Source: Sulfuriferula sp. AH1
GTDB lineage: Bacteria; Pseudomonadota; Gammaproteobacteria; Burkholderiales; Sulfuriferulaceae
Direction of reading: 5' to 3'
Assembly: GCF_002162035.1 (NCBI RefSeq)
Contig: NZ_CP021138.1
Coordinates: forward strand, 1,302,001 to 1,366,000
Length of the DNA stretch: 64,000 bases
The translations under genes and the position numbers were made by a program. Of this stretch, positions 1 through 64,000 are shown in pieces (positions within the stretch are counted from its first letter, which is position 1; each line of letters begins with the position of its first letter). The notes beneath the pieces were generated by a model. The model was not told the origin of the DNA and searched no databases. It saw only the letters and a list, made by a program, of their open reading frames with translations.

Positions 1-725
1 CAGAACCCGGTAAATATAGCTCGGTTCCACCGGGACCATTCGGCGGAAATATGGATATTCGCGAGTTGACTGAAGGCACTACGTTGTACTTGCCTGTGTT
101 TGTGAAAGGCGCACTATTATGGAGCGGCGACTCGCATGCGGCACAAGGCAACGGCGAAATTAACCTTACTGCACTGGAAACCGCCTTCAAGGAAATGAAT
201 ATCACCGTTGATGTCATCAAGGGCACCAAACTTGATTGGCCTCGGATTGAAACATCCAGGAACTGGATCACAATGGGATATGACAATGATCTTAACAAGG
301 CCTGGGACATAGCGAAAGCTGAAACGGGCAAATATCTTGGCCAGCAACGTGGCATCTCCCCGGAAAAAGCTGTCGGCCTGATGCAGAAAGTATCGGACTG
401 TCGTATTTCGGAAGTGGTTAATATCAAAAAAGGTGTGTATTGCATGAATCCGAAGGATGCCAAATCCACAATCACAGTGGATCATCCTGTTGCTGAAACC
501 AACCGCTATTGGGTTACTACTGCAACTGATGCTGATCTGAATAAAGCCATGGATCAAGCGTCAATGGCAATGATTGGTCTGTTGCAGGAGAAGAAAGGCT
601 TGTCACGTCTGGATTCTTACGGGCTTGCGAGCATGTCCATGGATTGCCGTTTAGGCGATTTGTCCGATGATTCCAAAAGCGTACATTGCCTGATGCCGAA
701 AAGCCTCTGGGTAGCCAAAAAATAA
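1..725 (+). CDS. Acetamidase/formamidase family protein, 5' end outside window
   Basis: The open frame continues to the left window edge (codons in phase from base 3), so the ATG at 51 is internal. The residues just before it (PPGPFGGNMDIREL) are the conserved core of the FmdA/AmdA acetamidase/formamidase family, zinc-type hydrolases that release ammonia from short amides. A conserved GDSHAAQGNGEI segment follows at residues 26-37 counted from that ATG. The C-terminal module normally present once in this family (ET.R.W.T..D.DLNKA..., ending in CM.PK) appears twice, at about residues 67-136 and 149-217. Family assignment is firm. Substrate is inferred only. A hairpin terminator follows. Confidence 0.85.
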   Translation, partial: EPGKYSSVPPGPFGGNMDIRELTEGTTLYLPVFVKGALLWSGDSHAAQGNGEINLTALETAFKEMNITVDVIKGTKLDWPRIETSRNWITMGYDNDLNKAWDIAKAETGKYLGQQRGISPEKAVGLMQKVSDCRISEVVNIKKGVYCMNPKDAKSTITVDHPVAETNRYWVTTATDADLNKAMDQASMAMIGLLQEKKGLSRLDSYGLASMSMDCRLGDLSDDSKSVHCLMPKSLWVAKK

Positions 726-734
726 GGCATGTTT

Positions 735-769
735 AAACCGGGCGGAACCTCGGCATTTTCCCGGTTTTT
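735..769 (+). terminator. Rho-independent terminator after the amidase gene
   Basis: An 8-bp perfect stem, AAACCGGG at 735-742 and CCCGGTTT at 760-767, continues into a short T run. It lies 10 bases after the stop codon of the amidase-family gene and before the metal-binding protein gene. Confidence 0.7.
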
Positions 770-820
770 CGGATGGAAAATTAACCTGCCGAGCAAAAAT
801 GGTCAGCAAATTATGACGAC

Positions 821-1741
821 ATGATAAAAAGATTTTTGACAGTAATGATAATGATGCTATTGCTGGCATCGTTTTCAGTGTCGGCTGAAGATAAATTCAG
901 GATAGTCACGACTACCTCGGATATGCAAAATTTGGTACAGGCTGTTGCCGGAACATTGGCAGACGTGACTGCAATTGCCTCGCCGGCACAGGATCAGGAA
1001 GAATTCCAGCCTCGTCCGACAGATATACTGAGGCTAAAAAACGCAAAAATGGTGGTACGAGTCGGATTGGATTACGATCTATGGCTAGACAGATTATTGC
1101 AGGAGGCGGGTAACCCAGACCTGTTGCCTGGAGGGCGCGGCTATATAGATGCGTCTAAGGGAATTGCGCTGCTCGAGATTCGCTCGGTATCTTTCGGACC
1201 ATCCATAGGGCATAACCATGGCGCAGGTAACCCTCATTATTGGCTAGACCCGGAAAATGCCAGAATAATCACGGCTTCCATACTGGAGGGCTTGTTGAAA
1301 TTGGATGTCAATCATGCCCAAATATATGAGAAGAATCGTACAGTATTCTTATCCCGTCTAACGCATGAAATAAATGGCTGGACCGGCCGACTTGCCAGAT
1401 TCCGGGGTGTTCCCATCATCGCATACCATAATAGTTGGCCCTATTTTGCTCGACGTTTTCGGCTCAACATCATTGATTACATAGAACCTAAAGTAGATGT
1501 GCCACCAAGTACAGCGCATCTGGTCGAATTGCTGACAGAAATGCAAACGCAGCACGTTAGAGTAATTATCAAGGCACCATTTGAGCCGACTCGGACGCCT
1601 GGACTGCTCGCCGGAAAAACTGGGGCAAAGGTGCTGGAGTTGGCACCTTCAGTGGGCGTTATTGCTGGGAAGGATACGTATTTCTCAATGATGGAATATA
1701 ACGTAACTCAGCTGGTTCAAGCATTTAGTAGAGCTGATTGA
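821..1741 (+). CDS. Metal ABC transporter substrate-binding protein (ZnuA/PsaA type)
   Basis: A 306-residue protein with an N-terminal signal peptide (hydrophobic residues 5-22, cleavage near SVSA-ED). It matches cluster-9 periplasmic zinc/manganese-binding proteins: PRPTDILRLKNA near residue 66, NPHYWLDPENA near 138, IAYHNSWPYFARRF near 200 and the C-terminal GKDTYFSMM. The family normally has four metal ligands. The first histidine, in the usual DPHxF context, is replaced here by DQEEF, so that ligand may be Glu. The other ligand regions are kept. It is followed after 10 bases by its permease gene. Family is firm; which metal it binds is open. Confidence 0.85.
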   Translation: MIKRFLTVMIMMLLLASFSVSAEDKFRIVTTTSDMQNLVQAVAGTLADVTAIASPAQDQEEFQPRPTDILRLKNAKMVVRVGLDYDLWLDRLLQEAGNPDLLPGGRGYIDASKGIALLEIRSVSFGPSIGHNHGAGNPHYWLDPENARIITASILEGLLKLDVNHAQIYEKNRTVFLSRLTHEINGWTGRLARFRGVPIIAYHNSWPYFARRFRLNIIDYIEPKVDVPPSTAHLVELLTEMQTQHVRVIIKAPFEPTRTPGLLAGKTGAKVLELAPSVGVIAGKDTYFSMMEYNVTQLVQAFSRAD

Positions 1742-1751
1742 GAGAAAATTT

Positions 1752-3062
1752 ATGAATGTTGTATTTCAATTATTGATACCTCCCTTCATTGCTACCTTGC
1801 TTTTGACTGTAATACATACCTATCTCGGGATACATGTGCTGCGTCGCAATGTTATTTTTGTTGATTTGGCGCTTGCACAAATTTCCGCATTTGGCGCCAC
1901 CGTAGCGTTTATGCTTGGTCATATGCCGCAGAGCGCTGCCGTATATGGCTATTCGCTTTTTTTTACCCTGCTGGGTGCCGCGTTACTTTCTTTTAGCCGG
2001 CATTGGAGCGGGAAGGTCTCCCAGGAAACTTTTGTCGGCATCATCTATGTGGCCTGTGCAGCCGCCGCTTTTTTGCTGATCGACAAGGCGCCGCAGGGGG
2101 CCGAACATATCAAGCAACTGCTAATCGGAAGTATTCTGACTATTACGAATAATGATTTGATCAGACTGGCGACACTTTATGGTTTTGTCGGGCTTTTCCA
2201 CTGGGTCTTCAGAAAACAGTTTGTGATGATTAGCTTCAATCCCGAGCAAGCTCGGGAAAAGAACATCAGATTATGGTTATGGGACTTTTTGTTTTACGCT
2301 TCCTTTGGTGTGGTGGTAACCAGTTCGGTTGCCATTGGGGGCGTGTTGCTTGTTTTCTCATTTTTGATTATTCCTTCTGTCATTGGTGTGCTCTACGCTA
2401 CCAGTATTTTGTCCAGGCTATTGATCGGGTGGATTGCTGGTGCGCTTGCCGGTATAGCTGGGTTAGGTACTTCATATTTAATGGACTTGCCTACCGGGGC
2501 AACTATGGTAGTGGCTTTTGCGGGAACGCTTGTCATCGCTGCGATAATGCGCCCTTTTTTCTTTACCTCAATCAAGCAAAAAATAGGCACGCTGATCAGG
2601 TACATTAAGGTGAGCGCCATATTGATAGTCGTTGTTTCCCTTGCTTCCAGTGCCTGGCTGATATTGTTTCCTCATGCGGATCAGCCCTTACTTGAAATCA
2701 TGGAGAGGCAGTCGCCCTGTATGTTGAGTAAATTTCTCAGTGCGGGCGAATCGAAAACCTTACTGACTTCGAGAAATGATGAGCGTCATTATTATTTTGA
2801 AGCGCATCGTTTGATAGAAAAAGAACGTGATAGTCGTTGGCAGGGGGCGGGGCTTACTGATGAGGAATTGAGAAGCGTGTCATCCTATACTCAAGTATTT
2901 CAGGAAATGCAGAAAGGGGAGGAGTTTGTGCAGCAAGAAATACTTGAAAAAGCAAGAGGCCGGCAGCGATGGATAATTGGTATTCCGCTGTTGATGATAT
3001 CATTTGGCTTCTTGTTGATCTTGCTGGGGAACGAAAACATTGTGGGTACCCCCCCTTTTTAG
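1752..3062 (+). CDS. Metal ABC transporter permease with C-terminal extension
   Basis: Residues 1-270 form a ZnuB/MntB-type permease with about eight membrane helices (VDLALAQISAFGA near residue 38 and IGGVLLVFSFLIIPSV near 197). The family is usually about 270-300 residues. This protein is 436 because of a tail with one more helix (about 285-304), a charged roughly 100-residue stretch rich in E, R and Q, and a last helix (about 412-428). It forms an operon with the binding protein upstream. No ATPase gene follows: instead an IS3-type transposase remnant begins within about 20 bases of the stop codon. The very C-terminus (GTPPF) may derive from the insertion boundary. Confidence 0.85.
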   Translation: MNVVFQLLIPPFIATLLLTVIHTYLGIHVLRRNVIFVDLALAQISAFGATVAFMLGHMPQSAAVYGYSLFFTLLGAALLSFSRHWSGKVSQETFVGIIYVACAAAAFLLIDKAPQGAEHIKQLLIGSILTITNNDLIRLATLYGFVGLFHWVFRKQFVMISFNPEQAREKNIRLWLWDFLFYASFGVVVTSSVAIGGVLLVFSFLIIPSVIGVLYATSILSRLLIGWIAGALAGIAGLGTSYLMDLPTGATMVVAFAGTLVIAAIMRPFFFTSIKQKIGTLIRYIKVSAILIVVVSLASSAWLILFPHADQPLLEIMERQSPCMLSKFLSAGESKTLLTSRNDERHYYFEAHRLIEKERDSRWQGAGLTDEELRSVSSYTQVFQEMQKGEEFVQQEILEKARGRQRWIIGIPLLMISFGFLLILLGNENIVGTPPF

Positions 3063-3081
3063 GGGCGTCTAAAAGTAGAGC

Positions 3082-3207
3082 TTAAGCGGCCAAGGCCAGC
3101 TTCTGTATTGGTGTGATGCCACCAATGGCCATGTTAGGTCGCTCGTGATTGTAAGTCCATGGCCAGTTTGTGGCAAAGTTCTGCACCCCATCAATTGAAT
3201 CAAAATT
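3082..3207 (-). pseudogene. IS3-family transposase C-terminal remnant
   Basis: On the minus strand an open stretch of about 42 codons reads into TYNHERPNMAIGGITPIQKL and ends LALAA-stop. This is the characteristic C-terminus of IS3-family OrfB (DDE) transposases. An in-frame stop (TAG, complement of 3208-3210) precedes it and the catalytic core is absent, so only the gene end remains. It lies between the metal permease and the GGDEF-EAL gene and marks an old insertion or deletion. Confidence 0.8.
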
Positions 3208-3277
3208 CTACTTCTAAATACCTTTATTTACTGGAGGGGGATTACCATGATTTTTGTGGCCGATTTGGCAGGATTTT

Positions 3278-5464
3278 TCAGATGCTTGCGTTGTTATCGC
3301 AGGGTAGTTGGCATAATTTGTTTTGCAGCAGGATTCCCATATCGGGAGCCGGCACTGGACGGCTGAAATAGTATCCCTGAATCTCGTCGCAATGATGCTG
3401 TTGCAGAAACTCGTAATTCGCCTGTGTTTCCACGCCTTCCGCAACGACTTTTAGTCCCAGTTCATGGCCCAGCGTGATGATGGCGCGGACAATGGCGGCA
3501 TCGTCCGGATTGATGTCGATTTCCTGTACAAAACTTTTGTCTATCTTCAGGTGGTTCACCGGGAAGCGCTTCAGGTAGCTCAGGCTGGAATAGCCTGTGC
3601 CAAAATCATCTATCGCTAATGCTACTCCAAGCGATTTCAGCGCGGTGATGGCAACATTGATGCGTTCCGCGTCCTGCATGAAGAAGGATTCGGTGAGCTC
3701 CAGTTCCAGGTAGCTGGCGTCCAGGCCGGATTGCACCAGTGCGTTGGTGACCGCATCGATCAGGCCGGGTTGACGAAACTGGATAGGGGAGAGGTTTACC
3801 GATACGCTGATCGGAGGCAGCCCCGCATCGTGCCAGGCCCGATTCTGTCGACATGCCTCGTGCAATATCCATTGACCGATAGGAACGATCAGGCCGGTTT
3901 CTTCCGCAATGGGGATGAAGCTGTCGGGGGGGATCAGCCCTTTTTCCGGATGCTGCCAGCGAATAAGTGCCTCGGCGCCGATGACTCTGCCGTTGGCGAC
4001 ATCAACGCGCGGCTGATAATAGACGCGGAACTCGTCGCGTTCCACTGCACGGCGCAGGTCATTGGCCAATTCGAGACGTTCGGTCACGGCCTGATTCAAT
4101 TCCGGCGTATAGAAATGGAAGGTGTTTCTGCCGGCGTTCTTCGCTTCGTACATGGCCGCGTCGGCACATTGCAGCAGCGTATCGGCTCTATCGCCATCAC
4201 AGGGGAAGCAGCTGATGCCTATGCTGCAGCTCAGCGAATATTCGTGCTGTTCGTCCATCCAGGGTTGGGAAATGACTTCCAGCAAGCGCCGAATGATATG
4301 AATGACGCCGGGTTCGTTTGTCTGTTCGGTCAATACCAGCACGAATTCATCTCCGCCCAGACGGGCGACCGTATCCTGGTTGCGGATGCAAGCGCTCAGG
4401 CGCGATGATATTTCGAGCAGCAATCGGTCGCCGACATGATGACCGAGACTGTCGTTGATGAGCTTGAAATGGTCAAGATCCACGAATACCACCGCAACTT
4501 TCCGCGATTCGCGTTTGGCGCGGCTGATGGCGCGTTCTATCCTGTCCATGAGCAGCATGCGGTTGGGCAAGCCGGTGAGAATGTCATGGCTGGCCTGGTA
4601 TTGCAGCTCTTCTTCGTGATATTTGCGTTCAGTGATATCGACGACGGTGCCTTCGTAGAACTGCACGGCGCCGTTGGAGTCCATTACCGCCCGTGCATTT
4701 TCCGAGATCCAGATGATGCTGCCGTCCTGGCGATATACCTGGGATTCGAAATTGCGCACACTGCCATGCTCGAACATGAGCCGCACGAATTCGTCGCGAC
4801 GCGACTGATTGACGTACAGTTGATGCCGAATATCCTGCAATGCGGAGATCATGGCTTCAGGGTTGGGGTAGTTGTAAATGCGTGCCAATGCTGGGTTGGC
4901 ATCGATATAGCGCCCGTTGGGGGTGGTCTGGAAGATGCCTTCGGTCGCATGTTCGAAGATGCTGCGGTAACGTCTTAATGCTTCATGCAAGGCTTTATTG
5001 GTGCTGATGCGATCGGTAATGTCCTGGATAAAGCCTTCGATGGCGATGCGCTGGCCGTGCTGATCGAACACGCCTACTCCGCGTTCCGATACCCAGCGTA
5101 TGGAACCGTCGGCGCGAATGATGCGATATTCGGTGTCATAACTGTTCCGCTCCTCCAAAGCAGCATGGATGCTCGCATTCACGCGCTCCAGATCGTCGGG
5201 ATGGGTGATCTGTCCGTATGAAATGCGGCTATCGAAAATCAGCTCATCGGGACGGTATCCGGTCAGCTTCAGACAGCCTTCGCTGACAAACTCCATCGTT
5301 CCCAATTCATCGATATTGCAGCGATAAATCATGCCTACCAGATCGCTGGTGATGGTATTGATCAGACAGGTCGGGTCCAGTCCTCCTGCCGGTTTTTGCG
5401 ACGCACGGGGAGGGGTGCTTTTGACCACATTCAGAAAGGGTATTGTCATGGGTGGCCTATTCAT
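3278..5464 (-). CDS. PAS-PAS-GGDEF-EAL cyclic-di-GMP signalling protein
   Basis: A cytosolic sensor-effector with two PAS/PAC domains (each ending in an IT[DE]R motif), a GGDEF domain with an intact RLGGDEF signature and an EAL domain with intact GAEALIRW and [10 protein letters not shown]. Both diguanylate cyclase and phosphodiesterase activities are therefore possible; the family often uses one. No membrane segment is seen. An upstream start at 5530 would place 22 residues inside the preceding hydrolase gene, so I prefer 5464 (MNRPPM) or 5449 (MTIPFL). It directly follows the metallo-hydrolase of the guanidine-riboswitch operon with overlap or no gap, so it may be its last gene. Signal ligand unknown. 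Confidence 0.9.
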
Positions 5465-6242
5465 GAAATTCGGGGAACTGACGCAACGTTCTCCAGAAGT
5501 TGATATCGTGATTGGGCCAGAGGATCGCATTTTCCTCTGCCGCCAGTTTCTTGAGTTTGCGTATGCTGGCTATGGCCTGGTCTTCCTGTTCTTGCCAGCA
5601 CAGGCCCGGCGGAATCTCCTCCGCAATGTTTTCCGCCAGATCGGCGGCGTCACCGCACAGAATGACGGGCGGTCCTTTCGGCAATTCGATCCACAGCGAC
5701 ATGTGGCCTGCGGTATGGCCGGGCGAGGATACGGCACGTACACCCGGTGCCACGTCGTATTCTCCCTGCATCATTTTCCATGGATACTGGCCATTGAAAT
5801 CATCGGGGAAATAGGCAATATCCTGGCCGGATAATGCTGCATCCAGCTCGTCTTGCTGCACATGCACTTCGGTGCCGCAGACGTCGCACAATCCACCGGC
5901 ATGATCGAAGTGCAAATGGCCGATGAATACGACATCCACATCAGCCGGCGTCAGGCCCATGCGTGCCAGATGGGTGGGCAGGCGTTGCGATTCATCCATT
6001 TCCGGCGGACCGAAAGGGAATATTTCCGGATCGTAGTAATGCTGCTGCCGGGCCGGGTCTGCAATCTTGTTGTAATCGCAGCCGACGTCATACAGGATCC
6101 GGCCGTTTGCCGTTTCGATGAGATAAGCGAGAATAGGCGCCTCGATGATCTGTCCCTGGCCACGATGGCGAGTCGATAGCGACTTGTCGTAATGGTGGGT
6201 GGCCGTCAGCAGCGGCCACAGTTTTTTAACTTGCGTCATCAT
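5457..6242 (-). CDS. Metallo-beta-lactamase-fold hydrolase (N-acyl homoserine lactonase-like)
   Basis: 261 residues with the dinuclear zinc signature HLHFDHAGG (about 108-116), a second histidine in SPGHTAGH (about 170-177), the bridging Asp in CGDAAD and a C-terminal WPNHD. Overall layout resembles AHL lactonases of the AttM/AiiA group, but such enzymes open several lactone and cyclic ester or amide rings. Its start overlaps the end of the isochorismatase-family gene by 17 bases, placing it in the riboswitch-headed operon. In that context a role in opening a ring or ester intermediate, rather than quorum quenching, is plausible but only inferred. Confidence 0.85.
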
Positions 6243-6923
6243 CGCGATTCTCCACAGAGGATGACTTCATCATTTCGAGCATCGCCCGGGTGCTGACGAC
6301 TTTGCCGAATATGCCGCCTTCGACGGCGATCATTGCCATGCTGGCGTGATGCAGCTCCGGATAGGCCGAGCCGCACGCATCGCTGACGGTCATGCACTCG
6401 TAGCCCCTGTCCACGGCCTCGCGCAAGGTGGACTGCACGCATACTTCAGTGGTAACGCCAGTCAGGATGAGCTGCCGGATATCCTGGCTGCGCAAGATGA
6501 TTTCCAGATCGGTCTGGTGGAATGCCCATAGCCGGGCTTATCGATGACAGGTTCGCCTGCATGCGGAGCCAGCTCATCGATGATGTCATGTCCGTATTCG
6601 CCGCGGACAAGAAGCCTGCCCATCGGGCCGGATGAACCGACAGGAGCGGCGGCATAGTCGCTGCGCAACCTTTTGGCTGGCGTGCAATCCAGCAGATCGC
6701 TGCGATGGCCTTCACGTGTATGGATGACCAGCATCGCCTGTTCGCGGGCTGCGCCCAGCAGTTTCTGAATCTGCGGGATGGGTTTGCGCAGATTTTCAAT
6801 GTCGAGCCCCGCTGTTTCGGCGTAGCCCCCGGTGGCACAAAAATCGCGCTGCATGTCGATGACGAGCAATGCAGCGCGATTTAGCTTGGGGGAAGGGTGA
6901 GGGTGTGCAAGATTCATGATCAC
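6226..6923 (-). pseudogene. Isochorismatase-family cysteine amidohydrolase, split by a 1-base frameshift
   Basis: Two minus-strand frames together make one isochorismatase-superfamily protein of about 232 residues. The upstream part (GTG 6923) carries the catalytic Asp in LLVIDMQRDF and the Lys in VIDKPGYG. The downstream part carries the nucleophile Cys in TGVTTEVCVQST. The frame changes at the run CCC 6525-6527 (GGG on the coding strand): adding one base restores GYGAFHQTDLEII, the usual family sequence. All three catalytic residues survive, so this may be an assembly error, a recent loss, or slippage. Relatives include N-carbamoylsarcosine amidase, biuret hydrolase and ureidoacrylate hydrolase, all releasing ammonia from carbamoyl groups. 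It overlaps creatininase by 4 bases. Confidence 0.8.
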
Positions 6924-7690
6924 GCTCGTTCGAATTCCGTCATCACGGCTTTTGCGATGCAGGCTGCCAATTCGGTGGCCATGATTTCGCCTTTGACCGC
7001 ATCGGCACCGCGCGCCGAAGATAGCACACCCGATGGCGGTACCCAGTCGGGATCGGCGGGATAAATATCGTAAGCCGGAAAATTCGCCGGGCCGTCATCC
7101 GGAATCAGGTCGAGCCGCACCAGTTCCGGGTGGTAATGCAGCATCAGCGAGGTTTCGATGACGGCAGCATGCTCCAGCGCATAGCCGGGAAAGCCGTCGG
7201 GGAACACCGCGCGCAAAGTGGCTGCAGTCAGGAAATCCCAGTATTCCATGCGCATGACTTGTATTTTGGCGCCGGGCTGGAGGTCGCGCATCGCCAGATC
7301 GATGCCTTCTGTGATGAACCATTGGTTCTCGTAATGGCCGTTGACGACGACCAGCTTTTCCACGCCATGACGGGCGAATTCGCGGACCGTATCGCGTACC
7401 AGGCCAATCAATGTTTGTGCGTCGACTGAAGTAGTGCCGCAGAAATGCTGGCCGCCACCGCATTTGGGTTGCGATTTGTAACCATAAGACAGGGCAGGTG
7501 CAACGATGCCGTCTATCTGTTCGGCAGCGCTGGCTGCAACGGCGGCCGACAGCAGGGCGTCGGTGCCTAGCGGCAGGTGCGGGCCGTGCTGTTCAAGCGC
7601 GCCAACTGGCAGAAAAATGGGTGGATTGGCTGTGGCGATACGGTCGCGGTAAGCAACCCAGCTCATTGTATTCATGTTAACGGTATTCAC
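6920..7690 (-). CDS. Creatininase-family amidohydrolase
   Basis: 256 residues with the creatininase-family signatures: PVGALEQHGPHLPLGTDA near residue 27 (Glu, His and Asp metal ligands), VNGHYENQ near 114 and EHAAVIETS near 173. The family opens cyclic or amide bonds (creatinine to creatine, also formamide groups in riboflavin and mycofactocin routes) using two metals. The GTG start at 7690 is preferred because AAGGA lies about 5 bases upstream. It overlaps the transporter gene by 14 bases and the isochorismatase gene by 4. Beside a guanidine riboswitch, a substrate with a cyclic guanidine or ureido group is a reasonable guess. The family assignment is firm. Confidence 0.88.
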   Translation of the reverse strand: MNTVNMNTMSWVAYRDRIATANPPIFLPVGALEQHGPHLPLGTDALLSAAVAASAAEQIDGIVAPALSYGYKSQPKCGGGQHFCGTTSVDAQTLIGLVRDTVREFARHGVEKLVVVNGHYENQWFITEGIDLAMRDLQPGAKIQVMRMEYWDFLTAATLRAVFPDGFPGYALEHAAVIETSLMLHYHPELVRLDLIPDDGPANFPAYDIYPADPDWVPPSGVLSSARGADAVKGEIMATELAACIAKAVMTEFERA

Positions 7691-8588
7691 GGTTTTCCTT
7701 ATGAGATTCGTCAGCGCTAGCTGTCGCTTCGATTACTGCAGCTGAAGCAATAAGCGTGCCGCCCATCCATTCACGCGGTAAAAGCTGTTCGCCGCCGACT
7801 ATCACCGCAGAGATCACTGCAGCCAGCAGTTCCACTATCAGTATGATGCCGGCACGGCCTGTTTCCAGATGAGTAACGCCGTATTGCGTGGTAAAGGTGG
7901 CCAGAATCAGCCAGCCGAAGCCGAAGGCTGTCAGCGCAATCAGCAAATTCGGCGACCAGTCGGGCTGTGCGGCGCTTTGCTGCCAGACCATCAGCGCGGA
8001 TATGACACCGCAGCCGATGAATACGGCGACGGTTTTGGAAATCATGGGGATGGCCTGGGCGGCGCGCGTGACCAGATTGTTGCCGGCAAAAGCGAGTCCG
8101 GCGGAAAGTGCGAGCAGATCGGCTACCGATAACGGTGCGGTAAATGCCGCGGCACCGCCGATGACCAGGAATGCACCAAAAATGGATATGAATACGGCCA
8201 GCATGCGGCGCCGGGTAACCCTCTCTTGCAGAAACAGTCTGCCGCCGATCACCGACCATACTGGCGCCAGATAAAACAGCAGCATGACGCGCACCACGTC
8301 GCCAGTCGTCAACGCCCGCACAAAAGACGCGTTGGCCCAGCCGCCCAAAAGTGCGAGCAACAGCAGCAAGCTGATTTGTCCCTGCCAGAGATGGCGTTCC
8401 CGCAGCAGCAGGGGCAGGCCGAGCAGTCCTACCAGCCCATAGCTGGCGAGGGAGATCAGCGGGCCGGATAATCCGGCAGTACCGAATTGCTTGAGCGGCC
8501 ACCAGGTAACGCCCCACATGGCGGCGGAAAAGGTCAATACAGTGAGCGGCAGCCAGGTTTGGGGGATGGTGCGAGCCGGATGGCTCAT
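7677..8588 (-). CDS. EamA/DMT-family transporter
   Basis: A 303-residue inner-membrane protein with ten predicted helices in two EamA repeats (SAAMWGVTWWPLKQFG at the first helix). This superfamily moves small metabolites, usually outward. The ATG at 8588 overlaps the TGA of the upstream dehydrogenase (ATGA), which decides the start over the longer frame beginning at 8630. SMR exporters under guanidine riboswitches carry guanidinium out; EamA proteins are larger relatives in the same drug/metabolite superfamily. Export of guanidinium or a pathway product is therefore a fair inference, not shown by sequence. Confidence 0.85.
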   Translation of the reverse strand: MSHPARTIPQTWLPLTVLTFSAAMWGVTWWPLKQFGTAGLSGPLISLASYGLVGLLGLPLLLRERHLWQGQISLLLLLALLGGWANASFVRALTTGDVVRVMLLFYLAPVWSVIGGRLFLQERVTRRRMLAVFISIFGAFLVIGGAAAFTAPLSVADLLALSAGLAFAGNNLVTRAAQAIPMISKTVAVFIGCGVISALMVWQQSAAQPDWSPNLLIALTAFGFGWLILATFTTQYGVTHLETGRAGIILIVELLAAVISAVIVGGEQLLPREWMGGTLIASAAVIEATASADESHKENREYR

Positions 8589-9334
8589 GGCATGATCGAT
8601 CCGCCGTTGGGGCCGAGCACCTGGCCGCAATAAAAACGGGCGTAATCGGATATCAGGAAAAGTACCGTGGCGGCAATCTCGTCAGGCTCCGCAAAGCGTT
8701 GGTAAGGAATGTCCTTTTCCTTCGCTATCCATTCCATCGACATGGATTCAGTTGACAGCATAGCGGTGTTCACCGGTCCCGGGGCTACCGCATTGATGCG
8801 GATGGCCGGCGCGAATTCACGCGCCAGCGAGCGGGTGAGACCGATAACGCCCGCCTTGGCTGCACAATATGACGCGTACTGTTCGCGACCCAGATATCCC
8901 AGATCGGAGCTGATATTGACGATGATGCCAGTGCCCTGTTTCGCCATGCGGCCGAGTACGGCCTGACTGCATAGAAACACCGATTTGAGGTCGCTGTTCA
9001 GCACGTGATCCCATTCGAGCTCAGTGATGTCGAGGAACGGTTTCTCCGCAATTACGCCGGCGTTATTCACCAGAATATCGATTTGATTGCAGCTTTCGAC
9101 CATCTGCCGTACCTGATGCGCGTTGGTCACGTCGGCTTCGATGGCGGCAGCCCATCCGCCTGCAGCGGCAATGGCTTGTACTACCTGGTCGGCTTCCCGC
9201 GCGCGGTTGAGGTGATTGACGATGACCCGTGCTCCGGCCTGTCCGAGCATGATGGCAATGGCTCGTCCGATGCCGGTGGCGGCACCGGTTACGATAGCGG
9301 TTTTGTTGTGTAAGCTGATATTCATGATGGTCAA
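8585..9334 (-). CDS. Short-chain dehydrogenase/reductase (second SDR of operon)
   Basis: 249 residues, classical SDR: cofactor motif TGAATGIG (about 16-23), NNAG (about 90-93), catalytic Ser in VNISSDLG and YASYCAAKAG with the YxxxK pair, then PGPVNTAM. The Asn at the position after the second strand (VNHLNRA) hints at NADP use. NAD(P)-dependent oxidation or reduction of an alcohol/carbonyl is the family reaction. The start overlaps the previous SDR stop by 4 bases. Two adjacent but dissimilar SDRs suggest two successive oxidations of a hydroxylated intermediate. Confidence 0.88.
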   Translation of the reverse strand: MTIMNISLHNKTAIVTGAATGIGRAIAIMLGQAGARVIVNHLNRAREADQVVQAIAAAGGWAAAIEADVTNAHQVRQMVESCNQIDILVNNAGVIAEKPFLDITELEWDHVLNSDLKSVFLCSQAVLGRMAKQGTGIIVNISSDLGYLGREQYASYCAAKAGVIGLTRSLAREFAPAIRINAVAPGPVNTAMLSTESMSMEWIAKEKDIPYQRFAEPDEIAATVLFLISDYARFYCGQVLGPNGGSIMP

Positions 9335-10116
9335 TGCATGACTTCTCCATTGCTGACGACGATGGTCTGTCCGGTAATCGCGAGTGCATGGGGGGAGGCG
9401 AGGAACAGGAAAGTGCCGGCGATATCGACCGGATTGAGCAGTTCGGGTATGGCTTGCTGCGCCAGGATTTCGTCTATCATTTGCGACGCTGACTTGCCTT
9501 CGGTTTCCGCCATGGCACGCATGGAGCGCATGGCGGCATCAGTGGCAACCCAGCCCGGACACACTGCATTCACTCTGATTTTATGTCTACCCAATTCCCA
9601 TGCCAGCGAGCGGGTGAGGCCGATAACCGCATGTTTGCTGGTGACATAGGCGGAAAAGTCCGCCACGCCGCTCAGCCCCCAGATCGAAGACTGATTGATG
9701 ACGCTGCCGGATTCATGAATCAGCGGCGTTAGTGCCCGGGTCAGCAGGTACATGCTGCTGACGTTGTTGTGCAACAGGTCTTGCCAGCGCTGTTCGGCAT
9801 CGGGCGCAGCATCGCCAAGCGGCGTCGGATATTCGATGCCGGCATTGTTGATCAATGCATGGATGCTTATCTGCCGCCGTTCCAGATCATCTGCCAGCGC
9901 ATGGATCTGCCCGGCATCGGTCAGATTCAGGGCGTGCGAGGTGATGTCTGCCCTGCGCGCCAGCCGCCGAGCGATGGCTGTCAGCGCTTCTGGATTGCGG
10001 TCGATCAGCTCCAGACTGGCGCCGTGCGCGGCGAATGCCTCGGCAATACCCAGCCCTATGCCGCTGGCGGCACCGCTGATGACGATAGTGCGGCCTGCAA
10101 AATCAAGAAAGGGCAT
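9331..10116 (-). CDS. Short-chain dehydrogenase/reductase (first SDR of operon)
   Basis: 261 residues, classical SDR: SGAASGIG glycine motif (about 14-21), an Asp at the end of the second strand (ELIDRN) suggesting NAD(H), NNAG, catalytic Ser in NQSSIWG and YVTSKHA with YxxxK, then CPGWVATDAAM. It starts 3 bases after the desaturase-like gene ends and overlaps the next SDR by 4 bases. It likely oxidises an alcohol made by the neighbouring di-iron enzyme; that link is inferred from gene order only. Confidence 0.88.
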   Translation of the reverse strand: MPFLDFAGRTIVISGAASGIGLGIAEAFAAHGASLELIDRNPEALTAIARRLARRADITSHALNLTDAGQIHALADDLERRQISIHALINNAGIEYPTPLGDAAPDAEQRWQDLLHNNVSSMYLLTRALTPLIHESGSVINQSSIWGLSGVADFSAYVTSKHAVIGLTRSLAWELGRHKIRVNAVCPGWVATDAAMRSMRAMAETEGKSASQMIDEILAQQAIPELLNPVDIAGTFLFLASPHALAITGQTIVVSNGEVMH

Positions 10117-10119
10117 GGT

Positions 10120-11139
10120 TCATACCGCCGTCAGGAATGACACACCGACAGCGCCGTAGAATGCGGACGGGTCGAGTTGGCCAGTCGGCAATTCGGGCAC
10201 ATCGCCGTAGTCGTCGGACAGAATGCGTTTGACCCGGTAACGATGATGGGCGGCCAGTAGCGTGCTCATCGGCAGCACTTGTGGGTATGCGTCTGCAAAC
10301 AGCTTTTGATGCAATTGCGGCAACCGGTACCAGGGCTCTATCGGACGTTCGTGATGGGCATTGTGATAGGAGAAGTTCAACAGCAGCAGATTCCACAGCG
10401 GATGTGCCACGGAAACCAGATTGGAATAGGTATTGCGCTGCTCGTAAGCGTGATCGCGCACCTTGTCTTCGGGAATAGTTCCGCCCTGCAGGATGGCGAA
10501 GGCGTCATAGGTATGCTGATACGCATCGGCAAAACGCAGTACATGCAACATGATCAAATAGGCGACGGCGTAACCGAGCAATCCGACAGGAGCAAGCCAG
10601 CCCAGCGCAGCAAAGACTGCTGTGCGCACAGCGATAATGGCCAGAACACGGCCGCGGTTTTGTTTCTTCTCCGTAGCGATGAAGGGCTGCAGTATCACGT
10701 AGCCGTGCATGATGAGTTCCACTGCGGGGATGTAAGCCCATTCCAGTGCGAGCACCAGCCGGCGAAACCAGGCAGGCGACTTGAGCAGAAATTCCTTGAA
10801 GTCGAAGGTGATGACGTCGGCGCGATCGACGTGGTGACGCACATGCTTGCGCCGCAGGTCGTTGAACGTAGCGTAGCAGGAGCCGTTAATCCAGGTCATC
10901 AAGGTGCCCCAGCGGCCATTGTCAGCCGCGTCCTTGAATATGGAGTTATGAGCAAACTCGTGAAAGAAATAGCCGGACAGTATCAAGGCGTGCGCAACCA
11001 GCAGGGTGCCGATGATCTGGCCCGGCAAAGGTGCCAGTGCGAGCAGAATGACGCCGCCAAGATAAGCGCCTAATGTATAGGATAAGGCTATTACGTTCGG
11101 CAAGACACCGTCGGCGTAGCGAAATTTTTGTTGCAGCAT
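10120..11139 (-). CDS. Membrane fatty-acid-desaturase-family di-iron protein
   Basis: 339 residues with several membrane helices and the three histidine boxes of the membrane desaturase/hydroxylase superfamily: H60-E-F-A-H64, H99-x-x-H102-H103 and H259-x-x-H262-H263. These bind two irons and activate oxygen; the superfamily includes desaturases, alkane hydroxylases and other C- or N-oxygenating enzymes. The ATG at 11139 is chosen because AAGGAG lies 6 bases upstream. It is the second gene after the guanidine-I riboswitch, 53 bases behind the binding protein. No lipid gene is nearby, so oxidation of an alkyl group on a guanidino compound is more likely than lipid desaturation, but this is inference. 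Confidence 0.85.
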   Translation of the reverse strand: MLQQKFRYADGVLPNVIALSYTLGAYLGGVILLALAPLPGQIIGTLLVAHALILSGYFFHEFAHNSIFKDAADNGRWGTLMTWINGSCYATFNDLRRKHVRHHVDRADVITFDFKEFLLKSPAWFRRLVLALEWAYIPAVELIMHGYVILQPFIATEKKQNRGRVLAIIAVRTAVFAALGWLAPVGLLGYAVAYLIMLHVLRFADAYQHTYDAFAILQGGTIPEDKVRDHAYEQRNTYSNLVSVAHPLWNLLLLNFSYHNAHHERPIEPWYRLPQLHQKLFADAYPQVLPMSTLLAAHHRYRVKRILSDDYGDVPELPTGQLDPSAFYGAVGVSFLTAV

Positions 11140-11192
11140 GACATTCTCCTTGAGCAAGGTCGCCCCACGGGGGCGGGCGCGACCTGCCAAAC

Positions 11193-12200
11193 TTACTTGA
11201 CCAGCGATTTGACGAACTGGCTGTCGATCGTGGTTTCAGTTGCAGGAATGGTCGTGATCTGACCCTTGTTCTTGAGGATGCTGCTGATGACTTCGCCGCT
11301 GGCATAGTAGGAAGTGGTTTCCGCTGATTTGACGAAAGCCTTGGGCATTTCCGCCAGCGGGATGTTATACACGCCGCTCATCTGCTCCATGACTTCCTTG
11401 CCGCTGATACCCATGGCTTTGCCGATGATCCTGGCCGATTCGTCAGGGTGCGCTTTCATGTAAGCCATGCCGTCCACATACGCTTCGATCAGGCCTTTGA
11501 TTTCCTTGGGGTGAGCCTGGATGTATTTCTGGTCGAATACCAGCACGTCAGCGATCAGACCCGGTGCATTCCTGGAAGAGAACACCACATGGAATTTCTT
11601 GCCGCCGCCCTGGCTCAGAATCTGCGACAGGCTCGGTTCATACGTTACGCCGACAGGGATACCGCCTGAGGCCATCGCGGCAGGCACGGCTTCCGGCGTC
11701 ATCGGCACGGCTTCGTAGTCTTTTTCAGAGAGGCCGTTCTTTTTCATCGCGTAGGACAGCAGGAAATCGGATGGGGACAAAGGATTGAAACCGATTTTCT
11801 TGCCTTTGAAGTCGGTGACCCTGGTAATGGCGGTTGTGGCCACGATCGCGTCACCGCCGTTCGAATAGTCGATTGGCATGACTACCTTATGTGCCAGTCC
11901 TTTGGCGTCCGATCCGATCACCTGATCGTAAGTCAGCATGCCGCCGTCCACGGAGTGGCTGGCGATCGCAGTCGGGATAAGCGCAGGGTCGGTAAACATT
12001 TGCAAGGTGACCTTGAGGTCATACTTTTTGTAGAAGTCCTTGGCATCGGCAACGAAGAACGGGCCATAGCCTATCCATACGACGGTACCGATTTTCATTG
12101 AGGTGGCAGCGTGTGCAGCGACAGGATTGATGCTTGCCGCAGCAAGCATCATTGAAGCAAGGCAGATTTTCTTGAACGATTTGGCGGGTGCTATTGACAT
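11193..12200 (-). CDS. NitT/TauT-family ABC substrate-binding protein under riboswitch control
   Basis: 335 residues with a signal peptide ending at AAHA near residue 31 and the SsuA/NrtA-like fold: IGTVVWIGYGPFFVA near 37, GGMLTYDQVIG near 87 and GKKIGFNPLSPSDF near 132. Proteins of this family are commonly found under guanidine-I riboswitches and serve uptake of guanidine or related compounds. Its cognate permease and ATPase genes are not in this operon or anywhere in the window in NitT form, so it is an orphan binding protein. AGGAG about 8 bases upstream supports the ATG at 12200. It is the first gene after the riboswitch. Confidence 0.88.
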   Translation of the reverse strand: MSIAPAKSFKKICLASMMLAAASINPVAAHAATSMKIGTVVWIGYGPFFVADAKDFYKKYDLKVTLQMFTDPALIPTAIASHSVDGGMLTYDQVIGSDAKGLAHKVVMPIDYSNGGDAIVATTAITRVTDFKGKKIGFNPLSPSDFLLSYAMKKNGLSEKDYEAVPMTPEAVPAAMASGGIPVGVTYEPSLSQILSQGGGKKFHVVFSSRNAPGLIADVLVFDQKYIQAHPKEIKGLIEAYVDGMAYMKAHPDESARIIGKAMGISGKEVMEQMSGVYNIPLAEMPKAFVKSAETTSYYASGEVISSILKNKGQITTIPATETTIDSQFVKSLVK

Positions 12201-12216
12201 GACTGGCTCCTGTAAA

Positions 12217-12254
12217 GGTTAAAGGAAACGGGAAAGCAACTGCGCTCTCTCCCG
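12217..12254 (-). terminator. Terminator-like hairpin forming the riboswitch expression platform
   Basis: On the minus strand CGGGAGAG (complement of 12247-12254) can pair with CTTTCCCG (complement of 12229-12236), followed by TTTCCTTT. The left arm is the last conserved part of the guanidine-I aptamer, so ligand binding and this stem exclude each other. That gives an ON switch: guanidine keeps the terminator from forming. The U tract is interrupted by CC, so termination may be incomplete. Confidence 0.6.
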
Positions 12255-12345
12255 GGCTTTTATCCCTCCGTGGAACCTCACCTTGAGGCCGGATCGCTCT
12301 CGGACCAGACATTCCATGTAACTGGAACCGGAACCCTAGCAATCC
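12248..12345 (-). promoter_or_regulatory. Guanidine-I (ykkC) riboswitch aptamer
   Basis: Reading the minus strand, the conserved blocks appear in the right order and spacing: CTAGGGTTCCG, then CTGGTCCGAGAG, then CACGGAGGGATAAAAGCCCG and GGGAGA. These are the hallmark bases of the ykkC class that binds guanidinium; both the ACGG and the GGGATAAAAGCCC segments match the guanidine subtype rather than the ppGpp/PRPP subtypes as I remember them. It ends about 50 bases before the start codon of the ABC binding protein. The next operon diverges, so this RNA serves only the minus-strand genes. Confidence 0.93.
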
Positions 12346-12577
12346 TGATACAGACATTTGTGTGAAAGCGCTGCCAGTGCAGCGGCAATCCCGTCCTGCC
12401 TTCTTTTACGCAAAGCTTGTGCCAGTTACCGGAAATGGACGAATGAATCAAATTAAAATCATTTGATTCAATGGGTTGATAATTTTTCTGGAAGGTGTGC
12501 GTCTGTATTCCGTGTCTGTTTATTCATGCATTATCCATCGTGAAAATGATCGATAAGGGTGCATGCTAACCCTGCCT

Positions 12578-12594
12578 TGCGCAGCTTTAGTGCA
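12578..12594 (+). promoter_or_regulatory. Candidate NtrC-binding site
   Basis: TGCGCAGCTTTAGTGCA resembles the NtrC dyad TGCACCA-N3-TGGTGCA, with both outer arms matched. It lies about 100 bases upstream of a sigma54 promoter, a typical enhancer distance. The intergenic region 12201-12769 thus holds the riboswitch leader on one strand and this enhancer plus promoter on the other. Confidence 0.5.
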
Positions 12595-12695
12595 TGCCAA
12601 ATGAAGGATTGCAGCCGACCGAAAATGCCGGAAAATTAATATAACCGCATGAAACTTAATTAATATGCATTAAATTTTTCCCTTGATTCGATTTC

Positions 12696-12711
12696 TGGCA
12701 CGGTAAATGCT
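12696..12711 (+). promoter_or_regulatory. Sigma54 promoter of the porin-fmdAB operon
   Basis: TGGCACGGTAAATGCT fits the sigma54 consensus TGGCACG-N4-TTGCW with one mismatch and the exact GG-to-GC spacing. It sits about 60 bases before the porin start codon and points toward it. Confidence 0.8.
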
Positions 12712-12769
12712 GTCACACAACTGACATGTTGTTCTGTCGCTAATTTTTTCAACTTAGGGAGATTTCCTC

Positions 12770-13585
12770 ATGAAGGTGTTTAAGTCTAAAGAAAGCGTTA
12801 CCTCGGCTGCAGTTATCGGTGCATTAGGTTGCATGTTCGTATCCTTGCCTGCTGCAGCTGACGTGACCGGCCACCTTGACGTCGTGTCCAAATATGTCCT
12901 GCGCGGTATCACCACCACTTATGGTTCCAGCGGCATTCCAGGCGGCAACGCGAATGGCGATGCACCGGAGAGCGAAGGTCCTGCATTGCAAGGCGGTCTG
13001 GATTATGTGAGCGACAGCGGCTTTTATGCCGGCTGGTGGTTCTCGACTCTGGGTTACTCCTACAAGTCGTTTAACGGTCAGGGCACTTCCATGGAGCATG
13101 ACCTGTATGCCGGATACAAAGGCAAGATCGGTGCAGTCGGTTATCAGATCGGCCTGACCAATTACCACTACGTGCCAAGCTCCAATGCCACCGGATATGA
13201 AACCATGCTGGGTCTGAGTTACAACCAGTTCGGTTTGAATGCGCAAACCTTGCTGAACGACGTTTCCTACGGTAACAAAGGCGACACTTACTTTACGGCG
13301 ACCTATAACGACAGCGTCCATTTCGATGCGTTGCCGAAGGATCTCAATGTAAGCGCAGTCATCGGCTATTACACCTATAAAAAGACTGAAGCAACCAGTA
13401 CTGATTTATATGTGCCTTACGCAGCCAATCAGGTTAACTCGGCATTCCGTCACGCGACGCTGGGTGTCAGCTATCCGTTCCTGAAGAATGTATCAGGTGG
13501 TCTTAGCTATATCTTCGGTGGCGAAAACCGTTACGGTATCAAGCAGGATAACCAGCTGGTCGGCAACCTGAGCTACACCTTCTAA
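12770..13585 (+). CDS. Outer-membrane porin, TorF/FmdC-like
   Basis: 271 residues with a signal peptide (cleavage near LPAAA-DVTG), an opening strand VTGHLDVVSKYVLRGIT typical of the TorF putative-porin family, alternating amphipathic beta strands and a terminal Phe (NLSYTF) as in outer-membrane barrels. In Methylophilus an amide- and urea-inducible porin, FmdC, belongs to the same gene system, so this likely lets amides or urea through the outer membrane. AGGGAG stands 8 bases before the ATG, and a sigma54 promoter drives it. fmdA follows after a 25-base hairpin. Confidence 0.82.
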   Translation: MKVFKSKESVTSAAVIGALGCMFVSLPAAADVTGHLDVVSKYVLRGITTTYGSSGIPGGNANGDAPESEGPALQGGLDYVSDSGFYAGWWFSTLGYSYKSFNGQGTSMEHDLYAGYKGKIGAVGYQIGLTNYHYVPSSNATGYETMLGLSYNQFGLNAQTLLNDVSYGNKGDTYFTATYNDSVHFDALPKDLNVSAVIGYYTYKKTEATSTDLYVPYAANQVNSAFRHATLGVSYPFLKNVSGGLSYIFGGENRYGIKQDNQLVGNLSYTF

Positions 13586-13593
13586 TGGTTGGG

Positions 13594-13618
13594 GCCGGGC
13601 AGAGGTCTGCTGCCCGGT
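13594..13618 (+). other. Intergenic hairpin between porin and fmdA
   Basis: CCGGGCAG (13595-13602) pairs perfectly with CTGCCCGG (13610-13617). No T run follows, so it is more likely a 3' stabiliser or partial stop that raises porin mRNA over fmdA than a full terminator. Confidence 0.5.
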
Positions 13619-13674
13619 CAACGGCTGTATTGGTCTTAACTGTTGATACGACAAGTGATTGCTAGGAGATTGCT

Positions 13675-14900
13675 GTGCCCAAGACGCTGATTAAAGTAGA
13701 TCTTAATAAGTCCCCGAAGAACAGTCTGACGTGTTGCATAACCGGTGGCACCCGGATATCCCCATGGTAGCCATGGTGAAGCCTGGCGATGAGTTCCGCG
13801 TTGAATGCATCGACTGGACCGGCGGGCAGATTAGTAATGATGATAGTGCCAACGATATACGCGATGTCGATCTGACCAAGGTGCATTATCTGAGTGGCCC
13901 GATCGGTGTCGAAGGTGCCGAACCTGGCGATCTGCTGGTCGTCGATATTCTGGATGTCGGTGCATTTCAGGAGTCGGAATGGGGTTTTACCGGTCTGTTC
14001 GCCAAGGAAAATGGCGGCGGTTTTCTGACCGATCATTATCCGGATGCACGTAAAGCCTGCTGGGATTTTCATGGCATTTATACCACTTCCCGGCATATCC
14101 CCAATGTGAAATTCGCCGGCATCATGCATCCTGGTCTGATCGGATGTCTGCCTTCACGCGAATTGCTGAATGAATGGAACAAGCGCGAAGCCGCTCTGGT
14201 GAGCACCGATCCGGAGCGTGTGCCACCGCTGGCAGCCTTGCCCTATGCTGAAACGGCCCTGATGGGGCGGATGACCGGCGAAGCTGCGAAAGAAGCCGCA
14301 AAGGAAGCTGCGCGTACCGTACCGCCACGCGAGCATGGCGGTAACTGCGATATCAAGAATCTCTCCAAGGGTTCACGTGTCTATTTTCCGGTTTATGTCA
14401 AAGATGCCGGCTTGTCGATGGGTGATCTGCACTTCTCCCAGGGCGACGGCGAAATCACGTTCTGTGGCGCGATCGAGATGGCCGGTTATCTGGATATCCA
14501 TGTCTCTGTCATCAAGGGTGGCATGGCGAAATACGGCATTAAGAACCCGATATTCCAGCCCAGTCCGATGGAGCCGCGCTATAACGATTACCTGATTTTT
14601 GAAGGTATCTCCGTTGATGAGAAGGGTAAGCAATATTATCTGGATGCGCACGTCGCCTACCGTCAGGCATGCCTGAATGCAATCGAATACCTGAAAAAAT
14701 TCGGCTACAGCGGTGAGCAGGCTTACGCGATATTGGGCACCGCGCCGGTGGAAGGGCATATCAGCGGCATCGTCGATATCCCTAATGCTTGCGCCACATT
14801 GTGGCTGCCGACCGAGATCTTCGATTTTGACATGAAACCGAATGCGGAAGGGCCGCTAAAGCTGGTAACCAGCACTTCCGATCTTGCTTCGACATCCTGA
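13675..14900 (+). CDS. fmdA: Formamidase FmdA with an apparent 5' frameshift
   Basis: Hydrolyses formamide to formate and ammonia in the cytosol. From LHNRWHPDIPMVA onward the frame is intact to 14900 and carries family hallmarks (PIGVEGAEPGDLLVVDILD, PPREHGGNCDIKN, GDLHFSQGDGEITFCGAIEM). The normal N-terminus, MPKTLIKVDLNKSP, is in another frame starting at GTG 13675, with AGGAG about 5-9 bases upstream. One base is missing at CCCCG 13712-13716; adding it gives KSPEEQSDVLHNRWHP, as in the family. Without correction only a GTG at 13731 lacking a ribosome site could start it. So this is either an assembly error in a C run or an inactivated gene. About 408 residues when corrected, the usual length. 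Confidence 0.88.
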
Positions 14901-14969
14901 TCCAATGTGATTTGCTGCCGCCCGTTGTAGTGCGGGAGGCAGGTAACCTGTCCTGAGTGAGGATACAAC

Positions 14970-15326
14970 GTGCCTATATATGATTATCAATGTTTGCAGT
15001 GCGGTGCATTTACTGCATTGCGAAAAATGAGCGAGTCGGATATGTCGGTAGCCTGTCCGGGTTGCGGCAATGCGTGCGAACGCATGATTACCGCGCCTCA
15101 ATTGGCGATTTTAGGCAAAGCCCAGCGCAGCGCCTATGAATGCAATGAAAAATCTGCGCATGAGCCCAAAGTCGGGCGCCGTAGCAGCTGCGGATGCAGC
15201 GGGGCGCATACCTGTTCGAATTCCGGTAGCAAGGTATCAAAATCTGCGGAAAAGGTGGCGGCAAAAACCGGCGGCTTTGAAATGCAAACCAGAAAAACCG
15301 CACGGCCCTGGATGTTGGGGCATTAA
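14970..15326 (+). CDS. fmdB: FmdB-family zinc-ribbon protein
   Basis: 118 residues, GTG start with GAGTGAGGA upstream. The N-terminal zinc ribbon has two pairs of cysteines, CLQCG (about 8-12) and CPGCG (about 29-33), the FmdB/CxxC-SSSS domain. The tail has a second Cys- and Ser-rich patch (SSCGCSGAHTC) and ends basic. FmdB proteins accompany formamidase genes and were proposed to regulate them; biochemical role is still uncertain. It follows fmdA by 69 bases and a strong terminator ends the operon. Confidence 0.85.
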   Translation: MPIYDYQCLQCGAFTALRKMSESDMSVACPGCGNACERMITAPQLAILGKAQRSAYECNEKSAHEPKVGRRSSCGCSGAHTCSNSGSKVSKSAEKVAAKTGGFEMQTRKTARPWMLGH

Positions 15327-15399
15327 CTTCAATACTGGCCGGGACGAATCCTGCCACAATTGATTTTGATTTGCTCTGATTTCCTGTTTATCAAATTAG

Positions 15400-15428
15400 A
15401 CCGTTGATAGTTTTATCAGCGGTTTTTT
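15400..15428 (+). terminator. Rho-independent terminator of the fmd operon
   Basis: ACCGTTGAT (15400-15408) pairs with ATCAGCGGT (15414-15422, one G-T pair) around a short loop, followed by TTTTT. It separates fmdB from the sigma54-driven urt operon. Confidence 0.85.
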
Positions 15429-15527
15429 CGTTTTATATAAACAATAAATTCATTTTTATTCAAAATGATATTTATGTATTTGCAAGTGATTTATGTGATT
15501 TTTCCTGATTGGGCAAGCTTGCAGGTA

Positions 15528-15544
15528 CGCACCTAAATTGAGCA
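15528..15544 (+). promoter_or_regulatory. Weak candidate NtrC-binding site upstream of urt
   Basis: CGCACCTAAATTGAGCA matches about 10 of 14 defined positions of TGCACCA-N3-TGGTGCA and lies about 180 bases upstream of the sigma54 promoter. The rest of 15429-15724 is AT-rich and shows no open frame or other signal. Confidence 0.3.
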
Positions 15545-15724
15545 TCAGGAATATTTTATGCACAAAATTATTCAGGCCCTATCAGGAAATAGAGCTATTT
15601 TCCTTCACGCCTGATAACCGAGAGCGATAAACAGGACATTCACCTGGTTATGCCAAAAAATAACAATATGAAATAAAAGTAAAAAACTAAATGTCCTGAC
15701 TGGAATATTTCAATTCTGACAATG

Positions 15725-15740
15725 TGGCACATCTATTGCT
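15725..15740 (+). promoter_or_regulatory. Sigma54 promoter of the urt-amiE operon
   Basis: TGGCACATCTATTGCT matches TGGCACG-N4-TTGCW except one base, with exact spacing. It lies 128 bases before the urtA start codon, leaving a leader of about 115 bases. Confidence 0.85.
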
Positions 15741-15867
15741 CATGGTTGAATACCAGTCTAAAAATGTGCATGTACAGAAACGCGATGGGTATATGTGGCG
15801 TAGTGGACGGTTAGCTCTTCTATAGGGAGGGGTATTAATTGCATGCAATCTTAATAAGGAGCAACAG

Positions 15868-17118
15868 ATGAGTAAGTATGATAGACGTCAATTTATGAAA
15901 ACTGCCGGAGCGGCCGTCGGTGCTTCGCTGGCATTGAGCATGGGCGTGGGTGCGGGATCTGCGTTTGCAGCGGATTATTCGACTGCGAAAGTCAATACGA
16001 CCAAGCTGGCGGTGACCGACAAGACCGTCAAGGTGGGGATACTGCATTCCTCTACCGGCACCATGGCGATCAGCGAAACCGGTTCGATTCAGGCAGAAAA
16101 ATTGGCGATTGCTCAAATCAATGCTGCCGGCGGTATTTTGGGTCGCAAGATCGAAATCATCCAGGAGGATGGCGCCAGCGATTGGCCGACGTTTGCCGAA
16201 AAAGCCAAAAAACTGCTGGAAAACGATCACGTAGCGACGGTGTTCGGCTGCTGGACATCGGCTTCACGCAAGGCTGCATTGCCAGTGTTCGAGAAAGACA
16301 ATGGTCTGTTGTTCTACCCGACTTTCTATGAAGGTCTGGAACAGTCCAAGAACGTGTTTTATACCGGTCAGGAAGCCACCCAGCAGATTCTTGCCGGCCT
16401 GGACTGGGTAGCGAAAGAAAAGAAAGCCAAAACCTACTACCTGATCGGCTCTGATTATATCTGGCCACGCACCTCGATGAAGATCGCCCGCAAGCATATC
16501 GAACAGCATCTGGGCGGCAAAGTGGTCGGTGAAGAATATATCGCGCTCGGCGATACCCAGTTCGGTTCCGTCATCAACAAGATCAAGCTGAAAAAACCTG
16601 ACGTGATTTATGCGGCGGTGGTTGGCGGCAGTAACGTTGCATGGTTCAAGCAGCTGAACGCCGCAGGTATCAACTCCAAGAAACAAACCTTGCTGACAAT
16701 TTCCGTGACTGAAGATGAAGTGCTGGGCATCGGTGGTGAGAATCTGGAAGGTTTCTATTCCGCGATGAAGTATTTCCAGAGCCTGAAAAATCCAAACAAC
16801 GAAAAATTCGTTGCCGACTTCAGGAAGATGTGGGGTGCCAAAGCCGTTATCGGTGACGTGACTCAGGCCGCCTATCTTGGTCCATGGTTATGGAAAGCCG
16901 GTGTAGAGCGTGCAGGCAGCTTCGACGTCGACAAGGTGGTGGCCGCATTGCCAGGTTACGAGATGAAGACCGCCCCTGAAGGTTATGTCAAGGTCGACCC
17001 CAACCACCACCTCTGGAGCAAGCTGCGTATCGGTAAATGGCGTGCAGACGGCCAGGCTGACGTGGTGTATGAGTCCGGTCTGATCAAACCCAATCCTTTC
17101 CCTAAAGGTTATCAGTAA
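15868..17118 (+). CDS. urtA: Urea/short-chain amide ABC transporter binding protein
   Basis: 416 residues, periplasmic. The N-terminus has a twin-arginine motif (DRRQFMKT) plus a hydrophobic segment cut near AFAA, so export is probably by Tat. The mature part is a type I amide-binding fold with IGILHSSTGTMAISE-like opening (here VGILHSSTGTMAISE), GCWTSASRKAALPVFE and YPTFYEGLEQSKN, conserved in UrtA and in the FmdD amide/urea binder of Methylophilus. AAGGAG precedes the ATG. It heads urtABCDE; the downstream aliphatic amidase suggests amides as well as urea are carried. Confidence 0.93.
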   Translation: MSKYDRRQFMKTAGAAVGASLALSMGVGAGSAFAADYSTAKVNTTKLAVTDKTVKVGILHSSTGTMAISETGSIQAEKLAIAQINAAGGILGRKIEIIQEDGASDWPTFAEKAKKLLENDHVATVFGCWTSASRKAALPVFEKDNGLLFYPTFYEGLEQSKNVFYTGQEATQQILAGLDWVAKEKKAKTYYLIGSDYIWPRTSMKIARKHIEQHLGGKVVGEEYIALGDTQFGSVINKIKLKKPDVIYAAVVGGSNVAWFKQLNAAGINSKKQTLLTISVTEDEVLGIGGENLEGFYSAMKYFQSLKNPNNEKFVADFRKMWGAKAVIGDVTQAAYLGPWLWKAGVERAGSFDVDKVVAALPGYEMKTAPEGYVKVDPNHHLWSKLRIGKWRADGQADVVYESGLIKPNPFPKGYQ

Positions 17119-17219
17119 GCGTATGACCCACTTGCGCCGCCGGATAGCGCTGCAAGTGGTATTTGGCAATATCTCTTCTGTGCAAGTTACAACCTGTTGG
17201 TAAAAGTGGAGCGTTAATC

Positions 17220-18137
17220 ATGTTTGGATATTCGATGGCGGATATAGGGAACATCGTGGTCATGCAGGGCTTTTCCGGCCTGAGCATGTTTAGTGTATTG
17301 CTGCTGATGGCGCTGGGACTGGCAATCATTTTCGGTCAGATGGGCGTAATCAATATGGCTCACGGCGAATTCATGACCATAGGCGCCTATACCACGGTGT
17401 TTTTGTCCAAGCTGGCAGTGAAATACGGCATCGTGAATTATTACTTTGTATTTGCCATTATTGCGGCCTTCATCATCGCTTTCGCTGTCGGCTATCTGGT
17501 GGAATTCGTGCTGATCCGGCATCTCTATAAGCGACCGCTGGATACGCTATTGGCGACCTGGGGTTTGAGTCTGGTGATGCAGCAGATATTCCGTTCCATG
17601 TTCGGCGCCAAGGAAGTCAGTGCGGAGTTGCCGCAATGGCTTTTGGGCGCATTTCAACCTACTCCCGATATCGAGATTCCAATTAACGGCGTGTTCGTCA
17701 TGGGTCTGGCAGCCGTGGTGACGCTCGGCGTATTTCTATTCATGTTCCGTTCCCGCTGGGGGCTGAACGTAAGGGCAACCGTGCAGAATCGCATCATGGC
17801 CGGCGCGGTTGGCATCAATACCAAAAAAGTCGACCGCGTGACTTTCGCGCTGGGTTGCGGCATTGCCGGTGTGGCTGGCGCAGCATTCACCACGATCGCT
17901 TCTACCGGGCCTACCAGCGGATCGCTGTACATAGTCGACAGCTTCATGGTGGTGGTATTCGGCGGAGCCGGCAGTCTGGTGGGGACGATAGCGTCAGCGT
18001 TCGGCATCGCCCAGGCGCAGTCTGTTCTCCAGTTCTTCATGTCAAGCTCGATGGGCAAGGTTTCAACCCTGCTGGTCATTGTGATGATCCTGATGATGCG
18101 ACCTGAAGGTCTGTTTGCAGCCAAAGTCCGCAAGTAA
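17220..18137 (+). CDS. urtB: Urea/amide ABC transporter permease UrtB
   Basis: 305 residues, LivH-type inner-membrane permease with about eight helices; hallmark GQMGVINMAHGEFMTIGAYT near residue 39 and the GVNTKKVDRV-like loop (GINTKKVDRVTFALG). The start is taken at ATG 17220 (GTGGAG upstream) because the longer frame from TTG 17163 lacks a ribosome site and adds a non-conserved stretch. It lies about 100 bases after urtA; partner permease follows after 13 bases. Confidence 0.92.
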   Translation: MFGYSMADIGNIVVMQGFSGLSMFSVLLLMALGLAIIFGQMGVINMAHGEFMTIGAYTTVFLSKLAVKYGIVNYYFVFAIIAAFIIAFAVGYLVEFVLIRHLYKRPLDTLLATWGLSLVMQQIFRSMFGAKEVSAELPQWLLGAFQPTPDIEIPINGVFVMGLAAVVTLGVFLFMFRSRWGLNVRATVQNRIMAGAVGINTKKVDRVTFALGCGIAGVAGAAFTTIASTGPTSGSLYIVDSFMVVVFGGAGSLVGTIASAFGIAQAQSVLQFFMSSSMGKVSTLLVIVMILMMRPEGLFAAKVRK

Positions 18138-18150
18138 ATAGGAGATATAC

Positions 18151-19353
18151 ATGAACGCATTTGCAAATAAACTGTTGGGCGGCAAGCAGGGCGCAATCGC
18201 CCTGGCCATACTGGCCGCTCTTATCCTGATCGTGATGCCGCTGGGACTGGATGTGTTTCGTATCGGTCTGGTCGGCAAATACCTGACTTACGCTTTTGTC
18301 GCAGTAAGCCTGGTGCTGTTATGGGGTTACGGTGGCATTTTGAGCCTGGGCCAAGGGATATTCTTCGGTCTGGGCGGCTATTGCATGGCCATGTTCCTCA
18401 AGCTCGAAGCGTCTGACCCTGTCAGCACCAAGATACAGACTACACCGGGGATTCCCGACTTCATGGACTGGAACCAGATTACGGCTATCCCCCTGTTCTG
18501 GCAGCCGTTCCATAGCTTCACCCTGACCGTGCTGGCGGTGCTGCTGGTGCCGACCCTGTTTGCCTTCATCATCGGTTTTGCGATGTTCAAGCGTCGTGTC
18601 GGCGGGGTGTACTTTGCCATCATCACCCAGGCTATTGCGCTGATTCTGACCATTCTGATTGTCGGCCAGCAAGGTTACACCGGCGGCGTTAACGGTATCA
18701 CCGACCTCAGAACGCTGATGGGCTGGGATATTCGTACCGATCATGCCAAATACGTGCTGTATTACGTCAATGCGTTCCTGCTGCTGTCCGTCATCCTGGT
18801 GTCGCGTCTGATCCTGTCCAGCAAGTTCGGCATGCTATTGCTGGCGATGCGTGACAAGGAAGAGCGGGTACGTTTCTCCGGTTACGACGTGTCCAATTTC
18901 AAGATATTCGTGTTTTGTGTTGCGGCGATGATTTCAGCGATCGGCGGCGCAATGTTTACGCTGCAGGTAGGCTTCATGTCGCCGACCTTCATCGGCATCG
19001 TGCCTTCGATCGAAATGGTGATCTTTGCTGCTGTCGGTGGCCGCATGTCGCTGATCGGCGTGGTGTATGGCACGTTGCTGGTGAATTTCGGCAAGAGCAT
19101 CTTCTCGGAACATTACCCTGAACTGTGGCTGTTCTTCATGGGCACGCTGTTCATCGCGGTTGTGATGTTCTTCCCCAATGGCTTGGCCGGTGTTTTCACT
19201 GATCTGGTGAAGAAATACAAACAACGCAAAATCAAGCCCGCGTCCACACAGATTGAAGCCGTGACTGAACACATCGAATCATCCGCAGAGGCTCCTGTTC
19301 AATCCGTATCGACGCCATCCGTTTCCACCGAGCCAGCAGGAGCAAAAGCATGA
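18151..19353 (+). CDS. urtC: Urea/amide ABC transporter permease UrtC
   Basis: 400 residues, LivM-type permease of about ten helices: GYGGILSLGQGIFFGLGGYC near residue 57, GGVYFAIITQAIALIL and the UrtC-typical YTGGVNGITDLRTLMG. The last 35 residues form a polar, Ala/Ser/Glu/Val-rich cytosolic tail without known role. AGGAG precedes the ATG. Its stop overlaps urtD by 4 bases, so the two are translationally coupled. Confidence 0.92.
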   Translation: MNAFANKLLGGKQGAIALAILAALILIVMPLGLDVFRIGLVGKYLTYAFVAVSLVLLWGYGGILSLGQGIFFGLGGYCMAMFLKLEASDPVSTKIQTTPGIPDFMDWNQITAIPLFWQPFHSFTLTVLAVLLVPTLFAFIIGFAMFKRRVGGVYFAIITQAIALILTILIVGQQGYTGGVNGITDLRTLMGWDIRTDHAKYVLYYVNAFLLLSVILVSRLILSSKFGMLLLAMRDKEERVRFSGYDVSNFKIFVFCVAAMISAIGGAMFTLQVGFMSPTFIGIVPSIEMVIFAAVGGRMSLIGVVYGTLLVNFGKSIFSEHYPELWLFFMGTLFIAVVMFFPNGLAGVFTDLVKKYKQRKIKPASTQIEAVTEHIESSAEAPVQSVSTPSVSTEPAGAKA

Positions 19354-20093
19354 GCAATACCGACTTTGTACTTGCCATTGAAGATTTGACGGTGTCTTTC
19401 GACGGCTTCAAGGCTGTCGATGCATTGACCTTGTACATAGACAAAAACGAGTTGCGGGTAGTGATCGGGCCGAACGGCGCGGGCAAAACCACGGTGCTCG
19501 ACCTGATCTGCGGCAAGACCAAATCCACTTCGGGTTCGATCAAATTCAACAACAAGGAGCTGACCAAACTGTCCGAGCACGAGATCGTGCGTGCCGGCGT
19601 GGGGCGCAAATTTCAGACGCCATCGATTTATGAAAATCTCAGCGTATATCAGAATCTGGAGGTGTCTTATCCCCGCGGCAGAAATGTGTGGGGAAGCCTG
19701 ACCTTCAAGCGTACCGATGAAGTGGTGGCACAAGTGCACAAGATCGCAAGGGAAATAATGCTGGAAGATTCCCTGGAGATGGAAGCGGCGCTGCTGAGTC
19801 ACGGCCAGAAACAGTGGCTGGAAATCGGTATGCTGCTGATGCAGGAGCCGGAGCTATTGATGCTGGATGAGCCGGTGGCTGGCATGAGTGCCAAGGAGCG
19901 TGATCAGACCGCCGATCTGCTTAATCGCATCTGCCAGAACCGTTCGGTCATGGTAATCGAGCATGACATGGAATTCGTCAAGAAAATTGCCCACAAGGTC
20001 ACGGTATTGCATCAGGGCAAGATACTCGCAGAGGGCACCATGGAACACGTGCAGGCTGATGAACGCGTCATTGAAGTTTATTTGGGTCACTAA
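19350..20093 (+). CDS. urtD: Urea/amide ABC transporter ATPase UrtD
   Basis: 247 residues, cytosolic LivG-type ATPase: Walker A GPNGAGKTT near residue 40, Q-loop GRKFQTPSIYENL, signature LSHGQKQWLEIG (a QKQW variant normal for UrtD), Walker B LLMLDEPVAGMS and the H-loop VIEHDMEFV. The full set indicates an active ATPase. It overlaps urtC and lies 20 bases before urtE. Confidence 0.93.
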   Translation: MSNTDFVLAIEDLTVSFDGFKAVDALTLYIDKNELRVVIGPNGAGKTTVLDLICGKTKSTSGSIKFNNKELTKLSEHEIVRAGVGRKFQTPSIYENLSVYQNLEVSYPRGRNVWGSLTFKRTDEVVAQVHKIAREIMLEDSLEMEAALLSHGQKQWLEIGMLLMQEPELLMLDEPVAGMSAKERDQTADLLNRICQNRSVMVIEHDMEFVKKIAHKVTVLHQGKILAEGTMEHVQADERVIEVYLGH

Positions 20094-20113
20094 CAGGTCG
20101 GGAGGGGATAAGC

Positions 20114-20803
20114 ATGTTTGAAATTGCAGACTTGCAGGTGAGCTACGGGCAAAGCCAGGTTATCCACGGGTTGAGCTTTAAAGCGGAAAAGAATGAGACG
20201 CTGGCCATTATGGGGCGTAACGGCATGGGTAAGACCACCCTGTTCAAATCCCTGATGGGGATATTGCCTAGCAAATGCGCCAAGGCTACGGTCGATGGTG
20301 AGGATCTTAGCGGTAACGAGAGTTATCAGCGCGTTGCCAAGGGGCTGGCGTATGTACCGCAGGGTCGCATGATCTTTTCCAATATGACCGTGCAGGAAAA
20401 CATCGAAACCGGATTGGGAAAATCGAAATCCAGACACATTCCCGACGACATCTTCGCGCTGTTTCCGGTGCTGTACGACATGCGCAACCGCAAGGGCGGC
20501 AATCTGTCCGGCGGTCAGCAGCAGCAATTGGCCATTGCGCGTGCGCTGGTGACCAACCCGAAAGTGCTGCTGCTGGATGAGCCGACCGAAGGTATCCAGC
20601 CGTCCATCATCAAGGACATTGCCAAGGTACTGAATGAAATCCGCAAGATGCGCGAGATTACCATCATCGTTTCCGAGCAGGTGCTGAGCTTCACCATGGA
20701 AATCGCCGACCGTATCATCGTCATCGACAAGGGCAGATTCATTCATGAAGACAAGCGCGGCGATGTGGATGCGGCGAAGATCAAGGGTTATTTGTCAGTG
20801 TGA
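20114..20803 (+). CDS. urtE: Urea/amide ABC transporter ATPase UrtE
   Basis: 229 residues, LivF-type ATPase: Walker A GRNGMGKTT near residue 35, GLAYVPQGRMIFSNMTVQEN, signature LSGGQQQQLAIARAL, Walker B LLLDEPTEGIQPS and VSEQVLSF in place of the usual His-loop (the UrtE/LivF form has E-Q). GGAGGGGA lies upstream of the ATG. Completes the urtABCDE importer. Confidence 0.93.
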   Translation: MFEIADLQVSYGQSQVIHGLSFKAEKNETLAIMGRNGMGKTTLFKSLMGILPSKCAKATVDGEDLSGNESYQRVAKGLAYVPQGRMIFSNMTVQENIETGLGKSKSRHIPDDIFALFPVLYDMRNRKGGNLSGGQQQQLAIARALVTNPKVLLLDEPTEGIQPSIIKDIAKVLNEIRKMREITIIVSEQVLSFTMEIADRIIVIDKGRFIHEDKRGDVDAAKIKGYLSV

Positions 20804-20853
20804 TGGTGTTTGTAATGGTTGTATTGAAAATCAAAGAAGGAAACAGGTGAATT

Positions 20854-21894
20854 ATGAGACATGGTGATATTTCCAGCAGTAACGACGCAGTTGGCGTAGC
20901 GGTAGTCAATTACAAGATGCCGCGCTTGCACACCAAGGCGGAAGTGCTGGACAACGCACGCAAGATCGCCGAGATGGTGGTGGGCATGAAGCTGGGTTTG
21001 CCGGGGATGGATCTGGTGGTGTTCCCGGAATACAGTACCCACGGCATTATGTACGACAGCCAGGAAATGTACGACACTGCCGCGACCATTCCCGGCGAAG
21101 AAACCGATATTTTTGCCGAGGCCTGCCGCAAGGCCAACGTCTGGGGCGTGTTCTCCCTGACCGGCGAACGTCACGAAGAGCATCCCAACAAGGCCCCGTA
21201 TAACACCCTGATCCTGATGAACAACAAGGGCGAGATCGTGCAGAAATACCGCAAGATCATGCCCTGGTGCCCGATCGAAGGCTGGTATCCGGGCGACCGC
21301 ACCTACATGACCGAAGGTCCCAAAGGCATGAAGATCAGCCTGATCATCTGCGATGACGGCAATTACCCAGAGATCTGGCGCGATTGCGCGATGAAGGGCG
21401 CCGAGCTGATCGTGCGCTGCCAGGGTTATATGTACCCGGCCAAGGATCAGCAGGTGCTGGTCGCCAAGGCGATGGCGTTCATGAATAACGTCTATGTCGC
21501 AGTTGCCAATGCCTCCGGTTTTGACGGCGTTTATTCGTATTTCGGGCATTCCGCCATCGTCGGTTTCGACGGACGTACTCTGGGCGAATGCGGTGAAGAG
21601 GATTACGGTATCCAGTATGCCGAGCTGTCTACCTCGCTGATCCGCGATGCGCGCAAGAACGGCCAGTCGCAGAATCATCTGTTCAAGCTGCTGCACCGCG
21701 GCTATACCGGGAAAATCAACTCGGGCGAGGGCGACAAGGGCGTAGCCGAGATTCCGTACGAGTTCTACAAGAAATGGGTGATGGATCCGGAGTCGGCACG
21801 CGAACAGGTCGAGTCGTTCACGCGCTCGACGGTAGGTACGGCGGAATGCCCGATTGCGGGTATTCCTAACGAAGGTGATGTCAAGCACAAATAG
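20854..21894 (+). CDS. amiE: Aliphatic amidase
   Basis: 346 residues, near the exact length and sequence pattern of Pseudomonas AmiE. It opens with [20 protein letters not shown], and the nitrilase-fold triad is intact: Glu in VFPEYSTHG (about 59), Lys in [13 protein letters not shown] (about 134) and Cys in [11 protein letters not shown] (about 166). It hydrolyses short aliphatic amides such as acetamide or propionamide to acid plus ammonia in the cytosol. Located 50 bases after urtE in the same sigma54 operon, so uptake and hydrolysis are co-produced. The paralogous formamidase AmiF is the alternative; the N-terminus favours AmiE. Confidence 0.93.
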
Positions 21895-21899
21895 GCAGC

Positions 21900-24122
21900 A
21901 TGAATGGGACCGGCAGCATTTCGGATGCCGGTCCGGCTGGAACAATGACCGTAATGACGTTTGATACTGTCGGACATGCGGGGCTGGGAGCAGCTTCATG
22001 GCAATTGTTCAGGAGCGTGGCAGCCGAGCTGGACGCGTTGCTTGGACAGCAATCGGTTGACGATCTCTTGTCGGCTATCATCAATATTCATCCCCGAACC
22101 AGTGCTGCGGCAGTCGATCTGATTCTCGAATCCTGCCTGCACGCTGCCCGCAAACTGGGTAATCCCCATTCTTTTAAACGCTATCTGGCGCTGCTGGAAG
22201 AGCTGGTGACAGCGGCCCCCCGTGGTTTGCGTCCCATGCTGGCCAAGCAGGATATTTTGCTGGAACGGCTCAGTATCGGTGGTTTGCAATGCTGGGCGCG
22301 TAATGGGATAGCACGCTATAGCCGGGATTTTTCCGGATTGGCGCAATATTTCGCATTGGAAAATGAAGCCTCCTGGCACATGCTTAATCTGCAGAGCGGC
22401 AATACGCTGTTTCTGCACGAGCGGCGGCGCCTTGGGCTGTATCTGCGCGCCCTGTGGGGCCGCGAATTCAAAATGCAGCCATTCCCGGTGGGCAGCGACG
22501 CCCATGCGGGATTGGCGCGAAGCTTTGTCGATGATGCCGTCATTCATTTGCCGGACACATTCAGCAACGTCGCCGCCAGACCGGGCAAGGATGTTTACCG
22601 GGCAGCGGCAGTGCATGCAGCCGCGCATATCGTTTATTCACGGCAAACCTTCCTGCGCCGTAAAATCAACCCGATGCAAAATAGCCTGATAGCACTGATT
22701 GAGGATGCACGGGTAGAGGCGCTGGTGATGCGCGATTTTCCCGGATTGCGCAATCTGTGGCTGGACCTGTATCCGCAGTCGCCTTTCCGCAATACCGATT
22801 TCCTGTCGCTGGCGCGCCGGCTGACACGGGCGCTGCTTGATCCGGCATATATTGACGACAATGGCTGGATGCAGAAGGGACGGCAGCTGTTTCTGGCACA
22901 GCAGCACGATTGGGATGACCCGCAAGTGTCGATCAGGCTGGGATTACTGCTGGCTAATGATCTGGGACAGATGCGGGTCAGGTTCAATGCGCCAGGCTAT
23001 CTGGTTGAGCCATCCTATCGTGACGACAATCGGGTGCTGTGGCAGCGTCAGGAGAGGGAAGTGCCGCTGCCGGATCAGTCGCAACCCGAGCAGAACAGCG
23101 GTGATAGCCGGGCAGCGTTTGTACCTGCTGCGACAGTGGCAGGGCAGCAGGCAACGCAGCCTACCGAGGCCAGTGCCGAAATTTTCCAGCTTGCTACGCC
23201 ACTGCTTAAGGACGATGCACCTGTCAGGCCGGCATTTCATTATGCGGAATGGGATTATCGTCTGGGTATGGAGCGGCCCGATCGGGCACAAGTGATCGAG
23301 CAAGCCTGCGATGAAGCCGATGTCGGCGTTATCAATACGATAGAAGACAGCACCAGCGCCATCCTGTCCAGGCTGAAACGCATTAATCAGAGCGTGCGTC
23401 CCAATCTGCTGCGCCGGATCAGGAAACAGGAAGAGGGGGACGAGCTCGATCTCGATGCGGCTATCCGCGCCGCTGCCGATATCAGGCAGCAACGTACGCC
23501 GGATTTGCGTATCAACAGCCGCTTTGTCCGTTCTGCGCAGCCGGTGTCGGTATTGCTGTTACTGGATTTGTCCGAGTCGACCAATCAGCGTCTGGCTGAT
23601 ACGGATAAGACCATTCTTGCGCTGGCGCGGGAAACGGCTGTGCTTTTTGGCGGCGCGGTGTCCGATCTGGGGGATAGTTTTGCCATACACGGTTTTTCCT
23701 CGAATGGCCGCAACCATGTCGATTATTATCGGCTGAAAGACTTTGATGAAACTTACGACGACCGTATCCGGAAAAGACTGTCCGGCATGAGCGGCAAACT
23801 ATCGACCCGGATGGGGGCCGCGGCACGCCATGCCGGCCGCTATCTGTCGCAGCAGTACGCCACGCGCAGGATACTGCTGATCGTCAGCGACGGCGAGCCT
23901 GCCGATATCGACGTAACCGATGCCAATTATCTGGTGCATGACGCCGCCCACGCGATCAGAAATCTGCGCAGGGCTGGCGTGGATTGTTTCGGTCTGAATC
24001 TGAATGCCCGGACAGAATCCCATACTGCCCATATTTTCGGGCGGCGGGGTTACCGTATGCTGCAGGATATTTCCCGTCTGCCGGAAATCTTGCCTGCGAT
24101 CTATCTGCGTCTGCGCAGCTGA
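21900..24122 (+). CDS. NorD/CbbO-like VWA-domain protein
   Basis: 740 residues. The C-terminal about 200 residues are a von Willebrand A domain with MIDAS motif LLDLSESTN (DxSxS) near 556 and LIVSDGEPADID near 662, as in NorD and CbbO, which work with MoxR-type ATPases (NorQ/CbbQ) to activate metalloenzymes. The N-terminal part is mostly alpha-helical and lacks clear motifs; residues about 390-430 are low-complexity Gln/Pro/Ala linker. It starts 6 bases after amiE. No CbbQ/NorQ partner is adjacent; the nearest MoxR ATPase is 15 kb away in another operon. Possibly helps activate an amidase, formamidase or transporter of this operon; target unknown. Confidence 0.8.
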   Translation: MNGTGSISDAGPAGTMTVMTFDTVGHAGLGAASWQLFRSVAAELDALLGQQSVDDLLSAIINIHPRTSAAAVDLILESCLHAARKLGNPHSFKRYLALLEELVTAAPRGLRPMLAKQDILLERLSIGGLQCWARNGIARYSRDFSGLAQYFALENEASWHMLNLQSGNTLFLHERRRLGLYLRALWGREFKMQPFPVGSDAHAGLARSFVDDAVIHLPDTFSNVAARPGKDVYRAAAVHAAAHIVYSRQTFLRRKINPMQNSLIALIEDARVEALVMRDFPGLRNLWLDLYPQSPFRNTDFLSLARRLTRALLDPAYIDDNGWMQKGRQLFLAQQHDWDDPQVSIRLGLLLANDLGQMRVRFNAPGYLVEPSYRDDNRVLWQRQEREVPLPDQSQPEQNSGDSRAAFVPAATVAGQQATQPTEASAEIFQLATPLLKDDAPVRPAFHYAEWDYRLGMERPDRAQVIEQACDEADVGVINTIEDSTSAILSRLKRINQSVRPNLLRRIRKQEEGDELDLDAAIRAAADIRQQRTPDLRINSRFVRSAQPVSVLLLLDLSESTNQRLADTDKTILALARETAVLFGGAVSDLGDSFAIHGFSSNGRNHVDYYRLKDFDETYDDRIRKRLSGMSGKLSTRMGAAARHAGRYLSQQYATRRILLIVSDGEPADIDVTDANYLVHDAAHAIRNLRRAGVDCFGLNLNARTESHTAHIFGRRGYRMLQDISRLPEILPAIYLRLRS

Positions 24123-24165
24123 TCTTTCGCATTACTCCAGGCGGTTACCGGATTCGTGCTATCGA

Positions 24166-25113
24166 TCATGCATCCGGTTTGATGTGATCCAGATCGGGGC
24201 GCCGCCAGGGATCTACGTGCGCCATCAGATCCAGCACGCGATGTCGCTGCATCACCCGCGCTCGCGCGACGACGGCGATGTCATGCCCGGCCTCGACATT
24301 GATATCGGCGTCGACTTCGATGTGCGCATCGACGACGATCATGTCGCCCATCTTGCGGGTGCGGATGTCGTGCACTCCTTTGACCCCGGCGGTTTCGATC
24401 AGCGTCTGGCGTATGGCGGCCACCTCCTGTTCGTCCACGGCGCGATCCATCAGGTCATGCAGTGCATCCCAGCCGAATCCCCAGCCCATGTTGGCGACCA
24501 TGAAACCCACGATCAGCGCAGCGATGGGGTCCAGTATCGGATAGCCTGCCAGGTTGCCGACGATACCGATCCCCACCACCAGCGATGAGGCGGCGTCGGA
24601 ACGCGCATGCCAGGCGTTGGCCACCAGCATGCTCGACTTGACGCGCTTGGCCGTTGTCAGCATGTAGCGGAACAGCAGCTCCTTCGCGATCAGCGCGCCG
24701 CCGGCCACCCAGAGTGCGGCGACACCGACTTTGGGCACCGTATCGGGGTCTTCCAGCTTGATAAAAGCCGACCACAGCATGCCCACGCCGACCGCCAGCA
24801 GCAGCCCGCCCAGTACCAGCGAGGCGGCGGTCTCGAAGCGTTGATGGCCGTACGGATGATCCTCGTCGGCGTCCTTCTTGCTGTGATGGCTGGCAAACAG
24901 CACCACGAAATCCGCGACGAGGTCAGAAAGTGAATGGATGCCATCGGCAATCAGACCTTGGGATTTGGACAGCATGCCGACCGCAATCTGGGTGATGCTC
25001 AGGCACAGGTTGACGATGACGCTGACCCAGGTCGTGCGCGATGCGGCAGCAGCACGTTCCGCCAATGTGTGCGGCGAGGCTTCGGGATCGTCAGTGATGT
25101 CGGTATGGTCCAT
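24166..25113 (-). CDS. Cation diffusion facilitator family metal exporter
   Basis: 315 residues with six membrane helices and the two CDF metal-site segments DGIHSLSDLVADF near residue 57 and NAWHARSDAASS near 165, plus a His/Asp-rich loop (HHSKKDADEDHPYGHQRFE) and a cytosolic C-terminal ferredoxin-like domain. Exports a divalent metal (Zn, Fe, Mn, Co or Ni) by proton antiport. It converges on the VWA gene and diverges from urease. A link to nickel for urease is tempting but unsupported. Confidence 0.88.
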   Translation of the reverse strand: MDHTDITDDPEASPHTLAERAAAASRTTWVSVIVNLCLSITQIAVGMLSKSQGLIADGIHSLSDLVADFVVLFASHHSKKDADEDHPYGHQRFETAASLVLGGLLLAVGVGMLWSAFIKLEDPDTVPKVGVAALWVAGGALIAKELLFRYMLTTAKRVKSSMLVANAWHARSDAASSLVVGIGIVGNLAGYPILDPIAALIVGFMVANMGWGFGWDALHDLMDRAVDEQEVAAIRQTLIETAGVKGVHDIRTRKMGDMIVVDAHIEVDADINVEAGHDIAVVARARVMQRHRVLDLMAHVDPWRRPDLDHIKPDA

Positions 25114-25309
25114 GAGGAAATGATGTTGAATATCTGCTGCACCACTTTGTTTTACAGGGGGTGATGGCTGATTTTGGAAAAAGTTTTACTATACAGGAAA
25201 GTGCCCCGTTTCGGGGTCGGGGCTGGTTAAGATGCATCAAACCCTGTCAATAGTGTAGCGGAATGCGACCTAGGCAGATGGCGTTTCGATCCCCCGTTTT
25301 GGTGCACAA

Positions 25310-25326
25310 TGCACCAGGATGGTGTC
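25310..25326 (+). promoter_or_regulatory. NtrC-like site upstream of urease operon
   Basis: TGCACCAGGATGGTGTC matches the NtrC dyad TGCACCA-N3-TGGTGCA in all but two bases. A third half-site (TGGTGCA at 25300-25306) sits just upstream in opposite order, making a second overlapping palindrome. The region 25114-25455 otherwise holds a CCCCG-TTT-CGGGG hairpin near 25203-25216 and no clear sigma54 promoter between the site and ureD. Confidence 0.6.
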
Positions 25327-25455
25327 TCTGTGAATAAATACAAGTTTCCAGCCAATTATTCTCTGACTTAACCATATGAATCCTATTGGTAAAGGAAAGT
25401 GGCGCGGTTCTTGCTGATATTTTTCGGGATACTGAAAATTACCAGAGGGGATATT

Positions 25456-26361
25456 TTGTCCTGTGACGACCTTGCAGCGAGTCTGCTTCCTGAATTAAGA
25501 CAAATACGTGCTCAGGTTAAAGGTGCAGGGAAAAGCGCTGGCTGGGATGCATCGCTTGCATTGGGCTATGAACTCACCGCAGACAAAACGGTACTTGCGC
25601 GTCGCCAGCATCATGGCCCCCTGGTCGTACAAAAGCCGCTGTATCCGGAAGGCAGCGAAGTGTGCCATACCATCGTCTTGCATCCGCCGGGTGGCATCGC
25701 CGGAGGCGATACACTGGAAATTCGCGTGGTACTGGATCGCGCCAGCAAGGCTTTGCTGACATCGCCCGGCGCAGGGAAATGGTATCGGTCGGCGGGTGCG
25801 CAGGCCAGCCAGCGCTTGAATTTTACGCTCGCCAAAGGCAGTGTGCTGGAATGGCTGCCGCAAGAAACCATTCTGTTCGATGGCGCACGGGCGCGCATGG
25901 ATATGCAGGTCGAGCTGGAGCAGGGCGCAATGTTCATGGGCTGGGAGATAGTGTGTCTGGGACGCGCGGCTGCCGGGGAAAGATTTGCACACGGTCATCT
26001 GCGCCAGACCGTGCGCATCAATCTGGCGGGCAAGCCGGTGTGGCGCGAATACGGTGATTTGGCGGGCGGAGCTCCGTTGTTGCATTCCCCGGCTGGCCTG
26101 GCCGGTTGTACGGTGATGGGCACGCTGATATTTGCAGGCAAAACCGTTCCGGTCAGCTTGCTGGGGGCTTGCCGCAATATTGCAGTGAATGACCATGCCG
26201 GGGAGCATTGCGGCGTCACGGCGCTGCCCGACGTACTGATCGCTCGTTATCTGGGGCACAAATCGGAAGCGGCCAAACGCTATTTTATTGCGTTATGGCA
26301 GCTGTTGCGGCCCTTTGCGGCAGGCAAAAAAGCATCGATACCACGCATCTGGATGACGTGA
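25456..26361 (+). CDS. ureD: Urease accessory protein UreD
   Basis: UreD scaffolds assembly of the nickel site with UreF and UreG. Family marks: GWDASLALGYEL, HPPGGIAGGDTLEI, TSPGAGKWYRS and LPQETILFDGARA. A frame exists from GTG 25399, but its purine stretch is only 2 bases from the codon. TTG 25456 has AGAGGGG about 6 bases upstream and gives about 301 residues, the normal size, so I prefer it. About 50 bases separate it from ureA. Confidence 0.92.
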   Translation: MSCDDLAASLLPELRQIRAQVKGAGKSAGWDASLALGYELTADKTVLARRQHHGPLVVQKPLYPEGSEVCHTIVLHPPGGIAGGDTLEIRVVLDRASKALLTSPGAGKWYRSAGAQASQRLNFTLAKGSVLEWLPQETILFDGARARMDMQVELEQGAMFMGWEIVCLGRAAAGERFAHGHLRQTVRINLAGKPVWREYGDLAGGAPLLHSPAGLAGCTVMGTLIFAGKTVPVSLLGACRNIAVNDHAGEHCGVTALPDVLIARYLGHKSEAAKRYFIALWQLLRPFAAGKKASIPRIWMT

Positions 26362-26412
26362 AGTATCGCTTCATGTTTTTCAATCAACTTTTTGAATTAA
26401 AAAGAGGTCTGG

Positions 26413-26715
26413 ATGGAATTAACCCCGCGGGAGAAGGACAAGTTGCTGATTTTTACAGCGGCATTGCTGGCTGAACGGCGTAAGGACAAGGGGCTGAAAC
26501 TGAATTATCCGGAAGCGGTTGCCTATATTTCTGCAGCGATCATGGAAGGCGCGCGCGAAGGCAGGACGGTAGCCGAACTGATGGGCTATGGCACCACATT
26601 GTTGAAGCGCAGCGATGTGATGGATGGCATACCTGAGATGATCCCGGATATCCAGGTGGAAGCCACTTTCCCGGACGGCACCAAGCTGGTCACCGTACAC
26701 AACCCGATTGCGTGA
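26413..26715 (+). CDS. ureA: Urease gamma subunit
   Basis: 100 residues, standard Ure[21 protein letters not shown] at the start, [20 protein letters not shown] and [20 protein letters not shown]. Structural subunit of the UreABC trimer that hydrolyses urea to ammonia and carbamate. Nine bases precede ureB. Confidence 0.97.
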
Positions 26716-26724
26716 GGAGGCAAG

Positions 26725-27042
26725 ATGATACCTGGTGAATTAGTGCCGATGGACGGCGAAATCGAGCTGAATGCGGGTATGGCAACGCATACGCTCAGCG
26801 TCGCCAATACCGGCGACCGGCCGATACAGGTGGGTTCGCACTACCATTTTTATGAAACCAATACCGCGCTGGCGTTCGATCGAAATGCCGCCTATGGCTT
26901 TCGTCTGAATATTCCGGCAGGTACTGCCGTCCGCTTCGAGCCGGGGCAGGATCGTACTATCGAGCTGGTAGCCCTGGGCGGCGAGCGTGTGGTGTACGGA
27001 TTTAATGCGCAAGTGATGGGCAAGTTGGAGGAGCGGTCATGA
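26725..27042 (+). CDS. ureB: Urease beta subunit
   Basis: 105 residues, standard Ure[17 protein letters not shown] opening, [19 protein letters not shown] and [23 protein letters not shown] lies upstream of the ATG. Its end overlaps ureC by 4 bases. Confidence 0.97.
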
Positions 27043-28745
27043 GTCTGAGAATCGGGCGCGCTGCCTATGCCGAGATGTATGGCCCAACCGTTGGCGACAG
27101 GCTGCGTCTGGCTGATACCGAGCTGTGGATAGAGGTAGAGAAGGATTTCACCCTCTACGGCGAAGAAGTGAAATTCGGCGGTGGCAAGGTTATCCGCGAT
27201 GGCATGGGACAGAGCCAGCGTACTTACGCCCATGTGGTCGATACCGTGATTACCAATGCGCTGATCGTGGATCACTGGGGTATCGTCAAGGCTGATATCG
27301 GCATTAAATCCGGCCGTATCGTCGGCATCGGCAAGGCAGGCAATCCGGACATACAGTCCGGCGTCGACATCGTTATCGGCGCCAGCACCGAGATCATCGC
27401 CGGGGAAGGCTTGATCGTCACGGCGGGCGGCATCGATTCGCACATCCATTTCATCTGCCCGCAGCAAATCGAGGAAGCGCTGATGTCGGGGATAACCACC
27501 ATGCTCGGCGGCGGCACCGGCCCTGCCACGGGTACCAACGCGACAACTTGCACCTCGGGGCCGTGGTACATGCATCGCATGTTGCAGGCGGCGGATAGTT
27601 TCCCGATGAACCTGGGATTTCTCGGCAAGGGCAATGCCAGCCTGCCGGAGCCGCTGCGCGAACAGGTCGCCGCCGGGGCGATCGGGCTGAAACTGCATGA
27701 AGACTGGGGCACTACACCGGCAGCGATCGATAACTGTCTGGCAGTCGCCGACGAAATGGATGTGCAGGTCGCCATCCACACCGACACCCTGAACGAATCC
27801 GGCTTTGTCGAAACTACGCTGGCGGCGTTCAAGGGCCGGGCGATCCACACCTATCACACCGAGGGCGCAGGCGGCGGCCACGCGCCCGACATCATCAAGG
27901 CCTGCGGCGAGCTAAACGTGCTGCCGTCGTCCACCAACCCGACGCGCCCGTACACGGTCAACACTATAGACGAGCATCTGGATATGCTGATGGTGTGTCA
28001 TCATCTCGACCCCAATATCGCTGAAGACGTGGCTTTTGCCGAGTCGCGTATCCGCCGCGAGACCATTGCCGCCGAAGACATCCTGCACGACCTCGGCGCT
28101 TTCAGCATGATCTCCAGCGATTCGCAGGCGATGGGGCGGGTGGGCGAAGTCATCATGCGTACCTGGCAAACCGCGCACAAGATGAAAGTGCAGCGTGGCG
28201 CCCTGCCGGAAGACCACGCCAAGAAGGACAACCAGCGGGTGAAGCGCTACATTGCCAAATACACGATCAATCCGGCGATCACCCACGGTATCGCGCATGA
28301 AGTCGGCTCGGTGGAAGTGGGCAAGCTGGCCGATCTGGTGCTGTGGCGTCCGGCGTTCTTCGGTGTGAAGCCGTCGCTGATTATCAAGGGCGGCATGATT
28401 GCGGCAGCGGCGATGGGCGATCCCAATGCCTCGATCCCGACGCCCCAGCCGGTGCATTATCGGCAGATGTTCGGTGCCTACGGCAAGGCCTGTACTGCGA
28501 CCTCGGTGACTTTTGTGTCCGGGCTGGCCGCGCGCAGCGATCTGGCCGCGCAACTGGGGCTGGACAAACGCCTGGTGGCAGTGAGCGGCACGCGCACGGT
28601 GACCAAGCGGGATATGGTGCATAACGCGCTAATGCCGAAAATCGAAGTCGATCCCGAGACCTATGAAGTCAGGGCGGACGGTGAATTGCTCACCTGCGAA
28701 CCCGCCGACCTGTTGCCGATGGCGCAACGCTATTTCCTGTTCTGA
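27039..28745 (+). CDS. ureC: Urease alpha (catalytic) subunit
   Basis: 568 residues, the usual length. Catalytic nickel site is complete: [14 protein letters not shown] (two His ligands), [11 protein letters not shown] (Lys to be carbamylated), [13 protein letters not shown] and the mobile-flap region [14 protein letters not shown] with the catalytic histidines. Works in the cytosol as (UreABC)3 with nickel inserted by UreDEFG. Ten bases precede ureE. Confidence 0.98.
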
Positions 28746-28754
28746 GTACAGTTT

Positions 28755-29234
28755 ATGTTATTGATTGAGCAATTCTGCAGCACAGCACAACCACCCGACG
28801 AGCAGCTGGTGCTGCCGTTCGAACGCAGGCAGAAGAGCCGCTTGCGCACCCGGCTGGCATCAGGCGAAGAAGTAGGGCTGTTCTTGCCTCGCGGCACCAT
28901 CTTGCGCGGCGGTGACTGCCTGCAAGGCAATGACGGCAGAGTTGTGCTGGTGGTGGCTGCGCCGGAGCCAAGTTTGCTGGTGACGGCCGCAATCGAACGT
29001 GACCTGGCCAGAGCAGCCTATCATCTGGGTAACCGGCATGTGCCGCTGCAAGTCGGCGATGGCTGGCTGCGGCTGGGTGCCGATTATGTGCTGAAAGACA
29101 TGCTGGACGGACTGGGCGTGCAGGTCAGCGAAGAAATTGCCCCGTTCGAACCCGAAGCGGGTGCCTATGGTGGTCATGTGCATAATCACGGCGATGAAGC
29201 CGGCCATAAAGGCATCATCCATGAATTTGACTGA
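28755..29234 (+). CDS. ureE: Urease accessory nickel chaperone UreE
   Basis: 159 residues with the UreE N-terminal domain ([20 protein letters not shown]) and the peptide-binding/nickel domain ([18 protein letters not shown]). The tail [19 protein letters not shown] is a modest His-rich nickel-binding end. Its last codons overlap the ureF start. Confidence 0.95.
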
Positions 29235-29907
29235 TTTATCACTGTTGCGGTTATTGCAATTGGCCAGCCCGATGCTGCCGGTGGGCGCATACAGCTATTC
29301 GCAAGGACTGGAGTGGGCAGTCGATCAGCGCATCGTGCATGACCGCGATTCAGCGCGGGTGTGGATCGGCGATGTGCTGCAATTCAATGTGGCGCGCTTT
29401 GAAGCGCCGTTGTTGCTGCGTTTATATCGTGCCTGGGAACACGATGATTTTGTTCAGCTCGCGCACTGGAACGAAGTGTTCTGCACATCGCGCGAAGCTG
29501 CGGAATTGCGCGCCGAAACCGAACAGATGGGTTATTCCATGCGCCGCCTGATGCAGGAGATGGGCGGCTTTGACGCTGCAAGACTGGATCAGTTGTCAAG
29601 GCTGGAGCCGCTGAGTTTCCCGGCCGCTTTTGGTTGCGCGGCGGTGTGCTGGAATATTCCGCCGGAAGCGATGGTTTCTGCCTATCTGTGGGCGTGGGTG
29701 GAAAATCAGGTCAGCGCTGCGATGAAGAGCATACCGGTCGGGCAAGTAGCGGGACAGCAGATTCTGGCTGAAATCGCGGCGCAACTGCCGCAGTTGGTAA
29801 ATGCCGTGATGGTCATGGCTGATGATGAAATCAGCAATTACGGACCGATGTTCGCGATAGCGTGCAGCCGGCATGAAACCCAGTACAGCCGGCTGTTCAG
29901 GTCATGA
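29221..29907 (+). CDS. ureF: Urease accessory protein UreF
   Basis: 228 residues from ATG 29221, which overlaps the ureE stop; a longer frame from 29137 lies inside ureE and its extra residues are not UreF-like. Marks: [24 protein letters not shown], and the conserved C-terminal region with GQ and [18 protein letters not shown]. Acts as the UreG-modulating partner in nickel insertion. Confidence 0.95.
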
Positions 29908-29963
29908 GCCGGGATGAAAAGCGTTCGTGGACAAAAGCGCTGTAAATTAAAAGGAAAATCATA

Positions 29964-30578
29964 ATGAACAATACCCAACCTCTGCGCGTCGGTATCGGCG
30001 GGCCGGTCGGTTCCGGCAAGACTGCATTGACCCTGGCGCTGTGTAAAAGCCTGCGCGACAAATACCAGCTGGGCGTCGTCACCAACGACATTTACACGCA
30101 GGAAGACGCGCAGTTTCTGGTGCGTAACGAAGCCTTGCTGCCGGAGCGCATCATCGGGGTGGAAACCGGCGGCTGTCCGCATACGGCGATTCGCGAGGAT
30201 GCCTCGATCAATCTGGAAGCGGTTGCGCGCCTGTCGCGTAAATTTACCGATCTGGACATTATTTTCGTCGAGAGCGGCGGCGATAATCTGTCAGCGACAT
30301 TCAGCCCCGAGCTATCCGATTTGACGCTGTATGTGATCGACGTTGCGGCAGGCGACAAGATTCCGCGCAAAGGCGGCCCGGGCATCACCAAATCCGACCT
30401 GCTCATCATCAACAAAATCGATCTGGCACCGATGGTCGGTGCTTCGCTGGAAGTGATGGACAGGGATGCCGCCAGAATGCGCGGCGAGCGGCCATTCGTT
30501 TTCAGCAATCTCAAGACCGGTCAAGGGCTGGACAGCATCATCCAGTTCATCGAGCAGAAGGGCCTGTTGAGGGATTAG
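29964..30578 (+). CDS. ureG: Urease accessory GTPase UreG
   Basis: 204 residues, SIMIBI-class GTPase: P-loop [13 protein letters not shown] near residue 12, [12 protein letters not shown], the metal-binding [14 protein letters not shown] (Cys-Pro-His) and [11 protein letters not shown]. It supplies GTP energy for nickel delivery. Last gene of ureDABCEFG; a weak GGCGG-CCGCC hairpin without T run follows at about 30578-30597. Confidence 0.97.
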
Positions 30579-30823
30579 GCGGACGTCATGCCGCCTGATT
30601 AACCGTTTCCAGGTGAAATCTGGCCATACTCAGCGAGTTTCACGCTGGCTCTGCGGCTGTCGCGTTCCTGAAGCGTTTTCTCCCAATTGAAACACCTGCG
30701 CACCAGCACTTTCATAGCGCACCGCTGCGAAATCCTGCACCAAAACAGGCCTTGTCCGAATGCCCTTGACCTCTATCCATTTACAAAACCCCGGTAAATC
30801 GGCTGTCCAGCCCGTTTTGCGCT

Positions 30824-30839
30824 TGGCATCAAAATTGCT
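30824..30839 (+). promoter_or_regulatory. Sigma54 promoter of glnK-amtB
   Basis: TGGCATCAAAATTGCT has the invariant GG and GC at sigma54 spacing, 80 bases before the glnK start. Several GCACC half-sites (about 30699-30705, 30718-30722 and 30737-30741) lie upstream where NtrC would bind, but no full dyad is clear. The stretch 30579-30918 contains no gene. Confidence 0.8.
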
Positions 30840-30918
30840 AATTGTTTCCCGTGGATAAATTTTGATTCACTTCTATTAACATTTTTTGGAGTCTTTCTTA
30901 AATTCGAGGGGAGAAGCA

Positions 30919-31257
30919 ATGAAACTTGTTACTGCGATTATCAAGCCGTTCAAGCTTGAAGAAGCACGCGATGCCTTATCCGCTATCGGCATACAGGGCA
31001 TTACGGTTACCGAAGTAAAGGGATTTGGCCGCCAGAAGGGGCACACCGAGTTCTATCGCGGTGCGGAGTACATGGTGCAATTCGTGCCCAAGATCAAGAT
31101 CGAGATCGCGATCACCGACGAGAAGCTGTCCCAGGTCATCGAGAGCATGGAAAAAACCTGCAAAACAGGTTCGATAGGCGACGGCAAGATTTTCGTTACC
31201 GATCTCGAAAAAGCAGTTCGCATCCGTACCGGCGAAACCGACATTGACGCACTTTAA
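30919..31257 (+). CDS. glnK: PII nitrogen regulatory protein GlnK
   Basis: 112 residues, the standard PII length from ATG 30919 (GGGGAGAAG upstream); 11 codons in front of it in the same frame are not PII-like. Marks: MKLVTAIIKPFKLEEARDAL, the T-loop FGRQKGHTEFYRGAEYMVQF with the uridylylated Tyr51, and IGDGKIFV. Senses 2-oxoglutarate, ATP/ADP and glutamine and blocks AmtB when nitrogen is plentiful. Twelve bases separate it from amtB, the classic glnK-amtB pair. Confidence 0.96.
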   Translation: MKLVTAIIKPFKLEEARDALSAIGIQGITVTEVKGFGRQKGHTEFYRGAEYMVQFVPKIKIEIAITDEKLSQVIESMEKTCKTGSIGDGKIFVTDLEKAVRIRTGETDIDAL

Positions 31258-31269
31258 GGGAGCAGATAG

Positions 31270-32574
31270 ATGAACAAGATGTTAACGAATCGTGTCCTGC
31301 CGGCATTGGGCCTGCTGGGATACAGCACCATGAGCCTTGCCGCTGACGCGCCCAGGATGGATGGCGCCAGCACTGCCTGGATGATTACCGCGACCGTGCT
31401 GGTGATATTGATGACGATACCGGGGCTGGGGCTGTTTTACGGCGGCCTGGTGCGCACCAAGAACATGCTGTCGATACTGACTCAGGTATTCATTACCTTT
31501 TCCCTGCTCTCGGTGCTGTGGGCCTTGTATGGCTACAGTCTGGCCTTTACCACTGGCGGCGAGATGAATTCGATCGTGGGCGGACTGAGCAAGTCGTTCC
31601 TGTCCGGCGTCAGCAAGGATTCGCTCACCGGCGTCATTCCTGAATACGTGTACCTGACTTTCCAGATGACCTTTGCGGCCATCACCCCTGCGCTGATTAT
31701 CGGCGGTTTCGCCGAGCGCATGAAATTCTCGGCGATATTGCTGTTCATGGCCGGCTGGCTCACGCTGGTGTATGCGCCTATCGCGCATATGGTGTGGGGC
31801 GGCGGCTGGCTGCAAGGCATGGGCACGATGGACTTTGCCGGCGGCACCGTGGTGCATATTAACGCCGGTATCGCCGCGCTGGTCGGCGCGCTGGTGCTCG
31901 GCAAACGCGTCGGCTTCGGCAGGGAATCCATGTCGCCGCACAGCCTGACCATGACCATGATAGGCGGTTCGCTGCTGTGGGTAGGCTGGTTCGGTTTCAA
32001 TGTGGGCAGCGAGCTGGCGGTGGACAGCACCGCAGGCATGGTGCTGCTCAATACCCAGCTGGCGACGGCTGCCGCCGCAATGGGCTGGCTGTTCGTCGAA
32101 TGGATCATCAAGGGCAAGCCCAGCATGCTGGGCGGCGTTTCCGGTGCGATCACCGGGCTGGTGGCCATCACTCCGGCCTGCGGGTTTGTTGGCCCCATGG
32201 GCAGCATCGTGCTGGGTATCGTCGCTGCCGCTATCTGCTTCTGGTCAACCTCCAGCCTGAAAAACTGGCTGGGCTACGACGATTCGCTGGATGTGTTCGG
32301 CATCCACGGCATCGGCGGCATCGTTGGCGCGATCGGCACCGGTTTCCTCGCGTCCACCACTTTCGGCGGTGTCGGTTACGCTGCCGGGGTAAGCATGGGC
32401 GAACAGGTGCTCAAGCAATTGACAGCGACCGGCACCACCCTGATCTGGTCGGGCGTAATCAGCTTCATCCTGTTCAAAGTGATCGACATGGCTATCGGCC
32501 TGCGCGTGACCGAAGACAACGAACGCGAGGGGCTGGACATCACCGAGCACGGCGAGAAGGCTTATAACCACTGA
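31270..32574 (+). CDS. amtB: Ammonium transporter AmtB
   Basis: 434 residues with a cleavable-looking N-terminal segment (LAADAP) and eleven helices. Marks: PGLGLFYGGLVRTKNMLS, the pore motif FAGGTVVHINAGIAALVGAL with the first pore His, and DSLDVFGIHGIGGIVGAIGTG with the second. Takes up ammonium that leaks from or is released by the amide and urea pathways. AGGGAG precedes its ATG; a strong bidirectional terminator follows. Confidence 0.97.
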   Translation: MNKMLTNRVLPALGLLGYSTMSLAADAPRMDGASTAWMITATVLVILMTIPGLGLFYGGLVRTKNMLSILTQVFITFSLLSVLWALYGYSLAFTTGGEMNSIVGGLSKSFLSGVSKDSLTGVIPEYVYLTFQMTFAAITPALIIGGFAERMKFSAILLFMAGWLTLVYAPIAHMVWGGGWLQGMGTMDFAGGTVVHINAGIAALVGALVLGKRVGFGRESMSPHSLTMTMIGGSLLWVGWFGFNVGSELAVDSTAGMVLLNTQLATAAAAMGWLFVEWIIKGKPSMLGGVSGAITGLVAITPACGFVGPMGSIVLGIVAAAICFWSTSSLKNWLGYDDSLDVFGIHGIGGIVGAIGTGFLASTTFGGVGYAAGVSMGEQVLKQLTATGTTLIWSGVISFILFKVIDMAIGLRVTEDNEREGLDITEHGEKAYNH

Positions 32575-32597
32575 TCCGGAATTGACAGCCGGATTGC

Positions 32598-32629
32598 AAA
32601 GGAGGCGCATTGATTGCGCCTCCTTTTTT
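32598..32629. terminator. Strong bidirectional terminator between amtB and batD
   Basis: AAAGGAGGCGCA (32598-32609) is an exact inverted repeat of TGCGCCTCCTTT (32615-32626), followed by T's on the plus strand and preceded by A's, so it can end both converging operons. Confidence 0.9.
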
Positions 32630-32655
32630 ATGCTTCGCCGCAGGCAAAGTCTGAT

Positions 32656-34437
32656 CTACGGATATAACGGGGCCAGTCCCTCATCCGTTCGCGCATCAGG
32701 TTTGTCCTTGCCGGACAGCGATGGCAGCGCTTCCAGCAAGGGCTGCCCCTGCCATTTACCGCCCGTATAACAGGCGCGGTCGAGCTGCTGCAGCAAAGGT
32801 TCGAGTACCGGTTCGCCGATGCGTGCTGCGATGGATTTGATGCCGATAGGCGGATCATCCGGCCAGGCAGTGTGCGCCCAGGCCAGCAGTTGGCGGCGTG
32901 CCGTTTGCGGGTCATTCTCCCGGCAGGCTTGCTGGAAGGCTTTGCGCGCCTGGTTCGAATCGGGCATGGCAGGCAGAATCGGCTCCTGCCGCTTGCGCTG
33001 GCCTGACATGGCGCCATTGTTGCGCCGTTTTCTTTGCCACAGGACGAGCATGGTTCCTAGCCACAGCAGCGCCAGAGCGAGACTTATCAGCGGCCACAGA
33101 TAGCCTGGCGGAATGGCAGGTGCAGGATTTGCCGGGTGCGAGGAGGGGGCTGCGCCTCTCTGTGTGGAATCTGCGGCACGCGGCAGCGGCGGCGTCTTTC
33201 CGGCGGAAGCGTCAGCCGCACCGGGCAGGATTTCGAGTGCATGTTCACTCAGGTCGATCCTGCGCTGAACATTTTTGGCAGTGTCCCACCAGTACAGATG
33301 CATGGCGGGTATGACATAGCGGCCGGCCTGACTGGCGATAATGGCGATATCCTGGTCGCGCGTGCCGAGTACGCTGCTTCCTTGCACGTTGTCATTCAGT
33401 TTCGCCTGATCCGGATAGGCGCGCAGACCGTTCGGCAGGGTCATCAGCTGGCTCAGATCGGGCAGCTGGGAAGCGGTCAGTCCCAGTGCTTCAAGGTGCA
33501 GATGCAGTGTGATCGGGTCGCTGGCATGAAATGTGCCGCTGGCGGGCTGCAGCGTCTCCGTCAGGGTGACATTCTGCGCCGGCAGCCAGTCCTGATTGGC
33601 GTTGGCGGCAGGGCGCGGGCGCACGTTCAGCGCTAGCTGGTCACCCTGGATGCGTATCGGCCGGGTGGCGTTCATCATGCCTGCGAACGGGGTGTGGCCG
33701 AAGGCATTGCCGAAGAACGGATCAGCCGCAAAAGGGTCGGCATTACTACTATCCGGCACCTGGGCGTCCAGCACCGGCCCATCGAGCTTGATCGCGCCGC
33801 TGCGCTGCGAGAACAGCAGGTATTTGCGCTCTACCATCTGGTATTCCCGGCCGTGATACGACTCGCTGGTCTGTCTGTCCTTGCCCAGCTGCTGAATCAG
33901 CACGTCGTTGTTGGGCTGCAGTTCGAGGCTGGCCTGATACAGCGGCTCGTCGACATAAAGCTTGACGGTAAGCGTGACCGCGGCCTGGACGTAGGGCTGT
34001 TTCTGGTCCAGCGAGGTGACGATGAAGACATGGGCGTTACCGGCGGATGCCGCATTCCCCGGCTGGGTGCTGGTGCTGTTGCCGCCCACGGTCAGCGTCA
34101 GCGCAGGAGATGACTGGCTGCCCCATTGCAAAGCCGGTATCACGATCTTGCCGCCGTGCTTCGGCATCAGCGTCAGGTTCATCTGGGTCTGCGCGGACAT
34201 CTTGCCGTTGACGATCTGGATGCTGGAACCGGTGCTGCGGCCGACTATGTCGAAATCCTGCCTGAGCGCGCCCAGATCCGGCTGGCTGTCGGTCTGGCCG
34301 TCGTGCTGCAAGGTGAGCTGAACCGCTTCGCCTGCGCCCACCTGGCTGCGGTCAAGCGAGGCGAGGACCGCAGCTTCGGCGGACAGACTGAGGCTGGAAA
34401 ACAACAATGCAATAACGATAAGGCGGACGTTTCTCAT
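32656..34437 (-). CDS. BatD-family membrane-anchored protein
   Basis: 593 residues from ATG 34437 (a longer frame adds a non-conserved stretch inside the neighbour). Signal peptide ends near SAEA. The long periplasmic part has repeated beta domains (QVGAGEAVQLTLQHDG, FEIVGRSTGSS-like opening here DFDIVGRSTGSSIQIVNGKM), typical of BatD/oxygen-tolerance proteins, and one helix near residues 450-470 (GYLWPLISLALALLWLGTML) before a cytosolic tail. Last gene of a seven-gene MoxR operon thought to maintain envelope proteins or activate a metalloenzyme under stress. Confidence 0.85.
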   Translation of the reverse strand: MRNVRLIVIALLFSSLSLSAEAAVLASLDRSQVGAGEAVQLTLQHDGQTDSQPDLGALRQDFDIVGRSTGSSIQIVNGKMSAQTQMNLTLMPKHGGKIVIPALQWGSQSSPALTLTVGGNSTSTQPGNAASAGNAHVFIVTSLDQKQPYVQAAVTLTVKLYVDEPLYQASLELQPNNDVLIQQLGKDRQTSESYHGREYQMVERKYLLFSQRSGAIKLDGPVLDAQVPDSSNADPFAADPFFGNAFGHTPFAGMMNATRPIRIQGDQLALNVRPRPAANANQDWLPAQNVTLTETLQPASGTFHASDPITLHLHLEALGLTASQLPDLSQLMTLPNGLRAYPDQAKLNDNVQGSSVLGTRDQDIAIIASQAGRYVIPAMHLYWWDTAKNVQRRIDLSEHALEILPGAADASAGKTPPLPRAADSTQRGAAPSSHPANPAPAIPPGYLWPLISLALALLWLGTMLVLWQRKRRNNGAMSGQRKRQEPILPAMPDSNQARKAFQQACRENDPQTARRQLLAWAHTAWPDDPPIGIKSIAARIGEPVLEPLLQQLDRACYTGGKWQGQPLLEALPSLSGKDKPDARTDEGLAPLYP

Positions 34438-34439
34438 GG

Positions 34440-35315
34440 TTACCTTTCCTGCTGTCGTATCATGTGCTCGATCATGAATTTGCGCCGCAACAGCCCGCCG
34501 GGATCGTCGGGGATGCTGCGCAGCCATTGTTCCTGGGCGAGTTTCTTCTCGCTGACAGGGGCATCGGCGGGGAAGGCCCGCTGACCGCTCGCAGCATCGT
34601 TACGGGCTTGAGCCGGGGCAGGTTGCGGCTGGCCTTGGGGCTGGCCGCCCGGATTGGAAGGATGGGCTGACGCGGATTGCGGCTGTCCTTGCTGCTGTTG
34701 CGACTGCGCGCCTGTCTGCCCGTCCTTGTCGCTGTCTTTATTCGGCTCGGCGTTGTTATGCTGATCGCCTTTGCCCGGCTTCGAGTTCGCGTTCGGGGAA
34801 GATGGCTGCCGGGAGCCGTTTTGCTTGTTCGCGTCTTTGTTGCTGCCGGATTGGTTCTGGCTGTTTTTGTTGTCCTTGCCGGAACCGGCGTTTTTATTCG
34901 GGGCCGGCTTGGGCGGGGGCGGCTGTTTTTTCAATGCCTGCATCACCAGATCGCGGTTGCGGCGTGCATCCCTGTTCTTCGGATCGAGCGCCAATGCTGC
35001 GTCATAGGCCTTGATCGCATCCTGCAGCTGACCGGCATGAGCCAGCGCGTTACCGCGGTTGTAGTGGCTTGTGCTGTTGTTGAAAGCGCTGAAATCCTGC
35101 GCTGCGCGCTGATAATCGCCAGCCTGCAATTCGGCATAAGCCTTATGCTGCGGATCGGCGTAGGTACGGGCCGCCGCTGCGGCATTGCCCTGTCGCATCA
35201 GATGTTCGCCGCGCTGATTGGCGTTGTGCCACAAGCTGTCCCAGAAATCATTGGCGCTGGCGCCAGACGCCCAGGCCAGCATCGCCGCCAGTAACATGCC
35301 GCGTATCATAGCCAT
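34440..35315 (-). CDS. TPR protein with long Gln/Asn/Pro/Lys-rich tail (BatC/E-like)
   Basis: 291 residues: signal peptide (cleavage near ASA-ND), about two tetratricopeptide repeats at 45-125 (YNRGNALAHAGQLQDAIKAYDAAL), then a highly biased, probably unfolded stretch of about 115 residues (130-245) built from P, N, Q, K, G and S. A short conserved-looking end (EQWLRSIPDDPGGLLRRKF) matches Bat operon TPR proteins. Overlaps the upstream VWA gene by 10 bases; three bases separate it from batD. Confidence 0.82.
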   Translation of the reverse strand: MAMIRGMLLAAMLAWASGASANDFWDSLWHNANQRGEHLMRQGNAAAAARTYADPQHKAYAELQAGDYQRAAQDFSAFNNSTSHYNRGNALAHAGQLQDAIKAYDAALALDPKNRDARRNRDLVMQALKKQPPPPKPAPNKNAGSGKDNKNSQNQSGSNKDANKQNGSRQPSSPNANSKPGKGDQHNNAEPNKDSDKDGQTGAQSQQQQGQPQSASAHPSNPGGQPQGQPQPAPAQARNDAASGQRAFPADAPVSEKKLAQEQWLRSIPDDPGGLLRRKFMIEHMIRQQER

Positions 35316-36292
35316 CCCCGCCTTGCCAGCAGTGCGGCTACCAGAAGCAGTAGCGGCAGCAGCCAGACGCCGCCGTCCAGCCAGTGCACGACGCTGACGT
35401 TGTTCGCGGCTCTGGCTTTTCCGCTGTGCGCTGCGGCAGTCTGCAGATCGTCGATCAGCGTCGGCAGCTGGTCAAGATCGACGTAAACGCCGCCGCCCAT
35501 CGTGGCCAACTGGCGCAATTGATCGGTATCCAGCCGGACGAGTTTCAACTGGCCATGCGCATCCTGGGCAAAGCCGCTATCGGCCTGATTGACCGGCGCG
35601 CCGGCTTTGGTGCCGATCCCCACCACATTGACCGTCATGCCTTGCGCTCGGAGTTTTTGGGCTGCGCCGAAAGCCGCGGACGGATCGGCAAAGCCGTCGG
35701 TGAGCACCACGATCTGGCCGTTTTTGCTGCCGCTCCGGGTCAGGAGTTCGCGCGCCTGATCCAGCGCCGGGGTCAGATTGTCTCCGGCGCTCGGCATGAT
35801 GTCGGGATTCAGCGGCGGCAGCAGCGTGCGTATCGTGGCGACGTCGTCGGTCATCGGCGTGACCGTGTACGGTTCATCGCTGAATGCCACCAGACCGACC
35901 CGCGCATCCTCCGCGGCATTGAGAATATCGTCCAGCGCATAGCGTGCGCGCGTATAGCGATTCGGCGTCAGATCGGTAGCCGCCATCGAGGGGGACAGGT
36001 CCAGCACCAGCGCCCATGCCTCGTTGCCGCGATAGGCGGCAGAGGGCAGCTGCTGCCAGCTGGGTCCGGTCAGTGCCAGCACGGCCAGGGTCCACGCCAG
36101 CGCCAGCCAGGGCCATGGCGTCCGGCTGCGTTTGCCGCCGCCGTCCAGTAACAGCCCCGACAACAGCTCTGTATCGACGAGCCCGGCCCAATTGCCGTTG
36201 TTGTCGCGGTGGCGAGCCAGCCAGTAGCTCAGCCCCCATAGCAGCGGCAGCGCCAGCAGCCAGGCGGGGCGCAGAAAATGGAAATGGTGCAT
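35306..36292 (-). CDS. VWA-domain membrane protein, BatB-like
   Basis: 328 residues starting at ATG 36292 in a TAATG overlap with the upstream gene, with GGAG 6 bases before it. Layout: a helix near the N-terminus (LRPAWLLALPLLWGLSYWL), a second near 45-60, a VWA domain from about 75 with MIDAS VLDLSPSMAATDL (DxSxS form D-L-S-P-S), and a C-terminal helix (GGVWLLPLLLLVAALLA). Paired with the BatA-like gene above. Confidence 0.87.
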   Translation of the reverse strand: MHHFHFLRPAWLLALPLLWGLSYWLARHRDNNGNWAGLVDTELLSGLLLDGGGKRSRTPWPWLALAWTLAVLALTGPSWQQLPSAAYRGNEAWALVLDLSPSMAATDLTPNRYTRARYALDDILNAAEDARVGLVAFSDEPYTVTPMTDDVATIRTLLPPLNPDIMPSAGDNLTPALDQARELLTRSGSKNGQIVVLTDGFADPSAAFGAAQKLRAQGMTVNVVGIGTKAGAPVNQADSGFAQDAHGQLKLVRLDTDQLRQLATMGGGVYVDLDQLPTLIDDLQTAAAHSGKARAANNVSVVHWLDGGVWLLPLLLLVAALLARRGWL

Positions 36293-37257
36293 TAGCTCCA
36301 TCTGCGGCCTCTCCATAATACGGCAGGCAGGCTGAGCAGCAACGCTGCGCCCAGCGGCCATGGGAACCATTCATCGCGCGGACGATACCATTGCGCCTTT
36401 GCGGCGCTGGGTTCGAGCTTGTCGATGCGGGCGTACACATCTTCGAGCGCATCGGCATCCGTGGCACGGAAATATTCGCCGCCCGTGATCTGGGCGATGC
36501 GTTTGAGGGTGTCTTCGTCGAGATCGCCGCCCAGGCCCATGAACTCGGATTGCGACTCGGAACCTACCCCGATGGTGTAGATGCGCAGACCCGCTGCTGC
36601 AGCCAGCCTGGCGGCTTCATCCGGCGGCATCGCACCGGCATTGCTGCTGCCGTCGGTAAGCAGGATCAGCACCGTGTCGCCCTTGTGCGGCGTTTTGCCG
36701 GGGTCGCTGCGCAGCCGCTTGATGGCCAGGCCGATCGCATCGCCGATGGCCGTCTGTCTGCCGGCGATGCCGATCGCGGCCTCATTCAGAAACTGGCCGA
36801 CAGTATCCAGATCGGTGGTGAGCGGTGCTTGCAGGTAAGGGCGCGTGCCGAACAGGATAAGGCCTACCTGATCGCCGTGGCGGCGCTGGATGAAATCGCC
36901 GGCTACCTTCTGCACGACTTGCAGGCGGCTTAAGTCACCGGCCATGTCCGGGGTCGCCATCGACCCGGAGACATCCACCGCCAGCAGCAGACGCCGGCCG
37001 GTGGCCGGAACCGGCTGGGGGTCGCCCAGCCATTGCGGACGGGTGGCAGCGATTACCAGCAATAGCCAGACCAGTACAAACAACACCTTGCGCGGCGATG
37101 GCATGGTATGAACGAGCGCTGTCGTTCCGGCGCCGACCATAGCGGCAAAGGGCAGGAACAGCGCCGCCCCCTGCGGCTGTGCGGGCGGGAGCCAGTGTTT
37201 CAGCAGCCAGGGCAGCGGCAGCAGGAGCACCATCCAGGGCCATTCGAAATGGATCAT
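36292..37257 (-). CDS. VWA-domain membrane protein, BatA-like
   Basis: 321 residues from ATG 37257, which overlaps the upstream stop by 4 bases; the longer frame from 37647 is antisense-like shadow of the preceding gene. Two N-terminal helices, then a VWA domain with intact MIDAS LLAVDVSGSMATPDM, LILFGTRPYLQAPLTTD and LILLTDGSSNAGAM, and a C-terminal anchor. Member of the MoxR-linked aerotolerance-type operon. Confidence 0.88.
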   Translation of the reverse strand: MIHFEWPWMVLLLPLPWLLKHWLPPAQPQGAALFLPFAAMVGAGTTALVHTMPSPRKVLFVLVWLLLVIAATRPQWLGDPQPVPATGRRLLLAVDVSGSMATPDMAGDLSRLQVVQKVAGDFIQRRHGDQVGLILFGTRPYLQAPLTTDLDTVGQFLNEAAIGIAGRQTAIGDAIGLAIKRLRSDPGKTPHKGDTVLILLTDGSSNAGAMPPDEAARLAAAAGLRIYTIGVGSESQSEFMGLGGDLDEDTLKRIAQITGGEYFRATDADALEDVYARIDKLEPSAAKAQWYRPRDEWFPWPLGAALLLSLPAVLWRGRRWS

Positions 37258-37706
37258 TTGCGTCGCCTCAGAAAATTGCGCGCGCCTTGCAGCCAGCGGC
37301 TGCGGTCGCCCTGCACATGTCCGCCGTAGGCTGCCCGCAACAGGTTCCGGCCAGATTCGCCGACAAGCTCTTTGCCGCCTTTGGCGACGACGAAAGCCAG
37401 CCACGCATCGCCGCTCAGGTTGGCTACAGCCTCGCGGCCGTAGGCGGCAAGGGCATAGCGGCGCAGCAGGTGTTCCAGTGCTTTCGCCAATCCGGCATCG
37501 TCGTCGGCGCGGGTTTCCAGTAACTTGAGCTCGCGCAATGCGGTGCGGCGCAGTCGCCGCGACGGGTGCCGCAGCCGGTAAATCAGCGCGCCGGCAGTCA
37601 GCACCAGTAATGCAGCGACTATCCACCATCCCGGCGCCAGCGGCCACCAGCCCGGAGGCGGCGGGGCGTGGGGCGGAGCCAGTTGCGCGAGCCAGCCGGA
37701 ATTCAT
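37254..37706 (-). CDS. DUF4381-type single-pass membrane protein
   Basis: 150 residues. ATG 37706 overlaps the DUF58 gene stop (ATGA), deciding the start. A short Pro-rich N-terminus (APPHAPPPPGWWPLAPGWWI) leads into one helix (about 28-50), then a basic cytosolic helix-rich domain with RRTALRELKLLE and LLRRYALAAYGREAVANLSG. This matches the DUF4381 proteins that always sit between DUF58 and VWA genes in MoxR operons; function unknown. Confidence 0.82.
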   Translation of the reverse strand: MNSGWLAQLAPPHAPPPPGWWPLAPGWWIVAALLVLTAGALIYRLRHPSRRLRRTALRELKLLETRADDDAGLAKALEHLLRRYALAAYGREAVANLSGDAWLAFVVAKGGKELVGESGRNLLRAAYGGHVQGDRSRWLQGARNFLRRRK

Positions 37707-38605
37707 GCTGCCCATGATGGTTCTCGCAGCAAGGGCGGCAAGCTGCTGGCGACCGGGTCGGATGTATGCAGCCGGGTCAGCGGCAGGTTGAGGCGGCGTG
37801 CCAGATTGGCTAGCCGCTGTTCCCGAGTCGCCCATTTCTCCAGCCAGTCCGCCCGGCTGCGGTCGCCGTCCAGCCACCACAAGCGGCCGGGCAGCCCCAC
37901 CCGGTAATTCCCCGCGGGCAGGCCGGCATGCTCGATCGGATCGACCAGCCACAACAGGCGGCAATCGTTATGCAGCGAAATGGCCGACAGCGTGTTTTCG
38001 GCGGCGTCGTCCAGACTGCTGAAGTCGCTCAGCACCAATATCAGGCTGCCGGGCTGGAGCAAGGGGCGCAATGAGCCCAGCAGCGTATTCAGGCTATGGG
38101 GATTGGCCTCGCCGGGTGCCTGCGGCTGGGCTGCCGTCAGCGCCTGGAGCACCGGCAATACGCCGGCCTCCCGGGCACGGGGCGGGAATATGCGGGGCGG
38201 ATTTCCGTTGTCGGCGATGAGTGCGCCCAGACGATCGCCGCCCAAGACGGCAACCCATGCCAGCAGTGCGGCCGCACGCAGCAACAGTGCCGATTTGAGC
38301 TGATAGCGGCTACCGAAATAAAGGCCGGGATGCAGATCCGCCAGCAGCCAGACTGGCCGTTCGCGTTCTTCGCGGAACAGCTTGGTGTGCGGCTGACCGC
38401 GCCGGGCCGTGACACGCCAGTCGATGTTGCGGGCATCGTCGCCAGGGGCGTACAGGCGTACCTCCTCGAATTCGAGACCGCGGCCGCGCTGGGCGCTGCG
38501 GTGCGCGCCCTGCAACCGCGCCATGGCCGGATGACGGGCGTGCAGACTGAGGCCGTGAGCTGCGCCGCGCAAGGCGACCAGCTCGGCGAGGTCGGGCAAT
38601 ATCAT
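37703..38605 (-). CDS. DUF58-domain protein
   Basis: 300 residues from ATG 38605 (ATGA overlap with the MoxR gene). Contains the DUF58 core GRGLEFEEVRLYAPGDDARNIDW near residue 47, a basic TARRGQPHTKLFREERERPVWLLAD and a degenerate VWA-like fold further on (LILVLSDFSSLDDAAENTL). DUF58 proteins pair with MoxR ATPases as substrate or adaptor components. Confidence 0.88.
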   Translation of the reverse strand: MILPDLAELVALRGAAHGLSLHARHPAMARLQGAHRSAQRGRGLEFEEVRLYAPGDDARNIDWRVTARRGQPHTKLFREERERPVWLLADLHPGLYFGSRYQLKSALLLRAAALLAWVAVLGGDRLGALIADNGNPPRIFPPRAREAGVLPVLQALTAAQPQAPGEANPHSLNTLLGSLRPLLQPGSLILVLSDFSSLDDAAENTLSAISLHNDCRLLWLVDPIEHAGLPAGNYRVGLPGRLWWLDGDRSRADWLEKWATREQRLANLARRLNLPLTRLHTSDPVASSLPPLLREPSWAA

Positions 38606-39594
38606 GGCGCAGGTACCTGACGCAGCAGTTCGACGACGCAATCCTGCGGAGTGACGCCGCGGGCCTGAGCCGTGTAATCCAGCAGCAAACGGTGGCGCAA
38701 CGCATCGGGCGCGATGGCCTGCACGTCCTCGGGGCTGACGTAATCGCGCCCGTCCAGCCAGGCCAGCGCACGTGCGCCGCGCTCCATCGCGATGGCCGCA
38801 CGCGGGCTGGCACCCCAGCGCAGCCATTCGGCCAGTTTCGGACTGTATTTTTCGGGAATACGTGTGGCCTCGACCAGCGCGGCGATGTATTCGGCGATCG
38901 AATCGGCCAGCGTGAGATTGAGCACCTCGCGCCGTGCCGTGAAGATAATATCCTGCGTCAATGGTTGCGCCGGCTGCGGCAGCTCCTGCGCATTTTTCGT
39001 TTCGCGTCGCGACAGCGCCATGATGCGCAGCGTGGTGGCGCGATCGGGATAATCCACCAGCGTGTGCAGCATGAAACGGTCGAGCTGGGCTTCCGGCAAG
39101 GGATACGTGCCTTCGTGCTCTATGGGATTTTGGGTCGCCATCACCAGAAACAGCTCGGGCAACGGATAAGTGGCGGAGCCGACGCTGACCTGATGTTCGC
39201 CCATGGCTTCGAGCAGGGCGGATTGCACCTTGGCCGGGGCGCGGTTGATCTCGTCGGCCAGTATCAGGTTGTGGAACAGCGGCCCGCGCTGGAAATGAAA
39301 ACCGCCTTCTTCAGGCCGGTAGATATCGGACCCGGTGAGGTCGGCGGGCAGCATGTCAGGCGTGAACTGCAAACGCCGGAAATCCGCCATGATCCCTTGC
39401 GCCAATGCCTTGACGGCGCGGGTCTTGGCGAGGCCCGGCGGCCCTTCTACCAGAAGATGCCCATCGGCAAGCAGGCCCACCAGCAATCGTTCTACCAGAT
39501 TTTCCTGCCCCAGTATCTGTTCGTTGAGATAGCTGCGCAAATCATTGAGTGCAACGTAAGCAGGGGTAGTATGAGGGGCTGTACCGACATCCAT
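38602..39594 (-). CDS. MoxR-family AAA+ ATPase
   Basis: 330 residues; ATG 39594 chosen because GGAAGGA precedes it. Walker A LLVEGPPGLAKTRAVKALA, Walker B NLILADEINRAPAKVQSALLEAM, sensor VMATQNPIEHEGTYPLPEAQ and an arginine-finger region (QLDRFMLH) are all intact. MoxR ATPases act as chaperones with VWA partners to mature enzyme complexes. It heads the seven-gene minus-strand operon, preceded by about 125 bases up to the next gene, where its promoter should lie. Confidence 0.92.
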   Translation of the reverse strand: MDVGTAPHTTPAYVALNDLRSYLNEQILGQENLVERLLVGLLADGHLLVEGPPGLAKTRAVKALAQGIMADFRRLQFTPDMLPADLTGSDIYRPEEGGFHFQRGPLFHNLILADEINRAPAKVQSALLEAMGEHQVSVGSATYPLPELFLVMATQNPIEHEGTYPLPEAQLDRFMLHTLVDYPDRATTLRIMALSRRETKNAQELPQPAQPLTQDIIFTARREVLNLTLADSIAEYIAALVEATRIPEKYSPKLAEWLRWGASPRAAIAMERGARALAWLDGRDYVSPEDVQAIAPDALRHRLLLDYTAQARGVTPQDCVVELLRQVPAP

Positions 39595-39743
39595 TGCGAT
39601 TCCTTCCATTGAATTCACTACCGATACAGAATGGAGATTTCAGAAGAAGTTCCGCGGGCTATGCAAGAGCGCTTGAAAACGTAATTTTTTATATAAAAAT
39701 CAATGATTAGGTTTCTTTCTGGCTGCTGACAACCCGGCGGTTT

Positions 39744-40280
39744 TCAGACAGCCAGTCCGGCGAGATGGGGATCCAGCTTGAATAGCAGCAAGGCGACAAT
39801 GACGAGATATATCGGCCAGGATCGAAACGACACCTGCCAGTCGGTCAGCGACGGCCACATGCTGGAAAATTGCGGCGCCAGCAGGCACCAGATGGCGATG
39901 TCCCCGGTTTTGAACTGATAACCGCTATCGACCCGGTAAACCGCCACCAGCAGCGTCACATACAACCCCAGCAGCGGCGCCACAGCGGTGGGCAGGGCGT
40001 TATACCAGCGCACGTTGGCGAAACGTACGCTACCCATAATCAGCCGGCCGTTGCCGTCCTGTTTCGGCAGCAGGCTGAACGACACCGGCTGCGCATTGGT
40101 GAGGCCGCCGACGACAAGATGCAGCAGTTCATGCAAAAAGGTGCCCGGCAGCGACAGTATCGAATAAATGACAGTGCGCCCGGACAGCCCTTTCAGGAAC
40201 AGCCAGACGATCAGGGATGGAATCAGGTACAGGGAAGCCTGCTTCAGTGTCTGCAGGCCGGGCAACAGCAGATGGTGCAT
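39744..40280 (-). CDS. Membrane protein with HELLH zinc-protease motif (M50-like)
   Basis: 178 residues with about four hydrophobic helices. The segment LPGTFLHELLHLVVGGL (about 44-60) places an HExxH motif inside or at the edge of a helix, as in site-2 protease relatives. No second PDZ domain or the classic NxxPxxxLDG motif is visible, though the tail of the protein is hydrophobic. Function not recognised; it may be an inactive or simple M50-type peptidase. Three bases separate it from the small gene 40284-40559. Confidence 0.7.
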   Translation of the reverse strand: MHHLLLPGLQTLKQASLYLIPSLIVWLFLKGLSGRTVIYSILSLPGTFLHELLHLVVGGLTNAQPVSFSLLPKQDGNGRLIMGSVRFANVRWYNALPTAVAPLLGLYVTLLVAVYRVDSGYQFKTGDIAIWCLLAPQFSSMWPSLTDWQVSFRSWPIYLVIVALLLFKLDPHLAGLAV

Positions 40281-40283
40281 GCG

Positions 40284-40559
40284 CTAGAACAGGCGCAGTG
40301 AAGCCGATTTCTGCTCTTTTGCGATCTTCTTCAGTGCGTTCTGCGCGGCATTGGTCGCGCCATTTTTTTCGGCGTGTTTGGTGAATTTGGCGATGGCCCG
40401 ATCCAGCGATGCGCTCATCTCGCGCCATTCGCTCTGGAATTCCGCGTGCTTCACATACGAGGTAGTCAGCTTGCCCGAGCGCATGATGATCATCAGCACG
40501 GCGCAGCTGGTGCGGCGCACAGCCAGCGCGGTTTTTCGGTTGCGGTTAATGACCACCAT
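40284..40559 (-). CDS. Small conserved hypothetical protein
   Basis: 91 residues from ATG 40559, which has AGAGGAGA 5 bases upstream; the longer frame overlaps the divergent hflX leader. Rich in Lys, Arg and Ala, likely alpha-helical (SEWREMSASLDRAIAKFTKH). No family recognised. Co-transcribed with the HELLH membrane protein judging by the 3-base gap. Confidence 0.65.
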   Translation of the reverse strand: MVVINRNRKTALAVRRTSCAVLMIIMRSGKLTTSYVKHAEFQSEWREMSASLDRAIAKFTKHAEKNGATNAAQNALKKIAKEQKSASLRLF

Positions 40560-40730
40560 GACAGTCTCCTCTGCATCGCATTGCCAGTTTTGCCTACAAT
40601 AGCCGATTTGCCGGGCTTGCTCAACTCCAAAGCATAATAGCGTCTTGTCCGCCAATGTTTGCTTCACCTGCGGGCGGTTATCGACGATAATCGTCGTCCG
40701 ACCTTACTTACCGATGAGAAACCTCCGCGC

Positions 40731-42050
<1,320 letters not shown>

Positions 42051-42298
42051 CATAGCCAGCTATCGCGCAGCGTTGAGTACCGCTCTGTTAGTTAGCTGAA
42101 AGCAAACATTGATAAACTGGCTGTCTTTTCAATTCTACGCAAGTCTATCGTCACGGCCATTCATCGGCAGCAGTAAATGAACAGGAACGCGGGTGAGGCC
42201 AAATCCAAACCTGCAAATTGCCGCCCGGATTAGCGAAGCCAGCCTGTACGCTAATACCGCTTCCCGCCTTCAATAAATCAATATCGTGAGAATTCCAA

Positions 42299-42685
42299 AT
42301 GAAATCGTTGTTTAAAATATTCTTCAAAACGCTCCGCATCGTGCTGACTCCGTTCATGCTGCTGTGGGAAAAAGCGACCACGCCAAAAGGTGTTGTTCGT
42401 CCCTCTCAGGCTCAGCAACTCGTTGACCAGCAATGCAAAAATCTGGCGCTCTACCAATTCAAAACTTGCCCGTTCTGCATCAAGGTCCGGCGCGAGCTTG
42501 GCTGCCTGTCGCTGAATGTCTCTTTGCTGGATGCGCAAAACCACCCGCAAAACCGCGAAGCACTATTGCAGGGCGGCGGTCAGGTCAAGGTGCCTTGCTT
42601 GAAGATTACGGATGAAAAGGGCGGCGTGCAGTGGATGTATGAATCAGCGGACATCATCCAGTATCTTCATAAGAAGTTTGCCTGA
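42299..42685 (+). CDS. Membrane-anchored glutaredoxin-like protein
   Basis: 128 residues: an N-terminal amphipathic/hydrophobic stretch (LFKIFFKTLRIVLTPFMLLW) that may anchor it, then a glutaredoxin fold with active site TCPFCIKVRREL (CPFC) near residue 57 and the cis-Pro/GSH-binding VKVPCLKI and ESADIIQYL. Thiol-disulfide exchange with glutathione is the likely role. The 250 bases upstream hold no gene. Confidence 0.82.
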   Translation: MKSLFKIFFKTLRIVLTPFMLLWEKATTPKGVVRPSQAQQLVDQQCKNLALYQFKTCPFCIKVRRELGCLSLNVSLLDAQNHPQNREALLQGGGQVKVPCLKITDEKGGVQWMYESADIIQYLHKKFA

Positions 42686-42859
42686 ATTTGCAGATCAGTA
42701 TCTGCTGTGCTTGGGTGAAAGTTTGAGTTAACGCAGTGAAGTGCCGTCATGCGCATTATTTCCTGAACTAGATATTGCTAATCAATTACTTAATGGGATT
42801 TATAGTGCCGAAATATGAGTTATCTTGCTTTGTTCTGTATATTGCGATAATATACATGC

Positions 42860-43159
42860 ATGATTGATCTGACCAAGATTACCCATTTTGAGTGGGACGA
42901 TGGCAATGCTCGCAAGAACGATAAGCATGGCGTTTCAATGGCTGAATCAGAACAGGTATTTTTCAATGCGCCACTTCTGATGATTGCCGATATCAAGCAT
43001 AGTCAGGATGAGTCGCGCTATCATGCATTGGGTAAAACAGATGAAGGGCGAACTTTGCACATCACTTTTACCCTAAGAAATGAGGGGACAAGTATCCGCG
43101 TAATTTCAGCCAGGGATATGCACAGAAAGGAGCGAACAATTTATGAGCAAGTTACTTAA
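42860..43159 (+). CDS. brnT: BrnT-family toxin
   Basis: 99 residues, BrnT ribonuclease-toxin family: ITHFEWDDGNARKNDKHGVS at the start, EVFFN-like AEQVFFNAP region (here SEQVFFNAPLLM), RYHALGKTDEGRTLHITFTL and ISARDMHRKER-Y. Toxin precedes antitoxin, the usual BrnTA order. Overlaps brnA by 17 bases. The stretch 42686-42859 before it is AT-rich, with a likely promoter. Confidence 0.88.
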   Translation: MIDLTKITHFEWDDGNARKNDKHGVSMAESEQVFFNAPLLMIADIKHSQDESRYHALGKTDEGRTLHITFTLRNEGTSIRVISARDMHRKERTIYEQVT

Positions 43160-43409
43160 AACAGTTCCAAAATTTGCCAATGAGGCGGAAGAGCGGCTTT
43201 TCTGGGACACACACGACTCCACTGAATATCTTGACTGGACCAAAGCGCAAAGCGTTGTATTGCCAAATTTGAAGCCGACAACCAAAACGATTTCATTACG
43301 CTTGCCTCAGCACCTGCTCGATTCCATCAAGGCCGCTGCAAATGCACGTGATGTGCCTTATCAATCATTGATCAAGGTGTGGTTACAAGAAAAATTGCAT
43401 AATCATTGA
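43143..43409 (+). CDS. brnA: BrnA-family antitoxin
   Basis: 88 residues with an N-terminal BrnA part (FANEAEERLFWDTHDSTEYLDW) and a C-terminal ribbon-helix-helix DNA-binding part (KTISLRLPQHLLDSIKAAAN). It neutralises BrnT and represses the pair. Located about 65 bases from the damaged attC at the end of the cassette array but on the opposite strand. Confidence 0.87.
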   Translation: MSKLLKTVPKFANEAEERLFWDTHDSTEYLDWTKAQSVVLPNLKPTTKTISLRLPQHLLDSIKAAANARDVPYQSLIKVWLQEKLHNH

Positions 43410-43474
43410 TTGGATTCAAGAGAGGTAAGGGGGTACGAGTTTTACATTCAATTGTTGGAATGTTAGAACTGATC

Positions 43475-43513
43475 CCGCAACCTGAGCGACCCCGCTCGAA
43501 TGCTGGGTTAGGA
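43475..43513 (-). repeat. Damaged attC site at the distal end of the cassette array
   Basis: The part GTTAGGA (43507-43513) plus CCCGCTCGAATGCTGG matches the R''/L'' half of the intact site at 44281-44343, but the other half is short and ends in CCGCAAC. The middle stem is missing. Such a site would not fold or recombine well, so the last cassette is probably fixed. Confidence 0.5.
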
Positions 43514-43534
43514 CGGTTCAATCGCACAAACTGA

Positions 43535-44263
43535 TCATTGGTGACCTCTTTCTTTGCTGGCGAAAAAAACCTCCTCTATCGTGAGGCTATCCCTTAAAAG
43601 GGCTCGCAGGGACTCTCTGGCCTGTTTCAATAAAGCGTTCTGATGCCTAATCATTGAGGCAAGCTCTGTGGCCGCTTGTGGCTCAATGAATGTGATATCC
43701 ACGGAATTGAAGTCGTTGAAGTAATCGAAAACGCCTTCAGGCCAATAATATCTTTCTCCGCGCTTATGTTTTTGAGTGCACACATCATAGATGCTTTGAA
43801 AGTCAGTCGAGAGGATTATTGCGTTTGGCACTTCTACCGTAATTTTTGGCTTATCGCTAGCAGTAGATACTTGAATTGAGCAAGACAGGAAGCTCAGAAA
43901 GTTTCCTTTGCCTGTTTCAAGGAAATTTAGGCAGTTTGCTAGAATTGGATCAAGGATTAAAAGTGCGTCATGAAGTTCATCGCTAAGTTCCGCAAAGGTG
44001 TATGAGGCAGCATCAATTGCTTGGGCTTTGCTTTTGATAGCAATATGCAAGGCCTCACTTGTGTCGACACCTTTGCTGAAGCGATCAAATATCTCCAAGA
44101 ATTGATCTGTGACCTCATCTAGTTGCACCGTTGCGAAGTAGAGCTTCGTTAATGCTTGAGCTATGCTGCGGCGCTTATCAAATGGAAGTGCTAGCAGCTT
44201 GGATGCTGCTTTGACAACAATCGCTGTGATGGTCTTGCCTATCAAGCCTTCGCCGGTGAGCAT
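43535..44263 (-). CDS. Cassette-encoded hypothetical protein
   Basis: 242 residues from ATG 44263 (GGGAGG upstream, preferred over TTG 44275). The N-terminus (TGEGLIGKTITAIVVKAASKLLAL) is hydrophobic-amphipathic; the rest is helical and acidic with no recognised domain. Base composition is lower in GC than the flanking core genes. It is the last of five same-strand cassettes between attC sites. Confidence 0.7.
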   Translation of the reverse strand: MLTGEGLIGKTITAIVVKAASKLLALPFDKRRSIAQALTKLYFATVQLDEVTDQFLEIFDRFSKGVDTSEALHIAIKSKAQAIDAASYTFAELSDELHDALLILDPILANCLNFLETGKGNFLSFLSCSIQVSTASDKPKITVEVPNAIILSTDFQSIYDVCTQKHKRGERYYWPEGVFDYFNDFNSVDITFIEPQAATELASMIRHQNALLKQARESLRALLRDSLTIEEVFFASKERGHQ

Positions 44264-44280
44264 ATGGCCTCCCAATGATT

Positions 44281-44343
44281 TTGTAACGTAAAGTTGAGGG
44301 ACGCCACACTTTCGCGGCGTCCCGCTCGAACGACAGGTTATGC
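44281..44343 (-). repeat. Integron attC site
   Basis: Minus-strand order is R'' GCATAAC, spacer, L'' GTTCGAG, a stem GGGACGCC...GGCGTCCC, L' CTCAAC, then R' GTTACAA. L'' and L' pair with one unpaired C, the extrahelical base typical of attC bottom strands. It closes the GFA cassette and precedes the last cassette. Confidence 0.8.
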
Positions 44344-44350
44344 ACTATTG

Positions 44351-44764
44351 TTAGCTTTGTGCAGTCCCTTGCTTTTTAGGTAGCTCTGGGTTCATAAAGT
44401 CCCAAGGTGCAACACTACCTACATAGAAATCTAACTTTGGAACATAATTCGATGGGTCATCTAAAGTTCCAGCCTTTATACCCAGCACTCCTGGCATATT
44501 GCTGAACCGAGCGAACAATTGAGAACCACAATTCGGGCAGAAACCTCTTTTGTGCATATTTCCGCTGTCTGCCTGAGATTCGAAATATTTTACTTCACCT
44601 GAAACAGCAACATCTTTTTCAGGGAAAATCATCGCTGGAATGAATGCACTGCCTGATGATCTTTGACAGTCTTTGCAAAGACAATTTCCAGTAAATATTG
44701 GCTCAGTATCAACTGAATAGCTGATCTCCCCACAAAGACACTGCCCAGAATACTTTGCATTCAT
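44351..44764 (-). CDS. GFA-family (Mss4-like) zinc protein, cassette-encoded
   Basis: 137 residues with the GFA/CENP-V zinc pattern: CLCGEIS (about 10-12), CLCKDCQRSSGSAF (about 29-42) and CPNCGSQLF (about 77-85), i.e. the CxC, CxxC and CxxC cysteines for two zincs. The family includes glutathione-dependent formaldehyde-activating enzymes and is very common in integron cassettes. Substrate unknown. Confidence 0.85.
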   Translation of the reverse strand: MNAKYSGQCLCGEISYSVDTEPIFTGNCLCKDCQRSSGSAFIPAMIFPEKDVAVSGEVKYFESQADSGNMHKRGFCPNCGSQLFARFSNMPGVLGIKAGTLDDPSNYVPKLDFYVGSVAPWDFMNPELPKKQGTAQS

Positions 44765-44789
44765 AAAAGACTCCTATCTGATAATGGGT

Positions 44790-44867
44790 GCATAACGTAG
44801 AGCTAACCGGCGGCGCTTTAGCGCCGTCCAGCGACCGGAGGGAGCGAGGTTGAGCGCCGAGTTAGAG
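44790..44867 (-). repeat. Integron attC site
   Basis: Minus strand: R'' CTCTAAC, L'' GCTCAACC, long stem GGACGGCGC/GCGCCG with TTTA loop region, L' GGTTAGC, spacer TCTAC, R' GTTATGC. Nearly identical to the site at 45093-45170, with a single-base difference in the GGAGGG/GAAGGG part. Confidence 0.85.
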
Positions 44868-44886
44868 CGCGATGCAGTTGGCGAGT

Positions 44887-45081
44887 TTAGGAATGATTTA
44901 TCCACGCGAAGATTTCGACTATGAGAATGATCGTTAGAGTTCCACCAAACAAACTCACAAGGGGCTGGCTGGTGTCGCCAATCTTTGGCTTGCACCGCCC
45001 GAACGTAATGATTGCGAGATAAACCCTCCCAAGTTGAAAGGCCACGACTTCGGATAAAAAATCAAAAACGGCATCAAGCAT
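44887..45081 (-). CDS. Small cassette-encoded membrane protein
   Basis: 64 residues, mostly hydrophobic, with one clear helix near the C-terminus (LVSLFGGTLTIILIVEIFAW) and a possible second at residues 10-27. It starts 12 bases after the attC core site, as cassette genes usually do. No family recognised. Confidence 0.6.
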   Translation of the reverse strand: MLDAVFDFLSEVVAFQLGRVYLAIITFGRCKPKIGDTSQPLVSLFGGTLTIILIVEIFAWINHS

Positions 45082-45092
45082 CTTGGGTTGCG

Positions 45093-45170
45093 CTCTAACG
45101 TAGAGCTAACCGGCGGCGCTTTAGCGCCGTCCAGCGACCGAAGGGAGCGAGGTTGAGCGCCGGGTTAGCC
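45093..45170 (-). repeat. Integron attC site
   Basis: Minus strand: R'' GGCTAAC, L'' GCTCAACC (one extrahelical base relative to L'), stem GACGGCGC/GCGCCGCC, L' GGTTAGC, R' GTTAGAG. The stop codon of the preceding cassette gene lies inside R''. Confidence 0.85.
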
Positions 45171-45716
45171 ACCTTTCGCCTCCAGGGTGAACTGAGTCCT
45201 AAGCTGCAAGCTGGTGTTTCTATTTACGTCGTGGATGCCTACTTCAACTACCCACTTGCCAAGTGGATCGCTTTTCTCTCCCACAAAATGGATGACCGCG
45301 GGAGACAGACGAATGTTGTTTGGGTTTCCTAGTACCTTGCCCTTCATGCACGGAATGTTCTTTTCATCTACGGAAACGGTGCCATTAGGTCGGGTGGTTT
45401 TGATGCTGCATAAGACGTTCGTATCGCCGTTGCCGTCAGCTTTCGGGTTAACGAAGAAGGTAAGTATCACAAGTTCCTCACCGACCTTTACAGTCTTCGC
45501 CTCTCTGAAATAGGGAATGGTGTCGGGTGGCGTATTCCATTTTCGCTCCCAATCAGTATCTGGCGTAACCAAAAGCATGCCCGCAAAATCGTTTTTAGTC
45601 TTCCGAAACTCAGTATCTGGCCATTTGCTTCTGTCAGGGCCGAGCCAAACGTTGTCGGCACCGATGACATGAAAAGATGCGAAGGCCAGTACAAATAGAA
45701 GAAGCTTGCTCATCAT
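45165..45716 (-). CDS. Exported cassette-encoded hypothetical protein
   Basis: 183 residues with a signal peptide (LLLFVLAFASFHVIGA, cut near residue 20). The mature part is beta-rich, with EELVILTFFVNPKADGNGD and a pair of Cys (LCSIKT and PCMKG) that could form a disulfide. Similar exported proteins occur in other integron cassettes, to my memory; no function known. Confidence 0.72.
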   Translation of the reverse strand: MMSKLLLFVLAFASFHVIGADNVWLGPDRSKWPDTEFRKTKNDFAGMLLVTPDTDWERKWNTPPDTIPYFREAKTVKVGEELVILTFFVNPKADGNGDTNVLCSIKTTRPNGTVSVDEKNIPCMKGKVLGNPNNIRLSPAVIHFVGEKSDPLGKWVVEVGIHDVNRNTSLQLRTQFTLEAKGG

Positions 45717-45724
45717 GTATAGGT

Positions 45725-45787
45725 GACTAACGTAAAGTTAAGGGGCGGCGCGCTTTTGCGGCGTCCCGCTTGAACGACGGGTTGGGC
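45725..45787 (-). repeat. Integron attC site
   Basis: Minus strand: R'' GCCCAAC, spacer CCGTC, L'' GTTCAAG, stem CGGGACGCCGC, L' CTTAAC, spacer TTTAC, R' GTTAGTC. A textbook attC with single extrahelical base. Confidence 0.87.
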
Positions 45788-45788
45788 A

Positions 45789-46094
45789 TTAAATATCTCC
45801 TTTATTTCGTGAGATAAGCCCCCAGAGTTCATTGTTATCAGATGCTTCAAATTTAACTGCACCAGCACGAACTAGAATTTTTCGAAGCTCATCATCTTCG
45901 AAGCCACCAATGCGCTTTTTAATTTCAGTAAAACTTCTTTTTTCCCATTTTTCATTTTGGAGCAGTAAATTTACAGCTTGCTCGGCCATAAATTCGGTAC
46001 GAAGCTCAGCTTTCAGTTTGCGCTCTTGAATGGCGAAAGTGATGACGCCAGTAACAATGGCTGTAATAGCGGAAGTTAGTATGGTTGTTAACAT
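45789..46094 (-). CDS. Cassette-encoded hypothetical membrane-anchored protein
   Basis: 101 residues: one N-terminal helix (LTTILTSAITAIVTGVITFA), then a charged helical part and a short winged-helix-like end (ERKSFTEIKKRIGGFEDDEL-like, here RSFTEIKKRIGGFEDDEL). First cassette gene of the array, 24 bases after the core site GTTGGGC. Confidence 0.65.
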   Translation of the reverse strand: MLTTILTSAITAIVTGVITFAIQERKLKAELRTEFMAEQAVNLLLQNEKWEKRSFTEIKKRIGGFEDDELRKILVRAGAVKFEASDNNELWGLISRNKGDI

Positions 46095-46117
46095 TTGAGG
46101 TACTCCGTCACAATAAC

Positions 46118-46180
46118 GCCCAACGTTTAATAAGCACCGATTTCGGTACCTATTTTATTGAGTAAATCGGTGTATAACAC
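46118..46180 (-). other. Array entry boundary: core site plus hairpin, no integrase
   Basis: On the minus strand GTTGGGC (complement of 46118-46124) is a perfect R' core at the array's 5' end. It is preceded by a hairpin with arms CACCGATTT and AAATCGGTG but lacks a matching R'', so it is either a degenerate attC or an attI remnant. The remaining bases to 46446 are very AT-rich and contain no gene and no intI. Confidence 0.5.
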
Positions 46181-46446
46181 AGCCACTCCCTATAAATTTT
46201 TCAGCTTAAATATATCTGTTGTGATTTGAAAATCAATTATTATCAATAATATAAATGAACTTCATGAACCATATTGTGAATATTGTTTTGCGCTGATCAA
46301 GTTAATTGGAAAATACAAACACACCTGTTTTCCGACCTTTCAAAACTACTCGATCAGTTCACCAACCTCATTAGGATCAAGCATTGCAGTATCTGCACGG
46401 AAAAGCAATATGGACAGTGGATTAAACGCGATATTTTGCTTCACGT

Positions 46447-46917
46447 TTAGCAATCGACTTTTACCAACCCCAACCGATGCGCAACCAATCTGGTCTTCTT
46501 CCAACCCGCTCGCTGATAAAAATCCAGCGCCGGGATGTTATCCATATCGGCCAGCAGTTGCGCGCGCGTAGCGCCTTTGCTCGCGGCCCAGTCCAGTACG
46601 CTGGCTAGCAGCGCCGAGCCGATGCCGTGCTGGCGGTAATTGGCATCTACCACTACATCTTCTATCCAGGCGGAATACGCGCCTTCTGCGGTCGATACCA
46701 CCAGTTGCGCGCTGGCCATGCCGATGACTGCGCCGTCGGTATGTCTGGCGACGGCGATATAGGCCATGCCGGGTTGCTGCAATAGCAGTTCCAGCCCCTG
46801 GTGCTGCGCGGCGTGGTCGGGGGTGAAGTCCTGCTCGATGGTGAACAGCGCATCGAGCAGTGTGATCAGTGCCGGTATGTCTTCATGCCGGGCGGCCTGG
46901 ATCGTGTACGCATTCAT
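46447..46917 (-). CDS. GNAT-family N-acetyltransferase
   Basis: 156 residues with GNAT motifs: ARHEDIPALITLLDALF (motif C), AWIEDVVVDANYRQHGIGSALL (motif A, acetyl-CoA binding Q/RxxGxG/A as R-Q-H-G-I-G) and ALDFYQRAGWKKTRL (motif B). Substrate unknown. Its start overlaps the XRE-cupin gene stop by 4 bases, so the two form an operon divergent from the methylamine genes. Confidence 0.88.
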   Translation of the reverse strand: MNAYTIQAARHEDIPALITLLDALFTIEQDFTPDHAAQHQGLELLLQQPGMAYIAVARHTDGAVIGMASAQLVVSTAEGAYSAWIEDVVVDANYRQHGIGSALLASVLDWAASKGATRAQLLADMDNIPALDFYQRAGWKKTRLVAHRLGLVKVDC

Positions 46918-47528
46918 CTGTAATCGGCTTGCGGGGTAGGGTAGATGGTGATGGAAAGGAAGCGGATCGGCAGCTCGACCAGCTGTTCCGGGCCGTGGGG
47001 GACTTCGCCGCGGAAGGTGAGCGAGTCGCCCGGCTCCAGCATATAGGTCTGCTGGCCGTGGCGGTATTCGATCTTGCCTTGCAGCATGTAGATGAACTCG
47101 GTGCCGGGATGCTCGAAGGTGGGGAATACTTCCGAGGCGTCGTCCATGGAGATCAGGAACGGCTCGAACAGCTTGGTCGGCCCCTGATCGTACGCAAGCA
47201 ACTGGTAGGTGTGGCCGTGCTTGGTGCCGCGCCGTACTACCTGCATGCCTTTGTCATTCTTGATGTGCTGTGCGCCGCCTTCGGGAATATTGTAGCCCTT
47301 GAACAGCGTGGACAGCGATATCCCCAGCGCCTGTGCGAGCTTGGACAGGGTGTCCAGGCTGGTGGCAGTCTGGCCGTTTTCGATCTTGGACAGCATGCCG
47401 CGGCTGATCCCGGCGCGCTCGGCGATGTCGGCGATGGTCAGGCCGTGCTTCTGCCGCAAGTCGCGGATGGCGTTGCCCAGATAGCGTTCCAGTTCGTTAT
47501 CGGGGTTGTGATCTTCTCTTTTCTCCAT
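46914..47528 (-). CDS. XRE-cupin transcriptional regulator
   Basis: 204 residues from ATG 47528 (GGAG upstream; an ATG 12 bases earlier is possible). Helix-turn-helix HGLTIADIAERAGISRGMLSKIEN near residue 29, and a C-terminal cupin domain (FEHPGTEFIYMLQGKIEYRHG, LEPGDSLTF, VPHGPEQL). This family controls amine and sulfur-amino-acid metabolism with a small ligand in the cupin. Divergent from purU-mgd, hence a likely regulator of the methylamine pathway. Confidence 0.88.
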   Translation of the reverse strand: MEKREDHNPDNELERYLGNAIRDLRQKHGLTIADIAERAGISRGMLSKIENGQTATSLDTLSKLAQALGISLSTLFKGYNIPEGGAQHIKNDKGMQVVRRGTKHGHTYQLLAYDQGPTKLFEPFLISMDDASEVFPTFEHPGTEFIYMLQGKIEYRHGQQTYMLEPGDSLTFRGEVPHGPEQLVELPIRFLSITIYPTPQADYR

Positions 47529-47625
47529 GCTGCACTCCATGTTTATTTTGACTAGATTTGATTATCGCATAATTGATAATTAATTATGAATTATTGTTGA
47601 CTTGTGTGAATCATGTATGCACAAT

Positions 47626-47651
47626 ATTCACTAATGTTTCATTTAGTGAAT
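47626..47651 (+). promoter_or_regulatory. Candidate operator palindrome upstream of purU
   Basis: ATTCACTAA and TTAGTGAAT form a perfect 9-bp inverted repeat with an 8-base centre, ending 25 bases before purU. A second palindrome, ATAATTAATTAT, lies near 47576-47587 close to the regulator start. A possible sigma70 promoter (TTGACT at about 47597, CACAAT 17 bases on) sits between them. Probably bound by the XRE-cupin protein. Confidence 0.5.
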
Positions 47652-47676
47652 CTTTTGGGAAGCACATAAAGTCATC

Positions 47677-48537
47677 ATGCCCAACGCACGACGCTATACG
47701 TTAAGCCTTTCCTGTCCTGACCGCACGGGCATTGTAGCCGCTGTCAGCAGCTTTATCGCAGCCAGCAACGGCTGGATAGTCGAAGCCAATCACCACGCCG
47801 ATGCCGCTAGCCGGCATTTCTTCATGCGCCAGGAGATACTGGCCGATTCCTTGCCGTTTGATATCACGCAGTTCAGGGTTTTGTTCGCGCCCATTGCCGC
47901 GCAATTCGACATGCAGTGGCGCATCACCGATTCGGCTGTGAAGAAGCGCGTGGTGCTGCTGGTGTCGAAACAGGAGCATTGCCTCTACGACATACTGTCG
48001 CGCTGGCAGAGCAACGATCTGGATGTGGATATCCCGTGCGTGATCTCCAATCACGAGACCTTGCGCGGCTTTGTCGAGTGGCACGGGATTCCGTTCCATT
48101 ACGTGCCGGTGACCGCGGCAACCAAGGACGATGCCTACGCCGAAATCGCACAGCTGTTCGACGCAGCCCGCGGCGACGTGATGGTGCTGGCGCGCTACAT
48201 GCAGATACTCACCCCGGCGCTGTGCCAGCGTTATGCAGGGCGCATTATCAATATCCACCATTCCTTCCTGCCCAGCTTTATCGGCGCAAAACCCTACCAT
48301 CAGGCGTTCGAACGCGGGGTGAAGCTGATCGGCGCGACCTGCCATTACGTGACCGAGGATCTCGATCAGGGCCAGATCATCGAGCAGGATGTGATACGCA
48401 TCAACCATTCCGATCAGGTCGACGATCTTGTGCGCTACGGCAAGGATATCGAGAAAGCGGTGCTGGCACGCGGTTTGCGTTACCACCTGGAAGACCGTGC
48501 GCTGGTGCATGGCAATAAAACCGTGATTTTCAAATAA
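47677..48537 (+). CDS. purU: Formyltetrahydrofolate deformylase PurU
   Basis: 286 residues: N-terminal ACT domain (LSLSCPDRTGIVAAVSSFIA) and a formyltransferase-like hydrolase domain with NIHHSFLPSFIGAKPYHQAF (catalytic His and Ser region), and HYVTEDLDQGQIIEQD. Splits 10-formyl-H4F to formate and free folate. Heading the mgd cluster, it recycles folate that accepts the methyl-derived C1 unit released by the dehydrogenase. Confidence 0.93.
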   Translation: MPNARRYTLSLSCPDRTGIVAAVSSFIAASNGWIVEANHHADAASRHFFMRQEILADSLPFDITQFRVLFAPIAAQFDMQWRITDSAVKKRVVLLVSKQEHCLYDILSRWQSNDLDVDIPCVISNHETLRGFVEWHGIPFHYVPVTAATKDDAYAEIAQLFDAARGDVMVLARYMQILTPALCQRYAGRIINIHHSFLPSFIGAKPYHQAFERGVKLIGATCHYVTEDLDQGQIIEQDVIRINHSDQVDDLVRYGKDIEKAVLARGLRYHLEDRALVHGNKTVIFK

Positions 48538-48547
48538 AGGATTAACG

Positions 48548-49789
48548 ATGCCCTGGCGACTGTTACGTTTTGCGCTGTCGAAAAAGCATCCCGAGCCGCG
48601 GATGTTTACGCAGCCCGACAAGCTCAAAACCAGCTACGACGCGGTGATAATCGGCGGCGGCGGGCACGGCCTGGCGGCGGCGTATTATCTGGCCCGCGAC
48701 CACGGCATGAACAATATCGCCGTGCTCGAGAAAGGCTACATCGGCGGCGGCAATACCGGGCGGAATACCACCATCATCCGTTCCAATTACCTGACCCCGG
48801 AAGGCGTCAAGTTCTACGATGCGTCGGTCGATCTGTGGAAAGACCTGTCGCAGGATTTCGACCTCAATCTGTTCTATTCGACCCGCGGCCATTACACGCT
48901 GGCGCACACCGATGCGGCCATGCGCACCATGCGCTGGCGCGCCGAGGTGAACAAGCATTACGGCGTCGATTCCGAAGTGGTCGGCCCGGAGGAAATACGC
49001 AAGGCCAGCCCGCAAATCGACCTCAGTTGCGGCGGTCATGCACCCATTCTGGGCGCGCTGTATCACGCGCCGGGCGCGATTGCCCGCCATGATGCGGTAG
49101 CGTGGGGTTACGGGCGCGGTGCGGGCATGCGCGGGGTGGAAATCCACCAGCAGACTCAGGTCACCGGAATAGACGTGCAGGGCGGCAAAGTGTGCGGCGT
49201 GCATACCGACAAAGGTTACATTTCTACCCCTAAAGTATTGTGCGCGGTGGCAGGCTCCACTCCGCGCATCACCGACATGGTCGGGCTGCGCACGCCGATC
49301 TATATCCACCCGCTGCAGGCCATGGTCAGCGAGCCGATGAAACCCTGGCTGAACCCGATACTGGTGTCGGGTAGCCTGCACATCTACGTCAGCCAGAGCG
49401 CGCGCGGCGAGCTGGTGATGGGCGCGTCGCTCGATCCGTACGAGCTGCATTCCACGCGTTCCACGCTGGATTTCGTCGAAGGCTTGTCCGCGCACATGCT
49501 CGACATGTTCCCGTTCCTGTCGCACGTCAAGGTGGTGCGGCAATGGGCAGGCATGGCCGACATGACGCCGGATTTCGCGCCGATCATGGGCAAGACGCCG
49601 GTGGAAGGTTTTTATCTCGATGCAGGCTGGGGCACCTGGGGATTCAAGGCCACGCCGATCTCCGGCAAGACCATGGCGTACACCCTGGCCAACGACCGCA
49701 ACCATGAACTTATCGACGGCTTTTCCCTGTCCCGTTTCGCGCAATATGCGCTGACGGGGGAGAAGGGCGCCGCATCCGTGGGGCATTAA
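48548..49789 (+). CDS. mgdA: N-methylglutamate dehydrogenase subunit A (SoxB-like)
   Basis: 413 residues, FAD-binding amine oxidoreductase like sarcosine oxidase beta: dinucleotide motif AVIIGGGGHGLAAAYYLA near residue 31, GGGNTGRNTTIIRSNYLTP and the C-terminal DAGWGTWGFKATPISG. Oxidises the N-methyl group of N-methylglutamate to formaldehyde/methylene-H4F together with subunits B-D. By homology alone it could be sarcosine oxidase; the flanking gmaS and mgsABC decide for N-methylglutamate. Confidence 0.88.
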   Translation: MPWRLLRFALSKKHPEPRMFTQPDKLKTSYDAVIIGGGGHGLAAAYYLARDHGMNNIAVLEKGYIGGGNTGRNTTIIRSNYLTPEGVKFYDASVDLWKDLSQDFDLNLFYSTRGHYTLAHTDAAMRTMRWRAEVNKHYGVDSEVVGPEEIRKASPQIDLSCGGHAPILGALYHAPGAIARHDAVAWGYGRGAGMRGVEIHQQTQVTGIDVQGGKVCGVHTDKGYISTPKVLCAVAGSTPRITDMVGLRTPIYIHPLQAMVSEPMKPWLNPILVSGSLHIYVSQSARGELVMGASLDPYELHSTRSTLDFVEGLSAHMLDMFPFLSHVKVVRQWAGMADMTPDFAPIMGKTPVEGFYLDAGWGTWGFKATPISGKTMAYTLANDRNHELIDGFSLSRFAQYALTGEKGAASVGH

Positions 49790-49791
49790 CC

Positions 49792-50067
49792 ATGAAAATT
49801 CTGACCTGCCCGATCAACGGCCCGCGCCCCATCAGCGAATTTACCTACGGCGGCGAATATCGTCCCATGCCTGACCCGCACGCGGCGAGCGATGTCGCAT
49901 GGGCCGATTACGTGTTCAACCGCAACGGCGGACCGGGCATGAAGTGGGAATGGTGGTGCCATACGCCTTCGACCACCTGGTTCATCGCCGAGCGCGACAC
50001 CGTGCGCGATGTGGTGATGCGCAGCTTTCTGTTCGACGATATCAGTAAACAAGGCGGTGCAGCGTGA
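49792..50067 (+). CDS. mgdB: N-methylglutamate dehydrogenase subunit B (SoxD-like)
   Basis: 91 residues, sarcosine oxidase delta family: ILTCPINGPRPISEFTYGGE opening with the Cys-Pro, and GMKWEWWCHTPSTTWFIAERDT. The family has Cys/His ligands for zinc. Two bases after mgdA, overlapping mgdC by 4. Confidence 0.9.
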   Translation: MKILTCPINGPRPISEFTYGGEYRPMPDPHAASDVAWADYVFNRNGGPGMKWEWWCHTPSTTWFIAERDTVRDVVMRSFLFDDISKQGGAA

Positions 50068-52982
50068 GGCTTAAGGCGATACAGGGCGAATGGATAGACC
50101 GCAGCAGCGAGGTCGAATTCGAGTTTGAAGGCAACACCTGTCGCGGCTATCGCGGCGATACCATCAGCAGTGCGTTATGGGCAGCCGATGTGCGTCTGCT
50201 CGGCCGCAGTTTCAAGTATCACCGCCCGCGCGGCATCCTGTCGCTGGCCAATCACGACATCAATGCGCTGATGCAGGCCGGACAACGGCTCAACGTGCGC
50301 GCCGACGTGGAACCATTGGCTGCGCAACAGCAACTGACCAGCGTCAATACCTTTGGCGGCTTGCAAACTGATTCCGGGCGCTGGCTGAATCATCTGGCGA
50401 AATTCCTGCCGGTCGGTTTTTACTACAAGGCTTTCCACACCAAGGCGCTGTTTCCGCTATGGGAGCGGCTGTTCCGGCGACTGACCGGGCTGGGCAGGCT
50501 GGATTTCGATACGCCGCATTTGTGCACGCCGAAGGATTACGGGTTCTGCGATGTGCTGGTGATCGGTGCCGGGCCATCCGGGCTGAGTGCGGCACTGGCT
50601 GCGGCCGATGCGGGCGCCGAAGTGGTGATCGTCGATGAGAATGCCCGTGCTGGCGGCTCGGCTGCTTATCAGCGCGGCGGCAAGGTTGAGCGTTACCAGC
50701 GCGTTAACGAGTTGCTGAATTCGGTGGTCAGGCATCCGCGCATCCGCCTGCTCACCAGCACGGTCGCGGCGGCTTATTATGCCGATCACTGGGTACCTCT
50801 GGTCGACGAGCAGAAGATGACCAAGATGCGTGCGAAAAGCGTGGTAGTGGCCGCGGGCGCATTCGAGCAGCCGGCGGTGTTCCGCAATAACGATTTCCCC
50901 GGCGTGATGCTGGCTTCTGCCGCACAGCGTCTGATCTATCGTTATGCCGTGCAGCCTGTACGCTGTGCGGTAGTGCTGGCCGCCAATGCCGACGGCTACC
51001 GCGCTGCGCTGGATCTGGCCGTAAATGGCATCAGAATCGCCGCACTGGTCGATTTGCGCGGAAAACAGGCGTTGTCACAACTGGCTGACGCAGTACAGGC
51101 ATGCGGCATCACCATATTCCATGCGCATTGCGTGCTGGAGGCGGAAGCCTCTGCCGACGGTAACGGCGTGGCTGCCGCCATCATTGCGCCGTTCGATGCA
51201 GAAGGTAATGCAGACACTGCATCGACGCTGCGCATTCCCTGCGACGGCATCGTCATGAGCGTGGGCTGGGCGCCGACGGCCAATCTGCTGTATCAGGCGG
51301 GTACGCGGATGCATTTCAGCGACGCAGTGCAGCAATTCATACCCGCGCAGCTGCCTGACGGCGTGTTCGCCTGCGGCCGGGTGAACGGCATATACGACAT
51401 CACGCAAAAATACCGGGACGGCGAGCGTGCCGGGCGCGATGCAGCGGCACACGCGGGTTATGCAAGCGCGACGGCATCTCCGCAAATTGCGGCCGAAACC
51501 GAATCGCCGTCGCATGCGTGGCCCATCGTGGCCCATCCGAAAGACAAGAATTTCATCGATTTCGACGAGGACCTGCAGCTCAGGGACTTTGAGAACGCAA
51601 TTCAGGAAGGCTTTGATAATATTGAATTATTGAAACGCTATACCACGGTCGGCATGGGCCCGTCGCAAGGCAAGCATTCGAACATGAACGCCTTGCGCGT
51701 GCTGGCGCGGCTGACCGGCAAATCACCGGGGCAGGTCGGCACCACGACGGCACGTCCGTTTTTCCATCCGGTGCCGCTGTCGCATCTTGCCGGTCGCGGA
51801 TTCACGCCGGAGCGGCTGACACCGCTGCATCAGCAGCACCGGCAGCTCGGTGCGGTATTCATGCCCGCCGGCATCTGGCAGCGCCCCGAGTATTACGCCC
51901 AGCCCGGCAAGACGCGCAGCGAATGCATACAGGGCGAAGTGGCTGCCGTGCGCAACCAGGTCGGCATCATCGACGTCGGCACACTGGGCAAGATCGAGAT
52001 TTACGGCCCGGATGCGGCCGAATTTCTGGAGCGTGTCTATATCAGCCGTTACGCCAATCTCAAGGTGGGCATGACCCGCTACGCGGTGATGTGCGACGAG
52101 TCGGGAGTAATCATCGACGACGGCGTGGTGGCGCGGCTGGGGGAGCAGCATTTCTACTTCACTACCACGACTTCCGGCGCGGCACCCATCTACCGCGAGC
52201 TGACCCGGCTGAATACCTTATGGCAGCTCGATTGCGGACTGGTGAATCTGACCGGCGCGATGGCGGCAGTGAACCTTGCCGGACCGCAGGCTGCCGAAGT
52301 GCTGGCGCCGCTGACCGGGCTGGATCTGGCGTTGATCGAATTTCCGTACATGGCGATCCGCGAGGCGACGATAGCCGGTATCCCGGCACGGCTGATGCGC
52401 GTCGGTTTCGTCGGCGAGCTGGGTTACGAAATCCATGTGCCGGCAGCGTATGCCGATGCGCTGTGGCAAGCCTTGTGGCAAAGCGGCCAGCCACAGGGTA
52501 TCCGCGCCTTCGGCGTGGAAGCGCAGCGTCTGCTGCGCCTGGAAAAGGGCCACATCATCATTGGCCAGGATACCGACGGTCTGACCACGCCGCTGCAAGC
52601 GGGTCTCAACTGGGCGCTGAAGATGGACAAGCCGTTCTTCATCGGTCAGCGCAGTCTGCAGGTCGTTGCGCAGCAGGCGCTACAGCAAAAGCTGGCGGGC
52701 TTCGTGCTCGATGCCGGCTACAGCGGTACCGTGCCGCAGGAATGCCATCTGATCATCGAACAGGGCGATATCGCCGGGCGCATCACCAGCATCGCCTGGA
52801 GCCCGAGCCTGCAACGCCGCATCGGGCTGGCTTTCGTGCGACCCGATCTGGCGGTTGAAAACGGCGCCATTTCCATCCGCTTAAGCGACGGCAGCATAGT
52901 CAGCGCGCGTATTCATCCAACGCCATTCTATGACCCAAAAAATAGCCGTCAACAACATCCTGCCCAGGAGCTAGCCATATGA
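50064..52982 (+). CDS. mgdC: N-methylglutamate dehydrogenase subunit C (SoxA-like)
   Basis: 972 residues, sarcosine oxidase alpha family. Residues about 1-90: a ferredoxin-like 2Fe-2S-type domain (CRGYRGDTISSALWAAD, FKYHRPRGI), about 160-450: FAD/NAD-binding oxidoreductase (VLVIGAGPSGLSAALAAADA), about 590-960: an aminomethyltransferase GcvT-type folate domain (GKIEIYGPDAAEFLERVY, GYEIHVPA). The folate domain transfers the C1 unit to tetrahydrofolate. Overlaps mgdD by 4 bases. Confidence 0.9.
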   Translation: MRLKAIQGEWIDRSSEVEFEFEGNTCRGYRGDTISSALWAADVRLLGRSFKYHRPRGILSLANHDINALMQAGQRLNVRADVEPLAAQQQLTSVNTFGGLQTDSGRWLNHLAKFLPVGFYYKAFHTKALFPLWERLFRRLTGLGRLDFDTPHLCTPKDYGFCDVLVIGAGPSGLSAALAAADAGAEVVIVDENARAGGSAAYQRGGKVERYQRVNELLNSVVRHPRIRLLTSTVAAAYYADHWVPLVDEQKMTKMRAKSVVVAAGAFEQPAVFRNNDFPGVMLASAAQRLIYRYAVQPVRCAVVLAANADGYRAALDLAVNGIRIAALVDLRGKQALSQLADAVQACGITIFHAHCVLEAEASADGNGVAAAIIAPFDAEGNADTASTLRIPCDGIVMSVGWAPTANLLYQAGTRMHFSDAVQQFIPAQLPDGVFACGRVNGIYDITQKYRDGERAGRDAAAHAGYASATASPQIAAETESPSHAWPIVAHPKDKNFIDFDEDLQLRDFENAIQEGFDNIELLKRYTTVGMGPSQGKHSNMNALRVLARLTGKSPGQVGTTTARPFFHPVPLSHLAGRGFTPERLTPLHQQHRQLGAVFMPAGIWQRPEYYAQPGKTRSECIQGEVAAVRNQVGIIDVGTLGKIEIYGPDAAEFLERVYISRYANLKVGMTRYAVMCDESGVIIDDGVVARLGEQHFYFTTTTSGAAPIYRELTRLNTLWQLDCGLVNLTGAMAAVNLAGPQAAEVLAPLTGLDLALIEFPYMAIREATIAGIPARLMRVGFVGELGYEIHVPAAYADALWQALWQSGQPQGIRAFGVEAQRLLRLEKGHIIIGQDTDGLTTPLQAGLNWALKMDKPFFIGQRSLQVVAQQALQQKLAGFVLDAGYSGTVPQECHLIIEQGDIAGRITSIAWSPSLQRRIGLAFVRPDLAVENGAISIRLSDGSIVSARIHPTPFYDPKNSRQQHPAQELAI

Positions 52983-53641
52983 ATGCGTTACGCAAAAGTC
53001 CGCTTCACGATGCGATCGCTGCGCTGCAACCGGAATGGGGCATGCACAACGGCATGCCGGCCGCGTTGCAGTTCGATCAGGGCGACAGTCAGCGTATGGC
53101 TGCGCTGGGTATCGCCGATGTGTCCTGTTTGTGGCGTTGCGGTCTCAAGGGTCCGCGCAGCATGGCCTGGCTGACAGAGCAGGGGGTCGCCGTTCCCGCG
53201 GTGAATAGCTGGACGCCGCTAGCCAATGGCGGATTGATTGCGCGACTGGGTAACAGCGAATTCCTGCTCGAGGACAGCCCTGGCGGCAGCACCGCGCAGC
53301 GCATGCAAAGCCTGCTCGCCGATCGGCCGCATGGCGTCTACCCGGTACTGCGTCAGGATGCCGCGCTGCTGCTGACCGGCGCCGGGCTGCACCCGCTGCT
53401 GCGGCAAACCTGCAGCTTCAATTTCATGACACTAGACACGGCAGTCCGGCCGGTGGTGCTGACCACGATGGTCGGCGTGGTGGTGATCGTACTGCCGCAA
53501 CAGATGCCCGATGGGATGCATTACCGGATCTGGTGCGACGGTACTTACGGCGAATATTTATGGCGCACGCTGCTGGACATAGCCCGCGAGCTGGACGGCG
53601 GCGTAACCGGTTTGAATCACTTGATACTCGAAGGGAAATAG
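52979..53641 (+). CDS. mgdD: N-methylglutamate dehydrogenase subunit D (SoxG-like)
   Basis: 220 residues, sarcosine oxidase gamma family (GcvT-like small domain): [11 protein letters not shown] near residue 57, [16 protein letters not shown] and a C-terminal [17 protein letters not shown]. Fourth subunit of the heterotetramer. The stop is 2 bases before gmaS. Confidence 0.88.
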
Positions 53642-53643
53642 CA

Positions 53644-54972
53644 ATGAACTTAGTAGAGGCAAAGGCATTTTTTGAAACGCATCAGATCAAATTCGTACTG
53701 GCGCAATTCGTCGATATCCACGGCGCGGCCAAAACCAAAGCGGTGCCGGTGAATCATTTCGAAGACATCCTCAAGCAGGGTGCCGGTTTTGCCGGTTTTG
53801 CGATCTGGGGGCTGGGCATAGCGCCGCACGGCCCGGATTACATGGCAGTCGGCGATATCGGCACGCTGTCGCTGGTGCCCTGGCAGCCGGGTTTTGCCCG
53901 CATCGTCTGTAACGGTCACGTCAATAAACAGCCGTATGAATACGATTCCCGCGTGGTGTTGCTAAAACAGATAGCACGCCTCAAGCAGCACGGTTGGATA
54001 TTGAATACCGGGCTGGAGCCGGAGTTTTCACTGCTGAAGCGCGACGAGCAGGGCGCCATTCACCCGTTTGACGACAGCGATACGCTGGCCAAGCCGTGTT
54101 ACGACTACAAGAGCCTGACGCGCAGCAGCGCCTATCTGGAAAAGCTGGTGGCGGCATTGCAGGCGGTCGATATCGACGTGTTCCAGATTGATCACGAAGA
54201 TGCCAACGGCCAGTTCGAAGTCAATTACACGTATAGCGATTGTCTGAAATCGGCAGACAATTTCGTCATGTTCAAGATGGCGGCGTCCGAGATCGCCAAC
54301 GAAATGGGCCTGATCTGCTCGTTCATGCCCAAGCCGTTCGCCAACCGTCCGGGTAACGGCATGCATATGCACATGTCGCTGTCGGACGGTCAGCGCAATC
54401 TGTTCGCCGATGCAGCAGACCCGCGTCAATTGGGCTTGTCGAAGCTGGCCTATCATTTCCTCGGCGGCCTGCTTGCCCATGCTCCGGCGATTACCGCAAT
54501 ATGCGCGCCGACCGTCAATTCCTACAAGCGTCTGGTGGTAGGGCGTTCATTGACTGGTGCCACCTGGGCGCCGGCTTATATCAGCTACGGCGACAACAAT
54601 CGCTCCAGCATGGTGCGCATCCCCGGCGACCGTATCGAGCTGCGTCTGCCCGACGGCGCGGCGAATCCGTATCTGGCTGCCGCAGCCATCATCGCCGCCG
54701 GACTGGACGGCATAGAACGCGAGCTCGATCCGGGTGATCCGCAAAACATCAATTTGTACGATCTGAGCGCCGAAGAACTGACTGCCAAAGGCATAGGCGT
54801 ATTGCCGCAAAGCCTGCATGAGGCGGTGACGGCACTGGCGGAGGACGAGATCGTCTGCAATGCGCTGGGGCCGGTGGCGCAGGAATTCATCAAGCTCAAG
54901 CGCATGGAATGGATAGAGTACATGCGCCATGTATCCGAGTGGGAAATCAACAGCTATCTCGAATTCTTTTAA
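53644..54972 (+). CDS. gmaS: Gamma-glutamylmethylamide synthetase (type III glutamine synthetase-like)
   Basis: 442 residues from ATG 53644; the longer frame from 53533 is inside mgdD. Glutamine-synthetase fold: [24 protein letters not shown] (metal Glu), [39 protein letters not shown] and the C-terminal [18 protein letters not shown]. In this neighbourhood it most likely joins methylamine to glutamate with ATP. A GlnT-type glutamine synthetase is the alternative. In the usual arrangement gmaS flanks mgsABC; here it sits between mgdD and mgsA. Confidence 0.88.
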
Positions 54973-55005
54973 CCAGCTAGCGCAATATAAGGCAAGGAGA
55001 GTGTC

Positions 55006-55899
55006 ATGTGTGGAATTGTAGGATTACTCGTCAAGACTCCGGCGCTGCGCGCACGGCTGGGCGAAATGCTGGTGCCGATGATGGTGGGCATGACCGAACG
55101 CGGCCCGGATTCCGCCGGGCTGGCGGTGTTCAGCGCGCCGTTGGCCAACGGGTATAAATACAGCCTGTATTCAAGTACCGCCAGCTTCGACTGGGAAGGT
55201 CTGGCGCAGCAGATGTTTGCGCACCTGCGTGTGCCTGCGCAGTGCGAAGGTCACGGCAATCATGCGTTGCTGGTGACCGGGCTGGCACCTGCGGCGGTCA
55301 GGCAATGGCTCAGGGAAAATTTCCCGGCGCTGCATGTATTGTCGTGTGGCCGCGCCATCGACCTGTACAAGGATATCGGCACGCCTGGCGAAGTGGCGCA
55401 GCGTTACGATTTCGCCAGCTTGCACGGCAGCCATGCGGTCGGGCATACGCGCATGGCGACCGAATCGGCGGTTACTCCGGACCGCGCCCATCCGTTCACC
55501 GCCGGCGAGGATTTCTGCCTGGTGCATAACGGCTCGCTATCGAATCCGTATGGGCTGCGGCGCAAGCTGGAAACTGAAGGCATCCACTTCGAAACCGACA
55601 ACGATACCGAAGCCGCCTGCCGCTTTCTGGAGTGGCGCATGCGCGAAGGCGATGTACTGGAAACCGCGATACAGAAAGGTTTCGAGGAGCTCGATGGCTT
55701 TTATACCTTCCTTATCGGCACCGAAAACAAGCTGGCGCTGGTGCGCGACCCTTTCGCCTGCAAACCCGCCATCGTCGCCGAGACCGGAGATTACGTGGCC
55801 ATCGCTTCCGAATTCCGCTCGCTGGCGCATCTGCCGGATGTGAAAAACGCCCGCATTTACGAACCTAATCCGGAGGAAATGTACGTATGGACAGCCTGA
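55006..55899 (+). CDS. mgsA: N-methylglutamate synthase subunit A (glutamine amidotransferase class II-like)
   Basis: 297 residues with MCGIVGLLVK: the Cys after Met becomes the N-terminal nucleophile. Also TERGPDSAGLAVF near residue 31 and VGHTRMATESAVTPDRAHPF near 145. In MgsABC this domain releases methylamine-equivalent from gamma-glutamylmethylamide for transfer to 2-oxoglutarate. AAGGAGAG precedes the ATG; overlaps mgsB by 13 bases. Confidence 0.9.
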   Translation: MCGIVGLLVKTPALRARLGEMLVPMMVGMTERGPDSAGLAVFSAPLANGYKYSLYSSTASFDWEGLAQQMFAHLRVPAQCEGHGNHALLVTGLAPAAVRQWLRENFPALHVLSCGRAIDLYKDIGTPGEVAQRYDFASLHGSHAVGHTRMATESAVTPDRAHPFTAGEDFCLVHNGSLSNPYGLRRKLETEGIHFETDNDTEAACRFLEWRMREGDVLETAIQKGFEELDGFYTFLIGTENKLALVRDPFACKPAIVAETGDYVAIASEFRSLAHLPDVKNARIYEPNPEEMYVWTA

Positions 55900-56576
55900 G
55901 TTTTGATCTGGCGGCAACGCCATTGCGCGATCTCAACCGTTTTCTGCATAAGGAAGCCGTGGCGCAGGGAGTCAGGCAGGTGACTGTGCTGCACCCGGAT
56001 GGCGCGCACAACATTGCCGTCGGCCTCAATGCGCCGGTCGCGGTCGAGATCGAAGGACATGCCGGCTATTACGCCGCCGGCATGCTCAAGCTCGGCGAGG
56101 TCACCATCCACGGCAATGCCGGTACTGGTGTGGCCGAAAACATGATGTCGGGCAAAGTGCATGTCAAGGGCTTTGCCTCGGTGTCAGCAGGTGCGTCCGC
56201 GCATGGCGGGTTGCTGGTGGTGGACGGCGATACCTCGCTACGTTGCGGTATTTCATTGAAGGGCGGCGATATCGTCGTCGGCGGTTCGGTCGGCAGTTTT
56301 TCCGGTTTCATGGCGCAGGCCGGGCGCATGGTGATCTGCGGCAATGCCGGCGATGCCTTGGGCGATTCGCTGTACGAGGCGGTGATTTACGTGCGCGGCA
56401 GGATCAAGTCGCTGGGTGCGGATGCGCGTATCGAGGAGATGACGGAGAGCGATTATCAGGCAGTCGGCGAGCTGCTGGCGGCTGCCGGGTTCAGCTACGA
56501 CCCGCATGAATTCAAGCGCGTTGCTTCCGCAAAAAGCCTGTACCACTGGAATGCGGATGCCAACCAGGAATATTAA
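55887..56576 (+). CDS. mgsB: N-methylglutamate synthase subunit B (GXGXG domain)
   Basis: 229 residues, the GXGXG-type right-handed beta-helix found at the C-terminus of glutamate synthase large subunit: GEVTIHGNAGTGVAENMMSG, LKGGDIVVGGSVGSFSGFMAQ and MVICGNAGDALGDSLYEAVI. Structural module linking the amidotransferase and synthase subunits. 15 bases before mgsC. Confidence 0.88.
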   Translation: MDSLSFDLAATPLRDLNRFLHKEAVAQGVRQVTVLHPDGAHNIAVGLNAPVAVEIEGHAGYYAAGMLKLGEVTIHGNAGTGVAENMMSGKVHVKGFASVSAGASAHGGLLVVDGDTSLRCGISLKGGDIVVGGSVGSFSGFMAQAGRMVICGNAGDALGDSLYEAVIYVRGRIKSLGADARIEEMTESDYQAVGELLAAAGFSYDPHEFKRVASAKSLYHWNADANQEY

Positions 56577-56591
56577 ATCAGGAGCAGCAAA

Positions 56592-57947
56592 ATGAACGAC
56601 AACGAACACATACTCAAGCATATCGCCAAGGAAGCCAGCGCCGGTTACGACCGCAAAATCATGGACTATATCCACAATGCGGCTACTCATGGCTTGTATG
56701 AGATCCGCGGCATGGGCGCCAAGCGCGCGCTACCGAATTTCGATGATCTGGTGCTGCTTGGCGCATCATTGTCGCGCTATCCGCTGGAAGGCTATCGGGA
56801 AAAATGCGCGACTAAAACAATATTGGGCACGCGTTTTGCCAGCAAGCCGATCGAGCTGGAAATACCCATCACTATCGCCGGCATGAGTTTCGGCGCGCTG
56901 TCTGCCAACGTCAAGGAATCGCTGGGCCGCGCCGCGACCGAGCTGGGCACTTCGACCACGACCGGCGACGGCGGCATGACCGCCGAAGAGCGCCAGTCGT
57001 CGAAAACGCTGGTGTATCAATGCCTGCCGTCGCGTTACGGCTTTAACCCGGATGACGTGCGCCGTGCCGATGCGATAGAAATCGTCATCGGGCAGGGCGC
57101 CAAACCGGGCGGCGGCGGCATGCTGCTGGGACAGAAGATTTCGCCACGCGTTGCCAAGATGCGCACCCTGCCGGAAGGCATCGACCAGCGTTCCGCTTGC
57201 CGTCATCCGGACTGGACCGGGCCGGACGATCTGGTCATCAAGATCCAGGAACTGCGCGAGATGACCGACTGGGAAAAACCGATCTACATCAAAGTCGGCG
57301 CCACACGCACCTTCCATGACGTCAAGCTCGCCGTCCATGCCGGTGCCGACGTCATCGTGGTGGACGGCATGCAGGGTGGTACCGCTGCCACCCAGACCTG
57401 CTTTATCGAACACGTCGGCATTCCGACGCTGGCGGCATTACGCCAGGCCGTCGATGCGCTGGAAGACCTGAACATGAAAGGTAAGGTGCAGCTCATTATT
57501 TCCGGCGGGGTGCGCACCGGTGCCGACGTAGCCAAAGCCTTGGCGATGGGTGCAGATGCTGTGGCTATCGGTCAGGGCGTGCTGTATGCGCTGGGCTGCA
57601 ATCACGACGCGTACACGCTGGACGGCTTGGTACATAGTGCCTGCAATGATTATGCCAATCTGGGTACCGCAGCAGGGTTTTGCCATCACTGCCACACCGG
57701 TCGCTGCCCGGTCGGCATCACCACCCAGGACGAACAATTGGCACAACGACTGATGCCCGATCTGGGGGCAAAGCGGTTGAAGAACTACCTGAAAACGCTG
57801 AACATGGAACTAACCACGCTGGCGCGCGCCTGCGGCAAGCAGAACGTGCATCATCTGGAACGCGAAGATCTGGCCGCGATGACGATCGAAGCGGCTGCGA
57901 TGGCACGATTACCACTGGCGGGAACGGACTGGATACCAGGATTCTGA
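56592..57947 (+). CDS. mgsC: N-methylglutamate synthase subunit C (FMN/Fe-S glutamate synthase-like)
   Basis: 451 residues, GltB-like alpha/beta barrel: ITIAGMSFGALSANVKESLG near residue 95, GAKPGGGGMLLGQKI, IYIKVGATRTFHDVKLAVHA, DGMQGGTAATQT and the iron-sulfur Cys set in GFCHHCHTGRCPVGITTQD (three Cys as for a 3Fe-4S cluster). Reduces the imino product of 2-oxoglutarate and methylamine to N-methylglutamate. AGGAGC lies upstream of the ATG. Last gene of the cluster. Confidence 0.9.
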   Translation: MNDNEHILKHIAKEASAGYDRKIMDYIHNAATHGLYEIRGMGAKRALPNFDDLVLLGASLSRYPLEGYREKCATKTILGTRFASKPIELEIPITIAGMSFGALSANVKESLGRAATELGTSTTTGDGGMTAEERQSSKTLVYQCLPSRYGFNPDDVRRADAIEIVIGQGAKPGGGGMLLGQKISPRVAKMRTLPEGIDQRSACRHPDWTGPDDLVIKIQELREMTDWEKPIYIKVGATRTFHDVKLAVHAGADVIVVDGMQGGTAATQTCFIEHVGIPTLAALRQAVDALEDLNMKGKVQLIISGGVRTGADVAKALAMGADAVAIGQGVLYALGCNHDAYTLDGLVHSACNDYANLGTAAGFCHHCHTGRCPVGITTQDEQLAQRLMPDLGAKRLKNYLKTLNMELTTLARACGKQNVHHLEREDLAAMTIEAAAMARLPLAGTDWIPGF

Positions 57948-58020
57948 ATAATCGATAATCCCCTTGGAAAGAATGCTATTTCTGAGGGGTTGCCGAGGAT
58001 CGGATGCTGCAGCGATAGAG

Positions 58021-58051
58021 TAAACCCGTTTACACAAAATCCAGGACACCC
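58021..58051 (-). mobile_element. Possible IS256-type end remnant
   Basis: The stretch (minus strand begins GGGTGTCCTGGATTTTGTGT and ends in GTAAACGGG-TTTA) resembles the conserved end sequence of IS256-family elements. No transposase coding remains in 57948-58226, which otherwise shows nothing. Judged from memory only. Confidence 0.35.
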
Positions 58052-58226
58052 TTGATGGGGGACTGCGCGTTGCATGTGGCGTGGCTGGTCGTGTCGACGG
58101 TATTGCCTGTATCCATCACCCCCCAAATTGGGTGACACACCGCGCTGTCAGTGAAACTGAATGCACAGCTGGTGATCACGGGTGCTGGTGGTGACGGCAT
58201 CGGGCAGGTCTACCAAATGTTTTCCG

Positions 58227-58991
58227 TCATTTAGTTTCCAGCCAGCGGCACTGACGGCTATTGAGCGCTTTGCGGGCAGCGGCAATGGTTTTGAATGGGC
58301 TGGGGTTTTCAAGGCAACGATCGTCTTGCTGGATATTGAGTTTGCCGTTCTGTTCGCTAAAGCGAAGTAAGACGGTAGTGATAAATTCCTGAGGAGATTC
58401 ATTCTTGTCGGCGGGTGCAGCGCTGTCGCTGTAGCCTAGCGTAATCAGCATGGCGTCGGGCACTGCCTTGGCTACTGCCATGGCCTTGACATAGCTGCAA
58501 CGGGGTTTGCCCACCAACCTGCCCTTGACGCGTACAATATTTATTGGGAAAACTGCATTAACCGAAAGGTCGGGATTGAGCATGAACAGGTGGCAGGTCT
58601 GTTGGCGCTCATTTATCCAATTACAATTATCAGCAAGGGGATTGTCAGAATCGTGCTTGCAATCCGCCAGCGGTACTGGGTCGGAGTTAATGGATGCAAG
58701 AGCAGAATAGTATTGGCGGCCATTAAACAGCCATGCAAAATATGCTGAATCTTCGTACATAGCAGTTCCATCTATATTGTATGACGCTTTGAATCCATTG
58801 AATCCATCTGGCCATACTGACGTATGCGTATCTACGTAAGGTTTCACAATACGATCTATGACTGGTTCTAATTTATTAAATGCCTGCTTAGGCGTGATTG
58901 AACGATCCAATGTCAATTCCGCGTATGATGTTAAAGGCACGCAAGCCATTAGTGAAATGAATGTTACGTATAAATACGTTGCTATTCTCAT
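58227..58991 (-). CDS. Exported hypothetical protein, candidate immunity protein
   Basis: 254 residues with a signal peptide (LYVTFISLMACVPLTSYA, cleaved near SYA-EL) and about six cysteines in the mature part (ADCKH, DNCNW, QTCHLF, PRCSYV, DRCLE, RQCRW), fitting three disulfides in the periplasm. No family recognised. It is 14 bases downstream of the GH19 putative effector on the same strand; a periplasmic protein next to a peptidoglycan hydrolase suggests immunity, by inference. Confidence 0.68.
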   Translation of the reverse strand: MRIATYLYVTFISLMACVPLTSYAELTLDRSITPKQAFNKLEPVIDRIVKPYVDTHTSVWPDGFNGFKASYNIDGTAMYEDSAYFAWLFNGRQYYSALASINSDPVPLADCKHDSDNPLADNCNWINERQQTCHLFMLNPDLSVNAVFPINIVRVKGRLVGKPRCSYVKAMAVAKAVPDAMLITLGYSDSAAPADKNESPQEFITTVLLRFSEQNGKLNIQQDDRCLENPSPFKTIAAARKALNSRQCRWLETK

Positions 58992-59005
58992 AAAAATTCC
59001 TAATA

Positions 59006-60235
59006 TTAGCTGAATGCGGCATAAGCCAGTTTTGCAAATTTGCGTCGATTAAGTACTGGGCTATCCGTTGTTGGATGTTTGTTATAAGCAGCCAGCTCGC
59101 CTGAGTTGACGATATGCGTCACTGCGTCAATGGCAGCGTCGTTCATGCCAGCATCCGCTGCCTGCCAGCAATGCTTGTATACCCAGAACACCACAGCCGA
59201 TCGGATGGCATAAGGCATTTCGCTGACTTTGTCTGGGTGCGCAATAAAATCAACGTCCTCGCCCCATAATTCTTTGTGCTTTTCTTTAAATTTCTGATAA
59301 TTGTCCCGCCCCGTAGTCTGCTTCATCCCGCGCCCACGGAAATTCCAGCCGTCGTTGGGTTGCGTCTTGTCATTACCTAAATCAGTGTTTCCCTTTGGCC
59401 CATAAACCTTATTCGCAATCACTCGCTGTTGTTCAGTGGTGAGCACGACTTTACTGTTTTCCGTACGGCCATCGGTTTTAGCTTCGTCGTGATGCCGTTT
59501 ATAATAGCCAAACTTTGCTAGTAGCACCGATGCCTTGTAATTGAAGCTCTCGGGTGCGCCTGATAGTAATGGCCCGGCTTCCTGCTTCACTTGCCCAAAA
59601 AAATGTGCCCGCCGTATTGGCGTATCCAGCTTATACCTGGCAAGGTCCGTGTTCAGTTCGTCAGCGATCGCTTGCAAGTGTGCATCGGCTGGTTTCCCGC
59701 CTTTGTTTTTTGGAAAAATCTTCCTCAACTGCGCCACCGTAATCTCCCCCGGCACGGCCCGCTCAGGTCTGGCTTGCGGCTGCCCGTTCTCATTTTTGCC
59801 CTGATCGGGTTTAATACCCTGATCACCCGCTGGTGATGGCGCAGGGGCGGGCGCGGGTGCAGGTTGATTCGGACGTGGCTTAGTTGGCGGTGCATCGGGT
59901 AACGGTTCGGTTTTAGCGGGCACTTTAAATGTTTTGAGCATCTTGCGCACCAGCTTCTTGTGACCGGGCTCGGCGATGACATCGTCCAGTTTCTTCCAGG
60001 CTTTTGCCTGGCGTGACCAGACGAAGGTCAGAATGGGGTTGAAACTGCTGGGGGAGAGTTCGATACAATAATTTTGTGCCGTGGTCACGCCGCTTTTCTC
60101 ATGTCCGTCGTATTTGATCTTGTACTTGACGTCATCCATGCCTTCCAGATAACGGTTTACAAAGCAGATCATAACTTTACCCGGTTTATTCGGATGGCCG
60201 AACACATCATCCAGAAAATCCTCCCATAAGTTCAT
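59006..60235 (-). CDS. GH19-type lysozyme/chitinase domain protein, putative secreted effector
   Basis: 409 residues without signal peptide. Residues about 1-105 are a separate domain (DDVKYKIKYDGHEKSG, KLDDVIAEPGHKKLVRKMLK) of unknown type, about 107-160 a Pro/Gln-rich linker, and about 165-409 a glycoside hydrolase 19/endolysin-like domain: RRAHFFGQVKQEAG near residue 205 (catalytic Glu candidate), NDGWNFRGRGMKQTTGRDNY near 305 and AVVFWVYKHCW. Such architecture (no export signal, linker, cell-wall hydrolase, exported neighbour) fits a type VI or similar contact-dependent effector. ATGA overlap with a 41-codon gene upstream. Confidence 0.78.
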   Translation of the reverse strand: MNLWEDFLDDVFGHPNKPGKVMICFVNRYLEGMDDVKYKIKYDGHEKSGVTTAQNYCIELSPSSFNPILTFVWSRQAKAWKKLDDVIAEPGHKKLVRKMLKTFKVPAKTEPLPDAPPTKPRPNQPAPAPAPAPSPAGDQGIKPDQGKNENGQPQARPERAVPGEITVAQLRKIFPKNKGGKPADAHLQAIADELNTDLARYKLDTPIRRAHFFGQVKQEAGPLLSGAPESFNYKASVLLAKFGYYKRHHDEAKTDGRTENSKVVLTTEQQRVIANKVYGPKGNTDLGNDKTQPNDGWNFRGRGMKQTTGRDNYQKFKEKHKELWGEDVDFIAHPDKVSEMPYAIRSAVVFWVYKHCWQAADAGMNDAAIDAVTHIVNSGELAAYNKHPTTDSPVLNRRKFAKLAYAAFS

Positions 60236-60357
60236 GCCACGCCCTCGGAGAAAATCAGAATGGTAGTTAATGAGAATGTATGCTGGGACAAGTCGCTGCC
60301 GCGATAGCCAGCCAGTTTCGCTAGCTCGTGGCTGCGGATGAGGGGAGATTCGGTCAT
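60232..60357 (-). CDS. 41-residue ORF coupled to the effector gene
   Basis: A short frame beginning MTESPLIRSHELAKLAGYRG and ending with a hydrophobic ILIFSEGVA; its TGA overlaps the effector ATG (ATGA). No strong ribosome site is seen. It may be a leader or the left-over end of a larger adaptor or loading gene whose front was lost. The rest of 60358-60588 shows no gene. Confidence 0.4.
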   Translation of the reverse strand: MTESPLIRSHELAKLAGYRGSDLSQHTFSLTTILIFSEGVA

Positions 60358-60588
60358 GGGAACCCGATTTGGTATAGTTGTGGGTTAATGGAGGCTACTT
60401 TTATTATGGATGGATAATAACTTTATAGGACCAACCCTGTCAATATGCCTGGGTTGTGGTTGGGTCACATTCCCTGAAGGTTGGCGTGTGGTTTCTGCGC
60501 ACATAAACCTGAACGAAAATAGTTTGGGTTTGCCTGCGACTGCAATTAGCAAATGACTGTGCCGTACTGACAATATTTCAATTCAAGA

Positions 60589-60616
60589 CCCGCTGCATTC
60601 GGAAAAGCAGGGGTTT
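60589..60616 (+). terminator. Possible terminator upstream of flhB
   Basis: CCC-G-CTGC pairs with GCAGGGG (one bulged G) and is followed by TTTT. No gene upstream on this strand needs it; it could end antisense or leader transcripts. The flhB promoter should lie in 60617-60700, but I see no clear sigma28 or sigma54 match. Confidence 0.45.
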
Positions 60617-60715
60617 TACGGTCTTATTCGGTCGATGCTTAACTGACTTTTTCGTCAATAATCGAAACTGTGTAATCCGTCTTTGTGTGAGACGGGTGTT
60701 CAGGAGCAATGAGCG

Positions 60716-61888
60716 ATGGCTGAAGATAGCGATCTTGAGAAAACGGAACAGGCCACACCCCAGCGACTTGAAAAGGCGCGGGAAGAGGGCGATGTGCCGC
60801 GTTCGCGCGAATTGGCTACCTTCACCGGGTTGCTGGCTGCAGGGAGCGGCATCTGGCTATCCGGGGATCATCTGGTACGGCAACTGGAAACCATACTGAT
60901 TTCCGGCATGTCGTTCGAGCGTGCACAGGCCTTTGATTTTGCTATGGTTTACTCGCGAATGGGGAAAAATCTGAGCGATTTGCTACTGGCATTTGCACCG
61001 CTGGCAGGATTGCTGATTGCGGTAGCAATCCTGTCGCCAGCGTTAATCGGGGGCTGGCTGTTCAGTACCAAGGCATTGGTGCCGAAATTTACGCGCATGA
61101 ATCCAATCAAGGGATTGAGCAATCTGGTATCGACCCATGCGTTGGTGGAACTAATAAAAGCAATCGGCAAATCAGCGCTGGTCGGTGTGGTGGCATGGAT
61201 GGTCGTTGTTCATGAACAGGATGCTGTGTTCTCGCTGAGTGTCGAGTCCATCCATGAAAGCACAACCCATCTGGGTGCATTGTTATGGTTTGCATTTATT
61301 TCGATGACCGGCGCGCTGGGTCTGATTGTGCTGATCGATGCGCCTTATCAGATGTGGAATTACGCCAAGAAATTGAAGATGACGCGCGAAGAAGTGCGGC
61401 AGGAAGCCAAGGAATCCGAAGGCGATCCTCAAGTCAAGGCCCGTATCCGGGCGCAGCAACGTGAAATGGCGCGTCGCCGGATGATGGCGGAGGTGCCGAC
61501 CGCCGATGTGGTGGTCACCAACCCCACGCACTATGCCGTAGCGCTCAAGTATGCGGACGGCGCGATGGGTGCCCCTATCGTTGTAGCGAAAGGCGCCGAC
61601 GAAGTTGCCGCCAAAATCCGCGAACTGGCCGCCGAGCATCGCATTCCCACTCTGGAAGCGCCGCCATTGGCACGTGCGCTGTATCGCCACGCCGAGCTGG
61701 GCACCGAGATCCCTGAAGCGCTTTATACTGCCGTCGCCGAAATCCTGGCTTATGTATTTCAGCTGCGCGCCTATCGCCAGCGCGGCGGTGTTGCACCGAC
61801 CATTCCGAGCGATATCGAGGTGCCGCCTGAACTTGACCCACTGAATCCGGCGGCAACCGCAAAGCCCGCTAATGGAGATATGCAATGA
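60716..61888 (+). CDS. flhB: Flagellar export protein FlhB
   Basis: 390 residues: EKTEQATPQRLEKAREEGDVPRSRE opening, four membrane helices (about 30-50, 90-110, 140-165, 185-205) and the cytosolic autocleavage site VVTNPTHYAVALKY (NPTH intact) near residue 265. It switches export from rod/hook to filament substrates. AGGAGC lies about 10 bases upstream. The Pro-rich C-terminal 30 residues are variable in the family. Overlaps flhA by 4 bases. Confidence 0.95.
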   Translation: MAEDSDLEKTEQATPQRLEKAREEGDVPRSRELATFTGLLAAGSGIWLSGDHLVRQLETILISGMSFERAQAFDFAMVYSRMGKNLSDLLLAFAPLAGLLIAVAILSPALIGGWLFSTKALVPKFTRMNPIKGLSNLVSTHALVELIKAIGKSALVGVVAWMVVVHEQDAVFSLSVESIHESTTHLGALLWFAFISMTGALGLIVLIDAPYQMWNYAKKLKMTREEVRQEAKESEGDPQVKARIRAQQREMARRRMMAEVPTADVVVTNPTHYAVALKYADGAMGAPIVVAKGADEVAAKIRELAAEHRIPTLEAPPLARALYRHAELGTEIPEALYTAVAEILAYVFQLRAYRQRGGVAPTIPSDIEVPPELDPLNPAATAKPANGDMQ

Positions 61889-63966
61889 ACGATTTCAAAC
61901 TTCCGGCCTGGTTGGCTGTACCCGGTGGTGCAGTACTGGTCGCACCGATCATCATCATCGTCATGCTGTCGATGATGGTGCTGCCGTTGCCGCCGTTCAT
62001 TCTGGATATCTTCTTCAGCTTCAATATCGCGCTGTCGATTATTGTCTTGCTCACCAGCCTGTATACCGTCAAGCCGCTGGATTTCATCGTGTTCCCGACG
62101 GTTCTGCTGGTCAGCACCATGCTGCGCCTGTCGCTTAACGTGGCTTCCACCCGTGTGGTGCTGACTGAAGGCCACACCGGCCCTGACGCTGCGGGCAAGG
62201 TGATCGAGGCTTTCGGCCATTTCCTGATCGGCGGCAATTACACGGTCGGTATCGTGGTGTTCATTATTCTGACCATCATCAATTTCATGGTTGTGACCAA
62301 GGGCGCAGGACGTATTGCCGAGGTCGGCGCACGTTTTACCCTGGATGCGATGCCGGGCAAGCAGATGGCGATTGACGCCGATCTGAATGCGGGCCTGATC
62401 GGCGAACAGGAAGCACGTCTGCGCCGTACCGAAGTCGCTCAGGAAGCCGAATTCTACGGCGCGATGGACGGTGCCAGCAAATATGTGCGAGGCGATGCTG
62501 TTGCCGGCATCATGGTGACTATCATCAATATCATCGGCGGCCTGATCGTCGGTATGGTGCAGCACGATTTGAGCTTCGATGTCGCGATCAAGAATTACAC
62601 CTTGCTGGCAATCGGTGACGGTCTGGTGGCACAGATTCCTTCCCTGATCATTTCTACCGCAGCAGGTATCGTCGTATCCCGCGTGGCCAGCGATCAGGAT
62701 ATCGGCGGCCAATTGCTGGGCCAGCTCTTTGCCAAGCCGGTGGTGCTGTTTATCGCTGCCGGCATCATCGGCGGCATGGGCGTGATCCCGGGCATGCCGC
62801 ATCTCGCTTTCATCATGCTGGCTGCGGTTTTGGCTGGCGGGGCGTATACCTTGACGCAGAAAGCCAAACTGGCGGCCACCGCAGCTGAACCCGAAGTGCC
62901 GGCTGTTTCTCTGGAAATGGAAGAAGCTACCTGGAAGGACATCATGCCGGTTGATACGCTGGGCCTGGAAGTCGGCTACCGCCTGATTCCGCTGGTGGAC
63001 AAGATGCAAGGCGGCGAACTGCTGCGCCGCATCAAGGGGCTACGCAAAAAATTCGCGCAGGAGATCGGCTTTCTGCCGCCTTCCGTGCACATACGCGACA
63101 ATCTGGAGCTCAAGCCGTCCGGTTACCGCATTACGCTAAAAGACGTCGAGGTCGGCAGCGGCGAATCGCATACCGGACAGTTCCTTGCCATCAATCCCGG
63201 CGTAGTCAGCGGCACCTTGCCGGGAACGACCACCACCGACCCTGCCTTTGGCCTACCGGCCATCTGGATAGAAAGCAATCTGCGCGATCAGGCGCAGGCG
63301 ATGGGCTATACCGTGGTGGACGCCGGTACTGTGATCGCGACGCACCTCAATCACCTGATCACACAGCATGCCGCTGAATTGCTCGGTCGTCAGGAAGTGC
63401 AGCTGCTGCTGGATCATCTCGCCAGCGAGTCGCCCAAGCTGATCGAGGATCTGGTGCCGAAACTGTTGTCGTTGTCGTCATTGCAGAAAGTGTTGCAGAA
63501 CCTGTTGAGCGAAGGCGTACATATCCGTGACATGCGTACCATCATCGAAACGCTGGCTGAACATGCCGTACGCATCCAGGACACCAACGAATTGACCGCC
63601 ATGGTGCGCATTGCGCTGGGCCGTGCGATCGTTCAGCAGATCTACCCCGGCGCGCAGGAATTACCTGTCATGGCGCTGGATAACCGTCTGGAGCGTTTGC
63701 TGATGCAGGCAATACAGGCGAGTGGCCCTGAAGGCGCAGGCATAGAGCCCGGGCTGGCTGACACGCTGGCTACACAGGCTGATCTGGCGACCCGTCAGCA
63801 GGAGAAAATGGGTCTGCCGCCGGTTTTATTGGTTCCCAATTCATTGCGTGCCTTGTTGTCACGTTTTTTACACCGCGCGATTCCACAATTGAAAGTATTG
63901 TCGCATTCGGAAATTCCCGACTCTAAAACGATTAGAGTCACCAGTCTGGTTGGAGGCCAAGCATGA
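61885..63966 (+). CDS. flhA: Flagellar export protein FlhA
   Basis: 693 residues: about eight N-terminal membrane helices with the FHIPEP signature region VLLVSTMLRLSLNVASTRVVLTE, GDAVAGIMVTIINIIGGL, and a large cytosolic domain (about 330-693) that docks export substrates (ELKPSGYRITLKDVEVG, AEHAVRIQDTNELTAMVRIALG). Forms the export gate with FlhB. Overlaps flhF by 4 bases. Confidence 0.96.
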   Translation: MNDFKLPAWLAVPGGAVLVAPIIIIVMLSMMVLPLPPFILDIFFSFNIALSIIVLLTSLYTVKPLDFIVFPTVLLVSTMLRLSLNVASTRVVLTEGHTGPDAAGKVIEAFGHFLIGGNYTVGIVVFIILTIINFMVVTKGAGRIAEVGARFTLDAMPGKQMAIDADLNAGLIGEQEARLRRTEVAQEAEFYGAMDGASKYVRGDAVAGIMVTIINIIGGLIVGMVQHDLSFDVAIKNYTLLAIGDGLVAQIPSLIISTAAGIVVSRVASDQDIGGQLLGQLFAKPVVLFIAAGIIGGMGVIPGMPHLAFIMLAAVLAGGAYTLTQKAKLAATAAEPEVPAVSLEMEEATWKDIMPVDTLGLEVGYRLIPLVDKMQGGELLRRIKGLRKKFAQEIGFLPPSVHIRDNLELKPSGYRITLKDVEVGSGESHTGQFLAINPGVVSGTLPGTTTTDPAFGLPAIWIESNLRDQAQAMGYTVVDAGTVIATHLNHLITQHAAELLGRQEVQLLLDHLASESPKLIEDLVPKLLSLSSLQKVLQNLLSEGVHIRDMRTIIETLAEHAVRIQDTNELTAMVRIALGRAIVQQIYPGAQELPVMALDNRLERLLMQAIQASGPEGAGIEPGLADTLATQADLATRQQEKMGLPPVLLVPNSLRALLSRFLHRAIPQLKVLSHSEIPDSKTIRVTSLVGGQA

Positions 63967-64000
63967 ACGTACAAAAATTTATAGCCAGCAATTCCCGTGA
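63963..64000 (+). CDS. flhF: Flagellar GTPase FlhF, start only (cut by window end)
   Basis: The first 12 codons, MNVQKFIASNSR, match the conserved N-terminus of FlhF (usually MxVKKFxAxxxREAL), the SRP-like GTPase that places polar flagella. ATGA overlap with flhA and the usual order flhB-flhA-flhF support this. The rest is outside the window. Confidence 0.8.
   Translation, partial: MNVQKFIASNSR

Follow-up and report, generated by a model that had tools for sequence, protein, structure and literature searches.

We analysed a window of 64,000 nt from Sulfuriferula sp. AH1 (NZ_CP021138.1). It contains an operon whose genes all lie on the minus strand behind a Guanidine-I riboswitch. Gene families were assigned according to Pfam and NCBIfam profile scores, and the features are as follows:

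12247..12350 (-): Guanidine-I riboswitch aptamer (RF00442), Rfam covariance model
12232..12249 (-): terminator-like hairpin overlapping the 3' end of the aptamer, terminator search and fold
11193..12200 (-): ABC substrate-binding protein, NMT1/SsuA type (PF09084, 95.1 bits)
10120..11139 (-): membrane FA_desaturase-family (di-iron) enzyme (PF00487, 118.8 bits; cut-off 29.7)
9331..10116 (-): short-chain dehydrogenase SDR1, profile matches
8585..9334 (-): short-chain dehydrogenase SDR2, profile matches
7677..8630 (-): EamA-family transporter (PF00892, 69.7 bits)
6920..7690 (-): creatininase-family amidohydrolase with altered pocket residues (PF02633, 196.9 bits; TIGR04448, 364.5 bits)
6462..6923 (-): isochorismatase/biuret-hydrolase-like gene, first piece, 153 aa, ending in a frameshift, ORFs and profiles
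6226..6530 (-), limits approximate: isochorismatase-like gene, second piece in another frame, frame analysis
5457..6242 (-): metallo-beta-lactamase-fold hydrolase, AiiA/pyridoxolactonase-like, profiles
3278..5530 (-): PAS-GGDEF-EAL protein at the operon end, ORF and Pfam
3063..3240 (-): end of a transposase gene (rve integrase core), similarity to an ORF of the same genome and PF00665

A preliminary description of this DNA had taken the leader for a guanidine-I aptamer and suggested a covariance-model search. Our search with the Rfam model RF00442 confirmed this assignment by a full-length match (model positions 1-107) of 87.6 bits in the window, against a gathering score of 63 (E 2.5e-14), and the aptamer was aligned with 6 other matches. 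Another ykkC ligand class was considered and set aside because the Guanidine-I model fits over its full length and the relatives stand beside guanidine genes. The hairpin at 12232..12249 is a possible expression platform; 1 such hairpin was found where 0.6 are expected in shuffled sequences, and the fold z of -1.38 for this piece is weak.

The gene families listed in the same description were all recovered in order by profiles, except that the isochorismatase gene proved to be frameshifted. We took the start of the desaturase-family enzyme at ATG 11139, inside a longer ORF that starts with TTG. Among the genes of the operon, none could be recognised as coding for an electron donor.

Neighbouring carboxylase operon and conservation among relatives

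It had been claimed that the known routes of guanidine degradation are absent. This is wrong and results from where the window was cut: some 10 kb ahead of its first position there is a full guanidine carboxylase operon, led by another Guanidine-I riboswitch (89 bits). This locus (L027, C1:1284000-1303000 of the same genome) encodes a permease, an ATPase, UAAP1, UAAP2, a carboxylase and an allophanate hydrolase, and carries a Guanidine-II riboswitch (38.2 bits) in addition to Guanidine-I. UAAP1 and UAAP2, two DUF1989 proteins that we take to be CgdA and CgdB, score 367.9 and 345.4 bits, the carboxylase (1200 aa) 1956.7 bits with TIGR02712 and the allophanate hydrolase 820.9 bits with TIGR02713. 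All four exceed the NCBIfam cut-offs and lie outside the window. The window operon, in contrast, contains none of the enzymes of this pathway and would act upstream of it. With the carboxylase operon some 10 kb distant and under riboswitches of its own, the window operon probably feeds the guanidine carboxylase route as an upstream branch.

Relatives of the operon were found by protein, and we analysed the best 80 of at least 491 confirmed relatives, whose loci are not independent of each other. Gene content was tabulated for the 54 of these loci that have at least 6.5 kb downstream, leaving out 26 with less than 6.5 kb, and proteins below the length limit were excluded from conservation counts. 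In 73 of the 80 best relatives, the desaturase-family gene is preceded by a Guanidine-I match, and 2 of the 7 without a match are cut off by the contig start. Applied to 25 of these 80 loci (the short ones, the 7 misses and 3 others), Rfam's own model gave the same 18 positives and 7 negatives. The comparative check suggested in the preliminary description, co-occurrence of gene set and riboswitch elsewhere, was thus run and did not refute the proposal. No guanidine riboswitch was seen in the examined stretch of L033, L034, L035, L037 and L038. The genera of the relatives include, among the matches listed, Stutzerimonas, Thiomonas, Paraburkholderia and Acidithiobacillus. We found no report of an association between Guanidine-I and this desaturase-family gene set in open-access papers.

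The same 80 best relatives carry a binding-protein homologue upstream of the desaturase-family gene in 78 cases, and carboxylase, allophanate hydrolase or Cgd-like genes were matched within 43 of the 80 loci; in L059 the sole match of this kind is at 30% identity. Among the 54 loci tabulated from the best 80, SDR1 is present in 41, SDR2 in 45 and the EamA transporter in 41, and permease and ATPase genes follow in 26. The order of the genes is conserved as well. At the genome level, Guanidine-I occurs in 6 of 12 genomes with a strong match, against 21 of 327 others (p 1e-4, or 6e-4 when the own genome is left out), assuming every one of the 12 to be among the 339 genomes sampled; it was not seen in the other 6 of the 12.

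The best-known activities in PF00487 concern lipids, and membership of this family would suit a desaturase that acts on lipids in the usual way and stands behind the riboswitch by chance. We regard this as extremely improbable in view of the riboswitch in 73 of the 80 best relatives and of the genome-level excess (6/12 vs 21/327, p 1e-4). Very improbable, too, is a function in detoxification only, in which the genes would remove or export guanidine and toxic guanidines without a nutritional role. The operon does include an EamA transporter, and guanidine riboswitches often control exporters (PMC12186494). However, the oxygenase gene is accompanied by genes for a binding protein (78/80 of the best relatives), a permease and an ATPase (26/54), which argues for import rather than export, and the set is linked to nitrogen-releasing genes.

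The desaturase-family enzyme and the MgdL-like gene

The histidines H60, H64, H99, H102, H103, H209, H259, H262 and H263, which form the histidine boxes of the desaturase-family enzyme, are invariant in 32 sequences. An AF2 model of the protein (pLDDT 85.7) found nothing in the PDB at E 0.001 with Foldseek; the best match was a chloroplast motor-complex chain (E 0.0025) and AlkB ranked third (E 0.17). A PDB sequence search with the protein returned nothing relevant. We propose this enzyme as a candidate (methyl)guanidine hydroxylase.

According to PMC12508155, the MgdH-MgdL pair of Vreelandella boliviensis demethylates methylguanidine and extends a guanidine carboxylase operon; an intermediate of m/z 90 is reported. 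MgdL (UniProt A0A265DXW6) is described there as a beta-barrel protein whose catalytic residues are D49 and R51, with Trp, Glu and Asp around the substrate, and as narrow for N-(hydroxymethyl)guanidine. Our results showed that an MgdL-like gene accompanies the desaturase-family gene in 58 of the 80 best relatives. Of the 54 loci that extend 6.5 kb or further downstream, 50 carry it, which makes it the most constant downstream gene counted. L043, in which the gene lies just beyond the 8.5 kb limit, was scored as lacking it among the 54. The Asp-x-Arg motif, the Trp and the Glu are invariant in 58 of 58 aligned proteins (57 relatives and L156, one short piece being excluded), and the model of the MgdL-like protein is a confident barrel-type fold (pLDDT 94.5).

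In L156, an MgdL-like homologue lies directly 3' of a 2-OG/Fe(II) dioxygenase gene, behind a carboxylase gene, with Guanidine-II inside the operon and Guanidine-I about 1.8 kb before the examined stretch. This arrangement is that of MgdH-MgdL in the Fig. 1 legend of PMC12508155. With the L156 dioxygenase as query, no homologue was detected at E 1e-6 in the 92 loci L027-L118 or in the window. L154 and L155 contain MgdL-like genes with neither oxygenase nearby, and a plasmid search for the MgdL-like gene gave a single 26% match, in Novosphingobium. Judged by neighbourhood, motif and predicted fold, the MgdL-like gene looks like one encoding an N-(hydroxymethyl)guanidine lyase. Since it shares an operon with the desaturase-family enzyme, as MgdL accompanies MgdH, this enzyme probably replaces the 2-OG dioxygenase MgdH.

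Like MgdH-MgdL, the window family would extend the carboxylase route under Guanidine-I/II control with an oxygenase gene and, in most relatives, an MgdL-like gene. The two systems differ in that the oxygenase is here a membrane PF00487 protein and not a 2-OG dioxygenase, that the window family forms a separate operon with its own binding protein, and that this operon adds two SDRs and creatininase-like, amidase-like and lactonase-like genes. They also differ in that the own genome is without an MgdL-like gene, which was detected neither in the window nor in the genome at E 0.001 (7 of 23 first-look candidates scored for the genome). Neither did the window contain a convincing remnant, the best match (E 0.004) lying at 57.8 kb, far from the operon. 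At the sister locus L039 the MgdL-like gene stands at the site that is occupied in the window by the transposase end. Over 134 bases, this end shares 90% identity with C1:973686-973819 of the own genome, the last part of an ORF that matches PF00665; we presume that the transposase belongs to the IS3 family. The isochorismatase gene is broken near 6530, its first piece stopping at 6462 and its second reaching about 6226, while L039 has an intact gene of 228 aa. With its amidase-like gene frameshifted and its MgdL-like gene missing, the window operon looks like a damaged copy.

A xylose-isomerase-like TIM-barrel protein is encoded in 7 of the 91 loci L028-L118, never together with the MgdL-like gene (60 loci have the latter and 24 have neither). 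A role as stand-in for MgdL is suggestive only, because short loci are among the 24.

Proposed upper pathway

On balance, we favour a reading of the operon as a guanidine-induced upper pathway feeding the neighbouring guanidine carboxylase operon. It probably removes the carbon moiety of methylated guanidines, with creatinine as a possible starting point, for use of their nitrogen. The methylated guanidine would enter through an ABC importer that has a dedicated binding protein, and the membrane di-iron enzyme would hydroxylate the N-methyl carbon to a hemiaminal, which would be N-(hydroxymethyl)guanidine in the case of methylguanidine. The hemiaminal would then yield guanidine and formaldehyde, aided by the MgdL-like protein where present and otherwise by another enzyme, and the carboxylase, CgdAB and allophanate hydrolase would convert guanidine to ammonia. 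Through riboswitches of the Guanidine-I class, guanidine would induce both operons. One or more larger precursors would be handled by a module that can be separated from the rest, made up of the SDR and creatininase-like genes and perhaps also the amidase-like one. The earlier idea of guanidine-induced import and di-iron oxidation of an alkyl group releasing guanidine is supported, by inference, by the riboswitch and the MgdL-like gene (73 and 58 of the 80 best relatives); the picture of an organism lacking a guanidine route is not. Points against the upper pathway are the lipid substrates for which PF00487 is best known, the failure to recognise an electron-donor gene in the operon, the missing MgdL-like gene of the own genome, the MgdL-like genes with neither oxygenase nearby in L154 and L155, and the genomes with a strong match but no Guanidine-I.

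Creatininase, dehydrogenase and hydrolase genes

Methylguanidine needs no SDR, creatininase or amidase, and therefore at least these genes serve something else. The creatininase-like protein scores well above the curated TIGR04448 cut-off of 235 and is 49% identical to the Pseudomonas putida creatininase (1j2t). It keeps the metal-binding and catalytic residues. The operon family differs from 1j2t at S78, replaced with Cys in 62 of 63 members, and at W174, replaced with Phe or Tyr in all 63; we take both to be residues of the creatininase pocket. Position 175 is uninformative, as the Ala of the operon family is shared by G272, where a true creatinase lies near the creatininase-like gene. In the own genome no creatinase was found, a single 24% partial match being the only hit, so that the classical route from creatinine to creatine, which we considered, is unlikely there.

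The creatininase-like and SDR genes occur together in 46 of the 54 loci tabulated from the best 80, the SDR alone in none and the creatininase-like gene alone in 1. In G155, the order creatininase-SDR-SDR stands beside a 3-guanidinopropionase-like gene without the desaturase-family gene. More speculatively, the creatininase and SDR genes are perhaps a separable second module acting on creatinine.

For the amidase-like gene, the intact L039 protein has a biuret hydrolase as its nearest solved relative (226 bits). It remains below the cut-off of 370 for biuret amidohydrolases (NF050097) with 263 bits, the frameshifted window copy scoring 151.2 with its first piece; isochorismatases of the biuret/guanylurea hydrolase type are the closest known systems. 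The metallo-hydrolase shares the fold family and the HxHxDH motif of AiiA-type lactonases and 4-pyridoxolactonase, its HLHFDH motif reaching a conservation of at least 97% in an alignment of 53 members, but falls well below the family cut-offs (150.1 vs 375 for AiiA lactonase, NF045699; 133.4 vs 325 for 4-pyridoxolactonase). SDR1 scores 146.4 bits against pyridoxal 4-dehydrogenase, also below 325.

These genes suit an oxidative degradation of creatinine by the whole operon, which would extend the upper-pathway reading rather than oppose it. The di-iron enzyme would form creatol, an SDR would oxidise it and the creatininase-like enzyme would open the oxidised ring; the biuret-hydrolase-like enzyme would then release an acid along with methylguanidine, from which the di-iron enzyme and MgdL would produce guanidine. 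The retained catalytic residues with altered S78 (62/63) and W174 (63/63), the joint occurrence with SDR genes (46/54), the biuret hydrolase affinity of the L039 protein and the lack of a detectable creatinase in the own genome are consistent with this scheme. The G155 module beside a 3-guanidinopropionase-like gene hints at another substrate. Creatinine is known to pass via creatol to methylguanidine in non-enzymatic chemistry (PMC3775425), but the term "creatone" does not occur in that source, and we regard the scheme as unlikely.

Also rather improbable is that the operon handles other N-alkylguanidines, such as guanidino alcohols or acids. These would be hydroxylated beside the guanidino nitrogen, and their carbon portion would be dealt with by the SDRs and the lactonase-like enzyme. 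Genes of these kinds would suit a step via a hemiacetal or a lactone, and SDR1 and the metallo-hydrolase show partial similarity (below cut-off) to pyridoxal 4-dehydrogenase and 4-pyridoxolactonase. In G155, moreover, the SDR/creatininase module is found together with a guanidino-acid hydrolase. Against it stand the MgdL-like gene in 50 of the 54 loci from the best 80 and the reported narrowness of MgdL for N-(hydroxymethyl)guanidine (PMC12508155).

To our knowledge, no PF00487 enzyme acting on a small guanidine was known before, and under the upper-pathway reading a membrane di-iron oxygenase would join guanidine metabolism. The natural sources of guanidine (PMC12186494) and of methylguanidine (PMC12508155) are open questions according to these papers, and a conserved riboswitch-controlled set in genera with cultured strains makes them testable. 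A complete, riboswitch-controlled route from creatinine via creatol, methylguanidine and guanidine to ammonia, with one di-iron enzyme hydroxylating both the creatinine ring and methylguanidine, is distinctly unlikely; if true, methylguanidine would gain a biological source and the enzyme would be the first of PF00487 to act on a small guanidine.

The PAS-GGDEF-EAL signalling protein at 3278-5530 is probably outside the pathway, and a homologue is found at the same place in L039.

Riboswitch and gene content

The preliminary description placed a guanidine-I aptamer at the head of an operon, and the Rfam model bore this out. The gene families that it named behind the riboswitch are also present on the same strand: a binding protein, a PF00487 (desaturase-family) membrane protein, here called the oxygenase, two short-chain dehydrogenases (SDR1 and SDR2), an EamA transporter, a creatininase-family protein, an isochorismatase-family (amidase-like) protein and an AiiA-like metallo-hydrolase. 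However, the isochorismatase-family gene is broken by a frameshift near 6530, and the stretch at 3278-5530 encodes a signalling-type PAS-GGDEF-EAL protein.

12350-12247, minus strand: Guanidine-I riboswitch (Rfam Guanidine-I model, 87.6 bits, E 2.5e-14)
3278-5530: PAS-GGDEF-EAL protein gene (domain matches)

A divergent TorF-type porin gene (12770-13585, plus strand) adjoins the operon.

Linkage between riboswitch and oxygenase

Relatives of the oxygenase occur in 22 of 369 genomes of the class and are strong (E below 1e-20) in 12, including this one. Guanidine-I or -II lies within the fetched stretch in seven of these 12 (this genome, G107, G263, G127, G241, G299 and G119). No guanidine riboswitch was found in the fetched stretches of G335, which nevertheless has cgdA-like and transporter genes nearby, G192, G213, G167 and G048, the last being a contig end. 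Of 339 genomes of the class, 27 gave a Guanidine-I match under filters that drop some of the weaker ones: 6/12 with a strong oxygenase relative versus 21/327 without (Fisher p 1e-4, or 6e-4 once our own genome is removed, assuming that all 12 strong genomes lie among the 339).

The comparison with other genomes proposed for the gene set behind Guanidine-I did not refute the reading. In a protein-only search of genome contigs, 73 of the best 80 of at least 491 confirmed oxygenase relatives, which are close relatives and not independent, have a same-strand Guanidine-I match at most 3.5 kb upstream (median distance to the oxygenase gene 1233 bases). The seven loci lacking an upstream match are L054, L082, L103, L107 and L116, plus L102 and L117, which are cut off. 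The search model had been built from seven hits of the present analysis, so the Rfam model was also run on 25 of the 80 loci (the short ones, the seven misses and three others; not a random draw), and it gave the identical 18 matches and 7 misses. Two loci carry a second oxygenase gene downstream of the first (L043:12541-13500, 47% to the window protein; L056 from 6256, 42%). In the portion of the open-access PMC literature covered, we found no report of a guanidine riboswitch with desaturase, creatininase, isochorismatase or SDR genes, nor of methylguanidine with a desaturase.

MgdL-like gene and creatininase/SDR module

In many relatives the operon ends with an unassigned gene, mostly directly after the metallo-hydrolase gene, whose product resembles MgdL, the lyase that acts with the 2-OG dioxygenase MgdH in methylguanidine demethylation. 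Of the best 80 of at least 491 relatives, 58 have this gene, as do 50 of the 54 whose loci extend at least 6.5 kb downstream; no other gene counted behind the oxygenase is as constant (47 of 54 for creatininase-like, 46 for amidase-like, 45 for SDR2, 44 for metallo-hydrolase, 41 each for SDR1 and EamA). According to PMC12508155, MgdL folds as a beta barrel whose catalytic residues are D49 and R51. An Asp-x-Arg motif is invariant in all 58 aligned MgdL-like sequences (57 relatives and the G171 locus, L156), and the AlphaFold model is strand-rich (pLDDT 94.5); yeast YLR301w (TM 0.49) is the sole PDB match of this model at E 0.001, with lipocalin-like proteins next.

At L156, a homologue of this gene lies directly 3' of a 2-OG/Fe(II) dioxygenase gene (PF14226, PF03171) behind a carboxylase gene, with Guanidine-II inside the operon and, some 1.8 kb ahead of the fetched stretch, a Guanidine-I on the same strand; this is the arrangement given for mgdH and mgdL in the Fig. 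1 legend of PMC12508155. A homologue of this dioxygenase was found neither in the window nor in any of the 92 loci L027-L118. On the simplest reading, the PF00487 enzyme is a putative stand-in for MgdH. Against this reading, L154:8673-9341 (G084) and L155:7678-8343 (G213) carry MgdL-like genes without either oxygenase in the fetched stretch; the PF00487 gene of G213 sits on a different contig from its MgdL-like gene. A xylose-isomerase-like TIM-barrel gene occurs in seven oxygenase loci (L030, L032, L033, L034, L036, L103 and L116), never with an MgdL-like gene, and its product is a possible alternative lyase.

Among the 54 loci, SDR and creatininase-like genes are both present in 46, the creatininase-like gene alone in one, neither in seven, and an SDR without it in none. 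G155 (L157:5551-11994) encodes a binding protein, permease, ATPase, creatininase-like, SDR1-like and SDR2-like proteins and a 3-guanidinopropionase-like ureohydrolase (467 bits to 3nip), and neither oxygenase nor guanidine riboswitch was found in the fetched stretch. G266 (L159:159-5703) keeps this order up to SDR2, where the contig ends, again with no guanidine riboswitch seen in the fetched stretch. This co-occurrence, together with the G155 and G266 operons lacking the oxygenase, suggests that the module probably acts independently on some guanidino compound.

The window creatininase-like protein shares 49% identity with P. putida creatininase. Metal-binding and catalytic residues are conserved in its family, but S78 is replaced by Cys (62/63) and W174 by Phe or Tyr (63/63). 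A chemical path from creatinine through creatol to methylguanidine is already known (PMC3775425), and we hypothesize that an enzymatic version would need a hydroxylase, an SDR, a ring hydrolase and an amidase. At L034:10766-12947, L036:8465-10622 and L154:13633-15757, a more distant creatininase-family gene and a type III glutamine-synthetase-like gene form a pair in the vicinity of guanidine or oxygenase genes.

State of the operon and its genomic setting

A search of our own genome at E 0.001, in which 7 of 23 first-look candidates were scored, found no MgdL-like gene. In L039, the sister locus, this gene follows the GGDEF/EAL gene; at the corresponding window site, a segment of 134 bases shares 90% identity with the end of an ORF that lies elsewhere in this genome and encodes an rve integrase core. 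Taken with the frameshifted amidase-like gene, this means that the window operon is probably partly decayed, or else depends on the hemiaminal breaking down slowly by itself, for which PMC12508155 gives a half-life over 1 h.

The known guanidine routes had been described as absent; this does not hold for the 2.9 Mb genome, in which the window spans C1:1302001-1366000. The other of its two Guanidine-I riboswitches, outside the window at C1:1292329, precedes genes for a permease, an ATPase, UAAP1 and UAAP2 (CgdA/B), then an internal Guanidine-II and genes for a carboxylase and allophanate hydrolase. No homologue of the window operon's binding protein was found in this carboxylase stretch, and the two operons are therefore likely to form one regulon with a common transporter.

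Window positions 13731-57947 hold a dense one-carbon nitrogen gene set that resembles an N-methylglutamate pathway. Cut-off or family threshold is exceeded by formamidase, urea-transporter binding protein, aliphatic amidase, urease alpha, formyl-THF deformylase and type III glutamine synthetase, while sarcosine-oxidase-like genes score below it. An Rfam match in this region may reflect conserved coding sequence only:

27192-27477, minus strand: 5_ureB_sRNA match (129.7 bits), antisense to the urease alpha gene
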